From Natrinema ejinorense (GTDB lineage Archaea; Halobacteriota; Halobacteria; Halobacteriales; Natrialbaceae), in contig NZ_NXNI01000001.1 in NCBI RefSeq assembly GCF_002494345.1, positions 868,001 to 932,000 of the forward strand: a stretch of DNA of 64,000 nt. Reading direction: 5' to 3'. The position numbers and the translations under genes were made by a program. Below the pieces are notes generated by a model that had not been told where the DNA came from, did no database searches, and worked only from the letters and a program-made list of their open reading frames with translations. Below, one piece after another: positions 1 through 64,000 of this stretch. The stretch's first letter is position 1. Each line of letters begins with the position of its first letter.

Positions 1-1197
1 GAGGTCGCCGATGTCGCCGGCGTAGCGTTCCTTGCCCACGCCCAACTCCTCCTCGCCGACGGCGTCGAGCCGGTAGGAGTCCAGTTCGGAGAAGACCATC
101 CGCTGGTAGCCATAGAGCAGGTCGAAGACGATCCGGCCCTTGATGTCGGGGCCGCCCCAGTTGCTGCGCCAGACCTCGTCGACCCGCGAGAGCCGGTCGA
201 TCGAGAGGTCGTACTCGTGGTGGGGACCCGCGAGCTCCTCGAGGCGGTCGAGGAAGTACGGCGCGTCGAAGTCCTCGAAGTTCCAGCCCGTGAGGACGTC
301 GGGGTCGGTTTCCTCGACGTACTCGATGAAGGCCTCGAGCATCGCTTCTTCCTCCGCGAAACACCGCACTTCGTGGTCGATTTCGCCCTCGATGGGTTCG
401 TACGCCGTGATCTCGGTTGGAATCTCGCCGTCGCCGATCGGGGCCTCGTAGAGCCACATGACGTACTCGTCGCGATAGGAGTCGTGGCTGGTGAGACAGA
501 CGATCGGCTCCTCGCCGTCCTCGGGGAATCCCGAGCGATCGTCGACCTCGATGTCGAAGGTGTTGACGCGCGGGTCGGCCTGCACGTCGGCCGCCTCGAC
601 CTCGTCGTGGGGGACGACCAGCGAGTCGTCGTCGGCGCGGCGTTCGGGGACCCTGATCCCGCTGCGGACGTCCTTGTCGATCAGGAACCGGTTCGGGAAC
701 AGGATGTCGGCCTCGTAGTGCTCGAACTCGTCGCGCACTTTCCCGACATCTCGGGGCGTCTGGCCGAAGATCTTGGTGAGGCTCTCGCCCCGGATGCTCT
801 CGTAGGGTTCGCCGTCCTCGTCGTACTCCGCGCTGCCCGTGAGTCGCTCGTACTGCTCCTCGGGCGGTCGCTCGAGGCTCTCCGTCGGCGCGTAGAAGTA
901 GGGTTTGAAGCCGACGATCTGTACGTGCTCTAACTCGCCCTCGGGTGTTCGTCCGAAGACGTGCATGATCGGTCGCTCCTCGTCGCCGTAGCCGGCGATC
1001 GTGTAATCGACCTGCATCACGGCAAGCTCGAGTTGGCCCGTCGATTCGGGGAGCGTCTCCTCGACGACATCGATCACCTCCGCAGCGTTCGAGCCGCCGT
1101 TGCCGGCGACGGCTACCGCCTCTTCCGTCGGCCGGTCGTCGGTCCCGTCGGAGTCGCCGCCGAACTCCGCGAGTCCGGTCTGGCCCGCCTCAGTCAT
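1..1197 (-). CDS. polB: Family B DNA polymerase, N-terminal part (runs off the left edge)
   Basis: This is the first 399 codons of a replicative family B DNA polymerase, with proofreading 3'-5' exonuclease and polymerase activity. The ATG at 1197 starts an open frame that leaves the window at base 1. The N-terminal domain is acidic, and the exonuclease I motif FDIEV lies near residue 213. The exonuclease II segment NFEDFDAPY follows near residue 306, then a segment SYRLDAVGEEELG of the kind that precedes exonuclease III. The exonuclease III motif and the polymerase palm (DxxSLYPSI and DTD motifs) lie outside the window. The identification rests on motif order and spacing typical of euryarchaeal PolB. 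No upstream gene shares the strand, so it probably has its own promoter. Confidence 0.93.
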   Translation of the reverse strand, partial: MTEAGQTGLAEFGGDSDGTDDRPTEEAVAVAGNGGSNAAEVIDVVEETLPESTGQLELAVMQVDYTIAGYGDEERPIMHVFGRTPEGELEHVQIVGFKPYFYAPTESLERPPEEQYERLTGSAEYDEDGEPYESIRGESLTKIFGQTPRDVGKVRDEFEHYEADILFPNRFLIDKDVRSGIRVPERRADDDSLVVPHDEVEAADVQADPRVNTFDIEVDDRSGFPEDGEEPIVCLTSHDSYRDEYVMWLYEAPIGDGEIPTEITAYEPIEGEIDHEVRCFAEEEAMLEAFIEYVEETDPDVLTGWNFEDFDAPYFLDRLEELAGPHHEYDLSIDRLSRVDEVWRSNWGGPDIKGRIVFDLLYGYQRMVFSELDSYRLDAVGEEELGVGKERYAGDIGDL

Positions 1198-1359
1198 GAT
1201 ACCGGGTTTTGCAGTCGCCGGATAAAAACCCCTCCGTCTGGAGTGGTCCCCAGTGACGACGCTCGACTCGTCGGACGACTGCCCGACGTCGGGAGTGCAG
1301 CGCCCACGTTTGCGGAAGCAGCAAGACATATAAATTGGTAACACATAGCATAGATTCAG

Positions 1360-1545
1360 GTGACCGATGTGTCCACCCATATGAACGACGACGTGACGGA
1401 TCAGCGCGAACCGAGTAGTGAACCCGCGGGGACCGCAACGATCGAGTCCTACGAGACCGAAGACGGCGTCGTCTTCTATGACGCCGAGAATCCGCTGGCG
1501 TGGGTAGAGACCTCCCGGACGCTTACTCTCGAGGAACTGGCCTGA
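1360..1545 (+). CDS. Small acidic haloarchaeal protein (DUF7331-like)
   Basis: This is a 61-residue acidic protein of unknown function. The core ESYETEDGVVFYDAENPLAW followed by a C-terminal TLEELA resembles a small family restricted to haloarchaea (DUF7331 from memory). The frame can start at GTG 1360 or at ATG 1381 (eighth codon). A TATA-like sequence at about 1328-1335 would place the transcript start close to 1358-1360, so the GTG start would give a leaderless message. It stands alone between divergent polB and the membrane protein gene at 1681. A run of six T follows the stop. Confidence 0.7.
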   Translation: MTDVSTHMNDDVTDQREPSSEPAGTATIESYETEDGVVFYDAENPLAWVETSRTLTLEELA

Positions 1546-1563
1546 GACGGGCTGCTGTCGCTG

Positions 1564-1569
1564 TTTTTT
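1564..1569 (+). terminator. Oligo-T tract after the small acidic gene
   Basis: Six consecutive T residues lie about 20 bases past the stop codon at 1545 in otherwise GC-rich DNA. Archaeal transcription usually ends at such T-runs without needing a hairpin. This is an inference from position and composition only. Confidence 0.4.
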
Positions 1570-1680
1570 CGTCGCACCCGCGACCGCTGTGGGGCTGGGA
1601 CGACACTGACTGACAGGAGTCCGGACGAAACGGCACTCGCGAAGCGAACGTTTTTCCTTCCGCTGGGCATCGTCTCGAAC

Positions 1681-2190
1681 GTGGTATTCGACCGGACCGA
1701 GAACGAGCCCGAGGAGTGGGACCCAGAGGAGGAGTTCTACGATCCCGAGAGCGACTCGTTGACGATTCCACAGGTCTCGATGGAGGACGACGATCCGGAC
1801 GACGACCTGGGCGAACTCACGAACCCGGTCGAGGCGCCAACCGTTTCGACCGGCGAAATGGACGTTCCCGACGAGATCCTCCAGACCTTCTGGGTGCTGG
1901 TGGTGGTGCTCAACGCCGCCGTGTTGCTCGTCTCGCTCGGTCTGTTGATCCTGGCCTTCGAGGGGAACCTGACCCGTGGGGGACCCCTCGTCGGTGGTGG
2001 ACTCGTTTTGCTCGGTCTCGCCGGTCGACGATACAGGCGGTTTCAGGCGGGCGACCACGGCACCACTGCCGGTACTGACGGTTCCGGAACCGATACCGCC
2101 GCTGACGACGGTTCCGAGAACACGGAACCGACCGAGTCGGCTCCGGAGGGATCGGCCGAAACACCTTCACGGGACGGTACACAAGAGTAG
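1681..2190 (+). CDS. Acidic single-pass or two-pass membrane protein (DUF7322-like)
   Basis: This 169-residue protein starts at GTG 1681. Residues 1-60 are very acidic and look cytoplasmic. They are followed by a hydrophobic stretch (about residues 67-90) and a second glycine-rich hydrophobic segment (about 98-112). An RRYRRF basic patch follows the second segment, then a Thr/Gly/Glu-rich tail. The layout matches a small haloarchaeal membrane family of unknown role (DUF7322 from memory). The gene is 22 bases ahead of the next gene, so the two may be cotranscribed. No catalytic motif is visible. Confidence 0.7.
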   Translation: MVFDRTENEPEEWDPEEEFYDPESDSLTIPQVSMEDDDPDDDLGELTNPVEAPTVSTGEMDVPDEILQTFWVLVVVLNAAVLLVSLGLLILAFEGNLTRGGPLVGGGLVLLGLAGRRYRRFQAGDHGTTAGTDGSGTDTAADDGSENTEPTESAPEGSAETPSRDGTQE

Positions 2191-2212
2191 CTACCCGACC
2201 GACCCATCGCCT

Positions 2213-2674
2213 ATGAAAACAGTCGAGGACGACACCGGCAGACGATACCTGCTTCTCAGACGATCGGACAACGCGAGTCTCGTCCGTGATCCCGAAACCG
2301 GCAACGAGTGTTACGTTCAGAACGACCGCCTCGAGGCCGTCGACGGCGAGTCGGCGCTCGAGACGGCCGCTGGAACCGTGTCCGACCCGGTCCTGACGTT
2401 GCTGACCAACGTCCACGACGAGGAGACGCTTGGCCTGTTGATCGAACTCTCCGAACGGGGGCCGCTCGGCGTCCGTACCCTGCTCGACGCCTATCAGTTC
2501 TGCGAGAGCGACCTCCACGGCCGACTGACGGTTCTCTCCGCGGCCGGACTGCTCGAAGAAGCCGACATCGCCGGCGAACGCGGGTACGGGGTCACCGAGG
2601 ACTGCGAACGCGCACTCGAGACGATTCGACCGGAAATCGAACCGTCGAACGACGGGCCGGCGGACACCGACTGA
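2213..2674 (+). CDS. Haloarchaeal winged-helix-like protein (DUF7346-like)
   Basis: This is a 153-residue protein. The chosen start is ATG 2213 (MKTVEDDTGRRYLL); longer in-frame extensions overlap the previous gene and look non-coding. An N-terminal beta-rich part (residues 1-45, YLLLRRSDNASLVRDP) is followed by a helical region (about 60-140). That region includes LIELSERGPLGVRTLLDAY and LTVLSAAGLLEE, which read like a helix-turn-helix of the kind seen in archaeal regulators. It may bind DNA, but no ligand or target is indicated. It ends 43 bases from convergent rad50. Confidence 0.7.
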   Translation: MKTVEDDTGRRYLLLRRSDNASLVRDPETGNECYVQNDRLEAVDGESALETAAGTVSDPVLTLLTNVHDEETLGLLIELSERGPLGVRTLLDAYQFCESDLHGRLTVLSAAGLLEEADIAGERGYGVTEDCERALETIRPEIEPSNDGPADTD

Positions 2675-2716
2675 GTTCCGACCCGCAGTTCGGCAGCGAC
2701 GCCGACGCTCTCCCCG

Positions 2717-5401
2717 TCAGTCCGACGCCAGCAGCTCCGCTTCCGGCGGCTCGCCGCGCTCGAGTCGCGACCGGTTCGACGTGGCGTCTTTCTCGACGCG
2801 GACGAGCGAGTCGGCCGCGCCGACGAGTTCCTCGTCGTGGCTGACGACGACGATCTGTTCGACGCCGAGATCGCGCATCGACTCGATTAGCGAGACGAGT
2901 TGGGTCACGTGACCCGAATCGAGAAACACCGTCGGCTCGTCGAGAATCAGCGGCGGCATGGGCGCCGATCCGTCGACCCCCTCGGCGAGCAGTCGGTAGA
3001 TCGCACACCGCAGGCTGAGGTTGAACAGCGCTCGTTCGCCGCCGGAGAGCTGTTCGGGCTCGAGCGCCTCGCCGTCTTTCTGATACACGGTCAGCCGGTA
3101 GTCGCCGTCGAGATCGATCGCCGCATAGGAGTCGTTCTGATAGACCAGCTCGAACGTTTCGTTGAGCAGTCGCTCTAGGGTCTCGACGTTGTGCTGGCGC
3201 AGCTCCGCCCGCAGGTCGCCGTACGTGGTCTGGAGGCTCTCGGCTTCCTCGTAGAGGGATTCGAGCAGGTCACAGCGATCCTCGACGGACTCGAGTTCCT
3301 CGCGTCGGTCCTCGAGTTCCTCGAGTTCGTTCTCGGCGGCACCGATCGCGTTCTGGATCTCGCCGCGCTGGTCCTCGAGCTCCTCGAGTTTCCCGTCGAC
3401 CTTCTCGATGTACTGCTCGGCGTTGTCCTTGTCCTCCCGAGCGGTTTCGACGCGGTCCTCGTCGAACTCCGATTCGAGGTCGCGCTTGCGGTCGCGCTTA
3501 TCGGACAGCGTCTCGCGGCGCTCGTCGTTCATCGTCTCCCAGTCCGCTCGCCGCTCGCGGAGGTTCCCGATCTCGGTCTCGAGAGCGGTCTGCTCGTCGG
3601 TGATCTCCGAAATGCGCTCGAGCGTCTCGAGCGTCTCTTTGATCGTCCCTCGCTCGGTGTTGATCTCCCCGAGGTCCGCCCGCGCGCCGGCGACCTCGTC
3701 TTCGCGTTCCGCGGCTGCAGCCCGTTTCTCTTCGGCCTCGGCCTCGTACTCCTCGGCGTCTTCGCGGAGCTGATCGCGCTGGTCGCGGCGGTCCGCGAGG
3801 CTCTCGCGCTTCTCCGCGAGTAGCTGTTCGATGTTGTCGCGGTTCTCCTCGAGGCGGTCGACCCGCCGCTCGGCCTCCCGCAGGCCCTCGGCGCGTTCGA
3901 TCCGCTCGTCTATCTCGTCGCGCTGGTCCTCGAGCGCTTCGGCCTCGGCCTCGAGGTCGGCGAGTTCCTCCCGGCGATCGGTCAGGACGTCCACGTGCGG
4001 TGAGTCCTCGACCGGCTGGCCACACTCCGGACACTTCCCCTCCTCGAGCAGTCGTTCGCCCTCCTCGATCGCGTTCTCGGCGGTCCGGATATCGGCGGTG
4101 ACGTCGTTGATCTCCGACACCAGTTCGTCGCGCTCGGTCTCGAGGTCCTCGAGGTGCGATTCGGCCGCGCCGAACTCGACCGGCGCATCGTCGAACGTCG
4201 CCCGCGCGGCGTCGATGTCGTCCGCGAGGTCGTCGAGTTTCGCCTCGCGATCCGCGATCGCTTCCTCGTCGGCCTCGATCTGCTCTTCGAGCGCATCGGC
4301 TTCCTCCCGGGTCTCCTCGGCGTCCCTCTCGAGGTCGTCGGCCTCCTCGCGGAGTCGCTCGACCTCGTTGTTCCCTTCGGTGATCGTCACGCGGACGTCC
4401 TCGAGTTCGTCCCGGAGCGCTTCGTCGCGGTCCTCGAGTTCGTCGATGCGGTCCTGAGTCACCGCTTCGTCGGGGTCGTCGCTCTCGAGGTCGACGGCCT
4501 CGAGAAGATCGGCACGCTCGTCTGCGAGTTCCTCGCGCCGGTTTCGAATCTCGCTGATCTCGTCGCCGGCCTCGTCGCGCTTGCGCTCGGTCTCGCTGAT
4601 CTTCGAGCGCAGATCCTCGATCTCGGTCTCGAGCGCCGCGATCTCCTCGCGGGTCTCCTCGTGGCGCTCGAGGACGTCCACGGCAGTCTCCAGGGTTTCC
4701 TGGGCCTGCTCGCGCTGTGTCTCGTAATGGTCGATCTCCGCCACGACGTCGGTGCGCCGAGACTCCAGGCCGTTCAGCCGCTCGTGGAGGTCCTTCTCTT
4801 CTTTCTCCTGAACCTTTTGTCGGACGTTTTCGAGGACCTCCCGCTGACCGTCGAGGACGTTCTTGACGCCGAGGCGCGCCTCGCTGGCTCGTTCCCGGTA
4901 GTCCTCGAGTGCGCCCAGTTGGAGGAGGTCGTCGATCATGTCCTGGCGGTCGCTCGGCGAGGCGTGGATGAGCTTGTTGACCTCGCCCTGGCGGACGTAC
5001 GCGCAGTTGACGAACGCCTCGGCGTCCATCCGCAGGAGCTGGGTCACCTCCCGACGAACGTCGCGGGCACCTTCGATCGTCTCCGTCGGCGTCTCGAGGA
5101 CGCACTTCGTCGTCGTCGCGCGGTCGCCGCGCAGTTTGAGCCGTCGCTCGACGTGGTACTCGCGGCCGTCGTGGGTGAACCAGAGTTCGACCGCCGCCTC
5201 CTCCTCGCCGGTCGTGATCACGTCGTCGAGCGTTCGGTCGTCGAGCGCTTTCGAGCCGTAGAGCGCGAAGAAGACCGCCTCGAGCAGCGTCGACTTCCCG
5301 CTGCCGTTGACGCCGTGGACGACGGTGACGCCGCGCTCGAGCGTGAGGTCGGCGTCGCCGTAGCACTTGAAGTTCAGCAGGCGGACGCGGTCGACCCTCA
5401 C
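2717..5401 (-). CDS. rad50: DNA double-strand break repair ATPase Rad50
   Basis: Rad50 is the SMC-like ATPase partner of Mre11; it tethers DNA ends and controls nuclease access. The 894-residue protein has Walker A GVNGSGKST at residues 30-38. Two long acidic coiled-coil arms flank a zinc hook CPECGQPV near residue 457. The C-terminal head has the signature LSGGER near 784, Walker B LILDEPT near 817, and a downstream switch histidine in VVSHDEEL. Length and layout match archaeal Rad50. Its ATG overlaps the 3' end of mre11 by four bases, so the two are translationally coupled in one minus-strand operon. Confidence 0.97.
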   Translation of the reverse strand: MRVDRVRLLNFKCYGDADLTLERGVTVVHGVNGSGKSTLLEAVFFALYGSKALDDRTLDDVITTGEEEAAVELWFTHDGREYHVERRLKLRGDRATTTKCVLETPTETIEGARDVRREVTQLLRMDAEAFVNCAYVRQGEVNKLIHASPSDRQDMIDDLLQLGALEDYRERASEARLGVKNVLDGQREVLENVRQKVQEKEEKDLHERLNGLESRRTDVVAEIDHYETQREQAQETLETAVDVLERHEETREEIAALETEIEDLRSKISETERKRDEAGDEISEIRNRREELADERADLLEAVDLESDDPDEAVTQDRIDELEDRDEALRDELEDVRVTITEGNNEVERLREEADDLERDAEETREEADALEEQIEADEEAIADREAKLDDLADDIDAARATFDDAPVEFGAAESHLEDLETERDELVSEINDVTADIRTAENAIEEGERLLEEGKCPECGQPVEDSPHVDVLTDRREELADLEAEAEALEDQRDEIDERIERAEGLREAERRVDRLEENRDNIEQLLAEKRESLADRRDQRDQLREDAEEYEAEAEEKRAAAAEREDEVAGARADLGEINTERGTIKETLETLERISEITDEQTALETEIGNLRERRADWETMNDERRETLSDKRDRKRDLESEFDEDRVETAREDKDNAEQYIEKVDGKLEELEDQRGEIQNAIGAAENELEELEDRREELESVEDRCDLLESLYEEAESLQTTYGDLRAELRQHNVETLERLLNETFELVYQNDSYAAIDLDGDYRLTVYQKDGEALEPEQLSGGERALFNLSLRCAIYRLLAEGVDGSAPMPPLILDEPTVFLDSGHVTQLVSLIESMRDLGVEQIVVVSHDEELVGAADSLVRVEKDATSNRSRLERGEPPEAELLASD

Positions 5402-6771
5402 GCGAAATCACCCAGCGAGGCGGTGTCGGCGTCCGCGTCGTCGGCGTCGTCGGCCGACCCGGTGGCCGCGTCGTCCTCGGTCGGTTCCACGGGGCCGTCG
5501 GCGTTCGGTTCTTCGCTGCCAGCAGTGTCCGCCGATCGGTCGGCGTCGGCTGCGTCGACCGGATCCGTGCCACCGTTGGCTGCGGTCTCCTCGGCGAGCT
5601 GGTCGGCAACCGTCGTCACGTCCTCGTCGCCGGGTTCGCGCTCCGGTGCGGGCTCGAACGCCGACTCGTCGTCCTCGAGTAGCTCCCGGACTCGCCGTTC
5701 GACGGCGTCGCGGACGTTCGAATCGGCGAGGTCGTCGCTCCGGACGGTCTCGTCGATCTCGAGGGCGGCGTTGCTCAGCCCCATCTCGCGTATCCGTTCG
5801 CGGACGGCGTCGTCCGGGTTGGCGAAGCTCACCGATACGTCCTCGTCCTCGTCGGGGAGGTCCCGGCGGTCGTTGACGCGGGCGACGAGGGCTCCGCGGT
5901 CGATCGCGAGTTCCTCGATGGCCGCCGGGGCGATCGGTCGGCCCTCGTCCTCGACGGTGACGATGACGACCGCGTCCGCGAGGTCGTGCTGGCGGACGCG
6001 TTCCTGCACGCGATCGATGCCCTCGCCGTCCGCGAGTTCGACGTCGACGAAGACGAACTCGCGGGTCGAGGAGAGGCCCCGGCGACTGATCGTGACCTCG
6101 TCGTCCTCGAAGTCCACGAGATTGTAGCCCCGGTCCTCGCGCTCGCTGGCGCTGGCGCGCTCGGTCGACCCGCAGTAGGTGACCCACGTGTCACGCACCT
6201 CCGCGGTATCCGGCTTGTGGTTGTCCCCCAGCAGGACGGCGTCGAAATCGACCGTCGACTCCGCGAGGACGGTTTCGGTGTCCCAGTCGGCGTGTGCGAA
6301 GGGCTCGAAGAGGCCGTGGCTCACCAGACTCGCGTGGGCAGCCGTCTCCGGCAGCGCGTCGAAGTCGTAGGTGAGGTCGTCCCGGCGCGAGCGGGGGACG
6401 AAGTCGAGGCCGTAGAAGGCGGTGTCGTCCACGAGGATCGGCTCGGCACCGAGACGCGTCGCCAGTCCGAGGTCCGCGAAGAGGTCGAGCCACTGGGCGT
6501 CGCGTTTCGACTCGTGGTTGCCCACGACGGCGAGGAAGGGGATGTCGGCGTCCGCGAGCGTCCGGAGGATGTCGACGGTCCCTTGGAGGTCGACGAGTCC
6601 CGGCCGCCGGTCGTGAAAGAGGTCGCCGGCGTGGATCACCGCGTCGACGTCGTCGGCGACCGCGTCCTCGACGACCGAGCGGAAGGCCTCGAGGAAGTCC
6701 TGTCGTCTGTCGGGCGAATTGTACTGCTGGTACCCGATGTGGGTATCGCCCGTATGGATAACCCGCGTCAT
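5398..6771 (-). CDS. mre11: DNA double-strand break repair nuclease Mre11
   Basis: Mre11 is a manganese-dependent exo/endonuclease that processes DNA ends with Rad50. The 457-residue protein carries the metallophosphoesterase motifs in order: GDTH (residues 8-11), GDLFH (49-53), GNHES (84-88), SHG near 154 and GDNHKPD near 180. The last 80 or so residues are a low-complexity Asp/Ala/Ser tail, which is common in haloarchaeal versions. It is the first gene of the mre11-rad50 operon. The start ATG is clear and follows an AT-rich region. Confidence 0.96.
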   Translation of the reverse strand: MTRVIHTGDTHIGYQQYNSPDRRQDFLEAFRSVVEDAVADDVDAVIHAGDLFHDRRPGLVDLQGTVDILRTLADADIPFLAVVGNHESKRDAQWLDLFADLGLATRLGAEPILVDDTAFYGLDFVPRSRRDDLTYDFDALPETAAHASLVSHGLFEPFAHADWDTETVLAESTVDFDAVLLGDNHKPDTAEVRDTWVTYCGSTERASASEREDRGYNLVDFEDDEVTISRRGLSSTREFVFVDVELADGEGIDRVQERVRQHDLADAVVIVTVEDEGRPIAPAAIEELAIDRGALVARVNDRRDLPDEDEDVSVSFANPDDAVRERIREMGLSNAALEIDETVRSDDLADSNVRDAVERRVRELLEDDESAFEPAPEREPGDEDVTTVADQLAEETAANGGTDPVDAADADRSADTAGSEEPNADGPVEPTEDDAATGSADDADDADADTASLGDFA

Positions 6772-7143
6772 TGGCCAGTCGTTGGCGAGCCGACCCTAAA
6801 GGGGTTCCGTGACCGAAGTGAAAGTAAAACGATGTGGTACATTGATTTTTACCTTTCCCTATAATATGCGGTCTCGCCTTCGGCTCCGAACTTCGGTAAC
6901 GCCAAAGATAGACCAGTAAGTGCTACTGGGATTACCTTCGGTGACAGCGGATCGCTAACTATTGTATTAGCCTCAACGGAAAACACTCGCTCAATCGCTG
7001 AGGCCGTATTCTGCACTCTCAAACAGTGATATGGTGATACACTTCGGGCACGAACGTATTTTGGACAAGTCTGTAAACTTATGCTGAAAGTAGGTGTGAG
7101 AAATATCAAAATAACTCTTTAATTTACTATGGGAAAATTAGAG
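6772..7143 (-). other. AT-rich gap upstream of mre11, no secure gene
   Basis: This 370-base stretch is distinctly richer in A and T than its surroundings. It must contain the mre11 promoter; a TTTTACTTT-like element lies about 50 bases ahead of the mre11 start. Short frames are open on both strands (a plus-strand frame ending near 7025 and an 86-codon minus-strand frame), but neither has recognisable protein features or haloarchaeal codon bias. The stretch may be residual DNA from past insertions. Confidence 0.5.
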
Positions 7144-7416
7144 TTAGCATTTACTGCCACGGAACTCCATTGCTGAGTCGCTTGAGGACGGAGCGTCTGG
7201 ATGACGAATGTGGAAGAATAGATTATTCGGAGTGTCACCATTCGTGACTCGCGTGAAATCAGGGAAGTCCAAGGCAGTATACTCTCCATCACCGGGTGGT
7301 CGAGAGGCAATATCTACGTCTCCGTCGATGAGAATTTCCCCACTATTATCCCAAACGGTGAATTCGACGTGATAGTGTTGTTGACGGTGATTAACGATGG
7401 CAAAATGAAATGGGTA
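7144..7416 (-). pseudogene. C-terminal remnant of a beta-rich protein cut off by the insertion sequence
   Basis: A minus-strand frame runs open from the inner edge of the IS to the stop at 7144-7146 and has no start of its own. It encodes about 90 residues with protein-like patterning: HYPFHFAIVNHRQQHYHVEF, then EILIDGDVDIASRPPGDGEY and a final LFFHIRHPDAP. The alternation of hydrophobic and polar residues suggests an immunoglobulin-like or jelly-roll beta-sandwich, as in secreted haloarchaeal proteins. The 5' part is missing, and I cannot find it beyond the IS. I read this as a gene truncated by IS insertion followed by loss of the other half. Confidence 0.6.
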
Positions 7417-8105
7417 GTGTTCAGATAAGCTGATTCCATGCGAAGCTGAACGATCTGAGCCAGTCGTCGGCAGTTTCTGCTTCGGCGTTGCTGAAGCAGT
7501 TTGAGAAGCAGAGTGTTCGTCGTTTTATCTCTCTAAAGACACGTTCAACAGCATTTCGATTTCCATGCTTTTCGTATCTGAAATCGAAGCCGTGGCGCTG
7601 ACATGCATCTTGTAACGAGTGCGACCCATCAACGAGAAACACGGCGTCAGAGACGTTGTGTTTCTCGGATAGTTCCGTAAGAAACGAATGAGCGAGAACC
7701 TTCGTTGTTGTCGGTTCAAGCTTTGTATGGAGCAATTCGTTTGTCTCTGGATCGATTGCGGCGTACAGCCAATACTGCTCATCGTTCAGTCGGATCACGG
7801 TCTCGTCAACCGCAACGTGATCCGGACACCGGCCAGATTCGGGCTGTAGATCGGCCTTGTGTACCCAATTGTGAACAGTAGACCGAGCGCGTTTGACACC
7901 GAATACCTCAAGAACAGAGACAGTATTCGAAAGCGAAAGTCCAGCGAGGTGCAGTTGAATACTGAGCTTCATCAGCAATCGCGGTGTCGCTTCTCGTTCA
8001 ACAAACTCTAAGTTGATCTCGTCTAAACAACCGTTGAGGCGGTCGTTTTCGGGCATAGATCACTCAGAAAACGAACCGCCTCATCCTTCATCCTTATCTG
8101 AACAC
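7417..8105 (-). mobile_element. IS6-type haloarchaeal insertion sequence
   Basis: A 689-bp element is bounded by perfect 13-bp inverted repeats, GTGTTCAGATAAG at 7417-7429 and its complement at 8093-8105. It encloses a single transposase gene that fills most of its length. The size and the single-gene layout fit the compact IS6-type elements of haloarchaea. The eight bases outside the two ends (AATGGGTA and CGCCAGAT) do not match, so there is no target duplication. That suggests later recombination or deletion at this site. The GC content is lower than in the neighbouring genes. Confidence 0.92.
7421..8056 (-). CDS. IS6 family transposase
   Basis: This 211-residue DDE transposase is full length for the short haloarchaeal IS6 group. 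An N-terminal helix-turn-helix region (LSLSNTVSVLEVFGVKRA) precedes the catalytic core. The probable acidic triad sits in DHVAVDET, in VFLVDGSHS and in the final ERVFREIKRR. Nothing interrupts the frame, so the enzyme may still be active. Its stop codon lies inside the terminal inverted repeat. It would catalyse cut-and-insert or replicative movement of the 689-bp element. Confidence 0.95.
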   Translation of the reverse strand: MPENDRLNGCLDEINLEFVEREATPRLLMKLSIQLHLAGLSLSNTVSVLEVFGVKRARSTVHNWVHKADLQPESGRCPDHVAVDETVIRLNDEQYWLYAAIDPETNELLHTKLEPTTTKVLAHSFLTELSEKHNVSDAVFLVDGSHSLQDACQRHGFDFRYEKHGNRNAVERVFREIKRRTLCFSNCFSNAEAETADDWLRSFSFAWNQLI

Positions 8106-8209
8106 CGCCAGATCGATTCACCGGAGAACTAATACGTCGAGTGTCGTCACAACCACTGGCTGAACGAGATGAGTACTGCATATCCGCGGCAGCGACCGAA
8201 TCCTCGAGT

Positions 8210-8506
8210 ATGATCGGGACGGACGAGACCCGCGAGATCGTCGACTGGCAGAAGACGACCGTCGATGGAGCGACGGTGTACGAAATCGAGTACAGCGAGC
8301 CCGTCCCGGAGCCGACGGGACGCTCGCGGTCGCTGTTCCGTGCGAGCAGCGGCGGAACGGTTCCGGCCGGCGAGCAGTCCGTTCTCCTCCCGGACGGCGA
8401 ACGGATTCCCGCGACCGAGGCGGTGTTCGACGCCGAGGGAACCACGCTCCGCGTCCGTCACGAGCCGTCGCTGGTGGCTCGGGTTCGGCGGTATCTGCCG
8501 TGGTGA
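8210..8506 (+). CDS. Hypothetical haloarchaeal protein, 98 residues
   Basis: I do not recognise this protein. The start is taken as ATG 8210 (MIGTDETREIVDWQ), because the upstream in-frame extension runs towards the IS right end and looks non-coding. The sequence has a basic C-terminus (LVARVRRYLPW) and a mixed beta-like body with the repeated theme of short charged strands. No membrane segment or metal site is visible. Its promoter must lie in the roughly 100 bases between the IS and the start codon, so the insertion may have altered its expression. Confidence 0.65.
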   Translation: MIGTDETREIVDWQKTTVDGATVYEIEYSEPVPEPTGRSRSLFRASSGGTVPAGEQSVLLPDGERIPATEAVFDAEGTTLRVRHEPSLVARVRRYLPW

Positions 8507-8592
8507 CGCCGACGACCCGCTCGCCCCTCGGCGGAACTGCTGGGAAGCAAGCGGCGAAATAGTTATACGACTGTCACGAATAGCCAACCCGT

Positions 8593-8919
8593 ATGTTCGA
8601 ACAGTTCTCGTTGGTTCTGTCCGCTCTGTACGTCGTTCAGGGGTTGCTGGGGCTGGCCGAACAGCGCATCTATCCCACCGAACGACGAGCGCGCGAACCG
8701 CTGGTCTCGAGGCTCCACCTCGTCAGTTCGATCGCGTTCACCGTCGGCGGTATCGCCAGCGCGTCGTGGCTCCACTGGAACGGCCTCCCGACGACCTGGT
8801 ATCCGACGATCCTCGCCTGCGGGATGCTCGTCTCGATTCTCGTGCAAGGGCGGATGTACCGCGCGATGGGCGTCTCGCACAGCCCAGTAATCGACCGGGT
8901 ATCGGCGCGCCTGCATTGA
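8593..8919 (+). CDS. Small membrane protein, three or four helices
   Basis: This 108-residue protein of unknown function has hydrophobic segments at about residues 4-22, 44-62 and 70-88. The start ATG 8593 follows a TATA-like ATAGTTATAC stretch about 25 bases upstream. It has no catalytic motif. It sits between a hypothetical gene on the same strand and a convergent membrane protein gene, and there is no clear operon. Confidence 0.65.
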   Translation: MFEQFSLVLSALYVVQGLLGLAEQRIYPTERRAREPLVSRLHLVSSIAFTVGGIASASWLHWNGLPTTWYPTILACGMLVSILVQGRMYRAMGVSHSPVIDRVSARLH

Positions 8920-8929
8920 TCCCACACGC

Positions 8930-9451
8930 TCACTCGAGCACGTCTCGAAGCACCGCACCGAAGCCCGCGGCACCGATACAGATCGCGAGAACGCCGCCGA
9001 CGCCCGTGACTGCGAGCGCGCCGCTTATCGCCGCGGCGACCAGCAGTTGCGTGAGCCACTCGTCGTTGCGCCCGACGAGCCGATCGGCGATGGCGAGATA
9101 CGCGATCGCGCCGCCGATCGCCCACACCAGATACGCCAGCAGGAATAGCGGAATCGCCACGACGATCCCGACGATCGTGACGAGAAGGAGCAGTATCAGC
9201 AGGCCGATCCCGAGCAGCGACGCGAGCCCGTAGAGGAACGAGCCGATCGGCTCCTCGAGAACGTCGCCCATCATTCGCTCGGTATACTCGGGACCGACGG
9301 CGACCAGGATCGCGCCGACGACCAGCGTGGTCAGAAAGGCCCCGATCGCGCCCCCGAGGAGTCCGCCGGTCGTACCGATATCGATGTCCACGCCAGGAGC
9401 AGCCTGTGCGATCACCCCAACTGCGAGGCCCGCCTCTCCGAATCCGATCAT
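8930..9451 (-). CDS. Multi-pass membrane protein (DUF8173-like)
   Basis: This 173-residue, strongly hydrophobic protein has an amphipathic glycine-rich N-terminus. Its probable membrane helices lie at about residues 28-50, 70-92, 93-118 and 135-165. The start is taken as ATG 9451 (MIGFGEAGLAVG), because a TATA-like box 27 bases upstream predicts a leaderless message from this codon. The longer in-frame extension overlaps the divergent gene. It resembles haloarchaeal membrane proteins of unknown role, some of which are fused to bactofilin-like domains (from memory). Confidence 0.65.
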   Translation of the reverse strand: MIGFGEAGLAVGVIAQAAPGVDIDIGTTGGLLGGAIGAFLTTLVVGAILVAVGPEYTERMMGDVLEEPIGSFLYGLASLLGIGLLILLLLVTIVGIVVAIPLFLLAYLVWAIGGAIAYLAIADRLVGRNDEWLTQLLVAAAISGALAVTGVGGVLAICIGAAGFGAVLRDVLE

Positions 9452-9473
9452 AGTCCCTGAATGGTTGTCGAGC

Positions 9474-9482
9474 GTATAAATG
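9474..9482 (-). promoter_or_regulatory. TATA box for the minus-strand membrane protein
   Basis: On the minus strand, ATTTATAC lies about 27 bases ahead of ATG 9451. This is the archaeal distance from TATA box to transcription start. Transcription would therefore begin at or next to the start codon, giving a leaderless mRNA. Confidence 0.5.
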
Positions 9483-9545
9483 GGTGCGATGGCGGTCACC
9501 CGAGTTCGCTGACAGCCTTTTGCTCCCTCGAGTCCTCTCACACGT

Positions 9546-9752
9546 ATGCACAGCAAACGCCTGCAGCGGGAGATCGACGACCTCGTCGCCCAGGGGTGGA
9601 CGATCGAAGAGGAGACGCCGGATCGGGTCGTACTGGTCGACCGCGAGTTCGGGTCGGTACTCTCACACGTCCTGGTCGCCGTCCTCACCGTCTGGTTCTC
9701 GATGGGGCTAGGCAACGTCGCCTGGGGTGCGTACAACTATAGTAGCCACTGA
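9546..9752 (+). CDS. N-terminal half of a split membrane/zinc-ribbon protein
   Basis: These 68 residues begin MHSKRLQREIDDLVAQGW and continue into a hydrophobic helix at about 43-63, in the pattern of a small haloarchaeal family with a soluble head and a membrane hairpin. The family is usually followed by zinc-ribbon cysteines. Here the frame ends at a TGA that lies inside a palindromic element starting at 9741. The missing C-terminal half, with its zinc ribbons, resumes in the same frame after the element (9774-10058). I read the gene as disrupted, so this half may or may not still be made. Confidence 0.6.
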   Translation: MHSKRLQREIDDLVAQGWTIEEETPDRVVLVDREFGSVLSHVLVAVLTVWFSMGLGNVAWGAYNYSSH

Positions 9753-9817
9753 AAGTCAAGGCACACTGACCGCATGATGGCGTTGCGGTCAGTGTGGAAA
9801 TCGTTTCAGTGGCTACT
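9741..9817 (+). mobile_element. Palindromic miniature element (MITE-like), copy A
   Basis: This is a 77-bp element with perfect 14-bp terminal inverted repeats AGTAGCCACTGAAA (9741-9754) and TTTCAGTGGCTACT (9804-9817). Inside is a second perfect 13-bp stem (9762-9774 with 9784-9796) closed by a nine-base loop. The bases AT occur on both sides, a possible 2-bp target duplication. A related 78-bp copy lies at 39516-39593. It carries no gene, which makes it a miniature inverted-repeat element that would need a transposase from elsewhere. It interrupts the gene that starts at 9546. Confidence 0.8.
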
Positions 9818-10058
9818 ATGCGTCTCGAAATCCGAGCGTCGCGTTCTCTGGGACGACGCCGACGGCTGTCCGTCGTGTGGCGCGGCCGTTCCGTCGTCGG
9901 CCGCGTACTGTCCGGCCTGTGGCGACGACCTCGAGACCGGTCCCGACCGAACCGAGGGCGTCGTCTGTCCCGACCGTGATGCGGTGGTCTCCGAGGGGGC
10001 GCGGTGCTGTTCGGCCTGTGGGACGAAACTCGCCGACGCAGCCGACACTCCCTCGTAG
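9774..10058 (+). CDS. C-terminal half of the split gene: zinc-ribbon protein
   Basis: The frame opens at an ATG supplied by the miniature element. Outside it, the protein reads SKSERRVLWDDADGCPSCGA and then CPACG, with a second pair CP...CSACG, giving two zinc ribbons. It lies in the same frame as the half ending at 9752; a single TGA inside the element separates them. The ancestral product was probably one membrane protein with cytoplasmic zinc ribbons. Translation here may start from the element's ATG, or not occur at all. Confidence 0.5.
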   Translation: MMALRSVWKSFQWLLCVSKSERRVLWDDADGCPSCGAAVPSSAAYCPACGDDLETGPDRTEGVVCPDRDAVVSEGARCCSACGTKLADAADTPS

Positions 10059-10114
10059 CGGACCCCACGGAACCGAACCCATACGTAGCTCGCCCGCTAT
10101 CGAACGACTAGGCA

Positions 10115-10954
10115 ATGGAACTGGACTCGGACCCCCACATTCTCCTGACGAACGACGATGGGATCGACGCGCCCGGTATCCGGGCGCTGCACGACGCGCT
10201 CTCGGCGGTCGGGACGGTCACGGTCGTCGCGCCCGACCGAAACCGCAGTGCGGTGGGTCGGTCGCTCTCGTATGGCCGAACTGGGTCGTCGACCGACGAC
10301 GACCTCTCGCTGGACCTGGCAGCGGACTCGTTCACCGCAGCGGTCCCCCACACCGACCACGAACTCGGCTACGCGATCGATGGCACGCCCTGTGACTGTG
10401 CCATCGTCGGGGCCAAGGCCCTCGAGCCGGCACCCGATATCGTCGTCTCGGGCTGTAACTCGGGTGCGAACCTCGGTGCCTACGTCTTCTCCCGATCGGG
10501 GACCGTCAGCGCCGCCATGGAGGCGGCCTTCCTTGGGACGCCGTCGATCGCCGTCTCGATGGATACGCTTGGCTACGACGTGGCCCTCGAGCCGACGGAC
10601 TTCGAGCGAGCGGGCGAGATCGCCGCCGCGCTCGTCGGTGGGGCGGCCGGGACCGGTCTGTTCGACCGCGTCGACTACCTGAACGTGAACGTCCCGCGGC
10701 CGGACTGCGAGCCAAACGGCGTCGCGATCACGCGCCCGACGGAGGTCTACGAGATGGACGCCGCGTTCGAGAACGGCGGGTTCGAGTTGACCAACCGGCT
10801 CTGGCAGCAGATGGCAAACCGGGACATTCCCGACGACGAGGACACCGATCGGCACGCCCTCCTCGAGGAGGCGGTGTCGGTTTCCCCGCTCAGGGTACCC
10901 TACGACGTCGTCGACACGGAGCCGGTTCGGCGGATTCTCGGCGACGTTCTGTAA
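10115..10954 (+). CDS. surE: 5'/3'-nucleotidase SurE
   Basis: SurE is a divalent-metal phosphatase that removes phosphate from nucleoside monophosphates. The 279-residue protein has the metal-binding TNDDGIDAPG motif near residue 12, the PDRNRSAVG loop near 45, and SGCNSGANLG near 113. Length and motif order are standard for archaeal SurE. The start ATG is 57 bases after the zinc-ribbon remnant and has its own upstream space. It has no operon partner. Confidence 0.95.
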   Translation: MELDSDPHILLTNDDGIDAPGIRALHDALSAVGTVTVVAPDRNRSAVGRSLSYGRTGSSTDDDLSLDLAADSFTAAVPHTDHELGYAIDGTPCDCAIVGAKALEPAPDIVVSGCNSGANLGAYVFSRSGTVSAAMEAAFLGTPSIAVSMDTLGYDVALEPTDFERAGEIAAALVGGAAGTGLFDRVDYLNVNVPRPDCEPNGVAITRPTEVYEMDAAFENGGFELTNRLWQQMANRDIPDDEDTDRHALLEEAVSVSPLRVPYDVVDTEPVRRILGDVL

Positions 10955-11036
10955 CGCCTGTCGATCACGGGATTCTGTCAGTTCAGGAGCAGGCAACGTT
11001 TAGGGAATCGCCTCACAAGGGACAGGCAATCGATCG

Positions 11037-12872
11037 ATGGCGGACGGCAATCATCCCGATGATGACGACAATCGGGGTCAGGCCCCCTCGAGTCCACCGA
11101 GCGGCGTCGGGCCAGCGACGACCCTCGAGGACGACACCGATTTCGTCGTCGCACGGACCAACGACGAAACGACGGCACGCGATGACGAGCCGGAGCCGAC
11201 GTCGGGTATCCCCCCATCCGACTCGCAGTCGATGGAAGCGATCAGAGACGCCGTCCTCGCCGACGTGCGAGCGTCCTTCGACGACCGACCGGACGACGCG
11301 TTCCCCGGCCGCCCCTCCGATGCGTACATCGAGGAGCAATTCTTCGATTTCAGCTATCTCGAGGAGTACGAAGAAGTCGACCGATACTGGGTAAACCGAC
11401 CGTACGCGTACGTCACGATACTGTACGACGAGTCGACCAACACCAACCGGTATCACGTCGTCGAACCGGCCCTCGACGAGTTCGAAGAGTACGTCCGCGA
11501 GGACCTGATTCGATCGCTTCGAAGCGATCTCATGTACAAGGAGTTCGACGGGGAGATCGACAGGGCGGTCGCCTTCGACGAGGAGGTTCCCCGAGTCATG
11601 CGCGAGCACGCCGCCACCGTCGGCGACGGCCCGTTGCAGCAACTCCGCTACTACCTTCGCCGGGACTTCGTGAGCTACGGGAAGGTCGACCCGATCATGC
11701 GCGACCGGGCCGTCGAGGACATCTCGTGTGACGGAGCGGCCAGGCCGGTCTTCGTCTACCATCACGGCTACCGCGACCTGCGGACGAACCTCTCCTTTAG
11801 CGACGAACGGTTGAGCGCGTACGTCGTGCGACTCGCCCAGCGAGCCGGCAAACACCTCTCGGTGGCCGATCCGCTGGTCGACGCCTCGTTGCCGGACGGG
11901 TCGCGTGTCCAGCTCACCCTCGGTGGCGAGGTGACGACCGGCGGCGCGAACTTCACCGTCCGAAAGTTCGCCGAGGTCCCCTTTACCCCGATCGACCTCG
12001 TCAACTGGGGCACGTTCTCCCTCGAGCAGATGGCGTACCTCTGGCTGGCCATCGAGAACAACGCCTCGCTCATGTTCGCCGGGGGAACCGGATCGGGGAA
12101 GACGACGAGCCTCAACGCCGTCTCGATGTTCGTCCCACCCGAGAGCAAAGTCGTGTCCATCGAGGATACGCCGGAACTCACGCTCCCCCACGACAACTGG
12201 ATTCAAAGCGTCACCCGAGAGGGCGTCACCGCCGGGGGGCGGGGCTCGGTCGGAATGTTCGATCTACTACAGGCCGCGTTGCGCCAGCGGCCGGAATATC
12301 TCGTTATCGGCGAGATTCGAACGGAAAGCGACGTCGCGCTCACGTTCTTCCAGTCGATCGCGACCGGCCACACTGCCTATACGACGTTCCACGCCGACTC
12401 CGTTCGCGGGTTGTTGAGTCGCCTGCAAAACGAACCGCTGAACGTCCCCACGGGGATGATCGGCAATCTCGACATCGTCTCCATCCAGCAACAGACGACC
12501 CAGAACGACAAGCGCGTTCGCCGCAACAGACGACTCGTCGAGTTCGCCAGCGATCAAGACGCTGCGGGCGAACTCGACCCACACAGGGTGTTCCAGTACG
12601 ATCCCCAGAGGGACGGCTTCGAGCGGGTCGCCGAATCGAACGTCCTCGGCGAAATCGCCGACAGACGAGGCTGGACGTCCGGCCGAGTCGAACGGGAACT
12701 GGAGCACCGTCGGACCGTCCTCGAGTACCTCCTCGAGTCGGGCATCACCGACTACGAGAGCGTCGCACGCGTCATCCAGGGATTCATCCGCGATCCCGAG
12801 TCCATCCTGGAAGAAGTTCGCGCCGGCGACCTCGATCCCGACGAGATCGCAGTGATGGAGGCCGATGACTGA
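11037..12872 (+). CDS. Type II/IV secretion-pilus ATPase (GspE/PilB/archaellar FlaI-like)
   Basis: This 611-residue hexameric motor ATPase powers assembly of pilus-like filaments. An acidic disordered N-terminus (about 1-80) precedes the N-domain. Walker A GGTGSGKTT lies near residue 348. The Asp box FVPPESKVVSIEDTPEL and the Walker B region RPEYLVIGEIR near 418 follow, then the His box TGHTAYTTFHAD. It is the first gene of a three-gene operon with 2-base gaps. It should act at the cytoplasmic face with the platform protein encoded next. ATG 11037 is well supported. Confidence 0.95.
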   Translation: MADGNHPDDDDNRGQAPSSPPSGVGPATTLEDDTDFVVARTNDETTARDDEPEPTSGIPPSDSQSMEAIRDAVLADVRASFDDRPDDAFPGRPSDAYIEEQFFDFSYLEEYEEVDRYWVNRPYAYVTILYDESTNTNRYHVVEPALDEFEEYVREDLIRSLRSDLMYKEFDGEIDRAVAFDEEVPRVMREHAATVGDGPLQQLRYYLRRDFVSYGKVDPIMRDRAVEDISCDGAARPVFVYHHGYRDLRTNLSFSDERLSAYVVRLAQRAGKHLSVADPLVDASLPDGSRVQLTLGGEVTTGGANFTVRKFAEVPFTPIDLVNWGTFSLEQMAYLWLAIENNASLMFAGGTGSGKTTSLNAVSMFVPPESKVVSIEDTPELTLPHDNWIQSVTREGVTAGGRGSVGMFDLLQAALRQRPEYLVIGEIRTESDVALTFFQSIATGHTAYTTFHADSVRGLLSRLQNEPLNVPTGMIGNLDIVSIQQQTTQNDKRVRRNRRLVEFASDQDAAGELDPHRVFQYDPQRDGFERVAESNVLGEIADRRGWTSGRVERELEHRRTVLEYLLESGITDYESVARVIQGFIRDPESILEEVRAGDLDPDEIAVMEADD

Positions 12873-12874
12873 CC

Positions 12875-15061
12875 GTGACCGACCACGACTCCGAGGACTC
12901 CCCGCTCGGCGGGCGGGGCCTCGACGAAGAGACGGCTGAAGCCGTCCTCGAGGATGCCATCGCCGACGGCCCATCCATCCCGTTCGGCAGCGATTCACAC
13001 CGCCCGTTCGATGGCGAGGGCGGGGAACGGGGACCCGAGCTGTCCGACACGGAGCCGGAACCGGAGGAGACACTCAGCCAGCCGCTCGTCGACGAACGAC
13101 AACTCGGCAGGGAAGAGCGACTCGCACTCCGGGAGGCGTACGGCCGGACGCGGACGTTCTTCAAGTCACGTCCCGAACGGTATCGAGGCCTCCAGCGGCG
13201 GCTCAAGCAGGCTCGCGTTCGGGACACCTACGACGAGTACCTGACCGACAGCGCCAGATTTGCGGTGATCGCCGCGGTCGTCGCGGGGATCGCGGCCAAT
13301 ATCGTCCTCGTCGTACTGGGAGTCACGGGGCGGCTCGACGCGCTAGAGCCACTGTTCGCGTTTTCCGGCCGGGCACGCGATGCGTTCCTGACGAACCCGC
13401 TGCTCGCCGGGGCGCTGTTCGTCCCCCTGTTCTGGTCGCTCGTTGCTGGTGGTGCCGTCTGGGTCGGGCGGAACTACTACTATCCACGAAGCGTCGTCGC
13501 GGCCCGGCGACGCAGTATCGCGCTCAATCTGCCGTACGCGGTCACGTTCATGTACGCGCTCTCGAGTGGCGGGATGAACGTCGTCGAAGTCTGTCGCCGC
13601 CTCGGAGACAGCGAAGAGGTCTACGGCGAGGTCGCGAACGAATTCGACGTCGTCGTCCGTGAGATCGACCTGTTCGGCAACGACGTATTACAGGCACTGG
13701 ACAACGTCCGCACGCTCACGCCCAGCGACGAGTTTCGGCGATTTCTCGACGACCTGCTCGGCGTCCTCGAATCGGGCGGCGATCTCGAGACGTTTCTCGA
13801 GGAGGAGTCCGAGGGGGCCCTCGATAACGCGCTCGAAGAGCAGGCGTCGTTCATCGAGACGCTCGGCACGCTCAGCGAGGTGTTCGTCGTCGCGTTCGTG
13901 GCGACCCCGCTCTTTCTCATCGTCATCCTGATGGTGGTGAGCTTTCTCGGGGCGGAGACGGTGGAACTGATCGCGGGTCTCGTCTACGTCGTCTTTCCGC
14001 TGGCGATGGTCGGGTTCTTGCTCGTCGTCGATCTACTTTCGCGTCCGTACGAGGAACCGACTGCCAGTCTCGCGGCCGACGGAGAGCGGACTATCGAGAC
14101 CGAGCAGATCGCTGACGACCCGCGATTCCCGCCCTACCAGCAGTCGAAACGAGAGACCGGTCTCCGGGCGTTTCTCTCGGATCCGTCCCGTGCGATCCGT
14201 CGCCGTCCCGTGCTATCGCTGGGTGTGACGATACCCGCAGGGATCGCCGTTGCCGGCCTCGGGATCTGGGGCGGATTCGTCGAGCCGACCGTCTCGGCGT
14301 TTCTCGGTGCCCCGCTTCCCACGACTACAGGGCTCGTCGTCGCCCCGCTCGTGACGGCGACCACCCCGCTGATGATTCTCCACGAGCGCGAACGCCGACG
14401 GACCGAACTCATCACTGAGCGGTTCCCCGACGTGTTGAGTATCCTCGCCAGCGCGAACCAGATGGGCGTCGGTATCGTCGACGGCTTCGAACTGGTCACC
14501 CGGTGGGCAAGCGGGACGCTGGCGGAGGAACTCCGGCGAGTGCGCAACGACGTGGCGTGGAACCACGATCTGACCGGGGCCTTGCTGGCGTTCGCCGACC
14601 GGCTGAACGTCCCGCAGTTGACCAGAACGATGACGCTGATCGCGGAGGGAAGCCGCTCGAGTGGCGACCTGCATGGCCTGCTCGAAATCGCGGCCGCGAA
14701 CACCAGAGCCCAGGCGAAACTCGCCCGTGCACGGCGGCGGGAGGTCGGCTCCTACGTCGCCATCGTAGTCATCGGATTTCTCGTCTATCTGCTGGTCATC
14801 GTCATGGTGAGTGCGAGCTATCTCACCCCGATCGCTGAACTGGCCGCCGACTCCGAGACGACGGCCGCCGAAAGCCCCGTTTCGCTGGGTTCGATCCCGG
14901 TCGAAACCTACGAACTCCTCTTCTTGCACTCGGCGCTCGTTCAGGGGTTCGGGAGCGGGTTGATCGCCGGCAAACTGGCCGAGAACGATGTCCTCAGCGG
15001 CCTCAAATACGGGCTGGGACTGGTCGTTCTCACGGTCGTCGCGTTCTTCCTGTTGGTGTAA
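12875..15061 (+). CDS. Type II secretion F / TadC-like membrane platform, double-length
   Basis: This 728-residue integral membrane protein anchors the pilus machine. It starts at GTG 12875, two bases after the ATPase stop. Residues 1-120 are acidic and soluble. Two T2SSF-type modules follow, each with a cytoplasmic helical bundle and paired membrane helices, centred on about 215-350 and 520-650. Each module has a conserved glycine-rich core (SSGGMNVVEVCRRLGDSEEV and SANQMGVGIVDGFELV). The tandem F-domain layout is typical of haloarchaeal adhesion-pilus loci. Confidence 0.93.
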   Translation: MTDHDSEDSPLGGRGLDEETAEAVLEDAIADGPSIPFGSDSHRPFDGEGGERGPELSDTEPEPEETLSQPLVDERQLGREERLALREAYGRTRTFFKSRPERYRGLQRRLKQARVRDTYDEYLTDSARFAVIAAVVAGIAANIVLVVLGVTGRLDALEPLFAFSGRARDAFLTNPLLAGALFVPLFWSLVAGGAVWVGRNYYYPRSVVAARRRSIALNLPYAVTFMYALSSGGMNVVEVCRRLGDSEEVYGEVANEFDVVVREIDLFGNDVLQALDNVRTLTPSDEFRRFLDDLLGVLESGGDLETFLEEESEGALDNALEEQASFIETLGTLSEVFVVAFVATPLFLIVILMVVSFLGAETVELIAGLVYVVFPLAMVGFLLVVDLLSRPYEEPTASLAADGERTIETEQIADDPRFPPYQQSKRETGLRAFLSDPSRAIRRRPVLSLGVTIPAGIAVAGLGIWGGFVEPTVSAFLGAPLPTTTGLVVAPLVTATTPLMILHERERRRTELITERFPDVLSILASANQMGVGIVDGFELVTRWASGTLAEELRRVRNDVAWNHDLTGALLAFADRLNVPQLTRTMTLIAEGSRSSGDLHGLLEIAAANTRAQAKLARARRREVGSYVAIVVIGFLVYLLVIVMVSASYLTPIAELAADSETTAAESPVSLGSIPVETYELLFLHSALVQGFGSGLIAGKLAENDVLSGLKYGLGLVVLTVVAFFLLV

Positions 15062-15063
15062 CC

Positions 15064-16707
15064 ATGTTCGGATCCAACGCCACCGATCGACCGGCGAACG
15101 ACACCCCGTCGGCGGCGCGTGCCGATGGAAACCCGTCACTGACCGAGCGGTTCCGTTCCGGACGAAACGGGGAGTACCACGAGACGGACCGCGCCGTCTC
15201 GCCGGTCATCGGCGCGATTCTCATGTTCGCACTCCTGCTTGCGCTGCTCGCGCTCCTCCAGACGACTGCGATCCCCGCTCTCAACGAGGGCCTCGAGTTC
15301 CAGCACAACGAGCGCGTCCAGACGGACGTCGGGGCCGTCGACCGGCGGAGCGATCGAGTGGCCGCGACCGGAACGAGCGAAACGGTTTCGATCGAGAGTG
15401 GGCTGCGCTACCCGCCCCGACTGTTCTTCGTCAACCCACCACCGGCCGCCGGAACGGTTCGGACGACCGACCCCCGGATGATCGAGATCGCCAACGCAAC
15501 TGCAGCCGGCGAGACCGGCGATTACTGGAACGGGACGCCACGAACCTTCGAAACGCGATCGCTCGAGTACGTCCCCGACTACAACGAGTACGGGAACGCA
15601 CCGGTGACGGTAGCCGAACCGTGGGTCGTCTACGATCGCTTCGACGAGACGGCAGCGACACGGGCCGAGCAGGATCTCGTCGACGGTCGGCGGATCGAGT
15701 TCGTCGCGCTCGCGGGCGAACGCTCCGTCTCACGGCCGGACGACGTCTCGATCGATATCGAACCGACCAGTGCCCCGACGCGGACGGTCACGGTCGACGA
15801 CGGGAACGAGCCGATCACGCTGACGATCCCGACCCGTCTTCCGGCCGACGAATGGAAGACCCTGCTCGCGGACGAACTCGATCCGGCGGGCGATCCCGAC
15901 GACGACCGGTACGTGACGGCGATCGACTGTCAGCAAGCGCCGCCCGACCCTTGCGGACAGTTGACCCTGACGCTCGAGCAGGGGGCGACCTACGAACTTC
16001 GGCTCGGGGCCGTCGCGCTCGGTAGCGGGGTCGGCGACGTGGACGCGGCGTACCTCACGGACATCGAGGGAAACGCGACGGCCATCCCGGAGAGCGGTCG
16101 CCAGCGACTCGTCGTCGAAGCCCGCGACCGATTCGATAACCCAGTCAGCGGCGTTCACGTGACCGGAAGCGTCAGCGGCGACGGCACCGTCCGAGCCGTC
16201 GATTCCGTCACCGACGCGGAGGGGCGGGCGACGTTCGTCTACGACGCCCCCGACGATGTCGACGGGACTCGAGACGTCGAGCCGACGCTGCGCATCGGCG
16301 ACGGCCCGTCTCGGGAAACCTCGTTCGAGATCCGTGTGATGGATCGCGACGGCGGGCCAAATACCGGCGGTGGGTCCGGGGACGGTGGGAGCTCTGGACC
16401 TGGCTCCGAGCCAAGCGTGACGATCACCGACGTCGTCGCCACCGGCAACAGCGGCCAGGACAGGTACGACGTTACCCTCGAGACGGTCGCTCCCGACGGA
16501 ACAGTCGATTCCGTCGACCTCCAACTCCGAAATCCAACCACTGGGCGGAGCCTCGATTCGGCTTCGGTTCCGCCCGGTGGCGGGACCGTGACCGTGAGTA
16601 CCCAAGGAAACAGTCGGCTCTCGGCCTATCGGATCGTCGCCACTGCGACTGACGCCGACGGAAACACGTGGACCGACGAGACGACCGTGGGTGGGAACGG
16701 CTCCTGA
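15064..16707 (+). CDS. Pilin-like surface protein with Ig-like (Big_1-type) domain
   Basis: This 547-residue protein ends the operon, two bases after the platform gene. About 44 leader residues precede AVSPVIGAILMFALLLALLA, the hydrophobic N-terminal helix typical of archaeal type IV pilins and related membrane-anchored proteins. A large acidic extracellular domain follows. An invasin-type Ig module (DRFDNPVSGVHVTGSVSGDG onward, about 355-425) comes next, then a Gly/Ser linker and a C-terminal beta-sandwich. It is far longer than a normal pilin, so it may be a minor tip pilin or adhesin assembled by the upstream ATPase and platform. Confidence 0.8.
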   Translation: MFGSNATDRPANDTPSAARADGNPSLTERFRSGRNGEYHETDRAVSPVIGAILMFALLLALLALLQTTAIPALNEGLEFQHNERVQTDVGAVDRRSDRVAATGTSETVSIESGLRYPPRLFFVNPPPAAGTVRTTDPRMIEIANATAAGETGDYWNGTPRTFETRSLEYVPDYNEYGNAPVTVAEPWVVYDRFDETAATRAEQDLVDGRRIEFVALAGERSVSRPDDVSIDIEPTSAPTRTVTVDDGNEPITLTIPTRLPADEWKTLLADELDPAGDPDDDRYVTAIDCQQAPPDPCGQLTLTLEQGATYELRLGAVALGSGVGDVDAAYLTDIEGNATAIPESGRQRLVVEARDRFDNPVSGVHVTGSVSGDGTVRAVDSVTDAEGRATFVYDAPDDVDGTRDVEPTLRIGDGPSRETSFEIRVMDRDGGPNTGGGSGDGGSSGPGSEPSVTITDVVATGNSGQDRYDVTLETVAPDGTVDSVDLQLRNPTTGRSLDSASVPPGGGTVTVSTQGNSRLSAYRIVATATDADGNTWTDETTVGGNGS

Positions 16708-16802
16708 AACGGGTCCGCGTCGGTTCGACCACCGAACGCGCGTCGAATCTCGGACCCGGTCGGAAACAGGCCTGTTTTACATCCCTCTCCCCAACCTCCG
16801 CT

Positions 16803-17552
16803 ATGGAGTGTCGTCACTGCGCATCGCCCCTCGAGAAACCCGGCGACTTCTGTCTGGTCTGCCGGGAGGAAAACACCGAGGCGATCGTCCTCGAGGCGGC
16901 ACGCGACAGGGCGACCATCACGATGCTCGCCGGCGAGTCCGACGACCCCGGAGCGGGGGATGCCGACGAGCAGGTTCTCGGTCGGACGACGATCACGACG
17001 ACCCCGGAGGACGGCGAGAACGAGCCGATCGAACTCCGGAACTTCGCGGGCCTGATCGGCGACGAGATCCGGCGCAAGCGGCCCGAAGAGGTCTACGCCG
17101 GCGGGACGCGGGACGTGATTCGAGCGGTTCGGAAAGACGTTCATTACCCCTTCTATCGCGTCGACGACGACGATCCCGTGACGGCGGTCCTCGAGCGCCG
17201 CGGGAATCGGGCGCTCGACGTCGTCGAGACGCCGCCGGCCGAGAAGATCAGCGGCAGTCACTCGACGCTCATCGGCGGCCGGACGGGAATGCGGGCCATC
17301 CACGCCGTCGCGGACCACCCCCACGTCAAGAAGGTGATTCCCGGCCCCATCGACGCCGGCGGGAAGGGATCCCAATCGGGCATGCGAGCGAAGGTGACCC
17401 GCGCTGACGACGGCGGCAACGTGCGCATGCTCCTCCGGAACGGCTCGAGCGTCCAGGAAAACCGCGTCGTGACGACCGCCCGCGATCGGGAGATGGGCGA
17501 ACGGATCCGCGAGGATCTCAACGACGTGCTCGCGGACGCGGAATTTCAGTAA
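16803..17552 (+). CDS. DUF2103 metal-binding-like protein
   Basis: This 249-residue protein begins MECRHCASPLEKPGDFCLVC, a four-cysteine zinc-ribbon-like N-terminus. A long alpha/beta body ends with HPHVKKVIPGPIDAGGKGSQ and repeated basic and glycine-rich motifs, matching the archaeal DUF2103 family. The start is ATG 16803, because the upstream extension overlaps the pilin-like gene and lacks the cysteines. No function is established. It could bind RNA or nucleotides, given its basic C-terminal half. Confidence 0.8.
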   Translation: MECRHCASPLEKPGDFCLVCREENTEAIVLEAARDRATITMLAGESDDPGAGDADEQVLGRTTITTTPEDGENEPIELRNFAGLIGDEIRRKRPEEVYAGGTRDVIRAVRKDVHYPFYRVDDDDPVTAVLERRGNRALDVVETPPAEKISGSHSTLIGGRTGMRAIHAVADHPHVKKVIPGPIDAGGKGSQSGMRAKVTRADDGGNVRMLLRNGSSVQENRVVTTARDREMGERIREDLNDVLADAEFQ

Positions 17553-17684
17553 GGTCCGGCTATCCGTGACGGTTTCGCGGTCGGGGGATTCTCGAGGCAA
17601 ATATTGTGTCGGCCCGATGGAAGTGTCAGTTCCTGCTGGTTGTCCCAAGCTTAACGGGCCGGCTGTAATTAGATATAATTAGCC

Positions 17685-17891
17685 ATGCTCGAGCGACCGG
17701 ACGCCGTCCTGACGCTGATCCCGCTGTTGGCGGTCAGCGGTCTCCTCGCCCGGACGCTGATCGCGATGACGGGCTTCGGGACGGGACTGCTCGCCGCACC
17801 GCTTGCGATCGCTGGATACCTCGCCGCGCTCGCCCTCGTTTTCATGGAACTGCTCGCGTGGCCGGTCGCCGCACGGATCGGCGGGTCGTGA
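17685..17891 (+). CDS. Small hydrophobic membrane protein, 68 residues
   Basis: Two hydrophobic helices (about residues 8-30 and 36-60) make up nearly the whole protein, with a short polar tail. The start ATG follows an AT-rich stretch (TTAGATATAATTAG) that looks like a promoter, so the message would be almost leaderless. Its function is unknown. It lies alone ahead of the L37Ae promoter. Confidence 0.55.
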   Translation: MLERPDAVLTLIPLLAVSGLLARTLIAMTGFGTGLLAAPLAIAGYLAALALVFMELLAWPVAARIGGS

Positions 17892-17930
17892 CGATGGACG
17901 ATCGGCTGTGGAGACTGCCGTGACTCAACA

Positions 17931-17939
17931 GGTTTAAGA
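17931..17939 (+). promoter_or_regulatory. TATA-like box of the L37Ae-rpoP-pcc1 cluster
   Basis: The sequence GGTTTAAGA centres about 30 bases ahead of ATG 17966. This spacing fits an archaeal TATA box driving a short-leader transcript across the ribosomal protein, polymerase subunit and Pcc1 genes. Confidence 0.5.
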
Positions 17940-17965
17940 ATCCGCTGCCGATAGAGGGGAGTACT

Positions 17966-18229
17966 ATGGCCAAGAAAGGACAGGTCGGTAGCGCAGGCCG
18001 TTTCGGTGCTCGCTACGGCCGCGTCGCACGACGTCGCGTCAGCGAGATCGAAGACGACATGGAAAACGCCGAGGTCGACGGCGACGACGTGACACGCGTC
18101 GGGACCGGCATCTGGAAGAACGAGGAGACCGGCGAAGTCTTTACCGGCGGCGCGTACCGTCCGGAAACCCCCGCGGGCCGCACCGTCCAGCGCTCGATCC
18201 GCGCTGCCCTCTCAGAGGACGACGAATAA
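17966..18229 (+). CDS. rpl37ae: 50S ribosomal protein L37Ae (eL43), cysteine-free form
   Basis: This 87-residue large-subunit protein has the family hallmarks [25 protein letters not shown] and FTGGAY.PETP.GRTV, with a helical C-terminus. Most archaeal and eukaryotic L37Ae proteins fold around a C-x2-C...C-x2-C zinc ribbon either side of GTGIW. Here no residue is cysteine: the positions after GTGIW read KNEETG with the usual spacing, and those before it read NAEVDGDD. The protein must hold this loop without zinc, or by acidic residues in high salt. It is the first gene of a conserved informational cluster. Confidence 0.92.
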
Positions 18230-18247
18230 CGCGTTCCGATACCCAGT

Positions 18248-18382
18248 ATGAGTTATAAATGTTCTCGCTGTAAACGCGACGTCCAGCTCGACGAGTACGG
18301 CGGCGTCCGCTGTCCCTACTGTGGTCACCGCGTACTCCTGAAAGAACGCAGCCGCGACGTGAAGGAAGTCGACGTCCAGTAA
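18248..18382 (+). CDS. rpoP: DNA-directed RNA polymerase subunit P (Rpb12-like)
   Basis: This is a 44-residue zinc-ribbon subunit of archaeal RNA polymerase. The frame reads [19 protein letters not shown] and then [16 protein letters not shown], so both CxxC pairs are present with standard spacing. It starts 18 bases after the L37Ae stop and ends 5 bases before pcc1, the usual archaeal gene order. The gene is short enough to be missed by length filters. Confidence 0.95.
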
Positions 18383-18387
18383 CCAGC

Positions 18388-18654
18388 GTGGCTTCTCACG
18401 ACGCGACCCTCGAGTTCGACTACGAGACCGCGTCACGTGCCCGACTCGTCGCCGCGAGCGTCGCCCGCGAAATCGGCGAAATCGACGACGAGCGCTCGCG
18501 AACGACCATCGAGCGGGAGGGCACACGTGTGGTCGTCGACATCGACGCCGACGACGTGATCGCGCTGCGAGCGGCGCTGAACACCTGGTTTTCGCTGGTC
18601 GACGTCGCGGAGCGGACCGCCGACGTGGGTGTCGGTATTCTCGATTCCCAGTAG
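18388..18654 (+). CDS. pcc1: KEOPS complex subunit Pcc1
   Basis: Pcc1 is the small dimerising subunit of KEOPS, which makes the t6A modification on ANN-decoding tRNAs. The 88-residue protein starts at GTG 18388. It shows the family pattern: an N-terminal strand (DATLEFDYETASRARLVAAS), a central VVVDIDADDVIALRAALNTW and a final helix FSLVDVAERT. It lies five bases after rpoP, so it is in the same operon. Length is typical. Confidence 0.92.
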   Translation: MASHDATLEFDYETASRARLVAASVAREIGEIDDERSRTTIEREGTRVVVDIDADDVIALRAALNTWFSLVDVAERTADVGVGILDSQ

Positions 18655-18721
18655 CGAGTGGCTCGAGCAGCCCTGTACCGGCAGGCAACGCGGTCTTCAT
18701 CGTCGTCGCCGAATCCGCCGT

Positions 18722-19264
18722 ATGGCCGAACGGGACGGGCCGTGGCTCGGACTGCAACGGGACGCGAAGCCGCTGGTGATCGCCGGCCTCGCACTCGGCG
18801 TCGGTCTCGGCGGCTTCTTCGACGGAATCGTCTTTCACCAGATCCTGCAGCTCCATCACATGCTCTCGTCCTATCCGGCGGCAAGCGTCGCGACCGACCT
18901 CGAGCTCAACGTGGTGGCCGACGGGCTCTTTCACCTCGCGACGTACCTGTTCACGATCATCGGTGTCGTGTTGCTCTCTCGAGCGTGGCGGTTCCACCCG
19001 GTTCCGAACTCCGGTCGGACGTTGCTGGGAGCAGTGATCATGGGGTGGGGCGTCTTCAACCTCGTCGAAGGACTGGTGAACCATCAGCTGCTCGGGATTC
19101 ACCACGTCTGGCCCGCCGGACCGGGACCGATCGTCCTCTGGGACGTGCTCTTCTTGCTCTGGGGAGTGCTCTTCCTCGGTGGCGGGTATCTCGTGATCCG
19201 AACCGACAGCGCGGTGACGCCGACGGCCGGCGACGAGGCGGTCACGACGGACGGACGCGGATAG
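18722..19264 (+). CDS. DUF2243 four-helix membrane protein
   Basis: This 180-residue protein has four membrane helices at about 18-38, 60-85, 100-125 and 143-163. Conserved histidines lie in FDGIVFHQILQLHHML, in ADGLFHLATYLF and in EGLVNHQLLGIHHV. These motifs define the DUF2243 family, whose histidines suggest heme or metal binding, though no function is proven. The start is ATG 18722, because the upstream extension is not protein-like. It is inserted between pcc1 and pfdB, which in many archaea are closer neighbours. Confidence 0.85.
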   Translation: MAERDGPWLGLQRDAKPLVIAGLALGVGLGGFFDGIVFHQILQLHHMLSSYPAASVATDLELNVVADGLFHLATYLFTIIGVVLLSRAWRFHPVPNSGRTLLGAVIMGWGVFNLVEGLVNHQLLGIHHVWPAGPGPIVLWDVLFLLWGVLFLGGGYLVIRTDSAVTPTAGDEAVTTDGRG

Positions 19265-19299
19265 GAGTCCGAACCGCCGGGACGGAAGACAAAGCTTGG

Positions 19300-19307
19300 C
19301 TTTATCA
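19300..19307 (+). promoter_or_regulatory. TATA-like box ahead of prefoldin beta
   Basis: CTTTATCA lies about 28 bases ahead of ATG 19331, the expected distance for an archaeal promoter that gives a leaderless or very short-leader transcript. It would drive pfdB and the abutting DUF3194 gene. Confidence 0.45.
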
Positions 19308-19330
19308 GTCCGGAGGGCGACGGTCGAGAT

Positions 19331-19726
19331 ATGCAAGGAAACCTGCCACCGGAAGCACAGGAGAAAATCGAGCAGCTACAGGACCTTCAGGAGACGGCAC
19401 AGGAAGTCGCCGTCCAGAAACAGGAAGCCGAATCGAGTCTCACCGAGGCCCAGAACGCCCTCGACGAACTCGAGAACATCGACGAGGGAACGACCATGTA
19501 CCGAAACGTCGGCGAACTCCTCGTCGAGACCGACTACGACCAGGCCGAGGAAGACCTCGAGGACAAGGTCGACTCCCTCGAGATCCGCCTCGAGACCCTC
19601 GAGAAACAGGAAGACCGCGTTCAGGACCAGTTCGAGAGCCTGCAGGACGAGCTCGAGGACCTCCTCGGCGGCGGCATGGGCGGCGGCCCGGCCGGCCCCG
19701 GCGGCCCGGGCGCTGGCGGCGCATAA
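19331..19726 (+). CDS. pfdB: Prefoldin subunit beta
   Basis: Prefoldin beta is one of the two subunits of the archaeal hexameric chaperone that hands unfolded proteins to the thermosome. The 131-residue protein has two long coiled-coil helices around a beta hairpin ([20 protein letters not shown]), the standard beta-subunit design. A Gly/Pro-rich tail of about 20 residues ([13 protein letters not shown]) extends past the second helix. Its stop directly abuts the next start, so the two genes are cotranslated. Confidence 0.95.
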
Positions 19727-19978
19727 ATGTCGACCGACGAGCCGTCGGACGAGACCGTCGTTCGGACGGCCGCCGACGCTGCTGAGGGCGTTATTTTTTC
19801 ACAGTACAAGCAGTCCGACGTCCGCGATTACGACGTCACCGTCGTCTTCGAGGACGGCGTCCTCGAGGTCGACGTCTACCTCAATGCGCCCGAGGAGGAC
19901 GACGCCGACCCCGAACGGGTCGCCGACGACGCCGCACTCGCGGCGCGACGCGCGGTCGACGACCTCTTCGAGGCCTAA
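19727..19978 (+). CDS. DUF3194 protein
   Basis: This acidic 83-residue protein begins on the base after the pfdB stop. The core SQYKQSDVRDYDVTVVFEDG followed by EVDVYLN matches the archaeal DUF3194 family, found next to prefoldin beta in many euryarchaea. It has an alpha/beta fold of unknown role. The constant neighbourhood suggests a function linked to chaperone or translation genes. Confidence 0.88.
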   Translation: MSTDEPSDETVVRTAADAAEGVIFSQYKQSDVRDYDVTVVFEDGVLEVDVYLNAPEEDDADPERVADDAALAARRAVDDLFEA

Positions 19979-20165
19979 CGCGGGACTCGAGGGCGAACGG
20001 CACACCCTTCCTCCGGTCGTTACGGACCCCCGATCGACGACTGCAAGGGTCCCAGTCTCGCAGCCGACGCGTCGCGACCGCCGTTCCAATCGGCAGGAGG
20101 GGTGGCGAACCCTGGCCGCCCACGAGCCGAACGGTTGTCGTCCTCGGCCTGCAGAGCGGGGTGTG

Positions 20166-20250
20166 TCAGACGGTCTCCTGTCCGTCAGTGCCGGTGGGAC
20201 CGCGACCGCCCTGCGGTCCCACCGGGACGTCGGGACAGCAAACCGTATCA
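20166..20250 (-). repeat. Structured palindromic repeat, copy 1
   Basis: The centre is a perfect 13-bp stem (20191-20203 with 20213-20225) around a nine-base loop. Outer arms also pair: CTGTCC at 20178-20183 with GGACAG at 20233-20238, and ACGGT at 20170-20174 with ACCGT at 20242-20246. The right half (20224-20250) matches 22 of 27 bases of 52109-52135, and the central stem of that copy differs by compensatory changes. On the minus strand the element begins exactly at the TGA of the small frame 20248-20349. It may act as a transcript end or a structured RNA; its function is unknown. Confidence 0.7.
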
Positions 20251-20349
20251 GCGGTCCTCGTTCTCCCCGCGCTCCTCGGTAACCGTCCGCTCTCCCTCCG
20301 GCAGCGGGTCGGACAGGTCCTCGTGGCGCTCTGCGCCCGCTTCCGTCAT
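20248..20349 (-). CDS. Possible 33-residue acidic small protein after the kinase
   Basis: ATG 20349 opens a short minus-strand frame reading MTEAGAERHEDLSDPLPEGE and ending NEDR-TGA. The acidic composition and GC-rich third positions are haloarchaeal, but there is no family I recognise. It starts 60 bases after the kinase stop, so it could be cotranscribed. Its TGA is the first triplet of the structured repeat, as also happens at the second copy of that repeat. It may be a true small protein or a chance frame. Confidence 0.3.
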   Translation of the reverse strand: MTEAGAERHEDLSDPLPEGERTVTEERGENEDR

Positions 20350-20408
20350 CTCCTCCGTCGTCGGTTCGGTCCCCTCACCGGTCCGCCCGTCCGTCGCGAT
20401 CGGCTCAC

Positions 20409-21218
20409 TTACTCCCCGCTCAGGTCGGCCGCCTTCTCGAGTTCGCTGCGAAGCGTCGTCGAGTCGAACTCGTGATCGGGGCGGAGCCGGACGAAATCGA
20501 GGAACTCCCGTGCCGAGAGCAAGTGTGAGGGATCGTAGGCCGTCGCGGCCGCGTCGACGGCCTCCCGTGGTCCGATCCGGGGCTCGAGAACGGCGAGGGC
20601 ACAGGCCAGGTCGTACGCGGTCGTCTCGTCGACCCGGTCGTCGTGGACGCTGGTCGCGTCGATGAAGTAGAACTCGTCGTTACAGAGCAGGATGTTCTCC
20701 GCCCGCAGGTCGCCGTGGGCCAGCCCGTGTTCGTGGAGGGTCGCGAGCATGGCGAACAACTCCGGGGCGCGCTGGACGACGAGGTCGTCGGGCACGTCGT
20801 CGAGCGATCGAAACTCCGGGAGGTACTCGAGGACGAGCACGCCGAGCCCGTTGACCTCGAAGGCGTCGATCGGCCGTGGTGCGTTGAGGCCGATCTCCTG
20901 CATGCGCTCGGTCGCCTCGTACTCGTGTTCGACCATCTCGCGGGGCGTGTCGAACCGATCGAAAAAGCCCTCCGTCCCGGAGGAGAACGCGCCGACGTTC
21001 CGGCCGGTCGTCAACACCGCGTGGACCAGGGCGTTCTGCCGGGAGACGATCTTGACGAACCACTCGTCGTCGATCACACACGGCGTCGAGAGCCAGTTAT
21101 CGGCCTCGAGGAACTCGACGCGGACGCACTCGCGGTCGTAGCGATCCGCCAGCGTGCGGACCACACGCTCGATACGGCTCCACTCGACGGTTCCTCGTGC
21201 GAGCCGGCGGATGTCCAT
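20409..21218 (-). CDS. RIO/lipopolysaccharide-kinase-like protein kinase
   Basis: This 269-residue small kinase-fold protein starts at ATG 21218 (MDIRRLARGTVEW). The N-lobe has FVKIVSR with the candidate ATP lysine. The catalytic loop is HGDLRAENILL near residue 186 and the metal aspartate is in FYFIDATS. There is no glycine-rich Walker-type loop, as in RIO and related archaeal kinases. It probably phosphorylates a protein or small molecule in the cytoplasm. Upstream ATGs at 21254 and beyond extend into the promoter zone and are less likely. Confidence 0.85.
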   Translation of the reverse strand: MDIRRLARGTVEWSRIERVVRTLADRYDRECVRVEFLEADNWLSTPCVIDDEWFVKIVSRQNALVHAVLTTGRNVGAFSSGTEGFFDRFDTPREMVEHEYEATERMQEIGLNAPRPIDAFEVNGLGVLVLEYLPEFRSLDDVPDDLVVQRAPELFAMLATLHEHGLAHGDLRAENILLCNDEFYFIDATSVHDDRVDETTAYDLACALAVLEPRIGPREAVDAAATAYDPSHLLSAREFLDFVRLRPDHEFDSTTLRSELEKAADLSGE

Positions 21219-21405
21219 ACCGAACCTGTCGCGGGTCGGCGTTAAATGTTCCACGAAGTGTTGCTGGGAGAAGGTGTCCGCCCAGCACTCAGGTCAGGCG
21301 AGACCTGCGATGGCAATCGGTTTCAGTTCGCCATACTGCGAGATACTGTATACAGTCCGTCAAATCAGCATCATTTTCACCGATGCGAGAGAACCGTTGA
21401 GCAGT

Positions 21406-22575
21406 ATGGACGCCATCGACGACATCAGCGATGCGATAGACGTCACTCGAAATCGACTGACGCCGGTTCGGCGGGGAACCTGGCTCAGGCTCGCGCTCGT
21501 CGTCTTTTTCGTCAGTTCGCTGGGATTCGGTGCGCCGGGGTTTCCCGGTGGAAACACCGACACGGGACCCGACGGTCCGACGGTCGACGGTGAGCAACCG
21601 ACCGAGGAGGTTCTCACCGAAGAGGTGCTGTTCTGGGTCCTGGTGATTCTCGCGATCGTGCTGGTGCTCTGGCTCGTCTACGAGGCCATCGCTGCGGTCA
21701 TGGAGTTCGTCTTCCTCGAGTCGCTTCGATCGTCCGAGGTCCACGTGCGACGGTACTTTTCGGCGAACCTGGGGAAGGGGCTGTGGTTGTTCGCGTTCCG
21801 GTTGGGGCTGCGACTGGTGGTCGGCCTCTTCGTTATCGCTCCGGCCGCGTTGCTGTTCCTGTCGATGGACGCGGGACTCGGTGGGGCGACGATCGTGCTC
21901 TTGGTCCCCTATCTGTTGTACGCGCTCGCGTTGGGGCTGGTCTATGCCATCGTCATGCGATTTACCACCGACTTCGTCACGCCGGTCATGCTGCTCGAGG
22001 ATCGTGGCGTCCTCGACTCCTGGAGCCGATTCTGGGCGACGATAAAAGCGAACTGGGCCGAGTACGTCGTGTATCTCTTGCTAGTCTGGATCCTCCAGCT
22101 CGTCGTCGGAATCGCGGCGTCGTTCGTCATCGCGTTCGGCGGGCTGATACTGGCGATTCCGTTCGGGATCGTCGTTTTCCTGTTGGTCGTCACGCTCGAT
22201 ACCGTGGGCGCGATTTTGGCGATCCTCGTCGCCATCGTCGGACTGCTCTTGTTTACGGTTCTGGTGTTGCTACTCGCCGTTCCGATCACGACGTACTTCC
22301 GCTATTACGCGCTGTTGGTCCTCGGCGATACGGAGGGCGACTTCGATCTCATTCCCGACCGACGCGAGGCGGTCCGTGATGGCGGCAGTGGACCCACCGG
22401 CCGAACTGGCCGCGGGGACGAAAACGGCTCCGGAGGATTCGACCCCGACGACGGTCCCGACTCGGATCGATCGAACGGGTGGGACGACCGAGACGATGAT
22501 CGATGGGACGACGAGCCAGGGGATCGAAATCACGGGGGCGACAGCGACGAGGACGACGAGTACGGCTGGCGATAG
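21406..22575 (+). CDS. Large multi-pass membrane protein (DUF7544-like)
   Basis: This 389-residue protein starts at ATG 21406 (MDAIDDISDAIDVTRNRL). An N-terminal amphipathic segment is followed by about six membrane helices between residues 24 and 325, several of them paired in long hydrophobic blocks. The tail from about 330 is disordered and rich in Asp, Gly and Arg. The arrangement resembles haloarchaeal glycerophosphoryl-diester-phosphodiesterase-type membrane domains without an enzyme part. Function unknown. Confidence 0.75.
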   Translation: MDAIDDISDAIDVTRNRLTPVRRGTWLRLALVVFFVSSLGFGAPGFPGGNTDTGPDGPTVDGEQPTEEVLTEEVLFWVLVILAIVLVLWLVYEAIAAVMEFVFLESLRSSEVHVRRYFSANLGKGLWLFAFRLGLRLVVGLFVIAPAALLFLSMDAGLGGATIVLLVPYLLYALALGLVYAIVMRFTTDFVTPVMLLEDRGVLDSWSRFWATIKANWAEYVVYLLLVWILQLVVGIAASFVIAFGGLILAIPFGIVVFLLVVTLDTVGAILAILVAIVGLLLFTVLVLLLAVPITTYFRYYALLVLGDTEGDFDLIPDRREAVRDGGSGPTGRTGRGDENGSGGFDPDDGPDSDRSNGWDDRDDDRWDDEPGDRNHGGDSDEDDEYGWR

Positions 22576-22630
22576 GGCCTCGAGAGCGGGCCGCCGGTGC
22601 GCTTATTTCGAGCGCTAACAAGGACCACGT

Positions 22631-23773
22631 ATGGAGTTCGACCTGCCCGACGAACACCGGATGATCCGGGAGACCGTCAGGGACTTCTGCGAGCGGGAGA
22701 TCGAGCCGATCGCCCAAGAAATCGAGGACGACCACCGGTTCCCCGCAGAGATATTCGAGCAACTCGCCGCGCTCGACATGATGGGGGTCCCGATCGACGA
22801 GGAGTACGGCGGCCTCGGCGGCGATACGCTCATGTACGCGCTGGTCGCCGAGGAACTCGGCCGCGTCTCCGGCGCGATCGGCCTCTCATACGTCGCACAC
22901 ACGTCGCTCGCGTCGAAACCGATCGAACTGTTCGGCACGGACGCCCAGAAGCGCCGCTGGCTCCGACCCCTCGCCGACGGCGAGTACGTCGGCGGGTGGG
23001 CGCTGACCGAACCTGACAGCGGCTCGGACGCCTCGGACATGGACACCCGCGCTCGAAAGGAGGGCGACGAGTGGGTGGTAAACGGCACCAAGCAGTTCAT
23101 CACGAACGCCTCCGAGGCGGGATCGATCCTCGTGAAGGCGGTTACGGACCCCGACGCGGGCTACGACGGCATCTCGACGTTCATCGTGGATCCACGCGAG
23201 GACGACGGCTTCGAGGTGACCACCGTTTGGGACAAGATGGGACTCAACGCCTCGCCGACCTGCGAAATCACGCTCGAGAACGTGCGCCTCCCCGAGGATC
23301 GCCTGCTGGGTGGGGTAGGCGAGGGCTGGGAGCAGACGAAAAAGACCCTCGACGGCGGCCGGATCTCGATCGCCGCGCTCTCGACCGGACTCGCACAGGG
23401 CGCCTACGAACACGCGAAAGACTACAGCAAAGAACGCGAGCAGTTCGGCCAGCCGATCTGTGAATTCGACGCGATCCGGGACACGATCGTCGACATGCAT
23501 CGCAAGACCGAGCGGGCGCGCCTCCTCACCCACAAGGCCGCCCGAACGTACGACCAGGGCGAGCCGGTCACCAGGGAATCCGCCCTCGCGAAACTGGACG
23601 CCAGCGAGGCCGCCCGCGAGGTCGCCGAGGACGCCGTCCAGGTCCTGGGTGGCTACGGCTACACGACCGATTTCGCCCCCCAGCGGTTCTACCGCGACGC
23701 GAAACTCATGGAGATCGGCGAAGGGACGAGCGAAATCCAGCACCTCGTCATCGGCCGGGAACTCGGTCTCTGA
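22631..23773 (+). CDS. Acyl-CoA dehydrogenase
   Basis: This 380-residue FAD enzyme oxidises acyl-CoA to trans-2-enoyl-CoA. The family signatures are present: GGWALTEPDSGSDASDM (FAD/substrate loop), the QFGQPICEFDAIRD region, and the C-terminal QVLGGYGYTTDFAPQRFYRD with GTSEIQHLVIGREL. The catalytic base is likely the glutamate of GEGTSEIQ, near residue 366. A TATA-like GCTTATTTCG lies 25-30 bases ahead of ATG 22631. It stands alone, so its chain-length preference cannot be read from context. Confidence 0.95.
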   Translation: MEFDLPDEHRMIRETVRDFCEREIEPIAQEIEDDHRFPAEIFEQLAALDMMGVPIDEEYGGLGGDTLMYALVAEELGRVSGAIGLSYVAHTSLASKPIELFGTDAQKRRWLRPLADGEYVGGWALTEPDSGSDASDMDTRARKEGDEWVVNGTKQFITNASEAGSILVKAVTDPDAGYDGISTFIVDPREDDGFEVTTVWDKMGLNASPTCEITLENVRLPEDRLLGGVGEGWEQTKKTLDGGRISIAALSTGLAQGAYEHAKDYSKEREQFGQPICEFDAIRDTIVDMHRKTERARLLTHKAARTYDQGEPVTRESALAKLDASEAAREVAEDAVQVLGGYGYTTDFAPQRFYRDAKLMEIGEGTSEIQHLVIGRELGL

Positions 23774-23828
23774 AGGCGGTCGCTCGCCGAGGCTCCCGAC
23801 GCGAACCATCCCGAACCGGCGGACGGAC

Positions 23829-24560
23829 TCAGCCGAGGATTCCGTCGTCGCTTTCGTCGTCGCCGCCCCCCGTCTCGCTCCCGTCGGAGTCGGAACCGCC
23901 GGTCGAGGCCGCCTCGTCGACATCGGTGGTCGCGGCTTCGATCAGCGAGAGGATGTCGGCTTCCTCCTGAGGCCGTAGCTGCTGGGGGTAGACACCGATG
24001 GTCACGAGCAGATCGTCGTCGGCGTCGACCGCTTCGGTCACGTGAACGTCGACGTCCATGCTGTGTCCATCGAACTCGGCGTCGGCCGTAAACCGTGTCC
24101 GGGTCGTCGACTGCTCGAGGACCGTGATCTCGGCGTCCTCGTCGCGGGAAATGTTCTCGATGCCGTCGTAGTTGTTCCTGACGAGCTCGACGAGTTCGCC
24201 GGTCGACATCTCCTCTAGGGGATTGAGTTCCTGCCCGAGAACGGAGACCTGTGGCGACGTCACGACGTTGAAGACGGCCGCGCGTTGGCGTTGCTCCAGG
24301 GGAGCGATCTCCACTGCCTTCTCGTGGGTCGTCATGTGGTTCACGACGGAGACGGTCTCGCTTACGGGACCGACGCCGACGTCCCGGTCGACGGGGAGGT
24401 CCTCGATCGCGACCTGTTCGTACCCGGTCTCCTCGCGAGTACCCTCCTCGACGCCCGCCGGCGAGGACTCGTGTTCGTCCATCCCGAGCAGGCCCAGACA
24501 CCCCGAGAGGCCCGCGATCGCACCGGCGCCGACTCCCGCGAGAACGCTTCGTCGTTTCAT
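23829..24560 (-). CDS. Tat-exported lipoprotein, DUF6517 family
   Basis: This 243-residue protein begins MKRRSVLAGVGAGAIAGLSG followed by the lipobox cysteine, a short twin-arginine-like lipoprotein signal. The body is an acidic alpha/beta domain with VSVVNHMTTHEKAVEIAPLE and RQRAAVFNVVTSPQVSVLGQ, matching the haloarchaeal DUF6517 family. It should be anchored on the outer face of the membrane. The C-terminal 30 residues are a Ser/Gly/Asp-rich tail. Function is unknown. Confidence 0.8.
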   Translation of the reverse strand: MKRRSVLAGVGAGAIAGLSGCLGLLGMDEHESSPAGVEEGTREETGYEQVAIEDLPVDRDVGVGPVSETVSVVNHMTTHEKAVEIAPLEQRQRAAVFNVVTSPQVSVLGQELNPLEEMSTGELVELVRNNYDGIENISRDEDAEITVLEQSTTRTRFTADAEFDGHSMDVDVHVTEAVDADDDLLVTIGVYPQQLRPQEEADILSLIEAATTDVDEAASTGGSDSDGSETGGGDDESDDGILG

Positions 24561-24671
24561 TTCCCTGCAGATGACGGTCCGGATGGTAAGTGCTTGTTGG
24601 AACGCCGAACGTCTGTCGATCCGAAAAATAGGTCGGTTGACGTGAGAGCGACGATTCGGGGCGACGATCCG

Positions 24672-25928
24672 TCAGGGCCAGCTTCCGGCTTCCTCGAAGG
24701 CGTCGGCGACCCGCTGAATCGCGACGACGTAGGCCGCGGTTCGGGGGTTCTCGAGGTCGTGTTCCTCGTAGGTGTCGACCAGCGCGTCGAAGGCGTCGAC
24801 GATGACTCCCTCGAGTTCTTCGTTGACGCGTTCTTCCGACCAGGAGAATCGCTGGCGGTTTTGCACCCACTCGAAGTAGGAGACGGTGACGCCGCCGGCG
24901 TTCGCGAGGATGTCCGGAACGACGAAGACGTCCTTCTCCTCGAGCACGGCGTCGGCGTTCGGAGTTAGCGGTCCGTTCGCGGCCTCCGAAATGACGTCCG
25001 CTTTGACTTCCTCCGCGAGGTCGGCGTCGATCGCGTTCTCGAGGGCGGCGGGAATCAGCAGGTCGACGTCGAGGGTGAGCACGTCCGCGTTCGTGACCGT
25101 TTCCTCGCTTCCCTCGAAACCGACGACGCTACCGGTCTCGTTTTTGTGGTCTTTCGCCGCAACCGGGTCGAAGCCGTCGGGGTTGTAGATGCCGCCACTC
25201 GAGTCGCTGGCGGCGACGACGGTCGCACCCATCTCGTCGATCAGTTTGGCGGCGATCCAGCCGGCGTTCCCGTAGCCCTGCACGGCGACGGTCGCGCCCT
25301 CGAGGTCCTTGTCGAGGTAGTCGAAGGCCTCGCGTGCCGCGAGGACCGTCGAACGGCCGGTCGCTTCGACGCGCCCCTCGCTCCCGCCCGAGTCGAGGGC
25401 CTTGCCCGTGATGACGCCCGGCTCGGTGGTGTTCTCGAGGGTTTCGTAGGTGTCCTTGATCCAGTTCATCTCCCGCTGGCCGGTGTTCACGTCGGGTGCG
25501 GGCACGTCGCGGTCCTCGCCGATCATGGGCCGGAGCTCTCTCGCGAACGACCGGGTAAGCCGCTCGAGTTCGCTCTCGGAGTAGTCGTCGGGATCGATGA
25601 CGATGCCGCCCTTGCCGCCGCCGAGTGGGATGTCGACGATCGCGGTCTTGTAGGTCATCCAGCCCGACAGCGCCTTGACTTCGTCGCGGGAGACTTGCGG
25701 GTGGTAGCGAATGCCGCCCTTGTACGGCCCGCGGTCGCCGTTGAACTGCGACCGAAACGCTTTGAATCGCTCGAGGTCGCCGTCGTCGCGTTCGATCGTG
25801 AGGTTGGTCTCGAGAACTCGCTCGGGGTGTTTGAGTCGCTCGATGATGTCGTCGCCGACATCGAGGTACGCTGCAGCGTCGTCGATCTGCGATTGCAGGC
25901 TCTCGAATGGGTTGGTATCCTCGCTCAT
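24672..25928 (-). CDS. Glutamate dehydrogenase
   Basis: This 418-residue Glu/Leu/Phe/Val dehydrogenase interconverts glutamate and 2-oxoglutarate with NAD(P). The catalytic lysine region reads [16 protein letters not shown]. Upstream is [20 protein letters not shown], and the Rossmann fold is [17 protein letters not shown]. Length and motif order are those of haloarchaeal hexameric enzymes. The start ATG 25928 is preceded by an AT-rich promoter region. It is a single-gene unit. Confidence 0.95.
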
Positions 25929-26036
25929 ACGCGGCTAGTTTCCCCGACCGATGGATAAACGTAGCGAATGTCTATCATAGGACGGGGGATACAATCACAT
26001 TGATTGTAATAACTACCTTATATTCTGAACAATCAG

Positions 26037-26230
26037 TCAAATATCGTCGGCAGCCTCGGCCCGCTCCCGGATCCGCTCTGCGCGCGATCAGCGTGCGTCG
26101 ATCGTCTCCCCGTCGACCGCGACGACGCCCCGTCCCGCAGCACCGGTTTCGCCTCGAGGACGCGGTCGACCCACTCGCGTTCCGCAGCCGAGGGGGAACC
26201 CCCTCGTTGATGGGGTCGCCCTTATCGGGC
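26037..26230 (-). pseudogene. Decayed C-terminus of a citrate-lyase/HpcH-type aldolase
   Basis: On the minus strand one frame reads SPSAAEREWVDRVLEAKPVL and then RDG. Another frame takes over with GVVAVDGETIDAR, an in-frame TGA, and RAERIRERAEAADDI with a final stop at 26037-26039. Together these resemble the last 60 residues of HpcH/HpaI aldolase/citrate lyase beta-like (CitE) proteins. The resemblance includes the W..RVLEA helix and the GVVAVDG...IDA strand. At least one frameshift and one nonsense codon separate the pieces, and no N-terminal part is visible. The family assignment is from memory and not certain. Confidence 0.45.
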
Positions 26231-26371
26231 CGCGAGGAACGGCGTCCCGAGGGTCCAGTCGATAGCGTCCCGACGATAGCTCGCTCACGTTCGGGACGGG
26301 GCCACCGACCAACCGACGAACCCCATCGTTGGGGTCGAGCTTTTTCAAACTCCGACGCGAACGGCTCGAGT

Positions 26372-26833
26372 ATGACCGACTTCCGCGGAGCCTGGACCGA
26401 AGACGAGGCCGAGGCCTTCCTGCAGGAGGCGACGATCCCGATCCGGATCGCCACGCACCGGCCCGACGGATCGCTGTGGGTCGTCACGCTGTGGTATCGC
26501 TACCGAAACGGGTCGCTCGAGTGTGCGACGGGAGCGAACGCGGACATCGTCCGGTTCCTTCGTCACGATCCGGAGATCGCCTTCGACATCTCGACGAACC
26601 GTATTCCCTATCGGGGAATCAGAGGGAACGGAACCGTCGACATCGCTCCCGACGGCAAGCCGGTCCTGCGGGATCTCGTCGAACGCTACCTCGGCGGGGC
26701 GGACTCGTCGCTCGCACAGTGGTTGCTCGCCGACGATCGCGAGGAGGTGGGGATTCGAATCGAGCCTCGAGAGATCTACAGCTGGGACTACGCCGATCGA
26801 ATGCGTGAGGACTCGAACGACGAGGCGACCTAA
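26372..26833 (+). CDS. Pyridoxamine 5'-phosphate oxidase-like flavin-binding protein
   Basis: This 153-residue split beta-barrel protein starts at ATG 26372 (MTDFRGAWTEDEAEAFL). The sequence IRIATHRPDGSLWVVTLWYR, followed by IAFDISTNRIPYRGIRGNG, is typical of the FMN- or F420-binding PNPOx-like superfamily. The substrate is not indicated; many archaeal members bind F420 or heme instead of acting on pyridoxamine. An ACCCCA/TGGGGT hairpin at 26320-26335 and a T-run lie upstream. Single gene, strand opposite to its neighbours. Confidence 0.8.
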   Translation: MTDFRGAWTEDEAEAFLQEATIPIRIATHRPDGSLWVVTLWYRYRNGSLECATGANADIVRFLRHDPEIAFDISTNRIPYRGIRGNGTVDIAPDGKPVLRDLVERYLGGADSSLAQWLLADDREEVGIRIEPREIYSWDYADRMREDSNDEAT

Positions 26834-26906
26834 CGGGTGAAATCGCAGTCTCCGCTCCGCAAGCAGTTCTGGCGACGATCCCGGCCACTCGGGAGAGGGG
26901 ACCGTC

Positions 26907-28289
26907 TCAGTCGTCAGCGCTGGGAGTGACCACTTTCGGATCGTCGGACTCGTCGGCACGCGGGAAGTTGTCGATCGTCTCCGACCTGAACGCCTCCTCG
27001 TCGAACTCGTACTCGCCGTCGAGGAACTCGAGCAGCGTGTGCGTATCCCGCATCGCGTTCTTGAGACACGTCGAGGCACCCGGCGACGGCGTGATGTTGA
27101 AGATAACGTCGTCGCCGACGATTTTCGCCTCGCCCATGTCCAGGGACTTGTTCTTGGTGTCGACGATCTGTGGCCGGACGCCGCCGTAGCCTTTCGCACG
27201 CTCGATGTCCTCGAGTTCGGCGCTCGGGACGACCTTCTGGACGTGGGGCAGGAACTGTTTCCGGCCGATCTCGGGGAGGTCGTAGACGAGGTTGCGGAGC
27301 ACGTACGGCAGGAGGATCCGGTCCGAGAGGATGTTGGCGTAGCTCAAAAACGCCGCCGCGTTCAGTCCGAACACGTCGAGGAAGTCCTCGACAGTGGAGA
27401 TGCGACCCCGCTCGAGCGTCGGAACGAGTTTCGCGGTCGGTCCGAATCGCGTAATACTGCCGTCGTGGACGTCCGCGTCGCCGTGGACTGCGGCGAAGGG
27501 CAGTTTCTTCATCTGGAGCGTGTAGACCTTGCCGTTCAGGAAATCGTCCGCGAGGAAGAAACTCCCCGCGATGGGGAGCAGGACCTTGTCCTGACCGTAA
27601 CCGAGGTCCTTGGCTATCTGGAGGCTGTGGGAGCCGGCGGCGACGACGGTGGCGTCGCAGTCGAAGCGTCCAGCGTCCGTTTCGATCGTGTAGCCATCGA
27701 GCGTCGGCGTGATGTCCGTGACTTCCGTCCCGGTGAAGACGTCGACGGCCGCCTCTTCTTCCGCCTCCTCGACGAACGACTTCGTCGTCTCGCCGTAGTC
27801 GACGACGTAGCCGTCGGGCGTCTGCAACGCGAGCATGTCCTTGGAGGGGGCGCGCCCCTCGACGACCTTGGGTTCGATCTCGCCGATCTCCTCGCGGTCG
27901 ATCGGACGGAGTTTCGGGTAGAGGTCGCCAAAGCCCTCGTCCTCGTAGCGCTGCTCGAGTTTGTCGACCTCTTCCTCGCCGACGCCCAGCACCATCTTGC
28001 TGCGCTTGGCGTGCATCTCCCGGTCGGGATCGTAGTTCTCCAGGTATCCCGCGAGGAGTTCCGCGCCCTCTTTGACTTCTTCGGCTTTCTCGAGCGTGTA
28101 GTTGGTCTCGATGTCCCCGAAGTGGAGGGTCTGGGAGTTGTTCGTGTGGTGGGAGTTGATCGCTGCGATCTCGGATTCCTTCTCGATCAGCGCGATCGAG
28201 TCGATATCGGTGAACTTCGCGGTCGTGTACAGGAGGGACGCACCACTGATACCGCCGCCGACGATTACCAAGTCGTATTTACCAGACAT
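26907..28289 (-). CDS. mqo: FAD-dependent malate:quinone oxidoreductase-like enzyme
   Basis: This 460-residue flavoprotein begins MSGKYDLVIVGGGISGASLL, the dinucleotide-binding fold. Further motifs are HHTNNSQTLHFGDIETNYTL, NGKVYTLQMKKLPFAAVHGD and the C-terminal ITPSPGASTCLKNAM, all characteristic of the membrane-associated Mqo family. It would pass electrons from malate to the quinone pool. The start is taken at ATG 28289; an upstream ATG at 28331 adds 14 residues that do not fit the family. A long intergenic region separates it from the next gene. Confidence 0.88.
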   Translation of the reverse strand: MSGKYDLVIVGGGISGASLLYTTAKFTDIDSIALIEKESEIAAINSHHTNNSQTLHFGDIETNYTLEKAEEVKEGAELLAGYLENYDPDREMHAKRSKMVLGVGEEEVDKLEQRYEDEGFGDLYPKLRPIDREEIGEIEPKVVEGRAPSKDMLALQTPDGYVVDYGETTKSFVEEAEEEAAVDVFTGTEVTDITPTLDGYTIETDAGRFDCDATVVAAGSHSLQIAKDLGYGQDKVLLPIAGSFFLADDFLNGKVYTLQMKKLPFAAVHGDADVHDGSITRFGPTAKLVPTLERGRISTVEDFLDVFGLNAAAFLSYANILSDRILLPYVLRNLVYDLPEIGRKQFLPHVQKVVPSAELEDIERAKGYGGVRPQIVDTKNKSLDMGEAKIVGDDVIFNITPSPGASTCLKNAMRDTHTLLEFLDGEYEFDEEAFRSETIDNFPRADESDDPKVVTPSADD

Positions 28290-28331
28290 TGTTGGATCGT
28301 GTGACTCTGTATTGCATACGCTCGACTCCAC

Positions 28332-28786
28332 ACTGATAACTCATATTTTTTCGATCGGACTTTCGTTGATTGTCGATTGTCCCATCGACGACTGTAGGTT
28401 CGGTGATGCGAGAGTGGCAGAAAAATCGTGTTTCAGGCATTTTAACGGCTATATGGAGTGGTTCGGGGAGCGTTCGTGAGCCGGATTTTCGGCCACTGAG
28501 TACCGCTTTCCTCGCCTGATCGGGCCCGGTCGGTGTCGTTCACCCGCAGTAGTATCGACAGTCGACGTACTATCGGGGCCGCCCCGATGACGGGGGTACT
28601 CGAGACCGATACTGGCCCGCTCGTGAACCGCTAGTGGCGACGCCTTCACTGCAGGGTCGGCGGGGAGCAGTCCGCCGGATTCGATCCTGCAGTCGACGGG
28701 TGGAACGGTACTCTGTCGCGTCTCGAGGCAGTCAGTCCACTGTCGTCGATCGAGAACCGTCTCGCGAAGGCGATTCGACGGTCGAT
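28332..28786. other. Long intergenic region with nested stem-loops, no gene
   Basis: These 455 bases lie between mqo and the channel gene. Two structures stand out: ATCGGGGC/GCCCCGAT at 28572-28588 with a one-base loop, and a nested hairpin at 28649-28692. In the nested hairpin, CTGCAGG pairs with CCTGCAG and CGGCGG with CCGCCG inside it. The mqo promoter should lie in the AT-rich part at 28332-28460. I see no convincing reading frame. Confidence 0.45.
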
Positions 28787-29626
28787 CTAGCTGCGCGAAT
28801 CGTGTTCCTGATAGATGACGTGGCCACACGCCTTGCAGTGTGAGGCGTCCGGGTCGTGGTGTGACAGGCCGCAGTTCGGGCACGTGACGTCGACTTTCTC
28901 CCTGTAGGTCCACTCGCGGACGATCTTGCTGGCCTGCCAGGGGATGACGATGATCCCGGCCAGGATCGACGCCACCGTGACCCACCGTCCCGCAGTCGTC
29001 ACCGGCACGATATCGCCGAACCCGACCGTGGACAGCGCCACGACGACGTAGTAGAAGGCGTCGCCGAACGTCCCGACGTCGGGATTGACAACGTGTTCCA
29101 CGCTGTAGAACAGGCCTGCAGAGACGAACAGCAGTACCAGCACCGTCAACAGTAACTTCAGCGCCCGCAACGCGTCGTCCGAGATCGTCCCGAAGAAAAA
29201 CTCCGCGTCCTGCGTAAACCGGTAGAAGCGAAGCACGCGAACGACCCGGACCGAACGGAGAAAACCGATGTTAGCGACCACCGCGACTCCCGGCAGGACC
29301 ACCACGAGGAGCGTCGGGAGGATCGCAAGCAGGTCGACCACGGCGTAGGGGTTGTAAACCTCCTCGAGGCGATCCCTGGCGCCGTACAGTCGGAGCACGT
29401 ACTCCACCAGAAACACGGCGGCGATACCGACTTCGAGCCGCCAGAGGACGCCCTGTAGACCGGCGGGAAGCGGATACGTCTCCGCGACGAAGACGGCGAC
29501 GAACACGAGGTTCAACGCCAACAGGGTGATGTCGATCGTTTTCCCGAGCGGGGTCCGGTGATCCAACAGATAAAAACGAACGAGGTCGCGCCGGTCGCGG
29601 CCCGGTGGCGACGGATCGGTGGTCAT
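28787..29626 (-). CDS. Voltage-gated-type potassium channel with C-terminal zinc ribbon
   Basis: This 279-residue six-helix channel subunit has S1-S4 at residues 28-155, with an S4 rich in regularly spaced arginines (FLRSVRVVRVLRFYRF). Helix S5 follows, then a pore loop with filter STVGFGDIVP near residue 200, and S6. The filter GFGD is a common variant of the potassium signature GYGD. After S6 a cytoplasmic domain ends in CPNCGLSHHDPDASHCKACG, a zinc ribbon. It should tetramerise in the membrane. The zinc ribbon is unusual for a channel and may sense metal, redox or a partner. Confidence 0.9.
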   Translation of the reverse strand: MTTDPSPPGRDRRDLVRFYLLDHRTPLGKTIDITLLALNLVFVAVFVAETYPLPAGLQGVLWRLEVGIAAVFLVEYVLRLYGARDRLEEVYNPYAVVDLLAILPTLLVVVLPGVAVVANIGFLRSVRVVRVLRFYRFTQDAEFFFGTISDDALRALKLLLTVLVLLFVSAGLFYSVEHVVNPDVGTFGDAFYYVVVALSTVGFGDIVPVTTAGRWVTVASILAGIIVIPWQASKIVREWTYREKVDVTCPNCGLSHHDPDASHCKACGHVIYQEHDSRS

Positions 29627-29766
29627 TCGATAGGATCATTCCTCGAGGGGGGCAAGTAGGTTCTCTGGTTACCGCTCCGGAACCGACGAACCGAGCGTGG
29701 CGGATCCGGTATCGTTCGGGGTCGTCGAGAGAAAGATACTACGGATGGCGTCGTCGGTCGACGGCC

Positions 29767-30198
29767 TTATCGTCCGAGGAGGCTTCCGTCGGCGTACTTC
29801 TCCTCGTATTCGGCGTCGTCGGCGACCAGTATTAGAATCCCTTCGATCAGACCGAGCAGTGCGGGGATACCGGTCCAGAAGAAGCACAAGTATACGACGC
29901 CGAGTTTCACGTTGCCCTGATAGAACTTGTGTGCACCCAATCCGCCGAGCAACAGCGCCAAAACGCCGGCCGCGATCTTCTCCGAGTCGGCACCGCCGAG
30001 AGAGGGCTGTTGAACGCCACAGTCCGGACACATTTCCGCTTGTTTATTTATCAACTCACCGCAATTAACACAATATTTTTCGTTTTCGCCTCGGTCTTCG
30101 TGCCCGCTCTCGAGGGACGTTTGCTGATTGACCCCGCAGTCGGTGCACACCTCGGCTTCGTCGTCGATCTGCTCGCCGCAATTGATGCAGTGCTTCAT
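29767..30198 (-). CDS. Double zinc-ribbon TM2-domain membrane protein
   Basis: This 143-residue protein has two N-terminal zinc ribbons (CINCGEQIDDEAEVCTDCG at residues 4-22 and a near-copy CVNCGELINKQAEMCPDCG). Both are followed by a TM2 domain of two helices with LLGGLGAHKFYQGNVKLGVV and FFWTGIPALLGLIEGILIL. TM2 proteins have a short charged loop between the helices. The role is unknown. The gene lies between two other minus-strand membrane genes, one of which also has a zinc ribbon. Confidence 0.88.
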   Translation of the reverse strand: MKHCINCGEQIDDEAEVCTDCGVNQQTSLESGHEDRGENEKYCVNCGELINKQAEMCPDCGVQQPSLGGADSEKIAAGVLALLLGGLGAHKFYQGNVKLGVVYLCFFWTGIPALLGLIEGILILVADDAEYEEKYADGSLLGR

Positions 30199-30258
30199 AT
30201 TTTGATACCGTGATCTCTTCGCATACTCGACATAAGTAACTGATCGTTTGCAATTCAG

Positions 30259-30696
30259 TCACCACGCGTAATATATCGACACGACGGCTATAATTCCATA
30301 GCAGCCACCGATTCCGAGAACGGTCAGGTTCGATTCGAACAGTACCAGCGAGAGGCCACAGCCGTAGCCGTAGCCGAGTAACGCGCCGGTTGCGGTCCGA
30401 ACGCCGTTGTAGCCCCGACGGTCACGAAACGTCGTGACTGCCCAATCGATGAGAGCGGGGAGTGGAAATAACGCGACGACGAGAAGGGCATTCGCTTCCC
30501 GAAGCACGAGGAACTGCGAAAGGAAGCCCGCGAGGAGTCCGGGATAGATTCCCAGACATCTCGCACAGAGATGGACGCGACGGCCGAACAGGACGGGCGA
30601 ATAACACCGATAGCGTTCGGACGGGAGATGGTGTGCGAGCGCGAATCGTCGCGTTTCGGCCAGCCCCTCTCGTAGCTCTGCGGTATCGATCCGCAT
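30259..30696 (-). CDS. DUF2085 membrane protein
   Basis: This 145-residue membrane protein has the DUF2085 pattern: an N-terminal LAHHLPSERYRCYSPVLFGR, then VHLCARCLGIYPGLLAGF with a CxxC-like pair, and three further helices up to residue 145. The conserved Cys/His near the first helix suggest metal or redox chemistry, but the function is not established. The start ATG 30696 (MRIDTAELREGL) is well placed. Confidence 0.82.
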   Translation of the reverse strand: MRIDTAELREGLAETRRFALAHHLPSERYRCYSPVLFGRRVHLCARCLGIYPGLLAGFLSQFLVLREANALLVVALFPLPALIDWAVTTFRDRRGYNGVRTATGALLGYGYGCGLSLVLFESNLTVLGIGGCYGIIAVVSIYYAW

Positions 30697-31000
30697 AGTC
30701 GTCCCTCTCGGAGAGGCGAAATGTATCTACTGGACGAGCGGCGAGACGGACTCGGACTGCCCTCTCGTGGCGGGGCCACGATCGGTGTGCGTCCGGATGC
30801 AGGATACCTCCGTTGCTCCATTCACAACCGTTCTCGGTAGTCCGTCATCGCTCACAGCCGATCCCGACTGCCGTCGATAGCGCTCGCCTGGCGGTTCGGC
30901 GAGCAATTCGATTCGCTGTCGGCTGGCAACCACACGACAACAGTCGGCGACGACCGGGACGAGTCGACTAGACTTTAGGTGCGCACCGGGGATAGTACAC
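30697..31000. other. Divergent intergenic region, no gene seen
   Basis: These 304 bases separate the DUF2085 gene from the methyltransferase and must hold both promoters. A short stem CGTGGC/GCCACG (30766-30780) is visible. A 68-codon minus-strand frame is open but has no protein-like features, so I do not call it. Confidence 0.4.
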
Positions 31001-31633
31001 GTGAATTCTAAGGAGGTCCACCGACAGTGGGCAGAACGGTCCGGAGTGTACTCGCCGGAGTATTACGCCGACTACGGGGCGGACCATCGCAGCGAGTCCG
31101 TCCGCAGTATCCTCGAGCGGTTCGTCGATCGAGAGGCCGCTATTCTCGAGGTCGGCTGTAGTTCGGGCCGCCACCTCGCGTACCTGTTCGAACACGGGTT
31201 CGAGAACCTGGCCGGTATCGACGTCAACGACGACGCGTTCGACGTGATGGCGGAGACCTATCCCGACCTCGCCGCGACCGGCACGTTCTATCACGACACG
31301 ATCGAAGCCGCCGTCGAAACGTTCGCGGACGGTCGCTTCGACGTCGTCTATTCGGTGGAGACGCTCCAGCACCTCCCCCCGGAGGCCGAGGGGGTACTCG
31401 AGGATCTGGCGCGAATCACCGGCGAACTCCTCATCACGATCGAGAACGAGGGTGACGACCCAGAGTCGATCGAGCCCGACGTGAAATACGTTGACGACGA
31501 TTTTCCCCTGTATCACCGCAACTGGAACCGCGTGTTCACCGATCTGGGGTTCGTCGAGGTCGCCGCCAGGTCCGACAAGCGGGATACCGTCCGAGCGTTT
31601 CGTCCTCCCAACAGTAGAGCGACTGGCCGCTGA
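31001..31633 (+). CDS. Class I SAM-dependent methyltransferase
   Basis: This 210-residue methyltransferase starts at GTG 31001 (MNSKEVHRQWAERSGVYSPE). The SAM site reads ILEVGCSSGRHLAYLFEHGF near residue 48, and motif II is NLAGIDVNDDAF. The acidic post-motif FDVVYSVETLQHLPPEAEG is typical of class I enzymes acting on small molecules, quinones or lipids. The substrate is not indicated. It lies alone between a divergent membrane gene and a small convergent gene. Confidence 0.85.
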   Translation: MNSKEVHRQWAERSGVYSPEYYADYGADHRSESVRSILERFVDREAAILEVGCSSGRHLAYLFEHGFENLAGIDVNDDAFDVMAETYPDLAATGTFYHDTIEAAVETFADGRFDVVYSVETLQHLPPEAEGVLEDLARITGELLITIENEGDDPESIEPDVKYVDDDFPLYHRNWNRVFTDLGFVEVAARSDKRDTVRAFRPPNSRATGR

Positions 31634-31782
31634 GCGCTGTGATCGTTCTGGCGGGACGAACAGTCGGTTCGATAGCCGCCGGATGCTGGAACGATCACCT
31701 CTCGGGGTCGAGATTTCCGTCCGAACCACCGGGGACGCCGAAATCGTGGACCGATGAGTAGCTCCGCTGTCGGATACTTGGT

Positions 31783-31947
31783 TCAGAGTGATTCGATATA
31801 CGGCGCGATGTCTTCATCGGAGACGTCTCGCCCGTGGACGTCCTTCAGGTGGGACCGTGCAGCCTCGTAGATGGACTCCTCGAACTCGCTGTAGACGACC
31901 ACGTCACAATCCGCGACATCATGGCATTCGAAGCGATAGCGTTCCAT
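31783..31947 (-). CDS. DUF1059 small protein
   Basis: This 54-residue minus-strand protein is too short for most automatic lists. It reads MERYRFECHDVADCDVVVYS, then EFEESIYEAARSHLKDVHGR, ending in IESL. The aromatic start with Cys-x5-Cys and the central helix ending HxxxVH match the DUF1059 family. An alternative ATG at 31953 would add two residues. Function is unknown; it ends 150 bases from the convergent methyltransferase gene. Confidence 0.75.
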   Translation of the reverse strand: MERYRFECHDVADCDVVVYSEFEESIYEAARSHLKDVHGRDVSDEDIAPYIESL

Positions 31948-32058
31948 GACCATATGTCATAGAGCACCGCAAGTGGCATGTACCTGCTGCTCACGTGGGA
32001 GCCGCTCCCCGACCGCCGGTCTCGAAGCATTTGTATTCCGGTCCCGATTGCATGCCAT

Positions 32059-32832
32059 ATGGTGGAACCGGGACCCAGTATCTCGATTCTTGCCGGTGGA
32101 GTCACCGCGCTGTTCGCCGTCTTTCTCACGTTTTATCTGCGGAACCAATGGCAGGAGATCCAATCGCTCAGAGCGATACAGACGGAACTGGAACAGAACA
32201 ACGAACGAGTACGGGAGCTCGCCCAGCTACTGACGGGCGACTTGCAGCGCCAACAGATCGATCTGCCGATCGAGGTGCCACCGGGAACCAAACTGGAGAT
32301 TCGGTACGTCGTCTCGTTCCCCAGTTCCCTCTCGACCACCGCGTTCGACCAGCTGAAACACTCCGGGATGTTCCTCCGGCTCTCGCCCGAAACGCGCCGC
32401 TCGTTGTTCGAATTGTACGATACGATCGATCGGATCAATCGATTGCGACAGCACAGGGAACGAATCCACTTCGACGATATCGGGAACGTACACGTCGTTA
32501 TCGACCCGTCCGAACTGGATGTCGAACCGGACGCGTCCGTCTCCGAGGACGACCTCTCGGCGGAGACTCGACGACGGCTATCGGATCTCCGTGAGATGCG
32601 GCGAGCGATGAAAGGGGTGAACCGGTCGATCCTGCGCCTTATCGCGTCGATCGCGTCCCCGGAGATGATCGACGACCTCGAACTGGAGCCGTTCCTCGGG
32701 ACAGCTCACGGACGAGAGGCCGGACACGAATCGAATACCGAGTCACCGCGTTCCGACGAGGTCGATCTCGAGGAGATGCGTTCGATCCTGCGCGATGTCG
32801 AGCGGGAATCGGTCTGGTCCCGGTTTATGTGA
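32059..32832 (+). CDS. Single-pass membrane protein with cytoplasmic coiled coil
   Basis: This 257-residue protein begins MVEPGPSISILAGGVTALFA, a single N-terminal membrane helix. A coiled coil follows (NQWQEIQSLRAIQTELEQNN, then ERVRELAQLLTG). The rest is helical and charged, with many Glu, Arg and Leu residues, and ends ESVWSRFM. I do not recognise a family. An in-frame ATG at 31978 exists, but the extension lacks protein-like character. The design suggests a membrane-tethered scaffold. Confidence 0.65.
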   Translation: MVEPGPSISILAGGVTALFAVFLTFYLRNQWQEIQSLRAIQTELEQNNERVRELAQLLTGDLQRQQIDLPIEVPPGTKLEIRYVVSFPSSLSTTAFDQLKHSGMFLRLSPETRRSLFELYDTIDRINRLRQHRERIHFDDIGNVHVVIDPSELDVEPDASVSEDDLSAETRRRLSDLREMRRAMKGVNRSILRLIASIASPEMIDDLELEPFLGTAHGREAGHESNTESPRSDEVDLEEMRSILRDVERESVWSRFM

Positions 32833-32902
32833 AGGGACGACCTTGCTCGTCCACTGCAAAACGGACAGTGGGGAAGCTATCGAGCGAAGCGCGTTCGCGA
32901 CG

Positions 32903-32937
32903 GGGGTCGGAGACCCCAGCGTTGTACGAAGTACAAC
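32903..32937. terminator. Tandem small hairpins between convergent genes
   Basis: GGGGTC-GGA-GACCCC (32903-32917) and GTTGTAC-GAA-GTACAAC (32921-32937) are perfect stems with three-base purine loops, only three bases apart. They sit between the convergent genes ending at 32832 (plus) and 32944 (minus). They could mark transcript ends for both genes. There is no T-run, so the mechanism is uncertain. Confidence 0.45.
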
Positions 32938-32943
32938 CCGTGC

Positions 32944-34773
32944 CTACTCGTTCGTGATCACGTGAGAGACACACCCCTCGTCGACGACGGTTCCGTCGGC
33001 GAAGAGCCGGGCACAGTTGCGGATACCGTCGGAGCCGCCGGGGAACTGGGCTGCCGGTGCGACGTCGACAGTCAGCGTGAGCGTCGGGAGACAGTCTCCC
33101 GGTCCGAGTCCGGTGGCGTTCGAGTGGACCGCAGTGACGGTTCCGCCGGCCACCGAGGCGCTCCAGCCGCTCCCGGACGCGGAGACGAACGAAATGCCGC
33201 CCGGCAGATCGTCGATCGCGGTAATACGGCCATCGCAGTGTTGCTTACTGGTATTACAGACGTCGATCTCGTAGGTCGCCTGCTGTCCGTACCTGAATTG
33301 GCCGCCTGTCCGCTTTTCGATCTCGAGGCCGTCACAGCCATCGCTGGGGGGACGAACTGGGACAGTGGTACAACTACGGTTGTTGTCGAGGTCGGCATCG
33401 TCGCCGTCGATGCTCGCACAGTTCACGATCGCGTCGCCCGTTTCGTCCATCGAGCCGATTTCGACCTCGAGGGAGAGCGGCGGCAGGCAGTCTCCGGGTG
33501 CCAGACTGCCGCTGTTCTGGTGGGTCGCGGTAACGACCCCGTTGTTGTCCGCGGTCGTCCAGCCGCTCCCGCTGCCGGAGACGAAGCTCACACCGTTCGG
33601 GAGCGGATCGACGACCGAGACCGGTCCGCGACAGCGGTGCTCGCTGTCGTTGCAAACGCTAATCTCGAACGTCGTCGTGTCTCCCGGCGTGACGTGCGTT
33701 CCGTCGTGGGTCTTGGTGATCGCCAGATCGCACGCACCGTCCCCAGTTCCGTCGCTCGCGACCGGGACCGTCGCACAGTCGCTCTTGTTGCTCGCGCTCG
33801 CGTCTCCCTGCTCGACGGTGGCACAGTTGACGATCCGGTCGTCAATATCGTCGCTGCCGACGACGTCGACGGCGAGCGTGAGCGTCGGCAGACAGTCGCC
33901 GGGACTCAGGCCGTTCGTGTTGGGGTGTTCGCAGGTGACGACCCCGCCGCTTTCGGTACAGTTCCAGCCGCTGCCGGTATGGGTGACGGACGACAGTCCG
34001 TTGGGCAGGTCGTCGACGACTGTGACGGGGCCCGGCCGGCACGTGCCGTCGCCGTCGTTACAGACCGTGATCTCGAATTCGGTCGTCTCGCCGACGGCGA
34101 CCGGGTTCCCGTCTCCGACGTGTTCTTTCGCTATCGAGAGATCACACGCCTCGTCGCTCGGCTCGTCGTCACAGGTACAGATCAACTCCGCGTCGATCAA
34201 CAGCCCAGTGACCGTCATGGTGTTGGCCACCACGGCTCTCAGCGTGTACTGACCAGGGCTAACCGGCTGGGTCACTGGCCCTTTCAGCGTCGCGTGACCC
34301 GAGTCCTGGGCGAGGGTCACCGTTCCGGACGGTCCCTCGAGTTCGATCGTCGCGTCGTCGTCGACTGACCACTGGTGGATACGGAGTTCACACTGATCGT
34401 CGCTCCAACTGTCCGGAACTTCGAAATCGATCTCGTAGACGTAGTCCCCGAGGGGATCCGTGGTGGTCGGCCACCCACCGGTGCCGTACGGATCGATCCA
34501 GTTTGCGGTCGGTAGCGTGACCCACGGACCAACCGGCTCGACGCTCACTGCCTGTCCCGTCGTCCCGTCGGGTGAACTGACGACGCGCCACTCGGAGTCG
34601 GTCGTCCCGAACGTATCGGGCGTGCCGTTCGTCGTCCCGGTCCGGAGATCGAGACTGAGATCGGTACAGGATCCGCCTCCACCACCGCCGAGACAGCCGG
34701 CCACTGCCACGCCACTACCAACGCTCATCGCCCGAAGGATGCGCCTTCGAGAGATCGACCCTTCGTCGGTCAT
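32944..34773 (-). CDS. Cysteine-rich DUF11-repeat surface lipoprotein
   Basis: This 609-residue exported protein begins MTDEGSISRRRILRAMSVGS, ending in a VAGC lipobox, so it is probably Tat-exported and lipid-anchored. Residues 36-200 form a beta-rich domain. Three DUF11-type repeats follow at 210-347, 348-479 and 480-609. Each opens with a CDLxI- or CDGLEI-type strand and contains DVCN or ITVCN, a DDLPNG-like turn, an SGSGW strand and PGDCLP. Six or more cysteines per repeat occupy matching positions, suggesting disulfide staples. It is probably an adhesin or cell-surface scaffold. Confidence 0.82.
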   Translation of the reverse strand: MTDEGSISRRRILRAMSVGSGVAVAGCLGGGGGGSCTDLSLDLRTGTTNGTPDTFGTTDSEWRVVSSPDGTTGQAVSVEPVGPWVTLPTANWIDPYGTGGWPTTTDPLGDYVYEIDFEVPDSWSDDQCELRIHQWSVDDDATIELEGPSGTVTLAQDSGHATLKGPVTQPVSPGQYTLRAVVANTMTVTGLLIDAELICTCDDEPSDEACDLSIAKEHVGDGNPVAVGETTEFEITVCNDGDGTCRPGPVTVVDDLPNGLSSVTHTGSGWNCTESGGVVTCEHPNTNGLSPGDCLPTLTLAVDVVGSDDIDDRIVNCATVEQGDASASNKSDCATVPVASDGTGDGACDLAITKTHDGTHVTPGDTTTFEISVCNDSEHRCRGPVSVVDPLPNGVSFVSGSGSGWTTADNNGVVTATHQNSGSLAPGDCLPPLSLEVEIGSMDETGDAIVNCASIDGDDADLDNNRSCTTVPVRPPSDGCDGLEIEKRTGGQFRYGQQATYEIDVCNTSKQHCDGRITAIDDLPGGISFVSASGSGWSASVAGGTVTAVHSNATGLGPGDCLPTLTLTVDVAPAAQFPGGSDGIRNCARLFADGTVVDEGCVSHVITNE

Positions 34774-35165
34774 CGGAACCTCGAGTCGCCGCCTCGTTGC
34801 GATCGTGAGTTCGAAACGGTGTCGTCACCCCGTCCCTGTCGGGAGGGGTTCGCACGGTGCCGTCGCTGCCCAGCGTGTCTGGATATCATTGGTTGCTCTC
34901 TGCGACTTCGGTCTGTTGTCGCCGTCTCGACAACAACCGAGTACTACCTGCTGCAGGTGGGCGAGAAGTTGATAAATACTTTCCTATTGAATTTGCGTTT
35001 ATTTGATAAATTATGGTGGTCGGGGAACCGACACTGCCCAGTTGGTCGCCGTCTCGATCCCGTTCGAGTGCCTCGTCGTCCCCGTCGCCGGTCGAAAAAC
35101 CGTCCTCCCGAACGTGGCTCTCACCCGGCGTTCCAAGAATACCTTCGTGCTCGCAGACGAAGTCG
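34774..35165. other. Region upstream of the DUF11 gene, AT-rich patch
   Basis: These 392 bases contain an AT-rich patch at about 34970-35015 (including TATTTGATAAATTATGG) that probably holds the DUF11 gene promoter. Part of a minus-strand frame that could continue the small gene at 35166 also runs through here. I see no other supportable gene. Confidence 0.4.
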
Positions 35166-35369
35166 TCAGGAGCCCTGTGGAGTCCCGCTTGCAAACGCGG
35201 CGTTCCACTCGTCGATCAGGTTCTCGAGTCGCCCCGTCCGCCGATGGGAGAAGGTTCGCGGGGCGCGATCGATCGCCCGTCGGGGATCCGTGCGGGCGCT
35301 CGAGGGGGTCGGCGGCGTTCGATCGACCGTCGGTTCGGTATCGGACTGAGAGGGGTGTTGGGCGTTCAT
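35166..35369 (-). CDS. Possible small haloarchaeal protein, perhaps frameshifted
   Basis: A 67-residue minus-strand frame begins MNAQHPSQSDTEPTVDRTPP. It ends with the well-formed helix RLENLIDEWNAAFASG before a TGA. Codon use is haloarchaeal. Just before the stop, a different frame becomes protein-like (RAPDDFVCEHEGILGTPGES, then an Asp-rich stretch) and runs on past 35000. One base change could join the two, so this may be a frameshifted gene of about 120 codons. I recognise no family. Confidence 0.35.
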   Translation of the reverse strand: MNAQHPSQSDTEPTVDRTPPTPSSARTDPRRAIDRAPRTFSHRRTGRLENLIDEWNAAFASGTPQGS

Positions 35370-35712
35370 GTCGGCAAGTATCGGGTTCGTCGAAAGCGGT
35401 GCTCGTCAACGGAGTCGGGCTGCTCCCTGTCCGTCCGACAGCTGTATCGCCCCCTATTCGGACCTCGGGGATAAACGTACACGACGACTCTCACCGCTAG
35501 AAATCAACATCGAGAATACGGGCAGTAGCGGCCGGTAACACGGGCCGTTTCGTCGGAACCGGCATCCGGTTCGACGGGCACCGGCTCGATCGGGAATCCG
35601 TTCGGCTGGGTCCCGCGATGACACGGGTTCGACGACCGACCGCGGTTTCGCCGTAGCCGCGGTCGATCCGAGACCGTTCGAGAGAGCCACGAGCACGCCG
35701 TCGGACCGCCCG
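35370..35712. other. Intergenic, no gene supported
   Basis: These 343 bases lie between the small frame above and the squalene/phytoene synthase gene. A TATA-like GTTTATCC (minus strand, near 35470) is present. Open frames on both strands are arginine- and serine-rich and look like shadows. Confidence 0.4.
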
Positions 35713-36759
35713 CTACTGGTGAAGGGGCTGTTCCGACATCGTGGAGCGAAGTTCGTCGAGTCTCGACCGCGAAACGCCGTCCTCGAACTGCTGGAGGAGA
35801 GCGTACACCTCGGCGCGGGAGACCTTGACGTCGCCCTCGCGGACGACGTCCTCGGGGTGCTCGCGTAGTTCCCGGAGCGTCCCGACCGCCAGCAGGTAGG
35901 GAATCGCCCACGCCGAGAGCCGGTTGCCGTGGCGTTCGGGCACGACCTCGAGGTAGCGCTGGGCATCGTCGAGGTATCGCTCGGCGCGGCCCGTCACTCG
36001 CTTGATGACGTTCGTGACGCCACCGTGATGGGCGTCGTCGGTGACCGACTCGGCGTCGACGTCTTCCGCAGCGAGCCACTCTGCGGGGAGGTAGACGTTG
36101 TTCTCCTCGTGATAATCGTCTTCGACGTCTTTCGCGATGTTGACCAACTGCAAGAGCAGGGCAAACGAGCGGGCGTTTTCCCGCATCTCGTCGGCTCGCT
36201 CCTGGGAGGTGCCACGGGCGACCAGTCCGGTGATCAGCGTCCCGACGGTGCCGGCGGCGTACCAGCAGTACTCCTCGAGTTCTTCGATCGTCTGGAGCCG
36301 GAGCCCGCCTTCGGTGGCGTACCGATCGGTAAACATCGCCATTCCGTCGACGAGTTCGCGGACCGGTCCACGCATGATCTCGCGGGGCTCCTCGTCGAAC
36401 GATTCGAACGTTCGCAGGACCCGCGGGGTTTCGGCAACGACCTTCCAGTCTTCCGTTCGCTCGTCAGGGATCCACGGCTCGACGTCGTTCATAAACGCCG
36501 CGACCGACCCCGACGCGTCGGGATCGAGCAACCGGTCGTACGCCGCGAGCAGTTCGGTCTGTCTCTCCGGGGGAATATGCCCCGCATCCTCGATCGTATC
36601 AGCAATCCGACAGAGGAGGTAGCCGACACAGATGTGTCTGGCCATCGGCTCCTCGAGCCGATCGATCGTGATCGAAAAAGTCCGCGAAACGCCGTGAACC
36701 GCGTCGTAACACCACTCGAGATCGGCGTCAGTGGGGGGTTCGGGCTGGCCCGTGGTCAT
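35713..36759 (-). CDS. Squalene/phytoene synthase family protein
   Basis: This 348-residue trans-isoprenyl diphosphate synthase joins two C15 or C20 diphosphates head to head. The two aspartate-rich motifs are DTIEDAG near residue 54 and DVEDDYHEEN near 210. An upstream SRTFSITIDRL region is also present. The layout fits the farnesyl-diphosphate farnesyltransferase type, but phytoene synthase cannot be excluded. Haloarchaea make both squalene and C50 carotenoids. The start ATG 36759 is clear, and there is no carotenoid operon next to it. Confidence 0.88.
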   Translation of the reverse strand: MTTGQPEPPTDADLEWCYDAVHGVSRTFSITIDRLEEPMARHICVGYLLCRIADTIEDAGHIPPERQTELLAAYDRLLDPDASGSVAAFMNDVEPWIPDERTEDWKVVAETPRVLRTFESFDEEPREIMRGPVRELVDGMAMFTDRYATEGGLRLQTIEELEEYCWYAAGTVGTLITGLVARGTSQERADEMRENARSFALLLQLVNIAKDVEDDYHEENNVYLPAEWLAAEDVDAESVTDDAHHGGVTNVIKRVTGRAERYLDDAQRYLEVVPERHGNRLSAWAIPYLLAVGTLRELREHPEDVVREGDVKVSRAEVYALLQQFEDGVSRSRLDELRSTMSEQPLHQ

Positions 36760-36942
36760 CTACTCGAGTTAGTTTGGTGACCATCCGGGAAAAACACCCC
36801 GGTCGCGGCGTGATCTTCCGACCGGTGGCCGACGCGACGTAGAACCTGAGACGTCGGCGTCGATGGGAGCGGGTCGAACGGAGTCGCGGTGGGCCAGTGT
36901 AGCTGGCACAAGTCGTATGAGAGAGGCCGGCGAAGCGACACC

Positions 36943-37584
36943 GTGACCCGAACCGTACTCGTCGCCGGCGCTCACGGACAGGTCGGACAGCACGTGACGA
37001 AACGACTCGCCGAGCGTGACGGCACCGCTCGAGCGATGATCCGAGAGGAATCCCAGGCCGAAGAGATGCGGGAGCTGGGCGGGGAGCCGGTCGTCGCGGA
37101 CCTGACCGAAGCGGTCGATCACGCGGTCGACGGCTGTGACGCGGTCGTCTTCGCGGCCGGCTCGGGCGGCGAGGACGTCTACGGCATCGATCGGGACGGT
37201 GCGATCAACCTGATCGACGCCGCGATCGCGGCGGATGTCGACCGGTTCGTCATGCTTAGTTCGATGGGTGCCGACGACCCGGCAGCGGGCCCCGAGCCGC
37301 TTCGGGACTACCTGATTGCCAAAGCCGAAGCCGACGAGTACCTTCGACACAGCGATCTGGTCGCCACGATCGTCCGTCCGGGCGAGTTGACCACCGAGCC
37401 CGGCACCGGTGAGATTCGGGCCGGCACGGGGCTCGAACTGGGATCAGGAGACATTCCCCGCGAAGACGTCGCGCGGACGCTCGTGGCCGCGATCGACTTC
37501 GAACCCGTCTTCGGCGAGACGTTCGAGATCCTGTCGGGCGACGACCCGATCGAGGACGCACTCCAAACCGTCGGCTCGAGGTGA
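36943..37584 (+). CDS. NAD(P)-binding SDR-like protein
   Basis: This 213-residue protein starts at GTG 36943 (MTRTVLVAGAHGQVGQHVTK). The glycine-rich GAHGQVGQ nucleotide loop and the later VMLSSMGADDP and RPGELTTEPGTG segments match atypical short-chain dehydrogenase proteins of the NmrA/YwnB type. These often act as NAD(P)-linked isomerases or redox sensors. There is no complete YxxxK catalytic pair in the usual place; DYLIAKAEADEYL may supply it. The substrate is unknown. Confidence 0.85.
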   Translation: MTRTVLVAGAHGQVGQHVTKRLAERDGTARAMIREESQAEEMRELGGEPVVADLTEAVDHAVDGCDAVVFAAGSGGEDVYGIDRDGAINLIDAAIAADVDRFVMLSSMGADDPAAGPEPLRDYLIAKAEADEYLRHSDLVATIVRPGELTTEPGTGEIRAGTGLELGSGDIPREDVARTLVAAIDFEPVFGETFEILSGDDPIEDALQTVGSR

Positions 37585-37851
37585 CCCTGTCGTGGCCCGG
37601 ACTGCATAGACGACAGCAGCCTGTTCTGGCTGGCATGGGCGGTCATTGTTCACTATCGGGCCTCGGCCGACGTCGGCTTGCTCTGCTGGAATCCCGGACG
37701 CGACGGAGGCGGCTATCAGTTGATCAGAGAGATATTGTATATATTTCCATTATGTTTTTCATATTATGAATTATCATCTGTAAGAGACACGCGGATGCCA
37801 GCGTATGTATGGAAAGAATAATACAGTATTTGTCCCTTTATGTAAGACGAA

Positions 37852-39504
37852 ATGCCAGCAGGTACAGACCAAACGCTTCGGCCGTTCTTGTGGCGGGCAA
37901 GCAAGCTGTATTCCGATACGGAAATCGTCTCCCGGAATCACGACGGGATGCAGCGATACACGTACGGTGAGTACGAGGATCGAACGAGCCAACTCGCGAA
38001 CGCGCTCGACGAGTACGGTATCGAGGAGGGTGACCGGGTCGGGACCTTCTGTTGGAACCACTCCCGTCACTTCGAGACGTACTTCGCCGTGCCATCGATC
38101 GGGGCACAGCTCCACACGATCAACCCGTTGCTCCCCGACGCACACATTCAGTTCATCGTCGACAACGCCGACGACGAACTGATCTTCGTCGACCAGTCGC
38201 TCGCACCGAAACTCGCGGGTGCCGTCGCCGACGCGGACGACGAGTTCGACGACGTCGACTTCGTCGTCATGGGCAGCCAGCCGGCCGACGACCTCGAGTC
38301 GACGGCCTACGAGTCGTTCATCGACGGGCACGAGACCGACTACGACTGGCCCGACGTCGACGAGGAACAGCCCGCGGGGATGTGTTACACCTCGGGGACG
38401 ACCGGCAACCCGAAAGGCGTCGAATACACCCAGCAGATGCTCTGGAGCCACACGATGGCCTCCCAGACGCCACAGGGGATCCCGATGGCCGACGACGACG
38501 TCGTCATGCCCGTGGTGCCGATGTTCCACGTCAACGCCTGGGGAATGCCGTTTACGGCGACTGCCGGCGGGGCCAAACAGGTCTTCCCCGGCCCCTCCCC
38601 CGAGCCCGAGGACCTCGCGAACCTCATCGAAAACGAGGGCGTGACGATCAGCGCGGGCGTTCCGACCGTCTGGCTGGGACTGATGGAGTACTGCTCGGAG
38701 AACGACGTCGATCTTTCGACGCTCGATACCGTGATCGTCGGCGGCTCGGCGGCACCGAAATCGATGATCGAATGGTTCGACACCCAAGGCGTCGAGGTGC
38801 TCCACGCCTGGGGAATGACCGAGATGGCTCCGATCGGTTCGGTCTCCCACCTCAAATCCGACCTGCAGAACGCGGACTACGACACCCAGGTCGAAAAGCG
38901 GGGCAAGCAAGGGCTGGTCGTTCCCGGCCTCGAGTTCCAGGTCATCGACGACGACGGCGAGGAGATCGAGTGGAACGGTCAGGACTTCGGTGAGATGTGG
39001 GTCCGAGGCCCGTGGGTGACGAAGGAGTACTTCAAGCGCCCCGAGGCCAACGAGGCGGACTTCGAGGACGGCTGGCTCAAGACCGGTGACGTCGTCACCG
39101 TCGACGAGGACGGCTACATCAAGATCGTCGACCGCGAGAAGGACGTGATCAAGTCCGGCGGCGAGTGGATCTCGTCGGTCGAACTCGAGAACGCGATCAT
39201 GGCCCACGACGGCGTCGCCGAGGCGGCCGTCGTCGGCGTCCCCCACGAGCGCTGGCAGGAGCGACCGGTCGCGTTCGTCGTTCCCGCAGAGGGTGCCGAC
39301 CGCGACGCGCTCGTCTCCGAGGTCAACGAGATGCTCGCCGACGAGTACCCCAAGTGGTGGCTCCCGGACGAGATTGAGTTCATCAAGGAAGTGCCCAAGA
39401 CGGCGACGGGCAAGTTCTCGAAGAAGGACATCCGCGAGGAGTACGCCGACCAGTCCCTCGTCGAGGGGCAGGTTCCGGAAGACGCCGCGCCGGACAGCAA
39501 CTGA
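37852..39504 (+). CDS. Long-chain fatty-acid/acyl-CoA ligase
   Basis: This 550-residue AMP-forming ligase activates a carboxylic acid to its CoA thioester. The P-loop YTSGTTGNPKGVEYT lies near residue 180. It also has AWGMTEMAPIG, the adenylate motif KTGDVVTVDEDGYIKIVDR, and the C-terminal catalytic lysine in PKTATGKFSKKDIR. The start ATG 37852 follows an AT-rich promoter region at 37730-37850. A miniature element lies 11 bases after its stop. The next gene is an acyl-CoA dehydrogenase, so the pair could act in fatty-acid breakdown. Confidence 0.95.
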   Translation: MPAGTDQTLRPFLWRASKLYSDTEIVSRNHDGMQRYTYGEYEDRTSQLANALDEYGIEEGDRVGTFCWNHSRHFETYFAVPSIGAQLHTINPLLPDAHIQFIVDNADDELIFVDQSLAPKLAGAVADADDEFDDVDFVVMGSQPADDLESTAYESFIDGHETDYDWPDVDEEQPAGMCYTSGTTGNPKGVEYTQQMLWSHTMASQTPQGIPMADDDVVMPVVPMFHVNAWGMPFTATAGGAKQVFPGPSPEPEDLANLIENEGVTISAGVPTVWLGLMEYCSENDVDLSTLDTVIVGGSAAPKSMIEWFDTQGVEVLHAWGMTEMAPIGSVSHLKSDLQNADYDTQVEKRGKQGLVVPGLEFQVIDDDGEEIEWNGQDFGEMWVRGPWVTKEYFKRPEANEADFEDGWLKTGDVVTVDEDGYIKIVDREKDVIKSGGEWISSVELENAIMAHDGVAEAAVVGVPHERWQERPVAFVVPAEGADRDALVSEVNEMLADEYPKWWLPDEIEFIKEVPKTATGKFSKKDIREEYADQSLVEGQVPEDAAPDSN

Positions 39505-39515
39505 AACGACCCTCT

Positions 39516-39593
39516 AGTAGCAACTGAAAGTCATTGCGCACCTGATCGCACGACAGCGTTGCGATCAGTGTGTAAATCGTTTCAGTCGCTACT
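39516..39593 (+). mobile_element. Palindromic miniature element (MITE-like), copy B
   Basis: This is a 78-bp element with terminal repeats AGTAGCAACTGAAA (39516-39529) and TTTCAGTCGCTACT (39580-39593), one mismatch. The inner stem has TGATCGCA (39543-39550) pairing with TGCGATCA (39560-39567). The bases CT flank both ends. It has the same orientation and design as copy A at 9741-9817, with base changes that keep the stem paired. It lies just past the CoA ligase stop, so it may also act as a transcript end there. Confidence 0.8.
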
Positions 39594-39768
39594 CTAGCTA
39601 CGTTTTTTCGTCGAGACGCGAAGACGCACAGTCGACGAACCACGCAGACCGTTCGGACCAGTCGACGGACCGCACGGACCCGTTTCGGACGAGCGCGCGC
39701 GGGTGTCACTAAATCGCATACGAGGCGAAAGAGAGAACAATAAAGGGAACGGAACCGAATTATCGTTT

Positions 39769-40914
39769 ATGGACTTTGCACTCTCGGCCGAGCAGCAACA
39801 GATTCGAGACATGGTGTCGGAATTCGTCGACGAGGAGGTCGTCCCCGTTGCCGAGGAGATCGACCACGACGACGAGTTCCCCGCCGACCTCGTGAGCGAG
39901 ATGGCCGAACTGGGGCTGATGGGGATGCCCTTCCCGGAGGAGTACGGCGGTGCCGGGCTGGACTATCACTCGTATGCGATCGGCCTCGAGGAGATCGCCC
40001 GGGGCTCGGGCGGTCTCGGAACGATCGTCGCCGCTCACACCTCGCTGGCGGGCAACATGCTCTACGAGTTCGGCGACGAGTCCCAGAAAGAGGAGTTCCT
40101 GACGCCCGTCGCCGCGGGGGAGGACATCGGTGCGTTCGCGCTCTCGGAGGCCGGCGCGGGCAGCGACGTGCCGGCGATGGAGACCACCGCCCAGAAGGAG
40201 GGAGACGAGTACGTCATCAACGGCGGGAAGCTCTGGATCTCGAACGGCTCCGTGGCGGATACGGTCACGCTCTTCGCGAAGACGGACCCCGACGCCGGCA
40301 ACAAGGGCATCTCCTCGTTTATCGTCCGGCCCGAGGAGGACGACGGGTTCATCGTCGAGGGCACGGAGGACAAACTCGGCGATAAGGGCTGTCCCACTGC
40401 CGAACTCCGGTTCGACGACCTCCGGATTCCGGAATCACGGCTGCTTGGCGAGGAGGGCGACGGCTTCGTCCACGCGCTGAAGACCCTGAACGGCGGCCGC
40501 ATCACGATCGCCGCCCGCGGCGTCGGTATCGCCCGCGCGGCCTTCGAGGAAGCCCGCGACTACGCCAACGAGCGCGAGCAGTTCGGCCAGCCCATCGGCG
40601 AGTTCCAGTCGATCAAACACAAACTCGCGGACATGGACACCAAGATCCAGGCCGCGAAGATGCTCATGCACAAGGCTGCCGACAAGAAGATCCGCGGCGA
40701 GGACTACATCAAGGACGCCTCCCAGGCCAAGCTCTACGCCTCGGAAGTGAGCCGCGAAGTCGCGAACGAGGGCATCCAGATCCACGGCGGCTACGGCTAC
40801 ACCAAGGACTTCGCCGCCCAGCGGTTCTACCGCGACGCCAAGCTCAACGAGATCTACGAGGGCACCAGCGAAGTCCTGCGGAACACGATCGGCGACCAAC
40901 TCCTCGAGGAGTAG
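39769..40914 (+). CDS. Acyl-CoA dehydrogenase
   Basis: This 381-residue flavoenzyme starts at ATG 39769 (MDFALSAEQQQIRDMVSEFV). It carries AFALSEAGAGSDVPAMETTA, EREQFGQPIGEFQSIKHKLA and QIHGGYGYTKDFAAQRFYRD, ending in a GTSEVLRN segment whose glutamate (near residue 367) is the likely catalytic base. It is about as long as the enzyme at 22631 but clearly a different paralog. A TATA-like AATTATCG lies close upstream. It probably feeds the same electron-transfer flavoprotein pool. Confidence 0.95.
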   Translation: MDFALSAEQQQIRDMVSEFVDEEVVPVAEEIDHDDEFPADLVSEMAELGLMGMPFPEEYGGAGLDYHSYAIGLEEIARGSGGLGTIVAAHTSLAGNMLYEFGDESQKEEFLTPVAAGEDIGAFALSEAGAGSDVPAMETTAQKEGDEYVINGGKLWISNGSVADTVTLFAKTDPDAGNKGISSFIVRPEEDDGFIVEGTEDKLGDKGCPTAELRFDDLRIPESRLLGEEGDGFVHALKTLNGGRITIAARGVGIARAAFEEARDYANEREQFGQPIGEFQSIKHKLADMDTKIQAAKMLMHKAADKKIRGEDYIKDASQAKLYASEVSREVANEGIQIHGGYGYTKDFAAQRFYRDAKLNEIYEGTSEVLRNTIGDQLLEE

Positions 40915-41036
40915 CCGCTCGACCCGGCGCTTGAGCAGGAGCCACTCGAGGACTGGCTGCCCAAGCACTTCGCTGGTTGCATCTTTCGCCAGCATCGTTC
41001 CAGAACACTTACAGCAAGTCGGAGTACAGTTGACGT

Positions 41037-41138
41037 ATGGATCGAACGGAACTGTTCCTCGCGATCATCGCATATACGCTGTTCGCGCTCCCGATCTACG
41101 TCGTCGTGCACCTGTTCAGGAACCCGTCTCTCGACTGA
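41037..41138 (+). CDS. 33-residue membrane micro-protein
   Basis: ATG 41037 opens a frame reading MDRTELFLAIIAYTLFALPI, then YVVVHLFRNPSLD and TGA. A charged N-terminus and a single hydrophobic helix make it a plausible membrane micro-protein. A TATA-like sequence lies about 27 bases upstream. It resembles in design the 28-residue protein at 52133. No family is known to me, so the call rests on codon use and layout. Confidence 0.5.
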   Translation: MDRTELFLAIIAYTLFALPIYVVVHLFRNPSLD

Positions 41139-41160
41139 CCGCTCCGCCACCACGGTGTCG

Positions 41161-41445
41161 TCAGTCGCCCTCCAGACACTCCCGAACCCACTCGTAGTGC
41201 TCTCGAACTCGCTGTTCCCCGCCGTCGGTCAGTGCGTAAACGTCGTGTAGTCCCTCGGTTCGTTTCGTGACGAAGCCGGCATCGACGAGCGCCGACAGCG
41301 AGCCGTAGAACGACTTCGGCTCGAGTCGGTCGTCGTAGTGTGATTCGAGGCGGGATTTGAGCTGTTGGCCGCGCAGTTCGTCGTCCGCCGCCGCGAGCAG
41401 CAGACAGATGTCTCGGCGGCGGCCGCTCCGGAGCCACTTGGTCAT
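41161..41445 (-). CDS. PadR-family transcriptional regulator
   Basis: This 94-residue winged-helix protein starts at ATG 41445 (MTKWLRSGRRRDICLLLAAA). Its features are the recognition helix QQLKSRLESHYDDRLEPKSF, the beta-wing GFVTKRTEGLHDVYALTDGG and a C-terminal helix, in the compact PadR pattern. It would repress or activate nearby genes as a dimer. An upstream in-frame ATG (41547) overlaps the next gene and is unlikely. Its target is not apparent. Confidence 0.82.
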   Translation of the reverse strand: MTKWLRSGRRRDICLLLAAADDELRGQQLKSRLESHYDDRLEPKSFYGSLSALVDAGFVTKRTEGLHDVYALTDGGEQRVREHYEWVRECLEGD

Positions 41446-41491
41446 AGCACGATCGTCGACGCGGCGGCGCTCGAGCGTTACGGTTTCCGTC

Positions 41492-42448
41492 CTACTCGCC
41501 GATGAGTCGTCGCCGGACGGCCCCGATGACTGTCCACGCGAGTCCACCGAGGACGGCCGTGCCGATCAGGGTGCGGTCACCGATCTCGAGGACGGCGGTG
41601 CCGCCGGGCTGGCGGTCGTGCCGGAAGAGCAGCCAGCCTCGATCCGGATCGCCGAGAACGACGTCGCCGGAGCCGAAGGCAAGCGAGAGGAACACGACCA
41701 GGAGGGCGTAGGCTGCGACTGTGACGAGGGTTCCGACGGCGCCGGTCAGGAACTGCGACAGGAGCGTCGTTCCCGGCAGGCGGCTCACGGACCGCTCGTC
41801 CGGACCGTAGATCCCGAATCCGCGACCGTCGCCGGGCGGGTCGCCCACGCGAACGTCGGCGGGATACTGACAGAGGATGGCGGCCATCCAGAGATCGCCG
41901 ATCGAGCCGGCCGCGTTCGCCGCCAGCGGCACGATCAACAGGGGAGAGGGGACGACGGTCATCGCGGCGAGTCCGACAGCAGTGATCCCCACGAACGGGG
42001 CAAGTAGAGCAACGAGCAGCTGATTGCGGGTGTAGCTCGCCCCGCTGGTTTCGGCGTAGGCGTAGGGCAACACGAAGTAGGAGACGCCGATGCCGTACCG
42101 TGGACTGTCGCCGTACCTGCGCATGAATACGCCGTGGAGCAGTTCGTGGGGGACGACCACGCAAACGAGCAGGCCAAGCGAGACGGCCAACCAACCCGCT
42201 ATCGTCGGCGGCGACGACGGCGCGATCACGATCGGCTCGAGCGAGGTGCCACGAATCCAGGCGAGGAGGTGCCCGAAGGCGTACGCAAAGCCGAAGAATC
42301 CCACGCCGGAGACGACCAGCCACTGGAGCGCGACTGCTCGAGTGAGTCGAAACGCGGCGAGTGGTCGACGGACCGTGGCGGGTTCCGAACGGCTCACGGG
42401 ACGGTCGTCGAAGGGGATCGAAAAATCGGTGTCGATGTCGGCCGCCAC
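41492..42448 (-). CDS. DUF3267 membrane metalloprotease-like protein
   Basis: This 318-residue membrane protein has HELLHGVFMRRYGDSPRYGI near residue 100, an HExxH zinc motif within a membrane helix. Further helices run to residue 318. DUF3267 proteins belong to the site-2-protease-like superfamily. A second metal ligand may be the aspartate of SIGDLWMAA. It probably cleaves or handles a membrane substrate. It lies head to tail behind the PadR gene, with a 46-base gap. Confidence 0.85.
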   Translation of the reverse strand: MAADIDTDFSIPFDDRPVSRSEPATVRRPLAAFRLTRAVALQWLVVSGVGFFGFAYAFGHLLAWIRGTSLEPIVIAPSSPPTIAGWLAVSLGLLVCVVVPHELLHGVFMRRYGDSPRYGIGVSYFVLPYAYAETSGASYTRNQLLVALLAPFVGITAVGLAAMTVVPSPLLIVPLAANAAGSIGDLWMAAILCQYPADVRVGDPPGDGRGFGIYGPDERSVSRLPGTTLLSQFLTGAVGTLVTVAAYALLVVFLSLAFGSGDVVLGDPDRGWLLFRHDRQPGGTAVLEIGDRTLIGTAVLGGLAWTVIGAVRRRLIGE

Positions 42449-42504
42449 CGGAGAGCGCGACCGGAACCGACAGGTTCCCGGTAGTTGCGTCCCGAGTACC
42501 GGCC

Positions 42505-42786
42505 ATGACCGACGACCGGACGGCCGACGCCAACGGCATCACGGCCACCTACGACGAAACGGAGACGGAACGGGTCCTCGCGTTCAACGGCGACGGAGGG
42601 AGGACAGCCGCGATCGCACAGAATCGCGAGGGGTACGCGATGTTGAAAGTGCGGCCAACGGCGGACGGGGACGAACTCGAGCGCTACTACGGGTTCGACA
42701 TGGCGCTCGATCACGCCGGGGAGCTACTCGGCGTTTCGCCCCACGAGCTGCCGATTCCGGATGCGGCCGCGGATATGGGGATGTGA
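42505..42786 (+). CDS. Small haloarchaeal protein, 93 residues
   Basis: This acidic protein starts at ATG 42505 (MTDDRTADANGITATYDETE). It is beta-rich, with VLAFNGDGGRTAAIAQNREG and MLKVRPTADGDELERYYGFD, and has a helical C-terminus. It resembles a haloarchaea-specific family of unknown function. Single gene between divergent and convergent neighbours. No metal site or signal is visible. Confidence 0.65.
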   Translation: MTDDRTADANGITATYDETETERVLAFNGDGGRTAAIAQNREGYAMLKVRPTADGDELERYYGFDMALDHAGELLGVSPHELPIPDAAADMGM

Positions 42787-42809
42787 GTCGCTGTCGCACT
42801 CGGGGGCGA

Positions 42810-43193
42810 TCAGACGACGAACGCGGCGACGATCAACAGGCCGAAGTACAGCGACACGAGGGTAGCGAGGGCATACAGTCGAACGCGGCGATACGCCGCC
42901 TGCTCCGTCCGGGCGGCCCGCTCGGCAGCCGCACGTTCACGGTCCGAGAGTCGCCCGGAATGCTCGAGGCCGCGGTGAAGCGACTCGTATCGCGTCCGGC
43001 GAAACGGACGATCGCAGTACGGACACCGAACGGTGGGCTGACCGCCGCGAGCATCGCTCTCGAATCGCTCTCCGGGGGCGCTATCGACCGCAGGTGCGTG
43101 GCCGCGCGGGTCGCCGGGCACGGTGGGAGCTACGACGACCGGCTGGATCGTTCTTTGGGCTGCGCTCGAGAGCGGTCCCGGCGACCGCCACAC
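42810..43193 (-). CDS. C2H2-type zinc finger with C-terminal membrane anchor (DUF7410-like)
   Basis: This protein has up to 127 residues. The functional part begins at about residue 55 with CPYCDRPFRRTRYESLHRGL and EH, a classic C2H2 finger. A charged helix rich in Arg, Ala and Glu follows, then one membrane segment (ALATLVSLYFGLLIVAAFVV). The first 50 residues are Pro-rich and may not be translated; an internal GTG start would give about 100 residues. Membrane-anchored C2H2 proteins of this kind are common in haloarchaea and lack a known function. Confidence 0.75.
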   Translation of the reverse strand: MWRSPGPLSSAAQRTIQPVVVAPTVPGDPRGHAPAVDSAPGERFESDARGGQPTVRCPYCDRPFRRTRYESLHRGLEHSGRLSDRERAAAERAARTEQAAYRRVRLYALATLVSLYFGLLIVAAFVV

Positions 43194-43271
43194 CCCGCGG
43201 TCGATCCCCAGCGGTGGGAAAAAGCGGGAGCCCTAAATACGGGGAGTCGAACGGTGTAGACGAGAATAGCC

Positions 43272-44690
43272 GTGTCAACAGAGTCGTTTCCACGCCCGAT
43301 CGGTACACGACGCCGCTTCTCCGCACTGCTTACAGCGACCGCGCTGGGCGTCTATTTGCTGTTGATCGTCGGCGCGACGACATCGCTGACGAACGCGGCC
43401 GCGTCGTGTTCGACGTGGCCGGGCTGTCACGCGCCGGTCGATCCGCTGAACCAAACCGAACTCGCGATCGCGTGGGCCCACCGACTCACTGCGGTCGTCG
43501 TCGGCCTGCTCGTCGCCACGACCGCCGTCGCCGCGACGTTCGGTGATGTCTCGCGTCGCGTCCGAGCGACCCTCGTCGTCGCCGCCGTGCTCTACGTCGT
43601 CCAGATCGGCGTCGGCGCCGTCACCGCGACGATCGGCCCTGCCGCGATCGTCCCCGGACTCCACCTCGTGCTCGGGCTCGTGATCTTCTCGGGGATCGTC
43701 CTCGCGCTGGCCTGGGACCTCGAGCTCGCGACCGGCAGCGAGGACGACGCTATCGACTCGCCGGACCCGATCGAGGAGGACGTCCCCGCTGGGGCCGCGC
43801 GATCCCTCCCCTCGAGTCGCCTGGCTCGCGCCCGCCTGACCGCGTTCGCGTACTTCAAGATGATGAAACCGCGGTTGATGTGGCTGCTCTGTCTCGTCGC
43901 CGCCGCCGGGATGGCCCTGGCCGCCGACCCGGTCCTCGACACGTACACCATCGTCGCGACGCTCGGCGGGGGCGTCCTCGCGATCGGTGCCTCCGGGACG
44001 TTCAACCACCTCCTCGAGCGCGACGTCGATCAGAAGATGTCCCGGACGGCCGATCGGCCGCTCGCGGTCGATCTGATCCCGGTTCGGAACGCGCTCGCTT
44101 TCGGCCTCACGCTGACCGCGGCGTCGCTGGCTGCGTTCCTGACGATCAACCGCCTCGCCGCGGCGCTCGGACTGGCCGCGATCCTGTTTTACAGCGTCGT
44201 CTACACGCTCCTCCTCAAGCCGAACACGGTCCAGAACACGGTCATCGGCGGTGTCGCGGGCGCGCTACCCGCACTCATCGGCTGGGCCGCCGTCACGAAC
44301 GAGATCGGCTGGCCGGCACTCGCCCTTTCGGTCGTCATCTTCCTGTGGACGCCGGCCCACTTCTACAACCTCGCGTTGGCCTACGGCGAGGATTACGCCC
44401 GCGGCGGCTTCCCCATGATGCCGGTCGTCCGCGGCAGGACCGTCACCAGAAAACACATCCTCTACTACATCGCCGCGACGCTCGTCGGCACGATCGCGCT
44501 GGCCACGATCACCGAACTCGGTGCGCTGTACGCGGCGACGGTCGTTCTCTTCGGGGGAATCTTCCTCTGGGCCGCCGTTCGCCTCCACTTCGAACAGACG
44601 GAGGTCGCGGCGTTCCGATCGTTCCACGCCTCCAACGCCTTCCTCGGGGCCGTGCTGGTCGCGATCCTCGTCGACGCGCTCGCGTTCTGA
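43272..44690 (+). CDS. ctaB: Heme O synthase with fused CtaA-like half (CtaB)
   Basis: This 472-residue fusion protein has residues 1-155 resembling the N-terminal four helices of heme A synthase (CtaA). That half carries SCSTWPGCHAPV and the helix histidines WAHRLTAVVVG and PGLHLVLGLV. Residues 195-472 are protoheme IX farnesyltransferase, with SGTFNHLLERDVDQKMSRTA, the DRPL motif and WTPAHFYNLALAYGEDYARG. The enzyme attaches a farnesyl group to heme B, giving heme O for heme-copper oxidases. The start is GTG 43272. The CtaA half seems too short to act alone. Confidence 0.93.
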   Translation: MSTESFPRPIGTRRRFSALLTATALGVYLLLIVGATTSLTNAAASCSTWPGCHAPVDPLNQTELAIAWAHRLTAVVVGLLVATTAVAATFGDVSRRVRATLVVAAVLYVVQIGVGAVTATIGPAAIVPGLHLVLGLVIFSGIVLALAWDLELATGSEDDAIDSPDPIEEDVPAGAARSLPSSRLARARLTAFAYFKMMKPRLMWLLCLVAAAGMALAADPVLDTYTIVATLGGGVLAIGASGTFNHLLERDVDQKMSRTADRPLAVDLIPVRNALAFGLTLTAASLAAFLTINRLAAALGLAAILFYSVVYTLLLKPNTVQNTVIGGVAGALPALIGWAAVTNEIGWPALALSVVIFLWTPAHFYNLALAYGEDYARGGFPMMPVVRGRTVTRKHILYYIAATLVGTIALATITELGALYAATVVLFGGIFLWAAVRLHFEQTEVAAFRSFHASNAFLGAVLVAILVDALAF

Positions 44691-45042
44691 CCGATCGCGG
44701 AACGGCTCGTGGAAGGTCCTTCTCACCGACGGCCGTTGGAACTCGATCCTTCTGAGACTCTCTCGCGGACGCAGTCATCGCGGTCTCGGCTCGAACTGAC
44801 GACGACCGTTTCCGTCCCCGGTTTCGGATCGCGGCCGCGTCGGCTTCGTCTCAAGGGACGGGACGAGACGCAGGGTTGTGGCCCCGCGTCCGTGACGATC
44901 GGCCCCGGGCTCCCGTTGAAACCGATCGGACAGAGACGAGGAGCGAATCACGAGTGTCGGCTCTCCTCGTCGAGTTCGCAATCGACGCTCGAGACGGATC
45001 CGCGATCGGTTCGACGGAACGGAGATGACGAAAACGAGCGGT
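44691..45042. other. Convergent intergenic region, no gene supported
   Basis: These 352 bases lie between ctaB and the permease gene, which converge. A short minus-strand frame ends at 44948 (a Ser/Arg-rich tail), but nothing supports translation. No clear hairpin or T-run was found. Confidence 0.4.
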
Positions 45043-46686
45043 TCACCAGAGCAGGCGCGGCCAGACGAACGTAAACAGGAACCAGATGATGGCCGTCAGA
45101 ACGACCGTCATAACCGCGTTCAGGACCAGTCCCGCCCGGAGCATGTGGCGCTGTTTGACGTACCCACTGCCGAAGACGATGGCGTTGGGCGGCGTCGCGA
45201 CCGGCAACGCGAAGGCGAAGCTCGCGGCGATCGCGCCGGCGACCGAGAGAAAGAGCGCGGTCGAGAAGTCGGTCAGCCCGAGCGTCGCCGAGAAGACGCT
45301 CCCGAGGCTGATCAGAATGGGGACGATGATGCTGGTCGTCGCGGAGTTCGACGTCATCTCGGTGAGGAAGATGACCACCAGGACGACTGCGCCGATGACG
45401 AGGAGAATGGGCGCGCCGACGAACCCGCCGAACACGGTGTCGGCGATCCACTCCGTCGCGCCCGTGTCCGCCAGTGCGTTCGCGAGGGAGATCCCGCCGC
45501 CGAACAACAACAGCGTCCCCCAATCGATGTCGACCAGTTCCTCCCACTCCATCGTGTCGGCCAGGACGAGCGCGGGGACCGCCGCGACGCCGACCATGAC
45601 GTAGTAGAGCAGCCCCTGATGGCCCTCGACGCCGAAGACCGTCATGCCCTCACCGCCGAACACGGTCGTCATCCAGACGTCCGGGAGATGCGGCTCGAAG
45701 AGGTCGCCGAGCCCGCCGAGCATCCAGAGCCCCGCCGTCACGGCGAAGATCGCCGCCACCCGTTTCCCGCGGGGATCGAGGTCGCCTTCGGCCTCGAGTT
45801 GCTCCCGGGCGGTGGCTCGCGCCCGCTCGACGTCCGGCACCTCGGGCGGGTACAGCACGTACGTCAGGAGGAACCAGACGAGGGGAAGCGTCACGACGAC
45901 GATCGGGAACCCGACGATGAACCAATCGGCGAACCCGATTTCGTAGTCTAGAATGGCGTTGAGCTGGCTGACGAGGATCGCGTTCGGTGGCGTGCCGATG
46001 ATCGTTCCGACACCGCCGACGCTCGCGGCGTAGGCGGTCCCGAGCAGCATCGAGATCTGAAGGTTCGTGAACGCGGCCGACGACCCGACGTCACCGCCGT
46101 CGGCGACCGTTTCGGTGGCGTCGCTCCCCCGGTCCTGTTCGTTCGAGGACGCGAGATCGTCTCGATCGAGGACCTGGGTGAGGACGCCGACCGCGATCGG
46201 CATCATCATCGCGGCCGTCGCGGTGTTGGAAACCCACATCGACAACACGGCGGTCACGCCCATGATCGCGAAGATCAGCCGCCGTGGCGAACTCCCCATC
46301 TTGGCGATGGAATACAGCGCGATCCGCCGATCGATGTTGTACTTCTGGATCCCGTTGGCGAGCATGAAACCGGCCAGGAACAGGAAGATGATGTGATCGG
46401 CGAACCCGACGAGCGCCGCGTCCATCGAGTCGTAGACGCCGGTCCCCGTGAGCAAGACGGGGATCGTCAGCGCGGTGACCGCGAGTGGTAGTGCACCGGT
46501 GACCCAGAGGAGCCCGGCGAAGAACATCGTCGCGATCGCGTACTGGCCCGCCATCGACAGTCCCGACGGAGACGGTGCGGCCGCGATAGCTACCGTCCCG
46601 ATCGTTGCGAGGGCGAATAGTGGTATTCGGCGGTTTGAATCACCCAAGAGTCTGTGTATCATTGATACAGGAGGCACCATCATCAT
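45043..46686 (-). CDS. SLC13/DASS-family anion permease
   Basis: This 547-residue transporter has about 12 membrane helices. Its family signatures are FLFLAGFMLANGIQKYNIDR, SMWVSNTATAAMMMPIAVGV (the SNT substrate/sodium motif), NAILVSQLNAIL and the second SNS-like motif EMTSNSATTSIIVP. It belongs to the sodium-coupled dicarboxylate or sulfate group. In a haloarchaeon it likely imports C4-dicarboxylates or sulfate using the sodium gradient. A hydrophilic insert at about 170-200 and another near 320 are cytoplasmic. The start may be any of three close methionines. Confidence 0.9.
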   Translation of the reverse strand: MMMVPPVSMIHRLLGDSNRRIPLFALATIGTVAIAAAPSPSGLSMAGQYAIATMFFAGLLWVTGALPLAVTALTIPVLLTGTGVYDSMDAALVGFADHIIFLFLAGFMLANGIQKYNIDRRIALYSIAKMGSSPRRLIFAIMGVTAVLSMWVSNTATAAMMMPIAVGVLTQVLDRDDLASSNEQDRGSDATETVADGGDVGSSAAFTNLQISMLLGTAYAASVGGVGTIIGTPPNAILVSQLNAILDYEIGFADWFIVGFPIVVVTLPLVWFLLTYVLYPPEVPDVERARATAREQLEAEGDLDPRGKRVAAIFAVTAGLWMLGGLGDLFEPHLPDVWMTTVFGGEGMTVFGVEGHQGLLYYVMVGVAAVPALVLADTMEWEELVDIDWGTLLLFGGGISLANALADTGATEWIADTVFGGFVGAPILLVIGAVVLVVIFLTEMTSNSATTSIIVPILISLGSVFSATLGLTDFSTALFLSVAGAIAASFAFALPVATPPNAIVFGSGYVKQRHMLRAGLVLNAVMTVVLTAIIWFLFTFVWPRLLW

Positions 46687-46720
46687 TACGGATGTTAAGC
46701 CCTTCCATTCGAGACCGTCT

Positions 46721-46966
46721 CTAGAAGTGGTCGACGATCGCCCGCATCTGTTCGGCGGTGAGTTCCACGGCGTAGAGTTCCAGCAGCGTTTCCCGGCGCG
46801 GTCGAGAAAGGGATCGGTTCCCGCTCTCGAGCATCGAGAGGTGTGCCTGCATGAGGTCGTCTATCTCCCGCTCGACCGCCCGCTGTTCGTATCCGGCGGC
46901 GACGCGGAGGAGTCGCCATGCCAGCGGGGAAATGCCCTCGGGATCGGGGAGGTCGGAAGCATCCAT
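46721..46966 (-). CDS. Small helical haloarchaeal protein, 81 residues
   Basis: This protein begins MDASDLPDPEGISPLAWRLL. It is nearly all helical, with RETLLELYAVELTAEQMRAI at the end. It matches the style of small haloarchaea-specific proteins, possibly helix-turn-helix-like or a protein-protein adapter. No known function. It ends 34 bases before the permease start on the same strand, so the two may be cotranscribed. Confidence 0.65.
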   Translation of the reverse strand: MDASDLPDPEGISPLAWRLLRVAAGYEQRAVEREIDDLMQAHLSMLESGNRSLSRPRRETLLELYAVELTAEQMRAIVDHF

Positions 46967-47114
46967 GAGCGTCAGCTACGAGAGAAATACCGAGGGGGCC
47001 AGAAATGTGTTCCGTCAGGCAGCAGTGGAACCGGTCTGTTTGGCCCTTCGAGCGGCCCGCGACGGTCGCGGGCCGTCGAGACGGGCGTGCATGCCGGATC
47101 CGCCGTCCGGCCGT

Positions 47115-48182
47115 TCACAGCGTGTAGTCGTACTCCCCGTCTTCGGTCTCGAGGAAGGCCTCGAGCAGGTCGATCGTCGCCGCGACGTCGTCGACGTGGG
47201 CGGTTTCGGTCACGGTGTGGAGGTACCGCGTCGGGACCGAAATCGCGCCGACCGGTTTCGCGCCGGCCGCCTGCTGGAAGCCGGCGGTGTCGGTACCACC
47301 CGACGGCAGGATCTCGAGTTGGTACTCGATTTCCTCCTCCTCGGCGAGCGACTGGAGGCGGCCGTGGAGTTTCGGGTTCGTGATGACGCTCGAGTCTTTG
47401 AGCTTGATCGCGGTGCCCGCGCCGAGTTCCGTCACGTGTTCGCCGTCGTCGAAGCCGGGGATGTCGTTGGCGACGGTGACGTCCATCGCGAGCGCGAGGT
47501 CGGGGTCGATATCGACGCCGAGGGCGCGCGCACCCCGGAGTCCGACCTCCTCCTGGACGGTCGCACAGAAGTGGATCGTTACCGCGGGCGTCGTCAGTTC
47601 GCGGGCAGCCTCGAGCATGGCGAACAGGCAGACTCGATCGTCCAGCGCCTTGCCAGTGATCGTCTCGCCGACGCGTTCGGTGGTCTGGGCCATCGTGACG
47701 AGGTCGCCACGGGTAACGCGGTCGTCGAGTTCCTCGTAGGGGAGGCCGGGATCGACCACGACGTCCTCGACCTCGGGCGTTTTCTCCCGTTCGCTCTCGT
47801 CTAACGTATGTGGCGGCGGCGAGCCGATGACGGCCGGAACGTCCCCGTCTGCGGCGTGGATGGTCACGCGTTGAGCCTTGAGGACGCGTGCGTCCCAGCC
47901 CCCGAGCGCATCGAGTTCGACGAAGCCGTAGCCGTCTTCGTCCCCGCGAACGTGACGGACCATAAAGCCGATCTCGTCCATGTGTGCGGCGACGGCCACC
48001 GAATACTCGCTGTCACCCTCGAGGGTCCCGACGACGTTCCCCATCGCGTCGGTTCGCACGCGGTCGACCGATTCCTCGAGTTCCCGAACGACGAGATCGC
48101 GAACGCGGTCCTCGTAGCCAGGGACGCCGCTTGTCTCCGTCAGTGCTTTCAGGAGGTCCCAATCGAAGGGAACGGATGTCAT
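47115..48182 (-). CDS. M42-family metallo-aminopeptidase
   Basis: This 355-residue dinuclear-metal peptidase of the M42 group (tetrahedral aminopeptidases) has metal ligands in AAHMDEIGFMVRHVRG, the bridging aspartate in GKALDDRVCLFAML, and the catalytic glutamate pair in CATVQEEVGLRGA. Late ligands lie in LAMDVTVANDIPG and the histidine of RYLHTVTETAH. All expected residues are present. It trims peptides in the cytoplasm. The start ATG is at 48182, and there is an ample intergenic promoter region upstream. Confidence 0.93.
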   Translation of the reverse strand: MTSVPFDWDLLKALTETSGVPGYEDRVRDLVVRELEESVDRVRTDAMGNVVGTLEGDSEYSVAVAAHMDEIGFMVRHVRGDEDGYGFVELDALGGWDARVLKAQRVTIHAADGDVPAVIGSPPPHTLDESEREKTPEVEDVVVDPGLPYEELDDRVTRGDLVTMAQTTERVGETITGKALDDRVCLFAMLEAARELTTPAVTIHFCATVQEEVGLRGARALGVDIDPDLALAMDVTVANDIPGFDDGEHVTELGAGTAIKLKDSSVITNPKLHGRLQSLAEEEEIEYQLEILPSGGTDTAGFQQAAGAKPVGAISVPTRYLHTVTETAHVDDVAATIDLLEAFLETEDGEYDYTL

Positions 48183-48344
48183 AGAGTCACATGTGTCGTG
48201 ACGAAATAAAAGCCCGCGGAAACGTGCGTCAGCAGGTGTAACTGCGCCGGTGGACGGGGGGTTGCTGTCGGCAGCGACGAGTCAGCTGTGATGCCGGTTC
48301 TCAACCGCGGAGTATTAACGGATCCGTCCACTACTGGCGTGTAT

Positions 48345-49514
48345 ATGAGTAACGTACGTGTTGCAGGCACAGGGCTAACGTCGTTCGGGAACAGCCCCGA
48401 ACGGACGAGCCGAGATCTCTTTGCCGAAGCGAGCATCACCGCTTTCGAGGACAGCGAGGTTCCCCGCGAGGACGTCGAAGCGGTCCTCTACGGTAACTTC
48501 ATGGGCGAACTTTCCGAACATCAGGGCCACCAGGGCCCCCTGATGGCCGAAGCGGCCGGCGTCCAGGCCCCGGCGACCCGCTACGAGTCCGCGTGTGCCT
48601 CGAGCGGGACTGCGGTCCGCGAGGCGGTCACACGGATCCGGAACGGCGAAAACGACGTCTTGCTCGTCGGCGGCGCGGAACGAATGACGAACCTCGGTAC
48701 CGCGGGTGCGACCGAAGCGCTCGCGATCGCCGCGGACGACCTCTGGGAGGTGCGGGCCGGCGTGACATTCCCCGGCGCGTACGCGCTGATGGCCCGAGCG
48801 TACTTCGAGGAGTTCGGCGGCGAGCGCGAGGATCTGGCGCACATCGCCGTCAAAAACCACGAAAACGCACTGAGCAACGACAAAGCCCAGTACCAGAAGG
48901 CGATCGACGTCTCGGACGTCCTCGAGGCACCGCCGGTCTCGGAACCGCTCGGGCTCTACGACGCCTGTCCGATTTCCGACGGCGCGTCCGCGCTCGTGTT
49001 GACGAGCGAGTCCTACGCCGACGACCACGACCTCGAGGCGCCGGTCGCGATCACCGGCACCGGACAGGGCGGCGACCGGATGGCGCTCCACGACCGCGAA
49101 CACCTCGCCCGCTCGCCTGCCGCACGCGAGGCCGGCGAGGAGGCCTACGCCGACGCGGGCGTCGACGCCGGCGACGTCGACCTCGCGGAGGTCCACGACT
49201 GCTTTACCATCGCCGAAGTGCTCGCACTCGAGGCACTGGATCTGGAACCGATCGGCGAGGGGATCTCGGCGGCCCGCGACGGGCGGACGACCGCCGACGG
49301 CGAGACGCCGATCAACCTCTCGGGCGGGTTGAAGGCCAAAGGCCATCCGGTCGGCGCGACCGGTGCGTCCCAGATCGCCGAAGTGACCGATCTACTGGCG
49401 GGTGAGCATCCCAACAGCGAGTACATCGACGGTGCGACCACCGGCGTCGCCCACAACGCGGGTGGGACGGTCGCGAGCGCAACCGTTCACGTCCTGGAGG
49501 TGAGCGACCGATGA
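48345..49514 (+). CDS. Thiolase-family acyltransferase (SCP-x/acetoacetyl-CoA type)
   Basis: This 389-residue protein starts at ATG 48345 (MSNVRVAGTGLTSFG). The nucleophilic cysteine lies in YESACASSGTAVREAV near residue 85. The histidine is in LKAKGHPVGATGASQ, and the final motif is GVAHNAGGTVASATVHV. It belongs to the archaeal thiolase group that works with a DUF35 partner, which is the next gene here and overlaps by four bases. Together they may make or cleave acetoacetyl-CoA, entering mevalonate synthesis or fatty-acid use. A TATA-like GTATTAACG lies about 33 bases upstream. Confidence 0.93.
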   Translation: MSNVRVAGTGLTSFGNSPERTSRDLFAEASITAFEDSEVPREDVEAVLYGNFMGELSEHQGHQGPLMAEAAGVQAPATRYESACASSGTAVREAVTRIRNGENDVLLVGGAERMTNLGTAGATEALAIAADDLWEVRAGVTFPGAYALMARAYFEEFGGEREDLAHIAVKNHENALSNDKAQYQKAIDVSDVLEAPPVSEPLGLYDACPISDGASALVLTSESYADDHDLEAPVAITGTGQGGDRMALHDREHLARSPAAREAGEEAYADAGVDAGDVDLAEVHDCFTIAEVLALEALDLEPIGEGISAARDGRTTADGETPINLSGGLKAKGHPVGATGASQIAEVTDLLAGEHPNSEYIDGATTGVAHNAGGTVASATVHVLEVSDR

Positions 49515-49906
49515 CCGACGGCGAATCCGACGTCGCCGATGCCGGCTTCGACGAGTGGCTCGCAGCCGCCGCGGATGGAGACGCCTCCTACCTCGAGTGT
49601 GCCAACGGCCACGGCTCCCTCCCACCGCGACGCGTCTGTCCCGACTGTGGCTCGACCGACCTCGCGGAGGCCGACCTCCCCGACACCGGCGACGTGCAGA
49701 CGTTTACCGTGACGCACGTCCCGACGCCGGCCTTCGCGGAAGACGCCCCGTATGCGACGGCCGTCGTCGACTTCGGCCCCGTTTCCCTGACTGGACAGCT
49801 CGTCGGGATCGATCTCGAGGACGTCGAGACCGGATTGACCGTCGAACTCGAGATCACCGTTTCGGAGACGACGGGCGAGCGCGTGCTCGCACTTCGCCCG
49901 GTCTAG
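49511..49906 (+). CDS. DUF35 OB-fold/zinc-ribbon partner of the thiolase
   Basis: This 131-residue protein has the DUF35 layout: an N-terminal helix (FDEWLAAAADGDASYLEC), a rubredoxin-like zinc ribbon with VCPDCGSTDLAEADLPDTGD, and a C-terminal OB-fold. One ribbon pair is C..GH rather than CxxC, a common variant. It overlaps the thiolase stop by four bases, so the two are coupled. Such proteins bridge thiolase and HMG-CoA synthase so that intermediates are channelled. Confidence 0.92.
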   Translation: MTDGESDVADAGFDEWLAAAADGDASYLECANGHGSLPPRRVCPDCGSTDLAEADLPDTGDVQTFTVTHVPTPAFAEDAPYATAVVDFGPVSLTGQLVGIDLEDVETGLTVELEITVSETTGERVLALRPV

Positions 49907-50033
49907 GGTCGGGGGAGCGCTGTTTTCCCCGCGGGACTGACTCTGCTGCCCCGCTCGTCGTCGCGACTGGGAGGGAAGTCGGAATCGCTGCCGAAACTCG
50001 AGTCCGGGTAGAGAAACGACGGCCGAGACGTGA

Positions 50034-50978
50034 CTATTCGTGCGTGTCGAAATCGGCTCGTGGCAGTTCCGCACTCAGGTACTCGACGAACTTGTCGGGG
50101 TGTTCGGCGTGGGGCAACTGCGTCGCGTAGTCGATGACGACCAGGTCGAGGTCCGCCGCCTCGGCGAGGTCGCGACCGTCCCGGAGCGGGACGAGCGCGG
50201 CGTCCCGGCCCCAGACTAACGTCGTCGGCGTCTCGAGGGCGGCCAGTTCCGTCCCGAGGTCGAACGTCGGGTCGAGGGTGCCCGCGGCGAAGGAGGCGGG
50301 AGCGTAGCGTGCGCCGGGCTGGTGGGCGCTGTTCCAGGCGTATTGGACTTCGTCCGCGTCGACCCGATCGGAGTCGTAGTAGCCGTCCCGGTCGTAGAAG
50401 TACCGGATCGACGGCTTGCTCGCGAGCAGGTTGTACAGCGTCGTGCCGACGATCGGCGCCCGCAGGAGGGTCCGGAGCCACGGTCGTTCGGCGGCCGTCT
50501 CGCCGGTCGGACAGATCAGGACGAGCCGTTCGAACTCGGTCTCGTCGGCGGCCTCGACGACGAACGTGCCGGACAACGACGAGGCGATCACGATCGGTTC
50601 GTCGGTGATCTCCGCCGCGAAATCGCGAACGAACTCGCCATAGAGGTCGGCGGAGTAGACCAGCGGCGGTCGCTCGGATCGAGCGAATCCGGGGAGGTCG
50701 ACGGCGTAGACGTGGTAGTCCGCTGCCAGTTGTTCGACGATCGGCGCGAACTCGTGGCTGCTCGCACCCGCGTAGATCCCGTGGACCAGAAGCATGTCCG
50801 GATCGTTCGGGTCGCCAGCGACGGTATACGTCGTTTCGATCCCGCGCCAGCGATACGTCCGTTCGATACCGGGCAGCGGGTTCTCGAGGTCGCTCGCACG
50901 GCGTTTCAGGAGGTAGTTACCGACGACAGCGCCACCGACTGCGCCGAGAGCGCCACCGAGGACGGATCGTGCTTTCAT
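50034..50978 (-). CDS. Alpha/beta-fold hydrolase
   Basis: This 314-residue hydrolase starts at ATG 50978 (MKARSVLGGALGAVGGAVVG). The short hydrophobic N-terminus could be a membrane anchor. The fold is clear from LLVHGIYAGASSHEFAPIVE (oxyanion region), the nucleophile elbow IVIASSLSGTFVVEA near residue 128, and a late histidine in QLPHAEHPDKFVEYL. The substrate is unknown, perhaps an ester or epoxide. A much longer upstream frame is a shadow and is not used here. Confidence 0.85.
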   Translation of the reverse strand: MKARSVLGGALGAVGGAVVGNYLLKRRASDLENPLPGIERTYRWRGIETTYTVAGDPNDPDMLLVHGIYAGASSHEFAPIVEQLAADYHVYAVDLPGFARSERPPLVYSADLYGEFVRDFAAEITDEPIVIASSLSGTFVVEAADETEFERLVLICPTGETAAERPWLRTLLRAPIVGTTLYNLLASKPSIRYFYDRDGYYDSDRVDADEVQYAWNSAHQPGARYAPASFAAGTLDPTFDLGTELAALETPTTLVWGRDAALVPLRDGRDLAEAADLDLVVIDYATQLPHAEHPDKFVEYLSAELPRADFDTHE

Positions 50979-51289
50979 ACGGGGGCCGTAAGCGGTCAAC
51001 GGCCTTAGATCTCTGGTTTGGGTTCGATACGAGCGTGAGGGGCGGCCGTCAGCCCGACTGCATGGTCCCACTGCCGGTGGCGGGTCGACTGCTCGAGCGA
51101 CCGACTCGAGCGACCGGGAGTCAGCCGAAGTCCGCGGACGCCGAGCAGTCCGTTCGATCGGCGGGGCCAGTCCTCTCCCACGCGTCGTCCGTCGAGACGA
51201 GCCTGGCCGGGGACGGGTGTCGGTTCGATACTGGAGTGGCAGGCTTGGGACGGCACTAAATACTACTGACTGGATGTGGAACGCCGAGT
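50979..51289. other. Divergent intergenic region, promoters only
   Basis: These 311 bases lie between the hydrolase and the small membrane protein gene. A TATA-like CACTAAATACTACTG at about 51255-51270 fits the plus-strand gene. I see no coding frame with haloarchaeal protein character and no repeat. Confidence 0.4.
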
Positions 51290-51679
51290 ATGACCGATCA
51301 CTCGAGGCGTGGGGAGACTGAACCGGCCGATCCCGCGAGGCCGTGGCCCGTTCTCGTGGCCGTCGGGCTCGCCGGTTCGGAGGTCGGCATCGTCGTCGGC
51401 CTCGTCCCCGTCGCCGTCGGGGGTCTCGTCGTGTTCGCGGCGAGCGTCGCCGGCATCCTGGCGGACGCCGACTACGTCGACCGGCCCCTGGTGCTCGCTG
51501 CCGAATTCGGTGCCGTGTTCGTCGTCGTCGGGGCGATACTGGTCGCTCACGGGAGCGGAACGCTCTCGATCCGCCCCCTCGAGTCGCTCTCGGGACTGGC
51601 GAGTCGCGGGGGTGCACTCGTTCTCGCCGGCCTCGTGACAATCGCCGGGGCCGGGATCGTCGGCACCCAACGGAAATAG
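51290..51679 (+). CDS. Small membrane protein (DUF7541-like)
   Basis: This 129-residue protein has a charged N-terminus (MTDHSRRGETEPADPARPWP) and four hydrophobic stretches at about 18-43, 46-60, 70-90 and 105-125. It resembles a haloarchaeal family of unknown role often found near respiratory genes. The next gene on the same strand is another tiny membrane protein, so the two probably form an operon. Confidence 0.7.
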   Translation: MTDHSRRGETEPADPARPWPVLVAVGLAGSEVGIVVGLVPVAVGGLVVFAASVAGILADADYVDRPLVLAAEFGAVFVVVGAILVAHGSGTLSIRPLESLSGLASRGGALVLAGLVTIAGAGIVGTQRK

Positions 51680-51775
51680 CATGCTCGATGTCACCATCGC
51701 TGACACGGAACCCGAACGAACGGACCGCTACCGGATGCAACCCCGCACGGGGGCTCCGAGAGAGGGACTCTCCCG

Positions 51776-52015
51776 ATGAGTAGACGCGCGTTCGACGCGG
51801 AAATCGCGCTGGATCTGGCGGTCAACGTGCTCCCGTTCGCGATCATCGCGTTCTTCGTCGTGGTCTTTGCGGTCTTCAACCCGTGGGGGTTCGATCCGCT
51901 CCAGTCGACGATCCAGTTCGCCATTCTGGTGGCGACGATGGGCACGCTCGCGGTCGTAACGTTGCTCGCGGCTCGAGTGATCGAAACCGACGAGCGGACG
52001 CGAAACGGGACCTGA
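51776..52015 (+). CDS. Small membrane protein (DUF6684-like)
   Basis: This 79-residue protein begins MSRRAFDAEIALDLAVNVLP. It has two hydrophobic helices (about 18-38 and 47-70) around FNPWGFDPLQST. The pattern matches a haloarchaeal family (DUF6684 from memory) often linked to cytochrome oxidase genes. Here the cytochrome genes are not adjacent. It follows the DUF7541-like gene by 96 bases. Confidence 0.72.
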   Translation: MSRRAFDAEIALDLAVNVLPFAIIAFFVVVFAVFNPWGFDPLQSTIQFAILVATMGTLAVVTLLAARVIETDERTRNGT

Positions 52016-52074
52016 GTCGGCCGGTGCCCGCCTCGAACGAGAGCCGACGTCATCGGGGCTGCTGGATGTCAGCG

Positions 52075-52135
52075 ACGGTGCAACCGCGACCTGTCTCGTG
52101 GTTGCACCGGTACATCGGGACAGTAGACCGTCTCA
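52075..52135 (-). repeat. Structured palindromic repeat, copy 2
   Basis: The stem CGGTGCAACC (52076-52085) pairs perfectly with GGTTGCACCG (52100-52109) and extends four pairs further with one G-T pair, closing a six-base loop. The right part (52109-52135) matches 22 of 27 bases of 20224-20250 in copy 1. The central stems differ in sequence but both still pair. On the minus strand the repeat starts exactly at the TGA of the 28-residue gene at 52133-52219. Only the right arm of the outer stem is conserved here. Confidence 0.7.
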
Positions 52136-52219
52136 GTTGAGGACGAGGACGAACCCGGTCACCGCCATCAGGATCGCGATCGCGACCAGCAAGAGCCCGA
52201 ACAGTTCCTTCTCGCTCAT
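52133..52219 (-). CDS. 28-residue membrane micro-protein
   Basis: ATG 52219 opens a frame MSEKELFGLLLVAIAILMAV followed by TGFVLVLN and TGA. A short charged head precedes a single strong membrane helix that fills the rest, which is unlikely to arise by chance. It lies alone upstream of the mutase gene's 3' end, and its stop codon is the first triplet of the structured repeat. Its function is unknown. Similar micro-proteins in other haloarchaea would support it. Confidence 0.55.
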   Translation of the reverse strand: MSEKELFGLLLVAIAILMAVTGFVLVLN

Positions 52220-52350
52220 ACTGCCTCCGTCGTCGTCACGATGGAAAAACCTCCGTCCCGGCTGCGTGGTGAGTCCCGCGACGAGCACGGACGAACCGCC
52301 ACGACACCGTCGGGACGCGGTGCCGGGGCGGCGACGCCGTGACTGGCGGC

Positions 52351-54051
52351 TCAGGCGAGCCCGAGGCTCTCGCTGTACGCGCCGTACCGCTCCTCGAAGA
52401 CGCTCATGATCTCGCCCATCGTCGCGTAGGCTTTCACCGCATCGACGAGGGACGGGATCGTGTTCTCGCCGCGTTCGCTGGCCTCGCGGACGGCGTCGAG
52501 CGCTTCCGCGACCGCCGCGTCGTCCCGTTCGGCTTTCACGTTCGCGAGCCGGCCGAGCTGGCGTTCGGCCGTGGTCTCGTCGATCTTGAGGGTGTCGGGG
52601 CTGGTGTCTTCCTCGAGGGTGTATTTGTTGACGCCGACGACGACCTCCTCGCCGCGCTCGACGCGCTCCTGGTACTCGTAGGAGGCGTCCTGGATCTCCC
52701 GGTGGAAATAGCCGTCACCGATCCCGTTGAGGATGCCGTCGCGAACCGAGCCGTCGCCCATCTCCCGGATCTCCTCGATGTAGCGCATCGTTCGCTCCTC
52801 GATCTCGTTCGTGAGCGTCTCGACGGCGAAGGAGCCGCCCATGGGGTCGACGATGTCGGCCGCGCCGGACTCCTCGGCGATGATCTGCTGGGTCCGCAAC
52901 GCGACCCGAACCGCCTTCTCGCTGGGCAGCGCCAGCGCCTCGTCGAAGCTGTTCGTGTGGAGCGACTGGGTGCCCCCGAGGACGCCGGCCAGCGCCTGGA
53001 TCGTCACCCGGGCGACGTTGTTCAGCGGTTGCTGCGCCGTCAGCGACTGCCCCGCCGTCTGCGTGTGGAACTTGAGCCGTTTCGACTCGTCGGCCTCGGC
53101 GTCGTACCAGTCGTCCATCACCCGGGCGTAGATCCGCCGTGCCGCCCGGAACTTCGCGATCTCTTCGAAGAAGGAGTTGTGGCAGTTGAAGAAAAAGGAG
53201 AGCCGGGGCGCGAACTCGTCGACGTCCAGCCCCCGGTCCACCGCGTCCTCGACGTAGCCGAAGCCGTCCGCGAGGGTGAAGGCGAGTTCCTGAACCGCCG
53301 TCGAGCCCGCCTCGCGGATGTGGTAGCCCGACACCGAGATCGGGTGGAATTTCGGGGTTTCCGCCGTGCTGAACTCGAGGACGTCCGTCACGAGGTCGAG
53401 CGACGGCTCCGGCGGGATCACCCACTCCTTCTGGGCGATGAACTCCTTGAACATGTCGTTCTGAAGGGTTCCCCGGAGTTGCTCGCGCGAAACGCCCCGC
53501 TGGTCGGCCAGCGCCACGTACATCGCGTAGATCACCGGCGCGGAGGGGTTGATCGTAAACGACGTCGAGATCTCCGCGAGGTCGATCCCGTCGAAGAGGA
53601 TCTCCATGTCCCGGAGCGTGTCCACCGCGACGCCTTCCTTCCCGATCTCGCCCTCGCTCATCGGATCGTCCGAGTCGAGTCCCATCAACGAGGGCATGTC
53701 GAAGGCCACCGAGAGCCCGGTCTGGCCCTCGTCGATCAGGTAGTGAAAGCGCTCGTTGGTTTCCTCTGCGGTGCCGAAGCCGGCGAACTGGCGCATCGTC
53801 CACGTCCGACCGCGGTACATCGTCGGATACGGACCGCGGGTGTACGGTTCCTCACCGGGAAAGCCGAGGTCCTCGAGGTAGTCGAGATCGCCGACGTCGT
53901 CGGGGGTGTAGAGCCGGTCGACCTCGTGGTTCGAAACGGTCGCGAACCGATCCTGGCGCTCGCCGCGACGCTCGAGGGTCGGCTCGAGCGTCTCCGCGTC
54001 CCACTGCTGCCCTGCGTCGCGGATCTCCTCGAGATCCTCGTCGTCGTACAT
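52351..54051 (-). CDS. Methylmalonyl-CoA mutase, large (catalytic) chain
   Basis: This 566-residue protein starts at ATG 54051 (MYDDEDLEEIRDAGQQWDAE). The catalytic barrel motifs include PYTRGPYPTMYRGRTWTMRQ, FDMPSLMGLDSDDP, HIREAGSTAVQELAFTLADG and NNVARVTIQALAGVLGGTQS. The B12-binding domain is not present, so a separate small chain carrying the cobalamin motif must exist elsewhere, as is usual in archaea. The enzyme isomerises methylmalonyl-CoA and succinyl-CoA, linking propionate and branched amino acids to the TCA cycle. Confidence 0.94.
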   Translation of the reverse strand: MYDDEDLEEIRDAGQQWDAETLEPTLERRGERQDRFATVSNHEVDRLYTPDDVGDLDYLEDLGFPGEEPYTRGPYPTMYRGRTWTMRQFAGFGTAEETNERFHYLIDEGQTGLSVAFDMPSLMGLDSDDPMSEGEIGKEGVAVDTLRDMEILFDGIDLAEISTSFTINPSAPVIYAMYVALADQRGVSREQLRGTLQNDMFKEFIAQKEWVIPPEPSLDLVTDVLEFSTAETPKFHPISVSGYHIREAGSTAVQELAFTLADGFGYVEDAVDRGLDVDEFAPRLSFFFNCHNSFFEEIAKFRAARRIYARVMDDWYDAEADESKRLKFHTQTAGQSLTAQQPLNNVARVTIQALAGVLGGTQSLHTNSFDEALALPSEKAVRVALRTQQIIAEESGAADIVDPMGGSFAVETLTNEIEERTMRYIEEIREMGDGSVRDGILNGIGDGYFHREIQDASYEYQERVERGEEVVVGVNKYTLEEDTSPDTLKIDETTAERQLGRLANVKAERDDAAVAEALDAVREASERGENTIPSLVDAVKAYATMGEIMSVFEERYGAYSESLGLA

Positions 54052-54230
54052 GGTCGTAATATTTGCCGACAGCGCAATGAAGGTTCGGGGACTGGTCACG
54101 TCGAGAAACCACGCCGACGGATCAAACGGTCCGTTGTGGTCCCGGCCCTCCGGACGCGGTCGTCGACGCTGCCCGACCGCCGTCGCTTCGGCGGAGACAC
54201 GAAACGGGATTCTACCGACTGGGATGCGAC

Positions 54231-54277
54231 AAAAAAGCAGACGAGTTCGAGGACCCCGTCCACGACTTCAGTCGTGG
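54231..54277 (-). terminator. Hairpin and T-tract after gshA
   Basis: Just past the gshA stop (54284, minus strand) lies CCACGACT-TC-AGTCGTGG (54260-54277). A run of six T (minus strand, 54231-54236) follows. This resembles a terminator for gshA. The palindrome also resembles the hairpin at the right end of IS200/IS605-type elements in haloarchaea, so a fossil element end is an alternative reading. Confidence 0.45.
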
Positions 54278-54283
54278 GAACCG

Positions 54284-55369
54284 TCAGCTCTCGTCCTGCA
54301 AGAACAGCGACTCACACAGCGCGTCGGGCCCCTCGTCCTCGAGCAGCCTGCGCTGTCGGTCCGCGCCGCTTTCGCGCTCGTAGACGCGTTTGATCCCGTC
54401 GATTCCGAGCCGCTCGCACTCGCGGTCGACGAGTTCGCCCAGTCCGACGGTCCCCTCGAGTTCGCGGTCGATGAAGGAGGCATCCTGGCCGTAGCGGATG
54501 GCCCGCCACTTGTTCTCGTCGAGCAGTTCCCGTCGATGGCGGTGGCCGCTCGTACCGTCCTCGTAGGCCTCGGCCAGGGCCTCGACGAGTGCATGCGCGT
54601 ACTCGACGAACGCGAGGACGATTTCGGGATCGGCCTGCCCGTCGGGGGTACGGAGCTCGACGGTCCCGTGAGCCGTGTGTGGACGGACGTCGTACCAGAG
54701 TTCGCCCCGGTCGTTGATCGAGTCGGTCTCGAGCATCCGGCGTTCGAACCGGTCGAACGCCTCGAAGTCCTCGAAGTAGGTGGGCATACCGGTGTTGGGC
54801 AGCGCCTCGAAGATCTTCGCGCGAGCGGACTGGAGTCCGGTGTCGAACCCGTTCCAGTACGGCGAGTTCGCCGACAGCGCGAGCATGATCGGGACGTACC
54901 AGCGCAGTTCGTTGGCGATCCAGACCGCCTTGTCGGCGTCGTCGACGCCGACGTGGACGTGGACCCCTGCGGTCGTGTTCCGGTGTTGTGGATACTGGAT
55001 CCGATCGAGCTGTGATCGGTAGCGCGGTTTCTCCGCGTGCTCGAGTTCCCGCCACTTCGCGAGCGGGTGGAGGCCGGCGGCTGCGATACGATAGCCGTGG
55101 GCCTGGGCGTGCTCGATCAGCGCCTCACGAATCGCGAGCAGCGACTCGCGGGCGTCGCCGGGCTCCTCGATCAGCGGCGTCTGGGTTTCGATGACGAACT
55201 TGAACAGCTCGTGATCCAGCCGCCCCTCGAGGATTTCGGGCGGCTCGTGTTCGTAGACGAGTTCGTCGGTCCCGCTGGTGGGGCGGCCGTCCTCGTCGAC
55301 GACGAAACACTCCTCTTCGATCCCCAACGTACCCATGCGCGTAAACGATTCTCGGGACCCGCGTTCCAT
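54284..55369 (-). CDS. gshA: Glutamate-cysteine ligase
   Basis: This 361-residue enzyme joins glutamate to cysteine to make gamma-glutamylcysteine, the main thiol of haloarchaea (which lack glutathione synthase). Its GCS2-type motifs are [40 protein letters not shown] and [19 protein letters not shown]. The start ATG 55369 keeps the N-terminal [16 protein letters not shown] region usual in haloarchaea. Single gene, convergent with nothing close. Confidence 0.93.
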
Positions 55370-55456
55370 CGTGCCCAGCTTTCGTCGCCGATAGTAAATA
55401 CGGTTTGGAGTCGGAGCGTTCGGCCGGAACCGACCCGACGGCCGCCGATCCGCCGA

Positions 55457-57049
55457 TCAGGACGCGACGGACTCCACCTCGGGCTCGAGCCCCGCTTCGT
55501 CCTCTCGGAGCTTGAACTTCTGGATCTTGCCGCTGGGGTTCTTCGGAAGCTCGTCGACGAAGTAGTACCGCCGCGGGCGCTTGAAGTCGGCGAGGTGCTC
55601 GCTCGCGAGGAGGAACGAATCGAGGTCGGCCGCGTCGACGCCGTCGGCGACGACGTAAGCGGTGACGAGTTCGCCCCACTCGTCGTCGGGCTCGCCGACG
55701 ACGGCCGCCTCGTCGACGGCGTCGTGGGCGAACAGCACGTCCTCGACCTCGGCGGGATAGATGTTCTCGCCGCCGGAGACGATCATGTCGTCTTTGCGGT
55801 CGACGACGGTGAGGTAGCCGTCCTCGTCGCGGTAGCCCAGGTCGCCGGTGTAGTACCACGTCGTGCCGTCGGCCTCCCGAAGCGACCGCTCGGTCGCCTC
55901 GGGCCGGTTCCAGTACTCCCGCATCGTACACGGACTGGCGATCAGGATCTCGCCGATCTCACCCCGCTCGACCTCCCGATCCGGCTCCGCGTCGGGTTCG
56001 ACGATTCGCAGTTTGTGATTGAGCGCGGGCAACCCGGCCGTCCCCTGTTTCGAAAGCTGATCTTCCGGGGGCTGGAAGACGCCGGCGGGACCGATCTCGG
56101 TCATCCCGTAGGCCTGCAAGTAGTCCTCGCAGAGCTGTTCCATGCAGTTCTCGAGGACCTGTTCGGGCATCGGGGCCGCGCCGTATAGCCCCAGCCGGAG
56201 CGAGGAAGTGTCGACATCCATCTCGGCCGCGGTCATCGAGAGCGCGTTCCACGCGGTCGGGGCCGCGAAGACGAGCGTGACGCCGTGCTCCTCGATCGCT
56301 TGGAGAACCGCCTGCGGGTCGAACTCGTGGTGAATGATGTTGGTCGCGCCGCGGTGGACTCGCGGGAAGAGGTTACAGTGGAGCTCCGCGCAGTGATACA
56401 ACGGCATCATCGACAGCCCGACGTCGTCGCGGGTGATCCGCCCCTCCGCGATACACAGGAGGTTGTGCTCGACCATGTCCCGGTGCTCGTGGACGACCCC
56501 CTTGGGACGGCCCGTCGTCCCGGACGTGTAGATGAAGGCGTAGACGTCGTCTTCCGCGACGCGGACATCGGGTCGGGCGGTGGACCCCGATTCGAGCAGG
56601 TCGTAGAACCCGCTCGCGTATGCGGGTATGCCCTCGCGGTCGTCGTCGATGAAGACGTACTCGTCGACGGTCTCGAGGCTCGGCCGAGCGCCCTCGACCG
56701 CCTCGCGTGTAGCGGACTCGAAGAGTACCATCTCGGCCTCCGCATCGGTGACGATGTACTCGATCTCGCCCGCCGGCAGCCGGAAGTTCAACGGGGTGAA
56801 GACGGCCCCGATTTTGGCGCACGCGTAGACGGTGAGCGCCATCTCCGACCCGTTGTACAGCACCGTCGCGACCCTGTCGCCCTTCTCGATCCCCGCCTCG
56901 AGCAAGGCGTTCGCCAGCCGATCGACCCGCTCGTCGAACTCGGCGTAGGTCCAGCGCTGGTCCTTCCGCGGATAGACGATCGCGTCCCGGTCGGGGTGAC
57001 GGTCGACCGTCCCCTCGAGGGTGCCCCCTATTGTGGGATGTTCTGACAT
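55457..57049 (-). CDS. AMP-binding acyl-CoA ligase
   Basis: This 530-residue ligase starts at ATG 57049 (MSEHPTIGGTLEGTVDRHPD). The P-loop YTSGTTGRPKGVVHEHRDM lies near residue 175, with QAYGMTEIGPAGVF and YYTGDLGYRDEDGYLTVVDR. The C-terminal lysine is in LPKNPSGKIQKFKLR. It is similar in plan to the ligase at 37852 but a distinct subgroup, perhaps for aromatic or medium-chain acids. An AT-rich patch just upstream (57060-57080) contains the promoter. Confidence 0.94.
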   Translation of the reverse strand: MSEHPTIGGTLEGTVDRHPDRDAIVYPRKDQRWTYAEFDERVDRLANALLEAGIEKGDRVATVLYNGSEMALTVYACAKIGAVFTPLNFRLPAGEIEYIVTDAEAEMVLFESATREAVEGARPSLETVDEYVFIDDDREGIPAYASGFYDLLESGSTARPDVRVAEDDVYAFIYTSGTTGRPKGVVHEHRDMVEHNLLCIAEGRITRDDVGLSMMPLYHCAELHCNLFPRVHRGATNIIHHEFDPQAVLQAIEEHGVTLVFAAPTAWNALSMTAAEMDVDTSSLRLGLYGAAPMPEQVLENCMEQLCEDYLQAYGMTEIGPAGVFQPPEDQLSKQGTAGLPALNHKLRIVEPDAEPDREVERGEIGEILIASPCTMREYWNRPEATERSLREADGTTWYYTGDLGYRDEDGYLTVVDRKDDMIVSGGENIYPAEVEDVLFAHDAVDEAAVVGEPDDEWGELVTAYVVADGVDAADLDSFLLASEHLADFKRPRRYYFVDELPKNPSGKIQKFKLREDEAGLEPEVESVAS

Positions 57050-57183
57050 ACCACGACACGCTACCACGAAATACCTTATATTCTTTATTGAACAGGGCCT
57101 CGCTCGAGGGTCGCCGTCAGGCGACGACAGCGGGTCGGAACGGGACCGTCGGTACGGCTCGGATGTGCAATAAAAAGAGTGGA

Positions 57184-57777
57184 TCAGGCACCACGGGGTT
57201 CGGTCGTGGCTGGCGATACGTCCCCGCTGGTTCGACGAGTACTGTTGGCGACGGCGATCATCGAACCGCCCGTCGTGAGCAGGCTTACTCCGACGATGAA
57301 CCCGACGAACCACGCCGCGCTGACCGGGAACCCGGCCCAGAGGAAGGCAGCGAGCACGAGCGAGAGGACGCCGCTGGCCGCAATCCAGCTTCGACCCGAC
57401 TGCGATCCCATCCGCACGCTCGATACCAGTTCCGCGATTCCATCGAGGACCAGGTATGCGATGGCCCCGAGCGTCAGGCTCAGCAGACCGACGACCGGAT
57501 TGGTCAGGAGGACGATAGCAGCGACGACCGAGACGATCGCAAGCGTCCCCTGCCAGAACGAATCCCGCCAGCCCCGTGCGGAGCGGACGTGACCGGCGTG
57601 GACGACGCCGCCGAATAGCAGTAACCCACCGAGGATGTACGTCAGCGCGATTCCGGTCGCAAACGGCACGAGGATCGCGAGTAGCCCGATTACCGCGATG
57701 ATACCTCCCGCGAACGCGAGCGGCCGCCATGCCGTCTGTGGCGTGTACTGTTCCGCATCCATTGTAGCTGTAGTCAT
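57184..57777 (-). CDS. HdeD-like (DUF308) membrane protein
   Basis: This 197-residue protein starts at ATG 57777 (MTTATMDAEQYTPQTAWRPL). Six hydrophobic helices arranged in pairs span residues 20-180, with repeated GG and FATGIALTYILGGLLLFGGV elements. The DUF308 family includes HdeD acid-resistance membrane proteins. The archaeal role is unknown, perhaps stress-related. A strong AT-rich promoter lies upstream. Confidence 0.85.
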   Translation of the reverse strand: MTTATMDAEQYTPQTAWRPLAFAGGIIAVIGLLAILVPFATGIALTYILGGLLLFGGVVHAGHVRSARGWRDSFWQGTLAIVSVVAAIVLLTNPVVGLLSLTLGAIAYLVLDGIAELVSSVRMGSQSGRSWIAASGVLSLVLAAFLWAGFPVSAAWFVGFIVGVSLLTTGGSMIAVANSTRRTSGDVSPATTEPRGA

Positions 57778-57808
57778 GGTTTCACCAGTATATCTGACGA
57801 CCTGTGAG

Positions 57809-57826
57809 TATTTATATATAATATAC
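57809..57826 (-). promoter_or_regulatory. TATA box of the HdeD-like gene
   Basis: On the minus strand the run GTATATTATATATAAATA lies about 32-50 bases before ATG 57777. A core TATATAAA there is an excellent archaeal TATA box, giving a short leader. Confidence 0.5.
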
Positions 57827-58323
57827 GATCCGACATTATGTCGGGAAAACCGTCCAGTCGGAACCGGAGCGCGTTCGAGACCCGCTCGCACGGCTCGTCG
57901 GTGTCGAATCCGGAGGCGGAGTTGCGAGCTATCGGATCCCAATTCCGTGTCGGGAACCGATAGGAACGAGTTGGAGTGGACGCGTCGGTCCGCGTCGACC
58001 GTTGATGATCTCGAGGCATCCTGACGACACTCCGGATCGACTATCGCTGGACCGATCGGCGGTCAGCCGAGCGTGACCGGAAGCACACTCGGCAGTTCAC
58101 TACCCCGTTCGAGTTCCCCGAACGCTACCGTGTGTTCGGTGTGTCTGTGACGAACGCGTCTCGACAGAAACTGATATTACGAACGTGACTACGGGACTAA
58201 CGATCGGAACAACTCGATTACTGCGCTCGCCCCTTCTCCCGAATGTGGACGTTTCCACGCCTGGAACGCTCTAACGAAGGGTCCGATTTTTGCCGACCGA
58301 CGGCGGTACCAACGACGGTTACG
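57827..58323. other. Intergenic region, no gene
   Basis: These 497 bases contain the start region of the exported protein at 58324 and little else. Small frames exist, for instance one on the minus strand at 57774-58019, but their residues look like GC-rich shadows. I see no clear repeat. Confidence 0.4.
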
Positions 58324-58908
58324 ATGCCACGTCCAAGACCTATCGGCGTCGCAGTCGTCGTGACGCTCGTCCTCCTCTCGGGGGCGAGCATCGCGTTCGC
58401 CGCAACCGATGCCGGAGTCGCGACCCAGGAGAACCGGACCGAGAACGAAACGGCCACGGTGACATTCGAGAACCAGACGTCGAACGGGACCGCAGTCGTG
58501 GTCAACGACACGTCGCTGCCCGAGGGTGGCTTCGCCGTCATCCACGCGGCTGCGCCCGCCGACGGGGACAATGCGACCGAGGACGAGGTCGTGACGAACG
58601 TGTCCGAAGAGTACGATCCCGGAGAGGTGTTGGGTAACTCCACCTTCCTGGAACCCGGCGACCACGAGAACGTGACCGTCGAACTCAACGAGTCCCTCGA
58701 GGAGAGTCAGGTGTTGATCGCGATGGCCCACCAGGACACGAACGACAATCAGACGTACGAGTTCCCGGAGGCCGACGACCCCTACGTCACCGACGGCGAG
58801 CCGGTGATCGACGACGCACTGATCACGCTGGAGGAGACGGCGGACGGGACGAACGAGACGGCCGATACCGAGATGACGAACCGCGAAGGGGACGAGTCGA
58901 CGGCATAG
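58324..58908 (+). CDS. Secreted DUF7282-type beta protein
   Basis: This 194-residue protein begins MPRPRPIGVAVVVTLVLLSG, ending ASIAFAA, a Sec-type signal sequence with probable cleavage near residue 27. The mature part is acidic and Thr/Asn-rich, with VTFENQTSNGTAVVVNDTSL and EPGDHENVTVELNESLEESQ. It matches the haloarchaeal DUF7282 beta-sandwich family of exported proteins. NxS/T sites are frequent and could be N-glycosylated. Its function is unknown. Confidence 0.78.
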   Translation: MPRPRPIGVAVVVTLVLLSGASIAFAATDAGVATQENRTENETATVTFENQTSNGTAVVVNDTSLPEGGFAVIHAAAPADGDNATEDEVVTNVSEEYDPGEVLGNSTFLEPGDHENVTVELNESLEESQVLIAMAHQDTNDNQTYEFPEADDPYVTDGEPVIDDALITLEETADGTNETADTEMTNREGDESTA

Positions 58909-58925
58909 CACTCCCTCCTTTGTAC

Positions 58926-60200
58926 TCAGTCCTCGGCGCTGTTTTGGGGGCTCTCCACTCGCGGCGGGACCGCCGAGCCGGTCAAGAGCCGGACCGAGAT
59001 GCCGGCACCGAGTAGCGCGATCGCCGAGAGCACCACGAAGAACACGCTCATCGTGGCCTGATCCAGTAGAACGCCGCCCAGAGAGATGCTCACCGCACCC
59101 AGCCCGAACATTCCCAGATAGGTGTAGCCGTACGAGAGCCCGCGAGCGTCAGCGGGCGTGTAGACGGCGACGGCCTCCTGATAGAACGGCTCGATCGCGA
59201 ACAGCGAAAAGCCGATGCACCCACAGTATAGGGCGATCACACCGAGCCCCATCGTGGACACCGGAACGAACGCGACCGCCAGGAGCGCGAGGCCGAGGAA
59301 GACGACGACCAGTCCGCGAGCGACGGGCACCCGACTGGTCAGCTTACCAGCGGTGTACTGCCCCGCCATCCCGACGACGAGCAATCCGACGTAGAAGTAG
59401 TCGCCCAGGGAGAACTCCTCGAGTCCGCCCGGTGGTTCGATGCCGTCCATCGCCGGAAGCCCGCCGAGGAGTTCCGGCAGGTAGGTGAGGACCCCTCGGT
59501 AGTAGAGCCCGACGACGGTAACGATCGCGAACACGAGGAGGAACGACCCCGCAAACAACGTCCGCGAGTTCGCGACGAACGACGAGCCGGAGCCCGATTC
59601 CGTTGCGTCGTCCCGCGATATCGTTCCTTCCTCGAGTGCGGCAGTCGGGTCGAACCGGGCCGTGAATCCGTAGCCGGTCGCGAGAACGCCGGGAACGGCG
59701 AGCGCGATGGCGACGAGTCGCCACTCGAAGACGAGCAGTAACGTCGCGGTGGCGAACGGACCCAGCGCGATACCGAGGTTGCCGGCGATACCGTGCCAGG
59801 CGAAGACCGTGCCGCGGTCTTCGACCCCCGTGCTGATGAGAGCGAGCCCGGCGGGATGATAGATGCTCGCGATCACGCCCCAACACAACAGCCCCGCAGC
59901 GAGGGCGTAGATCGAGGTCGCGAACGCGAGCGTGACGAACGAGAGACTCATGCCGGCGAGACAGATCAGGACGAGTCGCTTCGGGCCGTACCGGTCGGCG
60001 AGTAGTCCGGCTGGTAACGCGCCGAGCCCGAAGGGGGCGTAGCCGAGTGCGACGATGCTACCGAGGAGAGCGACGTTCACCTCGAACGCGTCGAGCCAGA
60101 CGACGAGAAAGATCGGGATCGCCAACTCGAACCAGTGAACGATCGCGTGTGAAAGCATCGTAAACGCCGCGATGGCCCTGTCGTTATCGGTGAGCGTCAT
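58926..60200 (-). CDS. MFS transporter
   Basis: This 424-residue permease has about 12 membrane helices. Its first cytoplasmic loop reads GLLADRYGPKRLVLICLAGM, the A-like motif D-R-x-G-x-R/K seen in the major facilitator superfamily. A middle loop from about 195 to 220 is polar and separates the two halves. The substrate is not indicated. It ends next to the exported protein gene on the opposite strand. Confidence 0.9.
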   Translation of the reverse strand: MTLTDNDRAIAAFTMLSHAIVHWFELAIPIFLVVWLDAFEVNVALLGSIVALGYAPFGLGALPAGLLADRYGPKRLVLICLAGMSLSFVTLAFATSIYALAAGLLCWGVIASIYHPAGLALISTGVEDRGTVFAWHGIAGNLGIALGPFATATLLLVFEWRLVAIALAVPGVLATGYGFTARFDPTAALEEGTISRDDATESGSGSSFVANSRTLFAGSFLLVFAIVTVVGLYYRGVLTYLPELLGGLPAMDGIEPPGGLEEFSLGDYFYVGLLVVGMAGQYTAGKLTSRVPVARGLVVVFLGLALLAVAFVPVSTMGLGVIALYCGCIGFSLFAIEPFYQEAVAVYTPADARGLSYGYTYLGMFGLGAVSISLGGVLLDQATMSVFFVVLSAIALLGAGISVRLLTGSAVPPRVESPQNSAED

Positions 60201-60473
60201 TTCCCTCCCATCCGTCGATACTGGCCGGTTTGCGCCGGGCTACTTAGGGACTTGGAAACTGCTGCGTGCCAGCCGAGACCGCCGTCATCGAGCGGCCTGG
60301 CCGATCCGGAGGCGACGGGGTATCGCCGCCGAACCGATGGAAGCTCGAGCCGTGGACGCGGGGTCGGTCGTACCGCCGGTAACTGGTACGGTCGGTCCAC
60401 CAGTCAGTCGGCAGCGAACGGACTTGCAGCGACTCGCCGTTCGCCGGCGAACAGCGGAGACCGATCCGATCGG

Positions 60474-61109
60474 TTATCGTGGCCGCGCGACGACCCCGAG
60501 GTGATCCGCGTGATATTCCTCGAGCGTCCGGGTCTCCAGAATCTCGTAGCCCTCCGACAGCGCCGCCTGAACGTCCTCGAACACGGCACTCGGCGCTCGC
60601 GTCACGTCCTCACTTCGAGCCTTCACGGCCAACAACAGCCGCCCGTCGTCGGCCAGGAACTGCCGGTTCTCGAGTGCCACCCGCGCCTGCCCTCGCGTCG
60701 CCACGTCCTGCACGAGCACGTCCACGTCCGACTCGACGACGTGGGCGTAGGTCGCGGGCTTCCGGGCGTCCTTCAGGAGCGGAAACAGCCGCTCGCGCGA
60801 GTCCGCGGCCTCGAGCAGGTCCCGGACCGGCCGCGGGGCGAACTCCACCGCGTAGGTCGGCCCGGCGAAATCCGCGACGTGGCTCACGGTCGTCCCGCTC
60901 GCCGCACCCAGATAGAGCACCGTTTCGCCCCCCGAGAGGGCGGTGTCCATCCCCAGCTCGAGCATGGCACCCAGCTTCGACCGGTGGGGGTTCCACGCGC
61001 GCCACTCGCCGTCGGTCGGCTCGCCGTAGACCGGCTCCCCTCGCGTCGCGAGCCGCTCGGTCCCGTCGAATTCGCGGCGCTGGACTCCCTCGGGAAGCGC
61101 CTCACTCAT
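60474..61109 (-). CDS. flpA: Fibrillarin-like rRNA/tRNA 2'-O-methyltransferase
   Basis: This 211-residue protein is the catalytic subunit of the archaeal C/D-box sRNP. The start is ATG 61109 (MSEALPEGVQRREFDGTERL). The SAM motif is VLYLGAASGTTVSHVADFAG near residue 65, with YAVEFAPRPVRDLLEAADSR and VQDVATRGQARVALEN. It overlaps the upstream NOP5 gene by 8 bases. The two form a coupled pair that acts with box C/D guide RNAs. Confidence 0.95.
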   Translation of the reverse strand: MSEALPEGVQRREFDGTERLATRGEPVYGEPTDGEWRAWNPHRSKLGAMLELGMDTALSGGETVLYLGAASGTTVSHVADFAGPTYAVEFAPRPVRDLLEAADSRERLFPLLKDARKPATYAHVVESDVDVLVQDVATRGQARVALENRQFLADDGRLLLAVKARSEDVTRAPSAVFEDVQAALSEGYEILETRTLEEYHADHLGVVARPR

Positions 61110-61992
61110 CGTCCGCACCTCCGTCGCTGCCGGCGTCCTCGTCGGTCGTTCTGGCCTGAATCGTCTCGATTCGTTCGGCGAGTTCGGCCTCGAGTTCGGG
61201 CTTCAACTCGCCCGAGTAGTGATCGACGCGGGCCGCGATCGAAAGTTTCCCGGCGACCGCACGCGCCGCCGAGCCCCGATTCTCGGGGTGGGTCCCCCGC
61301 ACCGCGTCGTGCGTGTAGATGATCCCGTGCTTGGGCGACGGCGCGTGCCCCCGCAGGTGCGCGAACAGCGCGTCCTCCGCGCCGAACACCTGCACCGTCC
61401 CGCTGGGCTTCTTCGCGAGCGCCTCGAGTCCCCCGGCGAGGGAGATCAGCCGCGCCGCCAGCACCGGATCCGCCAGCGCCGAGAGGTTCGGCGCGACGGC
61501 CGGCGTCTGGCGCTCGACGAACGCCCGGAGCTCGTCGGCCTCGTCCGCGAGGCCGGCCACCCGTTCGGCAAGCGAGCGGATCGCGGGCTCCTCGAGTCCG
61601 TCCTCGCTCTCGCCGCGAGCCAGCTTGCGCGCGTACTCGACGCCGGTCCCGGCGTCGGGATCGACGGTACCGGCCCACTCCGCCAGCCGTTCCGCGAGTT
61701 CGTTCGCCGTCCGACTGCAGTCGTCCATCGCCCTGATCGCGTGAACCAACTGCTGATCGTCGGCCCGCTCGCGCTCGCGGACCTCCGCTCGAGTCGCTGC
61801 CATCGTCGCCTCGTGCAGCCGGTCGTAGTACTCCTCCCTCGAGTCGGCGTAGCCGGACTCGACGGCGACGGCGGGCCACTCCCGCGGCGCTTCGGCTTCG
61901 CCCTCGGTGATCGCGTCGCCGGCGGCCTCGAGATCCCCCGGATGCAGATCCGAAAACCAGCCCGCGGTCGCGGTATCGGTCTCGTCGGTCAT
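61102..61992 (-). CDS. NOP5/NOP56-like C/D-box sRNP scaffold protein
   Basis: This 296-residue protein starts at ATG 61992 (MTDETDTATAGWFSDLHPGD). It has an N-terminal domain, a coiled-coil middle region, and the C-terminal NOP domain with APNLSALADPVLAARLISLA and GGLEALAKKPSGTVQVFGAE. The motif HGIIYTHDAVRGTHPENRGS binds the sRNA-L7Ae complex. It overlaps flpA by 8 bases, as expected for partners made together. The middle is shorter than in many archaea. Confidence 0.94.
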   Translation of the reverse strand: MTDETDTATAGWFSDLHPGDLEAAGDAITEGEAEAPREWPAVAVESGYADSREEYYDRLHEATMAATRAEVRERERADDQQLVHAIRAMDDCSRTANELAERLAEWAGTVDPDAGTGVEYARKLARGESEDGLEEPAIRSLAERVAGLADEADELRAFVERQTPAVAPNLSALADPVLAARLISLAGGLEALAKKPSGTVQVFGAEDALFAHLRGHAPSPKHGIIYTHDAVRGTHPENRGSAARAVAGKLSIAARVDHYSGELKPELEAELAERIETIQARTTDEDAGSDGGADDE

Positions 61993-62290
61993 TACGGCAG
62001 GGTAGACCCCGCGGTTGTAAAGGCGTTCCCGAAACGACGAGCGGGCGTTTCCGCGGGTCGATCGGTGCCGTCTCATTCTGGCCGAGAACGCCTCGGCGAG
62101 TGATCGACCGCTCGACGCGGTCGCGTTCCCGTTCGCATTCGGGAATTGTTCGCGAACGTAACTGTGTGGACAACACCTATTTCAGTCCTGGCCGGGTATA
62201 TGTACCAAGTCCAGCGCTGTACTTCTCTCGATAGTCCGAGACGTCAGCAGTTCCCGTACGGGGATAGCTTGGGCACCGAAACAGAATCTT

Positions 62291-64000
62291 ATGAAACTAC
62301 TTGTCAAACCGCTCGACCGACAGAGTGCAGGGAAGGGTATTGCAGCGATCGATCGCCAGGCGATGGAGGAACTCGGCGTGTCCAGCGGCGACTTCGTCAC
62401 CATCCAGGGCGATGCGGGGACCGCAGTCGCCCGCGTCCGACCGGGCCGACCCGGCGAACAACAGCGCGGTGTCGTCGGCGTCGACAGCCAGACGCGGAAA
62501 ACCACCGGCTCGAGAATCGACCAGTTCGTACGGGTCGAGCAGGCCGACGTCGCACCGGCGGACGAACTGTCCGTCGCACTCCCCGGCGGGCTGCAGATCC
62601 GCGGCGATCTCGCCTCGTATCTTCGCGAGAAGCTCGCCAACCGCGCGGTACAGGCCGGGCAGACCGTCCCGCTAGCGCTCGGATTCGGCTCCATGATGGG
62701 CCGATCCAGTCGCCGGATCCCGATCCGAATCGTCGACACCGACCCGGACGGGACCGTCGTCGTCACGCAGTCGACGGACATCACCGTGGCCGACCAGTCC
62801 GTCGAGGACGTCGACGTCGAACGCGGTGCCGAACCGGCTGACAGTCCCGAGCCGCCGGGAGTCGCCTACGAGGACGTCGGCGGACTCGACGACGAACTCG
62901 ACCAGGTTCGGGAGATGATCGAGCTGCCGATGACCCACCCCGAGCTGTTCCAGGCGCTCGGCATCGAGCCGCCCCAGGGCGTCTTGCTCCACGGCCCGCC
63001 GGGGACCGGCAAGACCCTGATCGCGAAAGCAGTCGCCAACGAGATCGACGCGGACTTCTCGACGATTTCCGGACCGGAGATCATGTCGAAGTACCACGGC
63101 GAGAGCGAGGAGCGCCTGCGCGAGGTCTTCGAGGAGGCCGGCGAGAACGAGCCGGCGATCATCTTCATCGACGAGATCGACTCCATCGCCCCGAAGCGAG
63201 ACGACACGCAAGGCGACGTCGAGCGCCGCGTCGTCGCACAGCTGCTCTCCCTGATGGACGGCCTCGAGGACCGCGGTCAGGTGACCGTCATCGGGACGAC
63301 GAACCGGGTCGACTCGATCGACAACGCGCTCCGCCGCGGCGGTCGCTTCGACCGCGAGATCGAGATCGGCGCGCCGGACACGCAGGGTCGGACAGAGATC
63401 CTCCAGATCCACACCCGCGAGATGCCGATCGCCGAGTCGGTCGATCTCGAGCAGTACGCCGAGAACACGCACGGCTTCGTCGGCGCGGACCTCGAGAGCC
63501 TCGTCCGCGAAGCGGCAATGAACGCGCTCCGACGCGTTCGGCCGGATCTCGACCTCGACGGCGACGAGATCGACGCCGAGACGCTCGAAACGCTCGAGGT
63601 AACCGAGCAAGACATGCGAACGGCGCTCCGTGAGATCTCGCCCAGCGCGCTCCGAGAGGTCTTCATCGAGACGCCCGACGTCACCTGGGACGACGTCGGC
63701 GGGCTCGCGGAGACCAAAGCTCGACTGCAGGAGGCCATCCAGTGGCCGATGGAGTACCCTGACGCCTACAAACAGGTCGACCTCCAGTCGCCGAAGGGCA
63801 TCATGCTCCACGGGCCGCCGGGCACCGGGAAGACGCTGCTCGCGAAGGCCGTCGCGAACGAAGCCAATTCGAACTTCATCTCGATCAAAGGCCCCGAGCT
63901 GTTCGACAAGTACGTCGGCGAGTCCGAGAAGGGCGTCCGAGAGATCTTCGAGAAGGCCCGGTCGAACGCACCGACCGTGATCTTCTTCGACGAGATCGAC
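62291..64000 (+). CDS. Cdc48/VAT-type AAA+ ATPase (runs off the right edge)
   Basis: These are 570 codons of a double-ring AAA ATPase that unfolds proteins for degradation. The N-domain (residues 1-185) starts [20 protein letters not shown]. The D1 ring has Walker A GPPGTGKT near 235 and Walker B IIFIDEID near 292. D2 Walker A GPPGTGKT lies near 508, and Walker B begins at the window end with VIFFDEID. The frame is open at the edge. It is related to archaeal VAT and eukaryotic p97, with an upstream promoter region at 62160-62290. Confidence 0.95.

Follow-up and report, generated by a model that had tools for sequence, protein, structure and literature searches.

The palindrome at 20166-20250 in the 64,000-nucleotide stretch of the Natrinema ejinorense genome analyzed here (the window) raises the question of whether it is a local structured RNA or a dispersed DNA repeat. 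The initial annotation described a palindrome of about 85 bp and considered a new RNA element, a terminator class and a REP-like DNA repeat. Our analysis confirmed the palindrome and resolved it into a near-perfect palindromic element of 79 bp (copy 1; 20169..20247, + strand) and two flanking TCA triplets. The element aligns with 40 genomic copies and is matched by the covariance model of the family at 96.7 bits. No inverted repeat in the window is longer than that of its arms, which are located at 20170-20203 and 20213-20246, are 34 nt long and are 79% complementary. The element comprises the outer arms ACGGT/ACCGT, the middle arms CTGTCC/GGACAG and a central 13-bp stem. The predicted RNA fold of copy 1 beats 200 of 200 shuffles on both strands, with z scores of -5.5 on the + strand and -3.5 on the - strand. 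For copy 2 described below, the z score is -3.9 on the + strand.

The two TCA triplets (20166..20168, no strand assigned, and 20248..20250, - strand) form a direct repeat and were interpreted as a target-site duplication. Read on the - strand, the right triplet ends a small acidic ORF (20248..20349, - strand) as its TGA stop codon. This ORF is an inferred gene translated from an ATG, and its start may be located further upstream. Its frame ends with RTVTEERGENEDR before the stop, and its coding score is 19.9.

Two additional copies are found in the window. The initial annotation placed a second copy at 52075-52135. This copy is real, but the extent given was too short; the element is 80 bp long and spans 52053..52132 (+ strand; 76.4 bits). 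It is diverged, and its central stem is CGGTGCAACC/GGTTGCACCG. TCA triplets again flank it, at 52050..52052 (no strand assigned) and 52133..52135 (- strand). The right triplet is the TGA stop of a small membrane-protein ORF, MSEKELFGLLLVAIAILMAVTGFVLVLN (52133..52219, - strand), which was aligned in other species of the genus. A third copy (1546..1625, - strand; 80 bp, 44.6 bits, E 5.5e-9) had been overlooked, as had the direct TGA duplication and the position at stop codons. It is also diverged, and older. It is abutted by the TGA stop (1543-1545) of a 61-aa ORF ending with NPLAWVETSRTLTLEELA (1360..1545, + strand), and its distal duplicate has decayed to CGA (1626-1628). All three copies in the window are therefore located at the stop of the adjoining ORF.

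The family is abundant in the genome. A BLAST search of the same genome with copy 1 identified at least 40 copies with 86-97% identity. A covariance model built from 17 copies produced at least 150 scored matches in this genome, at well over 100 places. The left-end 20-mer occurs at 110 places, compared to none for a reversed control. The initial annotation had proposed a covariance-model search for further copies, asking whether they exist and whether their stems stay paired; more than 100 were found, and the pairing is kept. An even sample of the order contained the family in 83 of its 293 genomes, representing 35 of the 87 genera sampled. Copy number is patchy within the genus, from 0 (G003, G006, G010) to at least 76. 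Plasmid records of Natrinema, Haloterrigena, Halomontanus, Natronorubrum and Natribaculum contain copies, and no match to the family was found in phage records. The palindrome at 20166-20250 belongs to a dispersed mobile repeat and does not represent a local RNA element.

The central stems of copies 1 and 2 had been noted to differ in sequence and yet stay paired (GGTGGGACC/GGTCCCACC and GGTGCAACC/GGTTGCACC). This observation is real. Such compensatory changes are general across the family, because both sides have changed in 17 of 27 pairs over 31 copies from many genera, compared to 4-9 when the partners are slid. In these copies, 88% of the cells are paired, versus 25-43% with slid partners. 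For example, the middle stem CTGTCC/GGACAG is changed to CTGTAA/TTACAG. Stem compensation by itself does not demonstrate RNA function. Selection on a transcript hairpin is expected to favor G-U over C-A. In the mRNA sense, the mismatches include 51 G-U and 62 C-A, with no G-U excess (p = 0.35). That the two are equally common argues for a DNA palindrome, not a selected mRNA hairpin. The descriptions 'conserved structure' and 'REP-like DNA repeat' were right in kind.

To characterize individual insertions, we relied on a detailed set of 126 copies from the same genome, a sample biased to the best matches. Seventy of these copies have a perfect 3-bp duplication, which is direct and not inverted. 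It is TCA/TCA in 36 copies and TGA/TGA in 34. No other intact duplication was found among the 126 copies, and TAA/TTA never occurs among the 70 intact ones. In the imperfect duplications, mostly one side is intact and the other has decayed, for example TCG/TCA (17 copies) and TGA/CGA (six copies). In most of them the decay is confined to the triplet away from the gene.

Comparison with a conspecific genome, G061, revealed an empty site. G061 contains GCGGAC-TGA-GTCG, where the genome studied here contains GCGGAC-TGA-[79 bp]-TGA-GTCG (copy G000:C1:473336-473414). The two sequences differ by a clean insertion and its 3-bp duplication. This is the one copy for which a clean polymorphism between close genomes was shown, at the level of single bases. 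G061 shares most of the other copies tested, and the sites of copies 1 and 2 are both filled in it. An empty site in G061 was also considered for copy 1 and ruled out; the length difference is due to a 63-bp in-frame deletion in the neighboring ORF (window 20251-20314), which retains the stop. Several other species of the genus lack the element at the site of copy 2 and keep the TCA (TCA-GTTGA).

Unusual arrangements were also observed. Inverted tandem pairs with a single triplet between them are found at L006 1427-1585, L011 1510-1673 and L214 1001-1148. Their sharing of one TGA fits re-use of the duplicated triplet as a target. Copies lacking part of the central hairpin are found at L185:1001-1057, L213:1001-1057 and L227:1001-1057, and in G061 at the L008 site. 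Three short copies are 57 bp long and two of them have perfect TGA duplications, suggesting either deletion derivatives or a mobile form of reduced length.

The position of the duplicated triplet is highly biased. It is the stop of the adjoining gene in 58 of the 70 intact copies (83%). Overall, the flanking TGA ends a coding ORF in 95 of 126 copies, and in 47 of the 54 best-scoring ones. For comparison, 62 of 1819 background TGAs within 400 bp of elements (3.4%) and 34 of 317 non-coding TGAs in the window (11%) are gene stops. These assignments are based on a home-made codon-usage score, which was checked against ten annotated plasmid copies. In seven of these ten plasmid copies from Natrinema, Halomontanus, Haloterrigena, Natronorubrum and Natribaculum, the NCBI-annotated stop abuts the element exactly. 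A sample of 19 copies taken from other genera has 14 at coding stops. None of the copies had a gene stop on both sides by this score, and about 13-25% of copies are away from any recognizable gene stop. Where an imperfect copy adjoins a stop, the triplet on the gene side has nearly always remained a stop codon. The gene stays intact after insertion because its existing TGA stop is duplicated.

Analysis of empty-site sequences revealed a symmetric target preference, approximately GNC-TGA-RNC. Compared to control stops, G at -3 is found in 71% versus 42%, C at -1 in 80% versus 51%, and C at +6 in 54% versus 30%. The 12 intact copies away from recognized stops have a similar GNC-TGA-RNC context. 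A value of 66% for the share of stops accounted for by the target motif was rejected as circular, since the motif was learned partly from codons, and was replaced by an estimate based on the motif of the non-gene side. With this motif mirrored, the expected stop fraction increases from 11% to 20-44%, with one 64-kb window as background, compared to the 83% observed. Sequence preference thus explains part of the stop bias. The remaining bias must come from selection against other insertions or from an additional targeting mechanism.

One such mechanism would be insertion machinery guided to stops by host factors in translation or transcription termination, and not merely by sequence. The gap between 83% and 20-44% is in line with guidance of this kind, as is the distance from the stop, which is exactly zero with no spread through 3' regions. 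However, the intact copies away from stops have a similar context, selection against insertion elsewhere can increase the bias, and the motif estimate comes from a single window. We consider host-factor guidance unlikely. The chances are similarly low that the transposition system seeks stops as such, by a termination- or guide-directed process, with TGA stops being a general safe harbor across haloarchaeal genomes.

The reading that we favor, and consider very probable, is that the feature is a copy of a stop-codon-associated, MITE-like family that is mobilized in trans. The element is non-coding and 79-80 bp long. Its aligned ends are [T/G]ACGG...CCGT[A/C], and its terminal inverted repeats, formed by the outer arms, are perfect for up to 15 bp in L353. 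Together with the target-site duplication, the empty site and the high, dispersed copy number, these are features of MITEs. A putative DDE-type transposase would recognize the symmetric element ends and cut a palindromic target near GNC-TGA-RNC with a 3-bp stagger, and the element would be inserted in either orientation. Insertions inside genes or promoters would be purged by selection. Surviving copies would then build up at TGA stops, a safe harbor, because GNC-preceded stops match the target. The palindrome may be retained since the DNA ends or a hairpin are needed for mobility, and not for an mRNA hairpin.

Limited searches for an autonomous parent of the family found none. In the high-copy genome G023, the left-end pattern identified only known copies and one adjacent tandem copy. 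None of 30 DDE_Tnp_1 loci, out of several hundred, has matching ends. In the genome studied here, orphan left ends proved to be diverged copies and did not lead to a parent. IS1031-type elements of the IS5 family resemble the family here in duplicating a 3-bp TNA target within a palindromic context. For the family here, however, these searches found neither a transposase nor IS ends that match, and its 70 intact duplications are TGA/TCA only, never TAA/TTA.

Mobilization by a different type of enzyme was also considered. The palindrome could be of the REP/RAYT or IS200/IS605 type, moved as single-stranded DNA by an HUH (Y1) transposase, with TGA being the cleavage or target motif at both ends. 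The palindrome is short, high-copy and mostly intergenic, and equal left and right cleavage motifs would likewise yield a fixed triplet at both ends. IS605-type elements and their palindromic derivatives are numerous in haloarchaea (PMC3119063). However, copies face either way with respect to the target TGA, and the preferred target sequence is symmetric on its two sides. These properties are more in line with a dimer that cuts duplex DNA than with an enzyme specific for one strand, making an HUH-type origin rather improbable.

A structured RNA, or a hairpin at the 3' end of mRNA that is selected in the transcript as a terminator, a stabilizer or a ribosome-stalling element, is the least probable of these alternatives. 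A position directly after stops would place a strong hairpin at the 3' terminus of the mRNA, the stems have compensatory changes, and E. coli REPs no more than 15 nt from the stop codon were reported to stall ribosomes (PMC12306157). We nevertheless reject the proposals of a new RNA element or terminator class and regard selection on the transcript as very unlikely, because the element is found in both orientations relative to the gene (38 versus 57), the TGA duplications and empty orthologous sites indicate insertion, the distribution is patchy across species, a covariance-model search with Rfam families gave no match above the gathering score in the window, and G-U is not above C-A.

The MITE-like family differs from those described previously. 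Like prokaryotic MITEs in general (reviewed in PMC10969869), it is short and non-coding, has terminal inverted repeats, a target-site duplication and a high, variable copy number, and folds as a palindrome. Unlike them, it has no known parent transposon, and its duplication is always TGA and usually a gene stop. A text search of this review for 'stop codon' gave no match. SMR-A and SMR-B of Haloquadratum walsbyi (PMC3119063) are also haloarchaeal, measure about 80-110 bp, and have prominent inverted repeats and no known transposase. SMR-A, in addition, has a strong target preference. In contrast to the family here, with its 3-bp duplication at gene stops, the SMRs were reported to insert without target duplication, and into mobile elements (IS605-type elements and PATEs). 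GTAG/CGTC-tagged REPs (PMC3733652) are likewise high-copy palindromes near genes, and GTAG REP ends often give flanking ORFs a TAG stop codon. There the REP supplies the stop, whereas here the stop pre-exists and is duplicated. The unit here also differs in its length of about 80 bp, three nested stems and 3-bp duplication, and a GTAG or CGTC tag at the hairpin foot is absent from the aligned ends of the family. Neither this family nor any MITE that targets stop codons was found described in the literature searched, which was mostly open-access.

Two other repeats were noted. To the right of the element in L007 (query 1356-1446) is a different abundant palindromic repeat (TCGCGACTGAAACGATTTACACACTGATCGCA...TGCGATCAGGTGTGCAATGCCTTTCAGTTGCGA), which the conspecific genome carries at more than 20 places. 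This repeat itself was struck by the element at its internal TGA. The window also contains a perfect 16-bp inverted repeat, ATAGTAGCCACTGAAA/TTTCAGTGGCTACTAT, at 9739-9819. A Natronorubrum plasmid (L243) has a similar sequence (CAGTAGCCACTGAAAATCA) next to an element, suggesting that the repeat at 9739-9819 probably belongs to another dispersed family.

The stop-codon-associated family is widespread in Halobacteriales and, as far as we could find, undescribed. Mobile elements usually limit the harm they cause by residing in intergenic DNA or at a few special sites. Landing on stops and duplicating them would give such an element hundreds of harmless sites per genome. It also places a strong hairpin directly behind many genes, which could alter mRNA ends and translation. 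The family is worth knowing for annotators of haloarchaeal genomes and provides an easily tested case of target choice. Identification of its transposase could make it possible to tag genes at their stops without breaking them.
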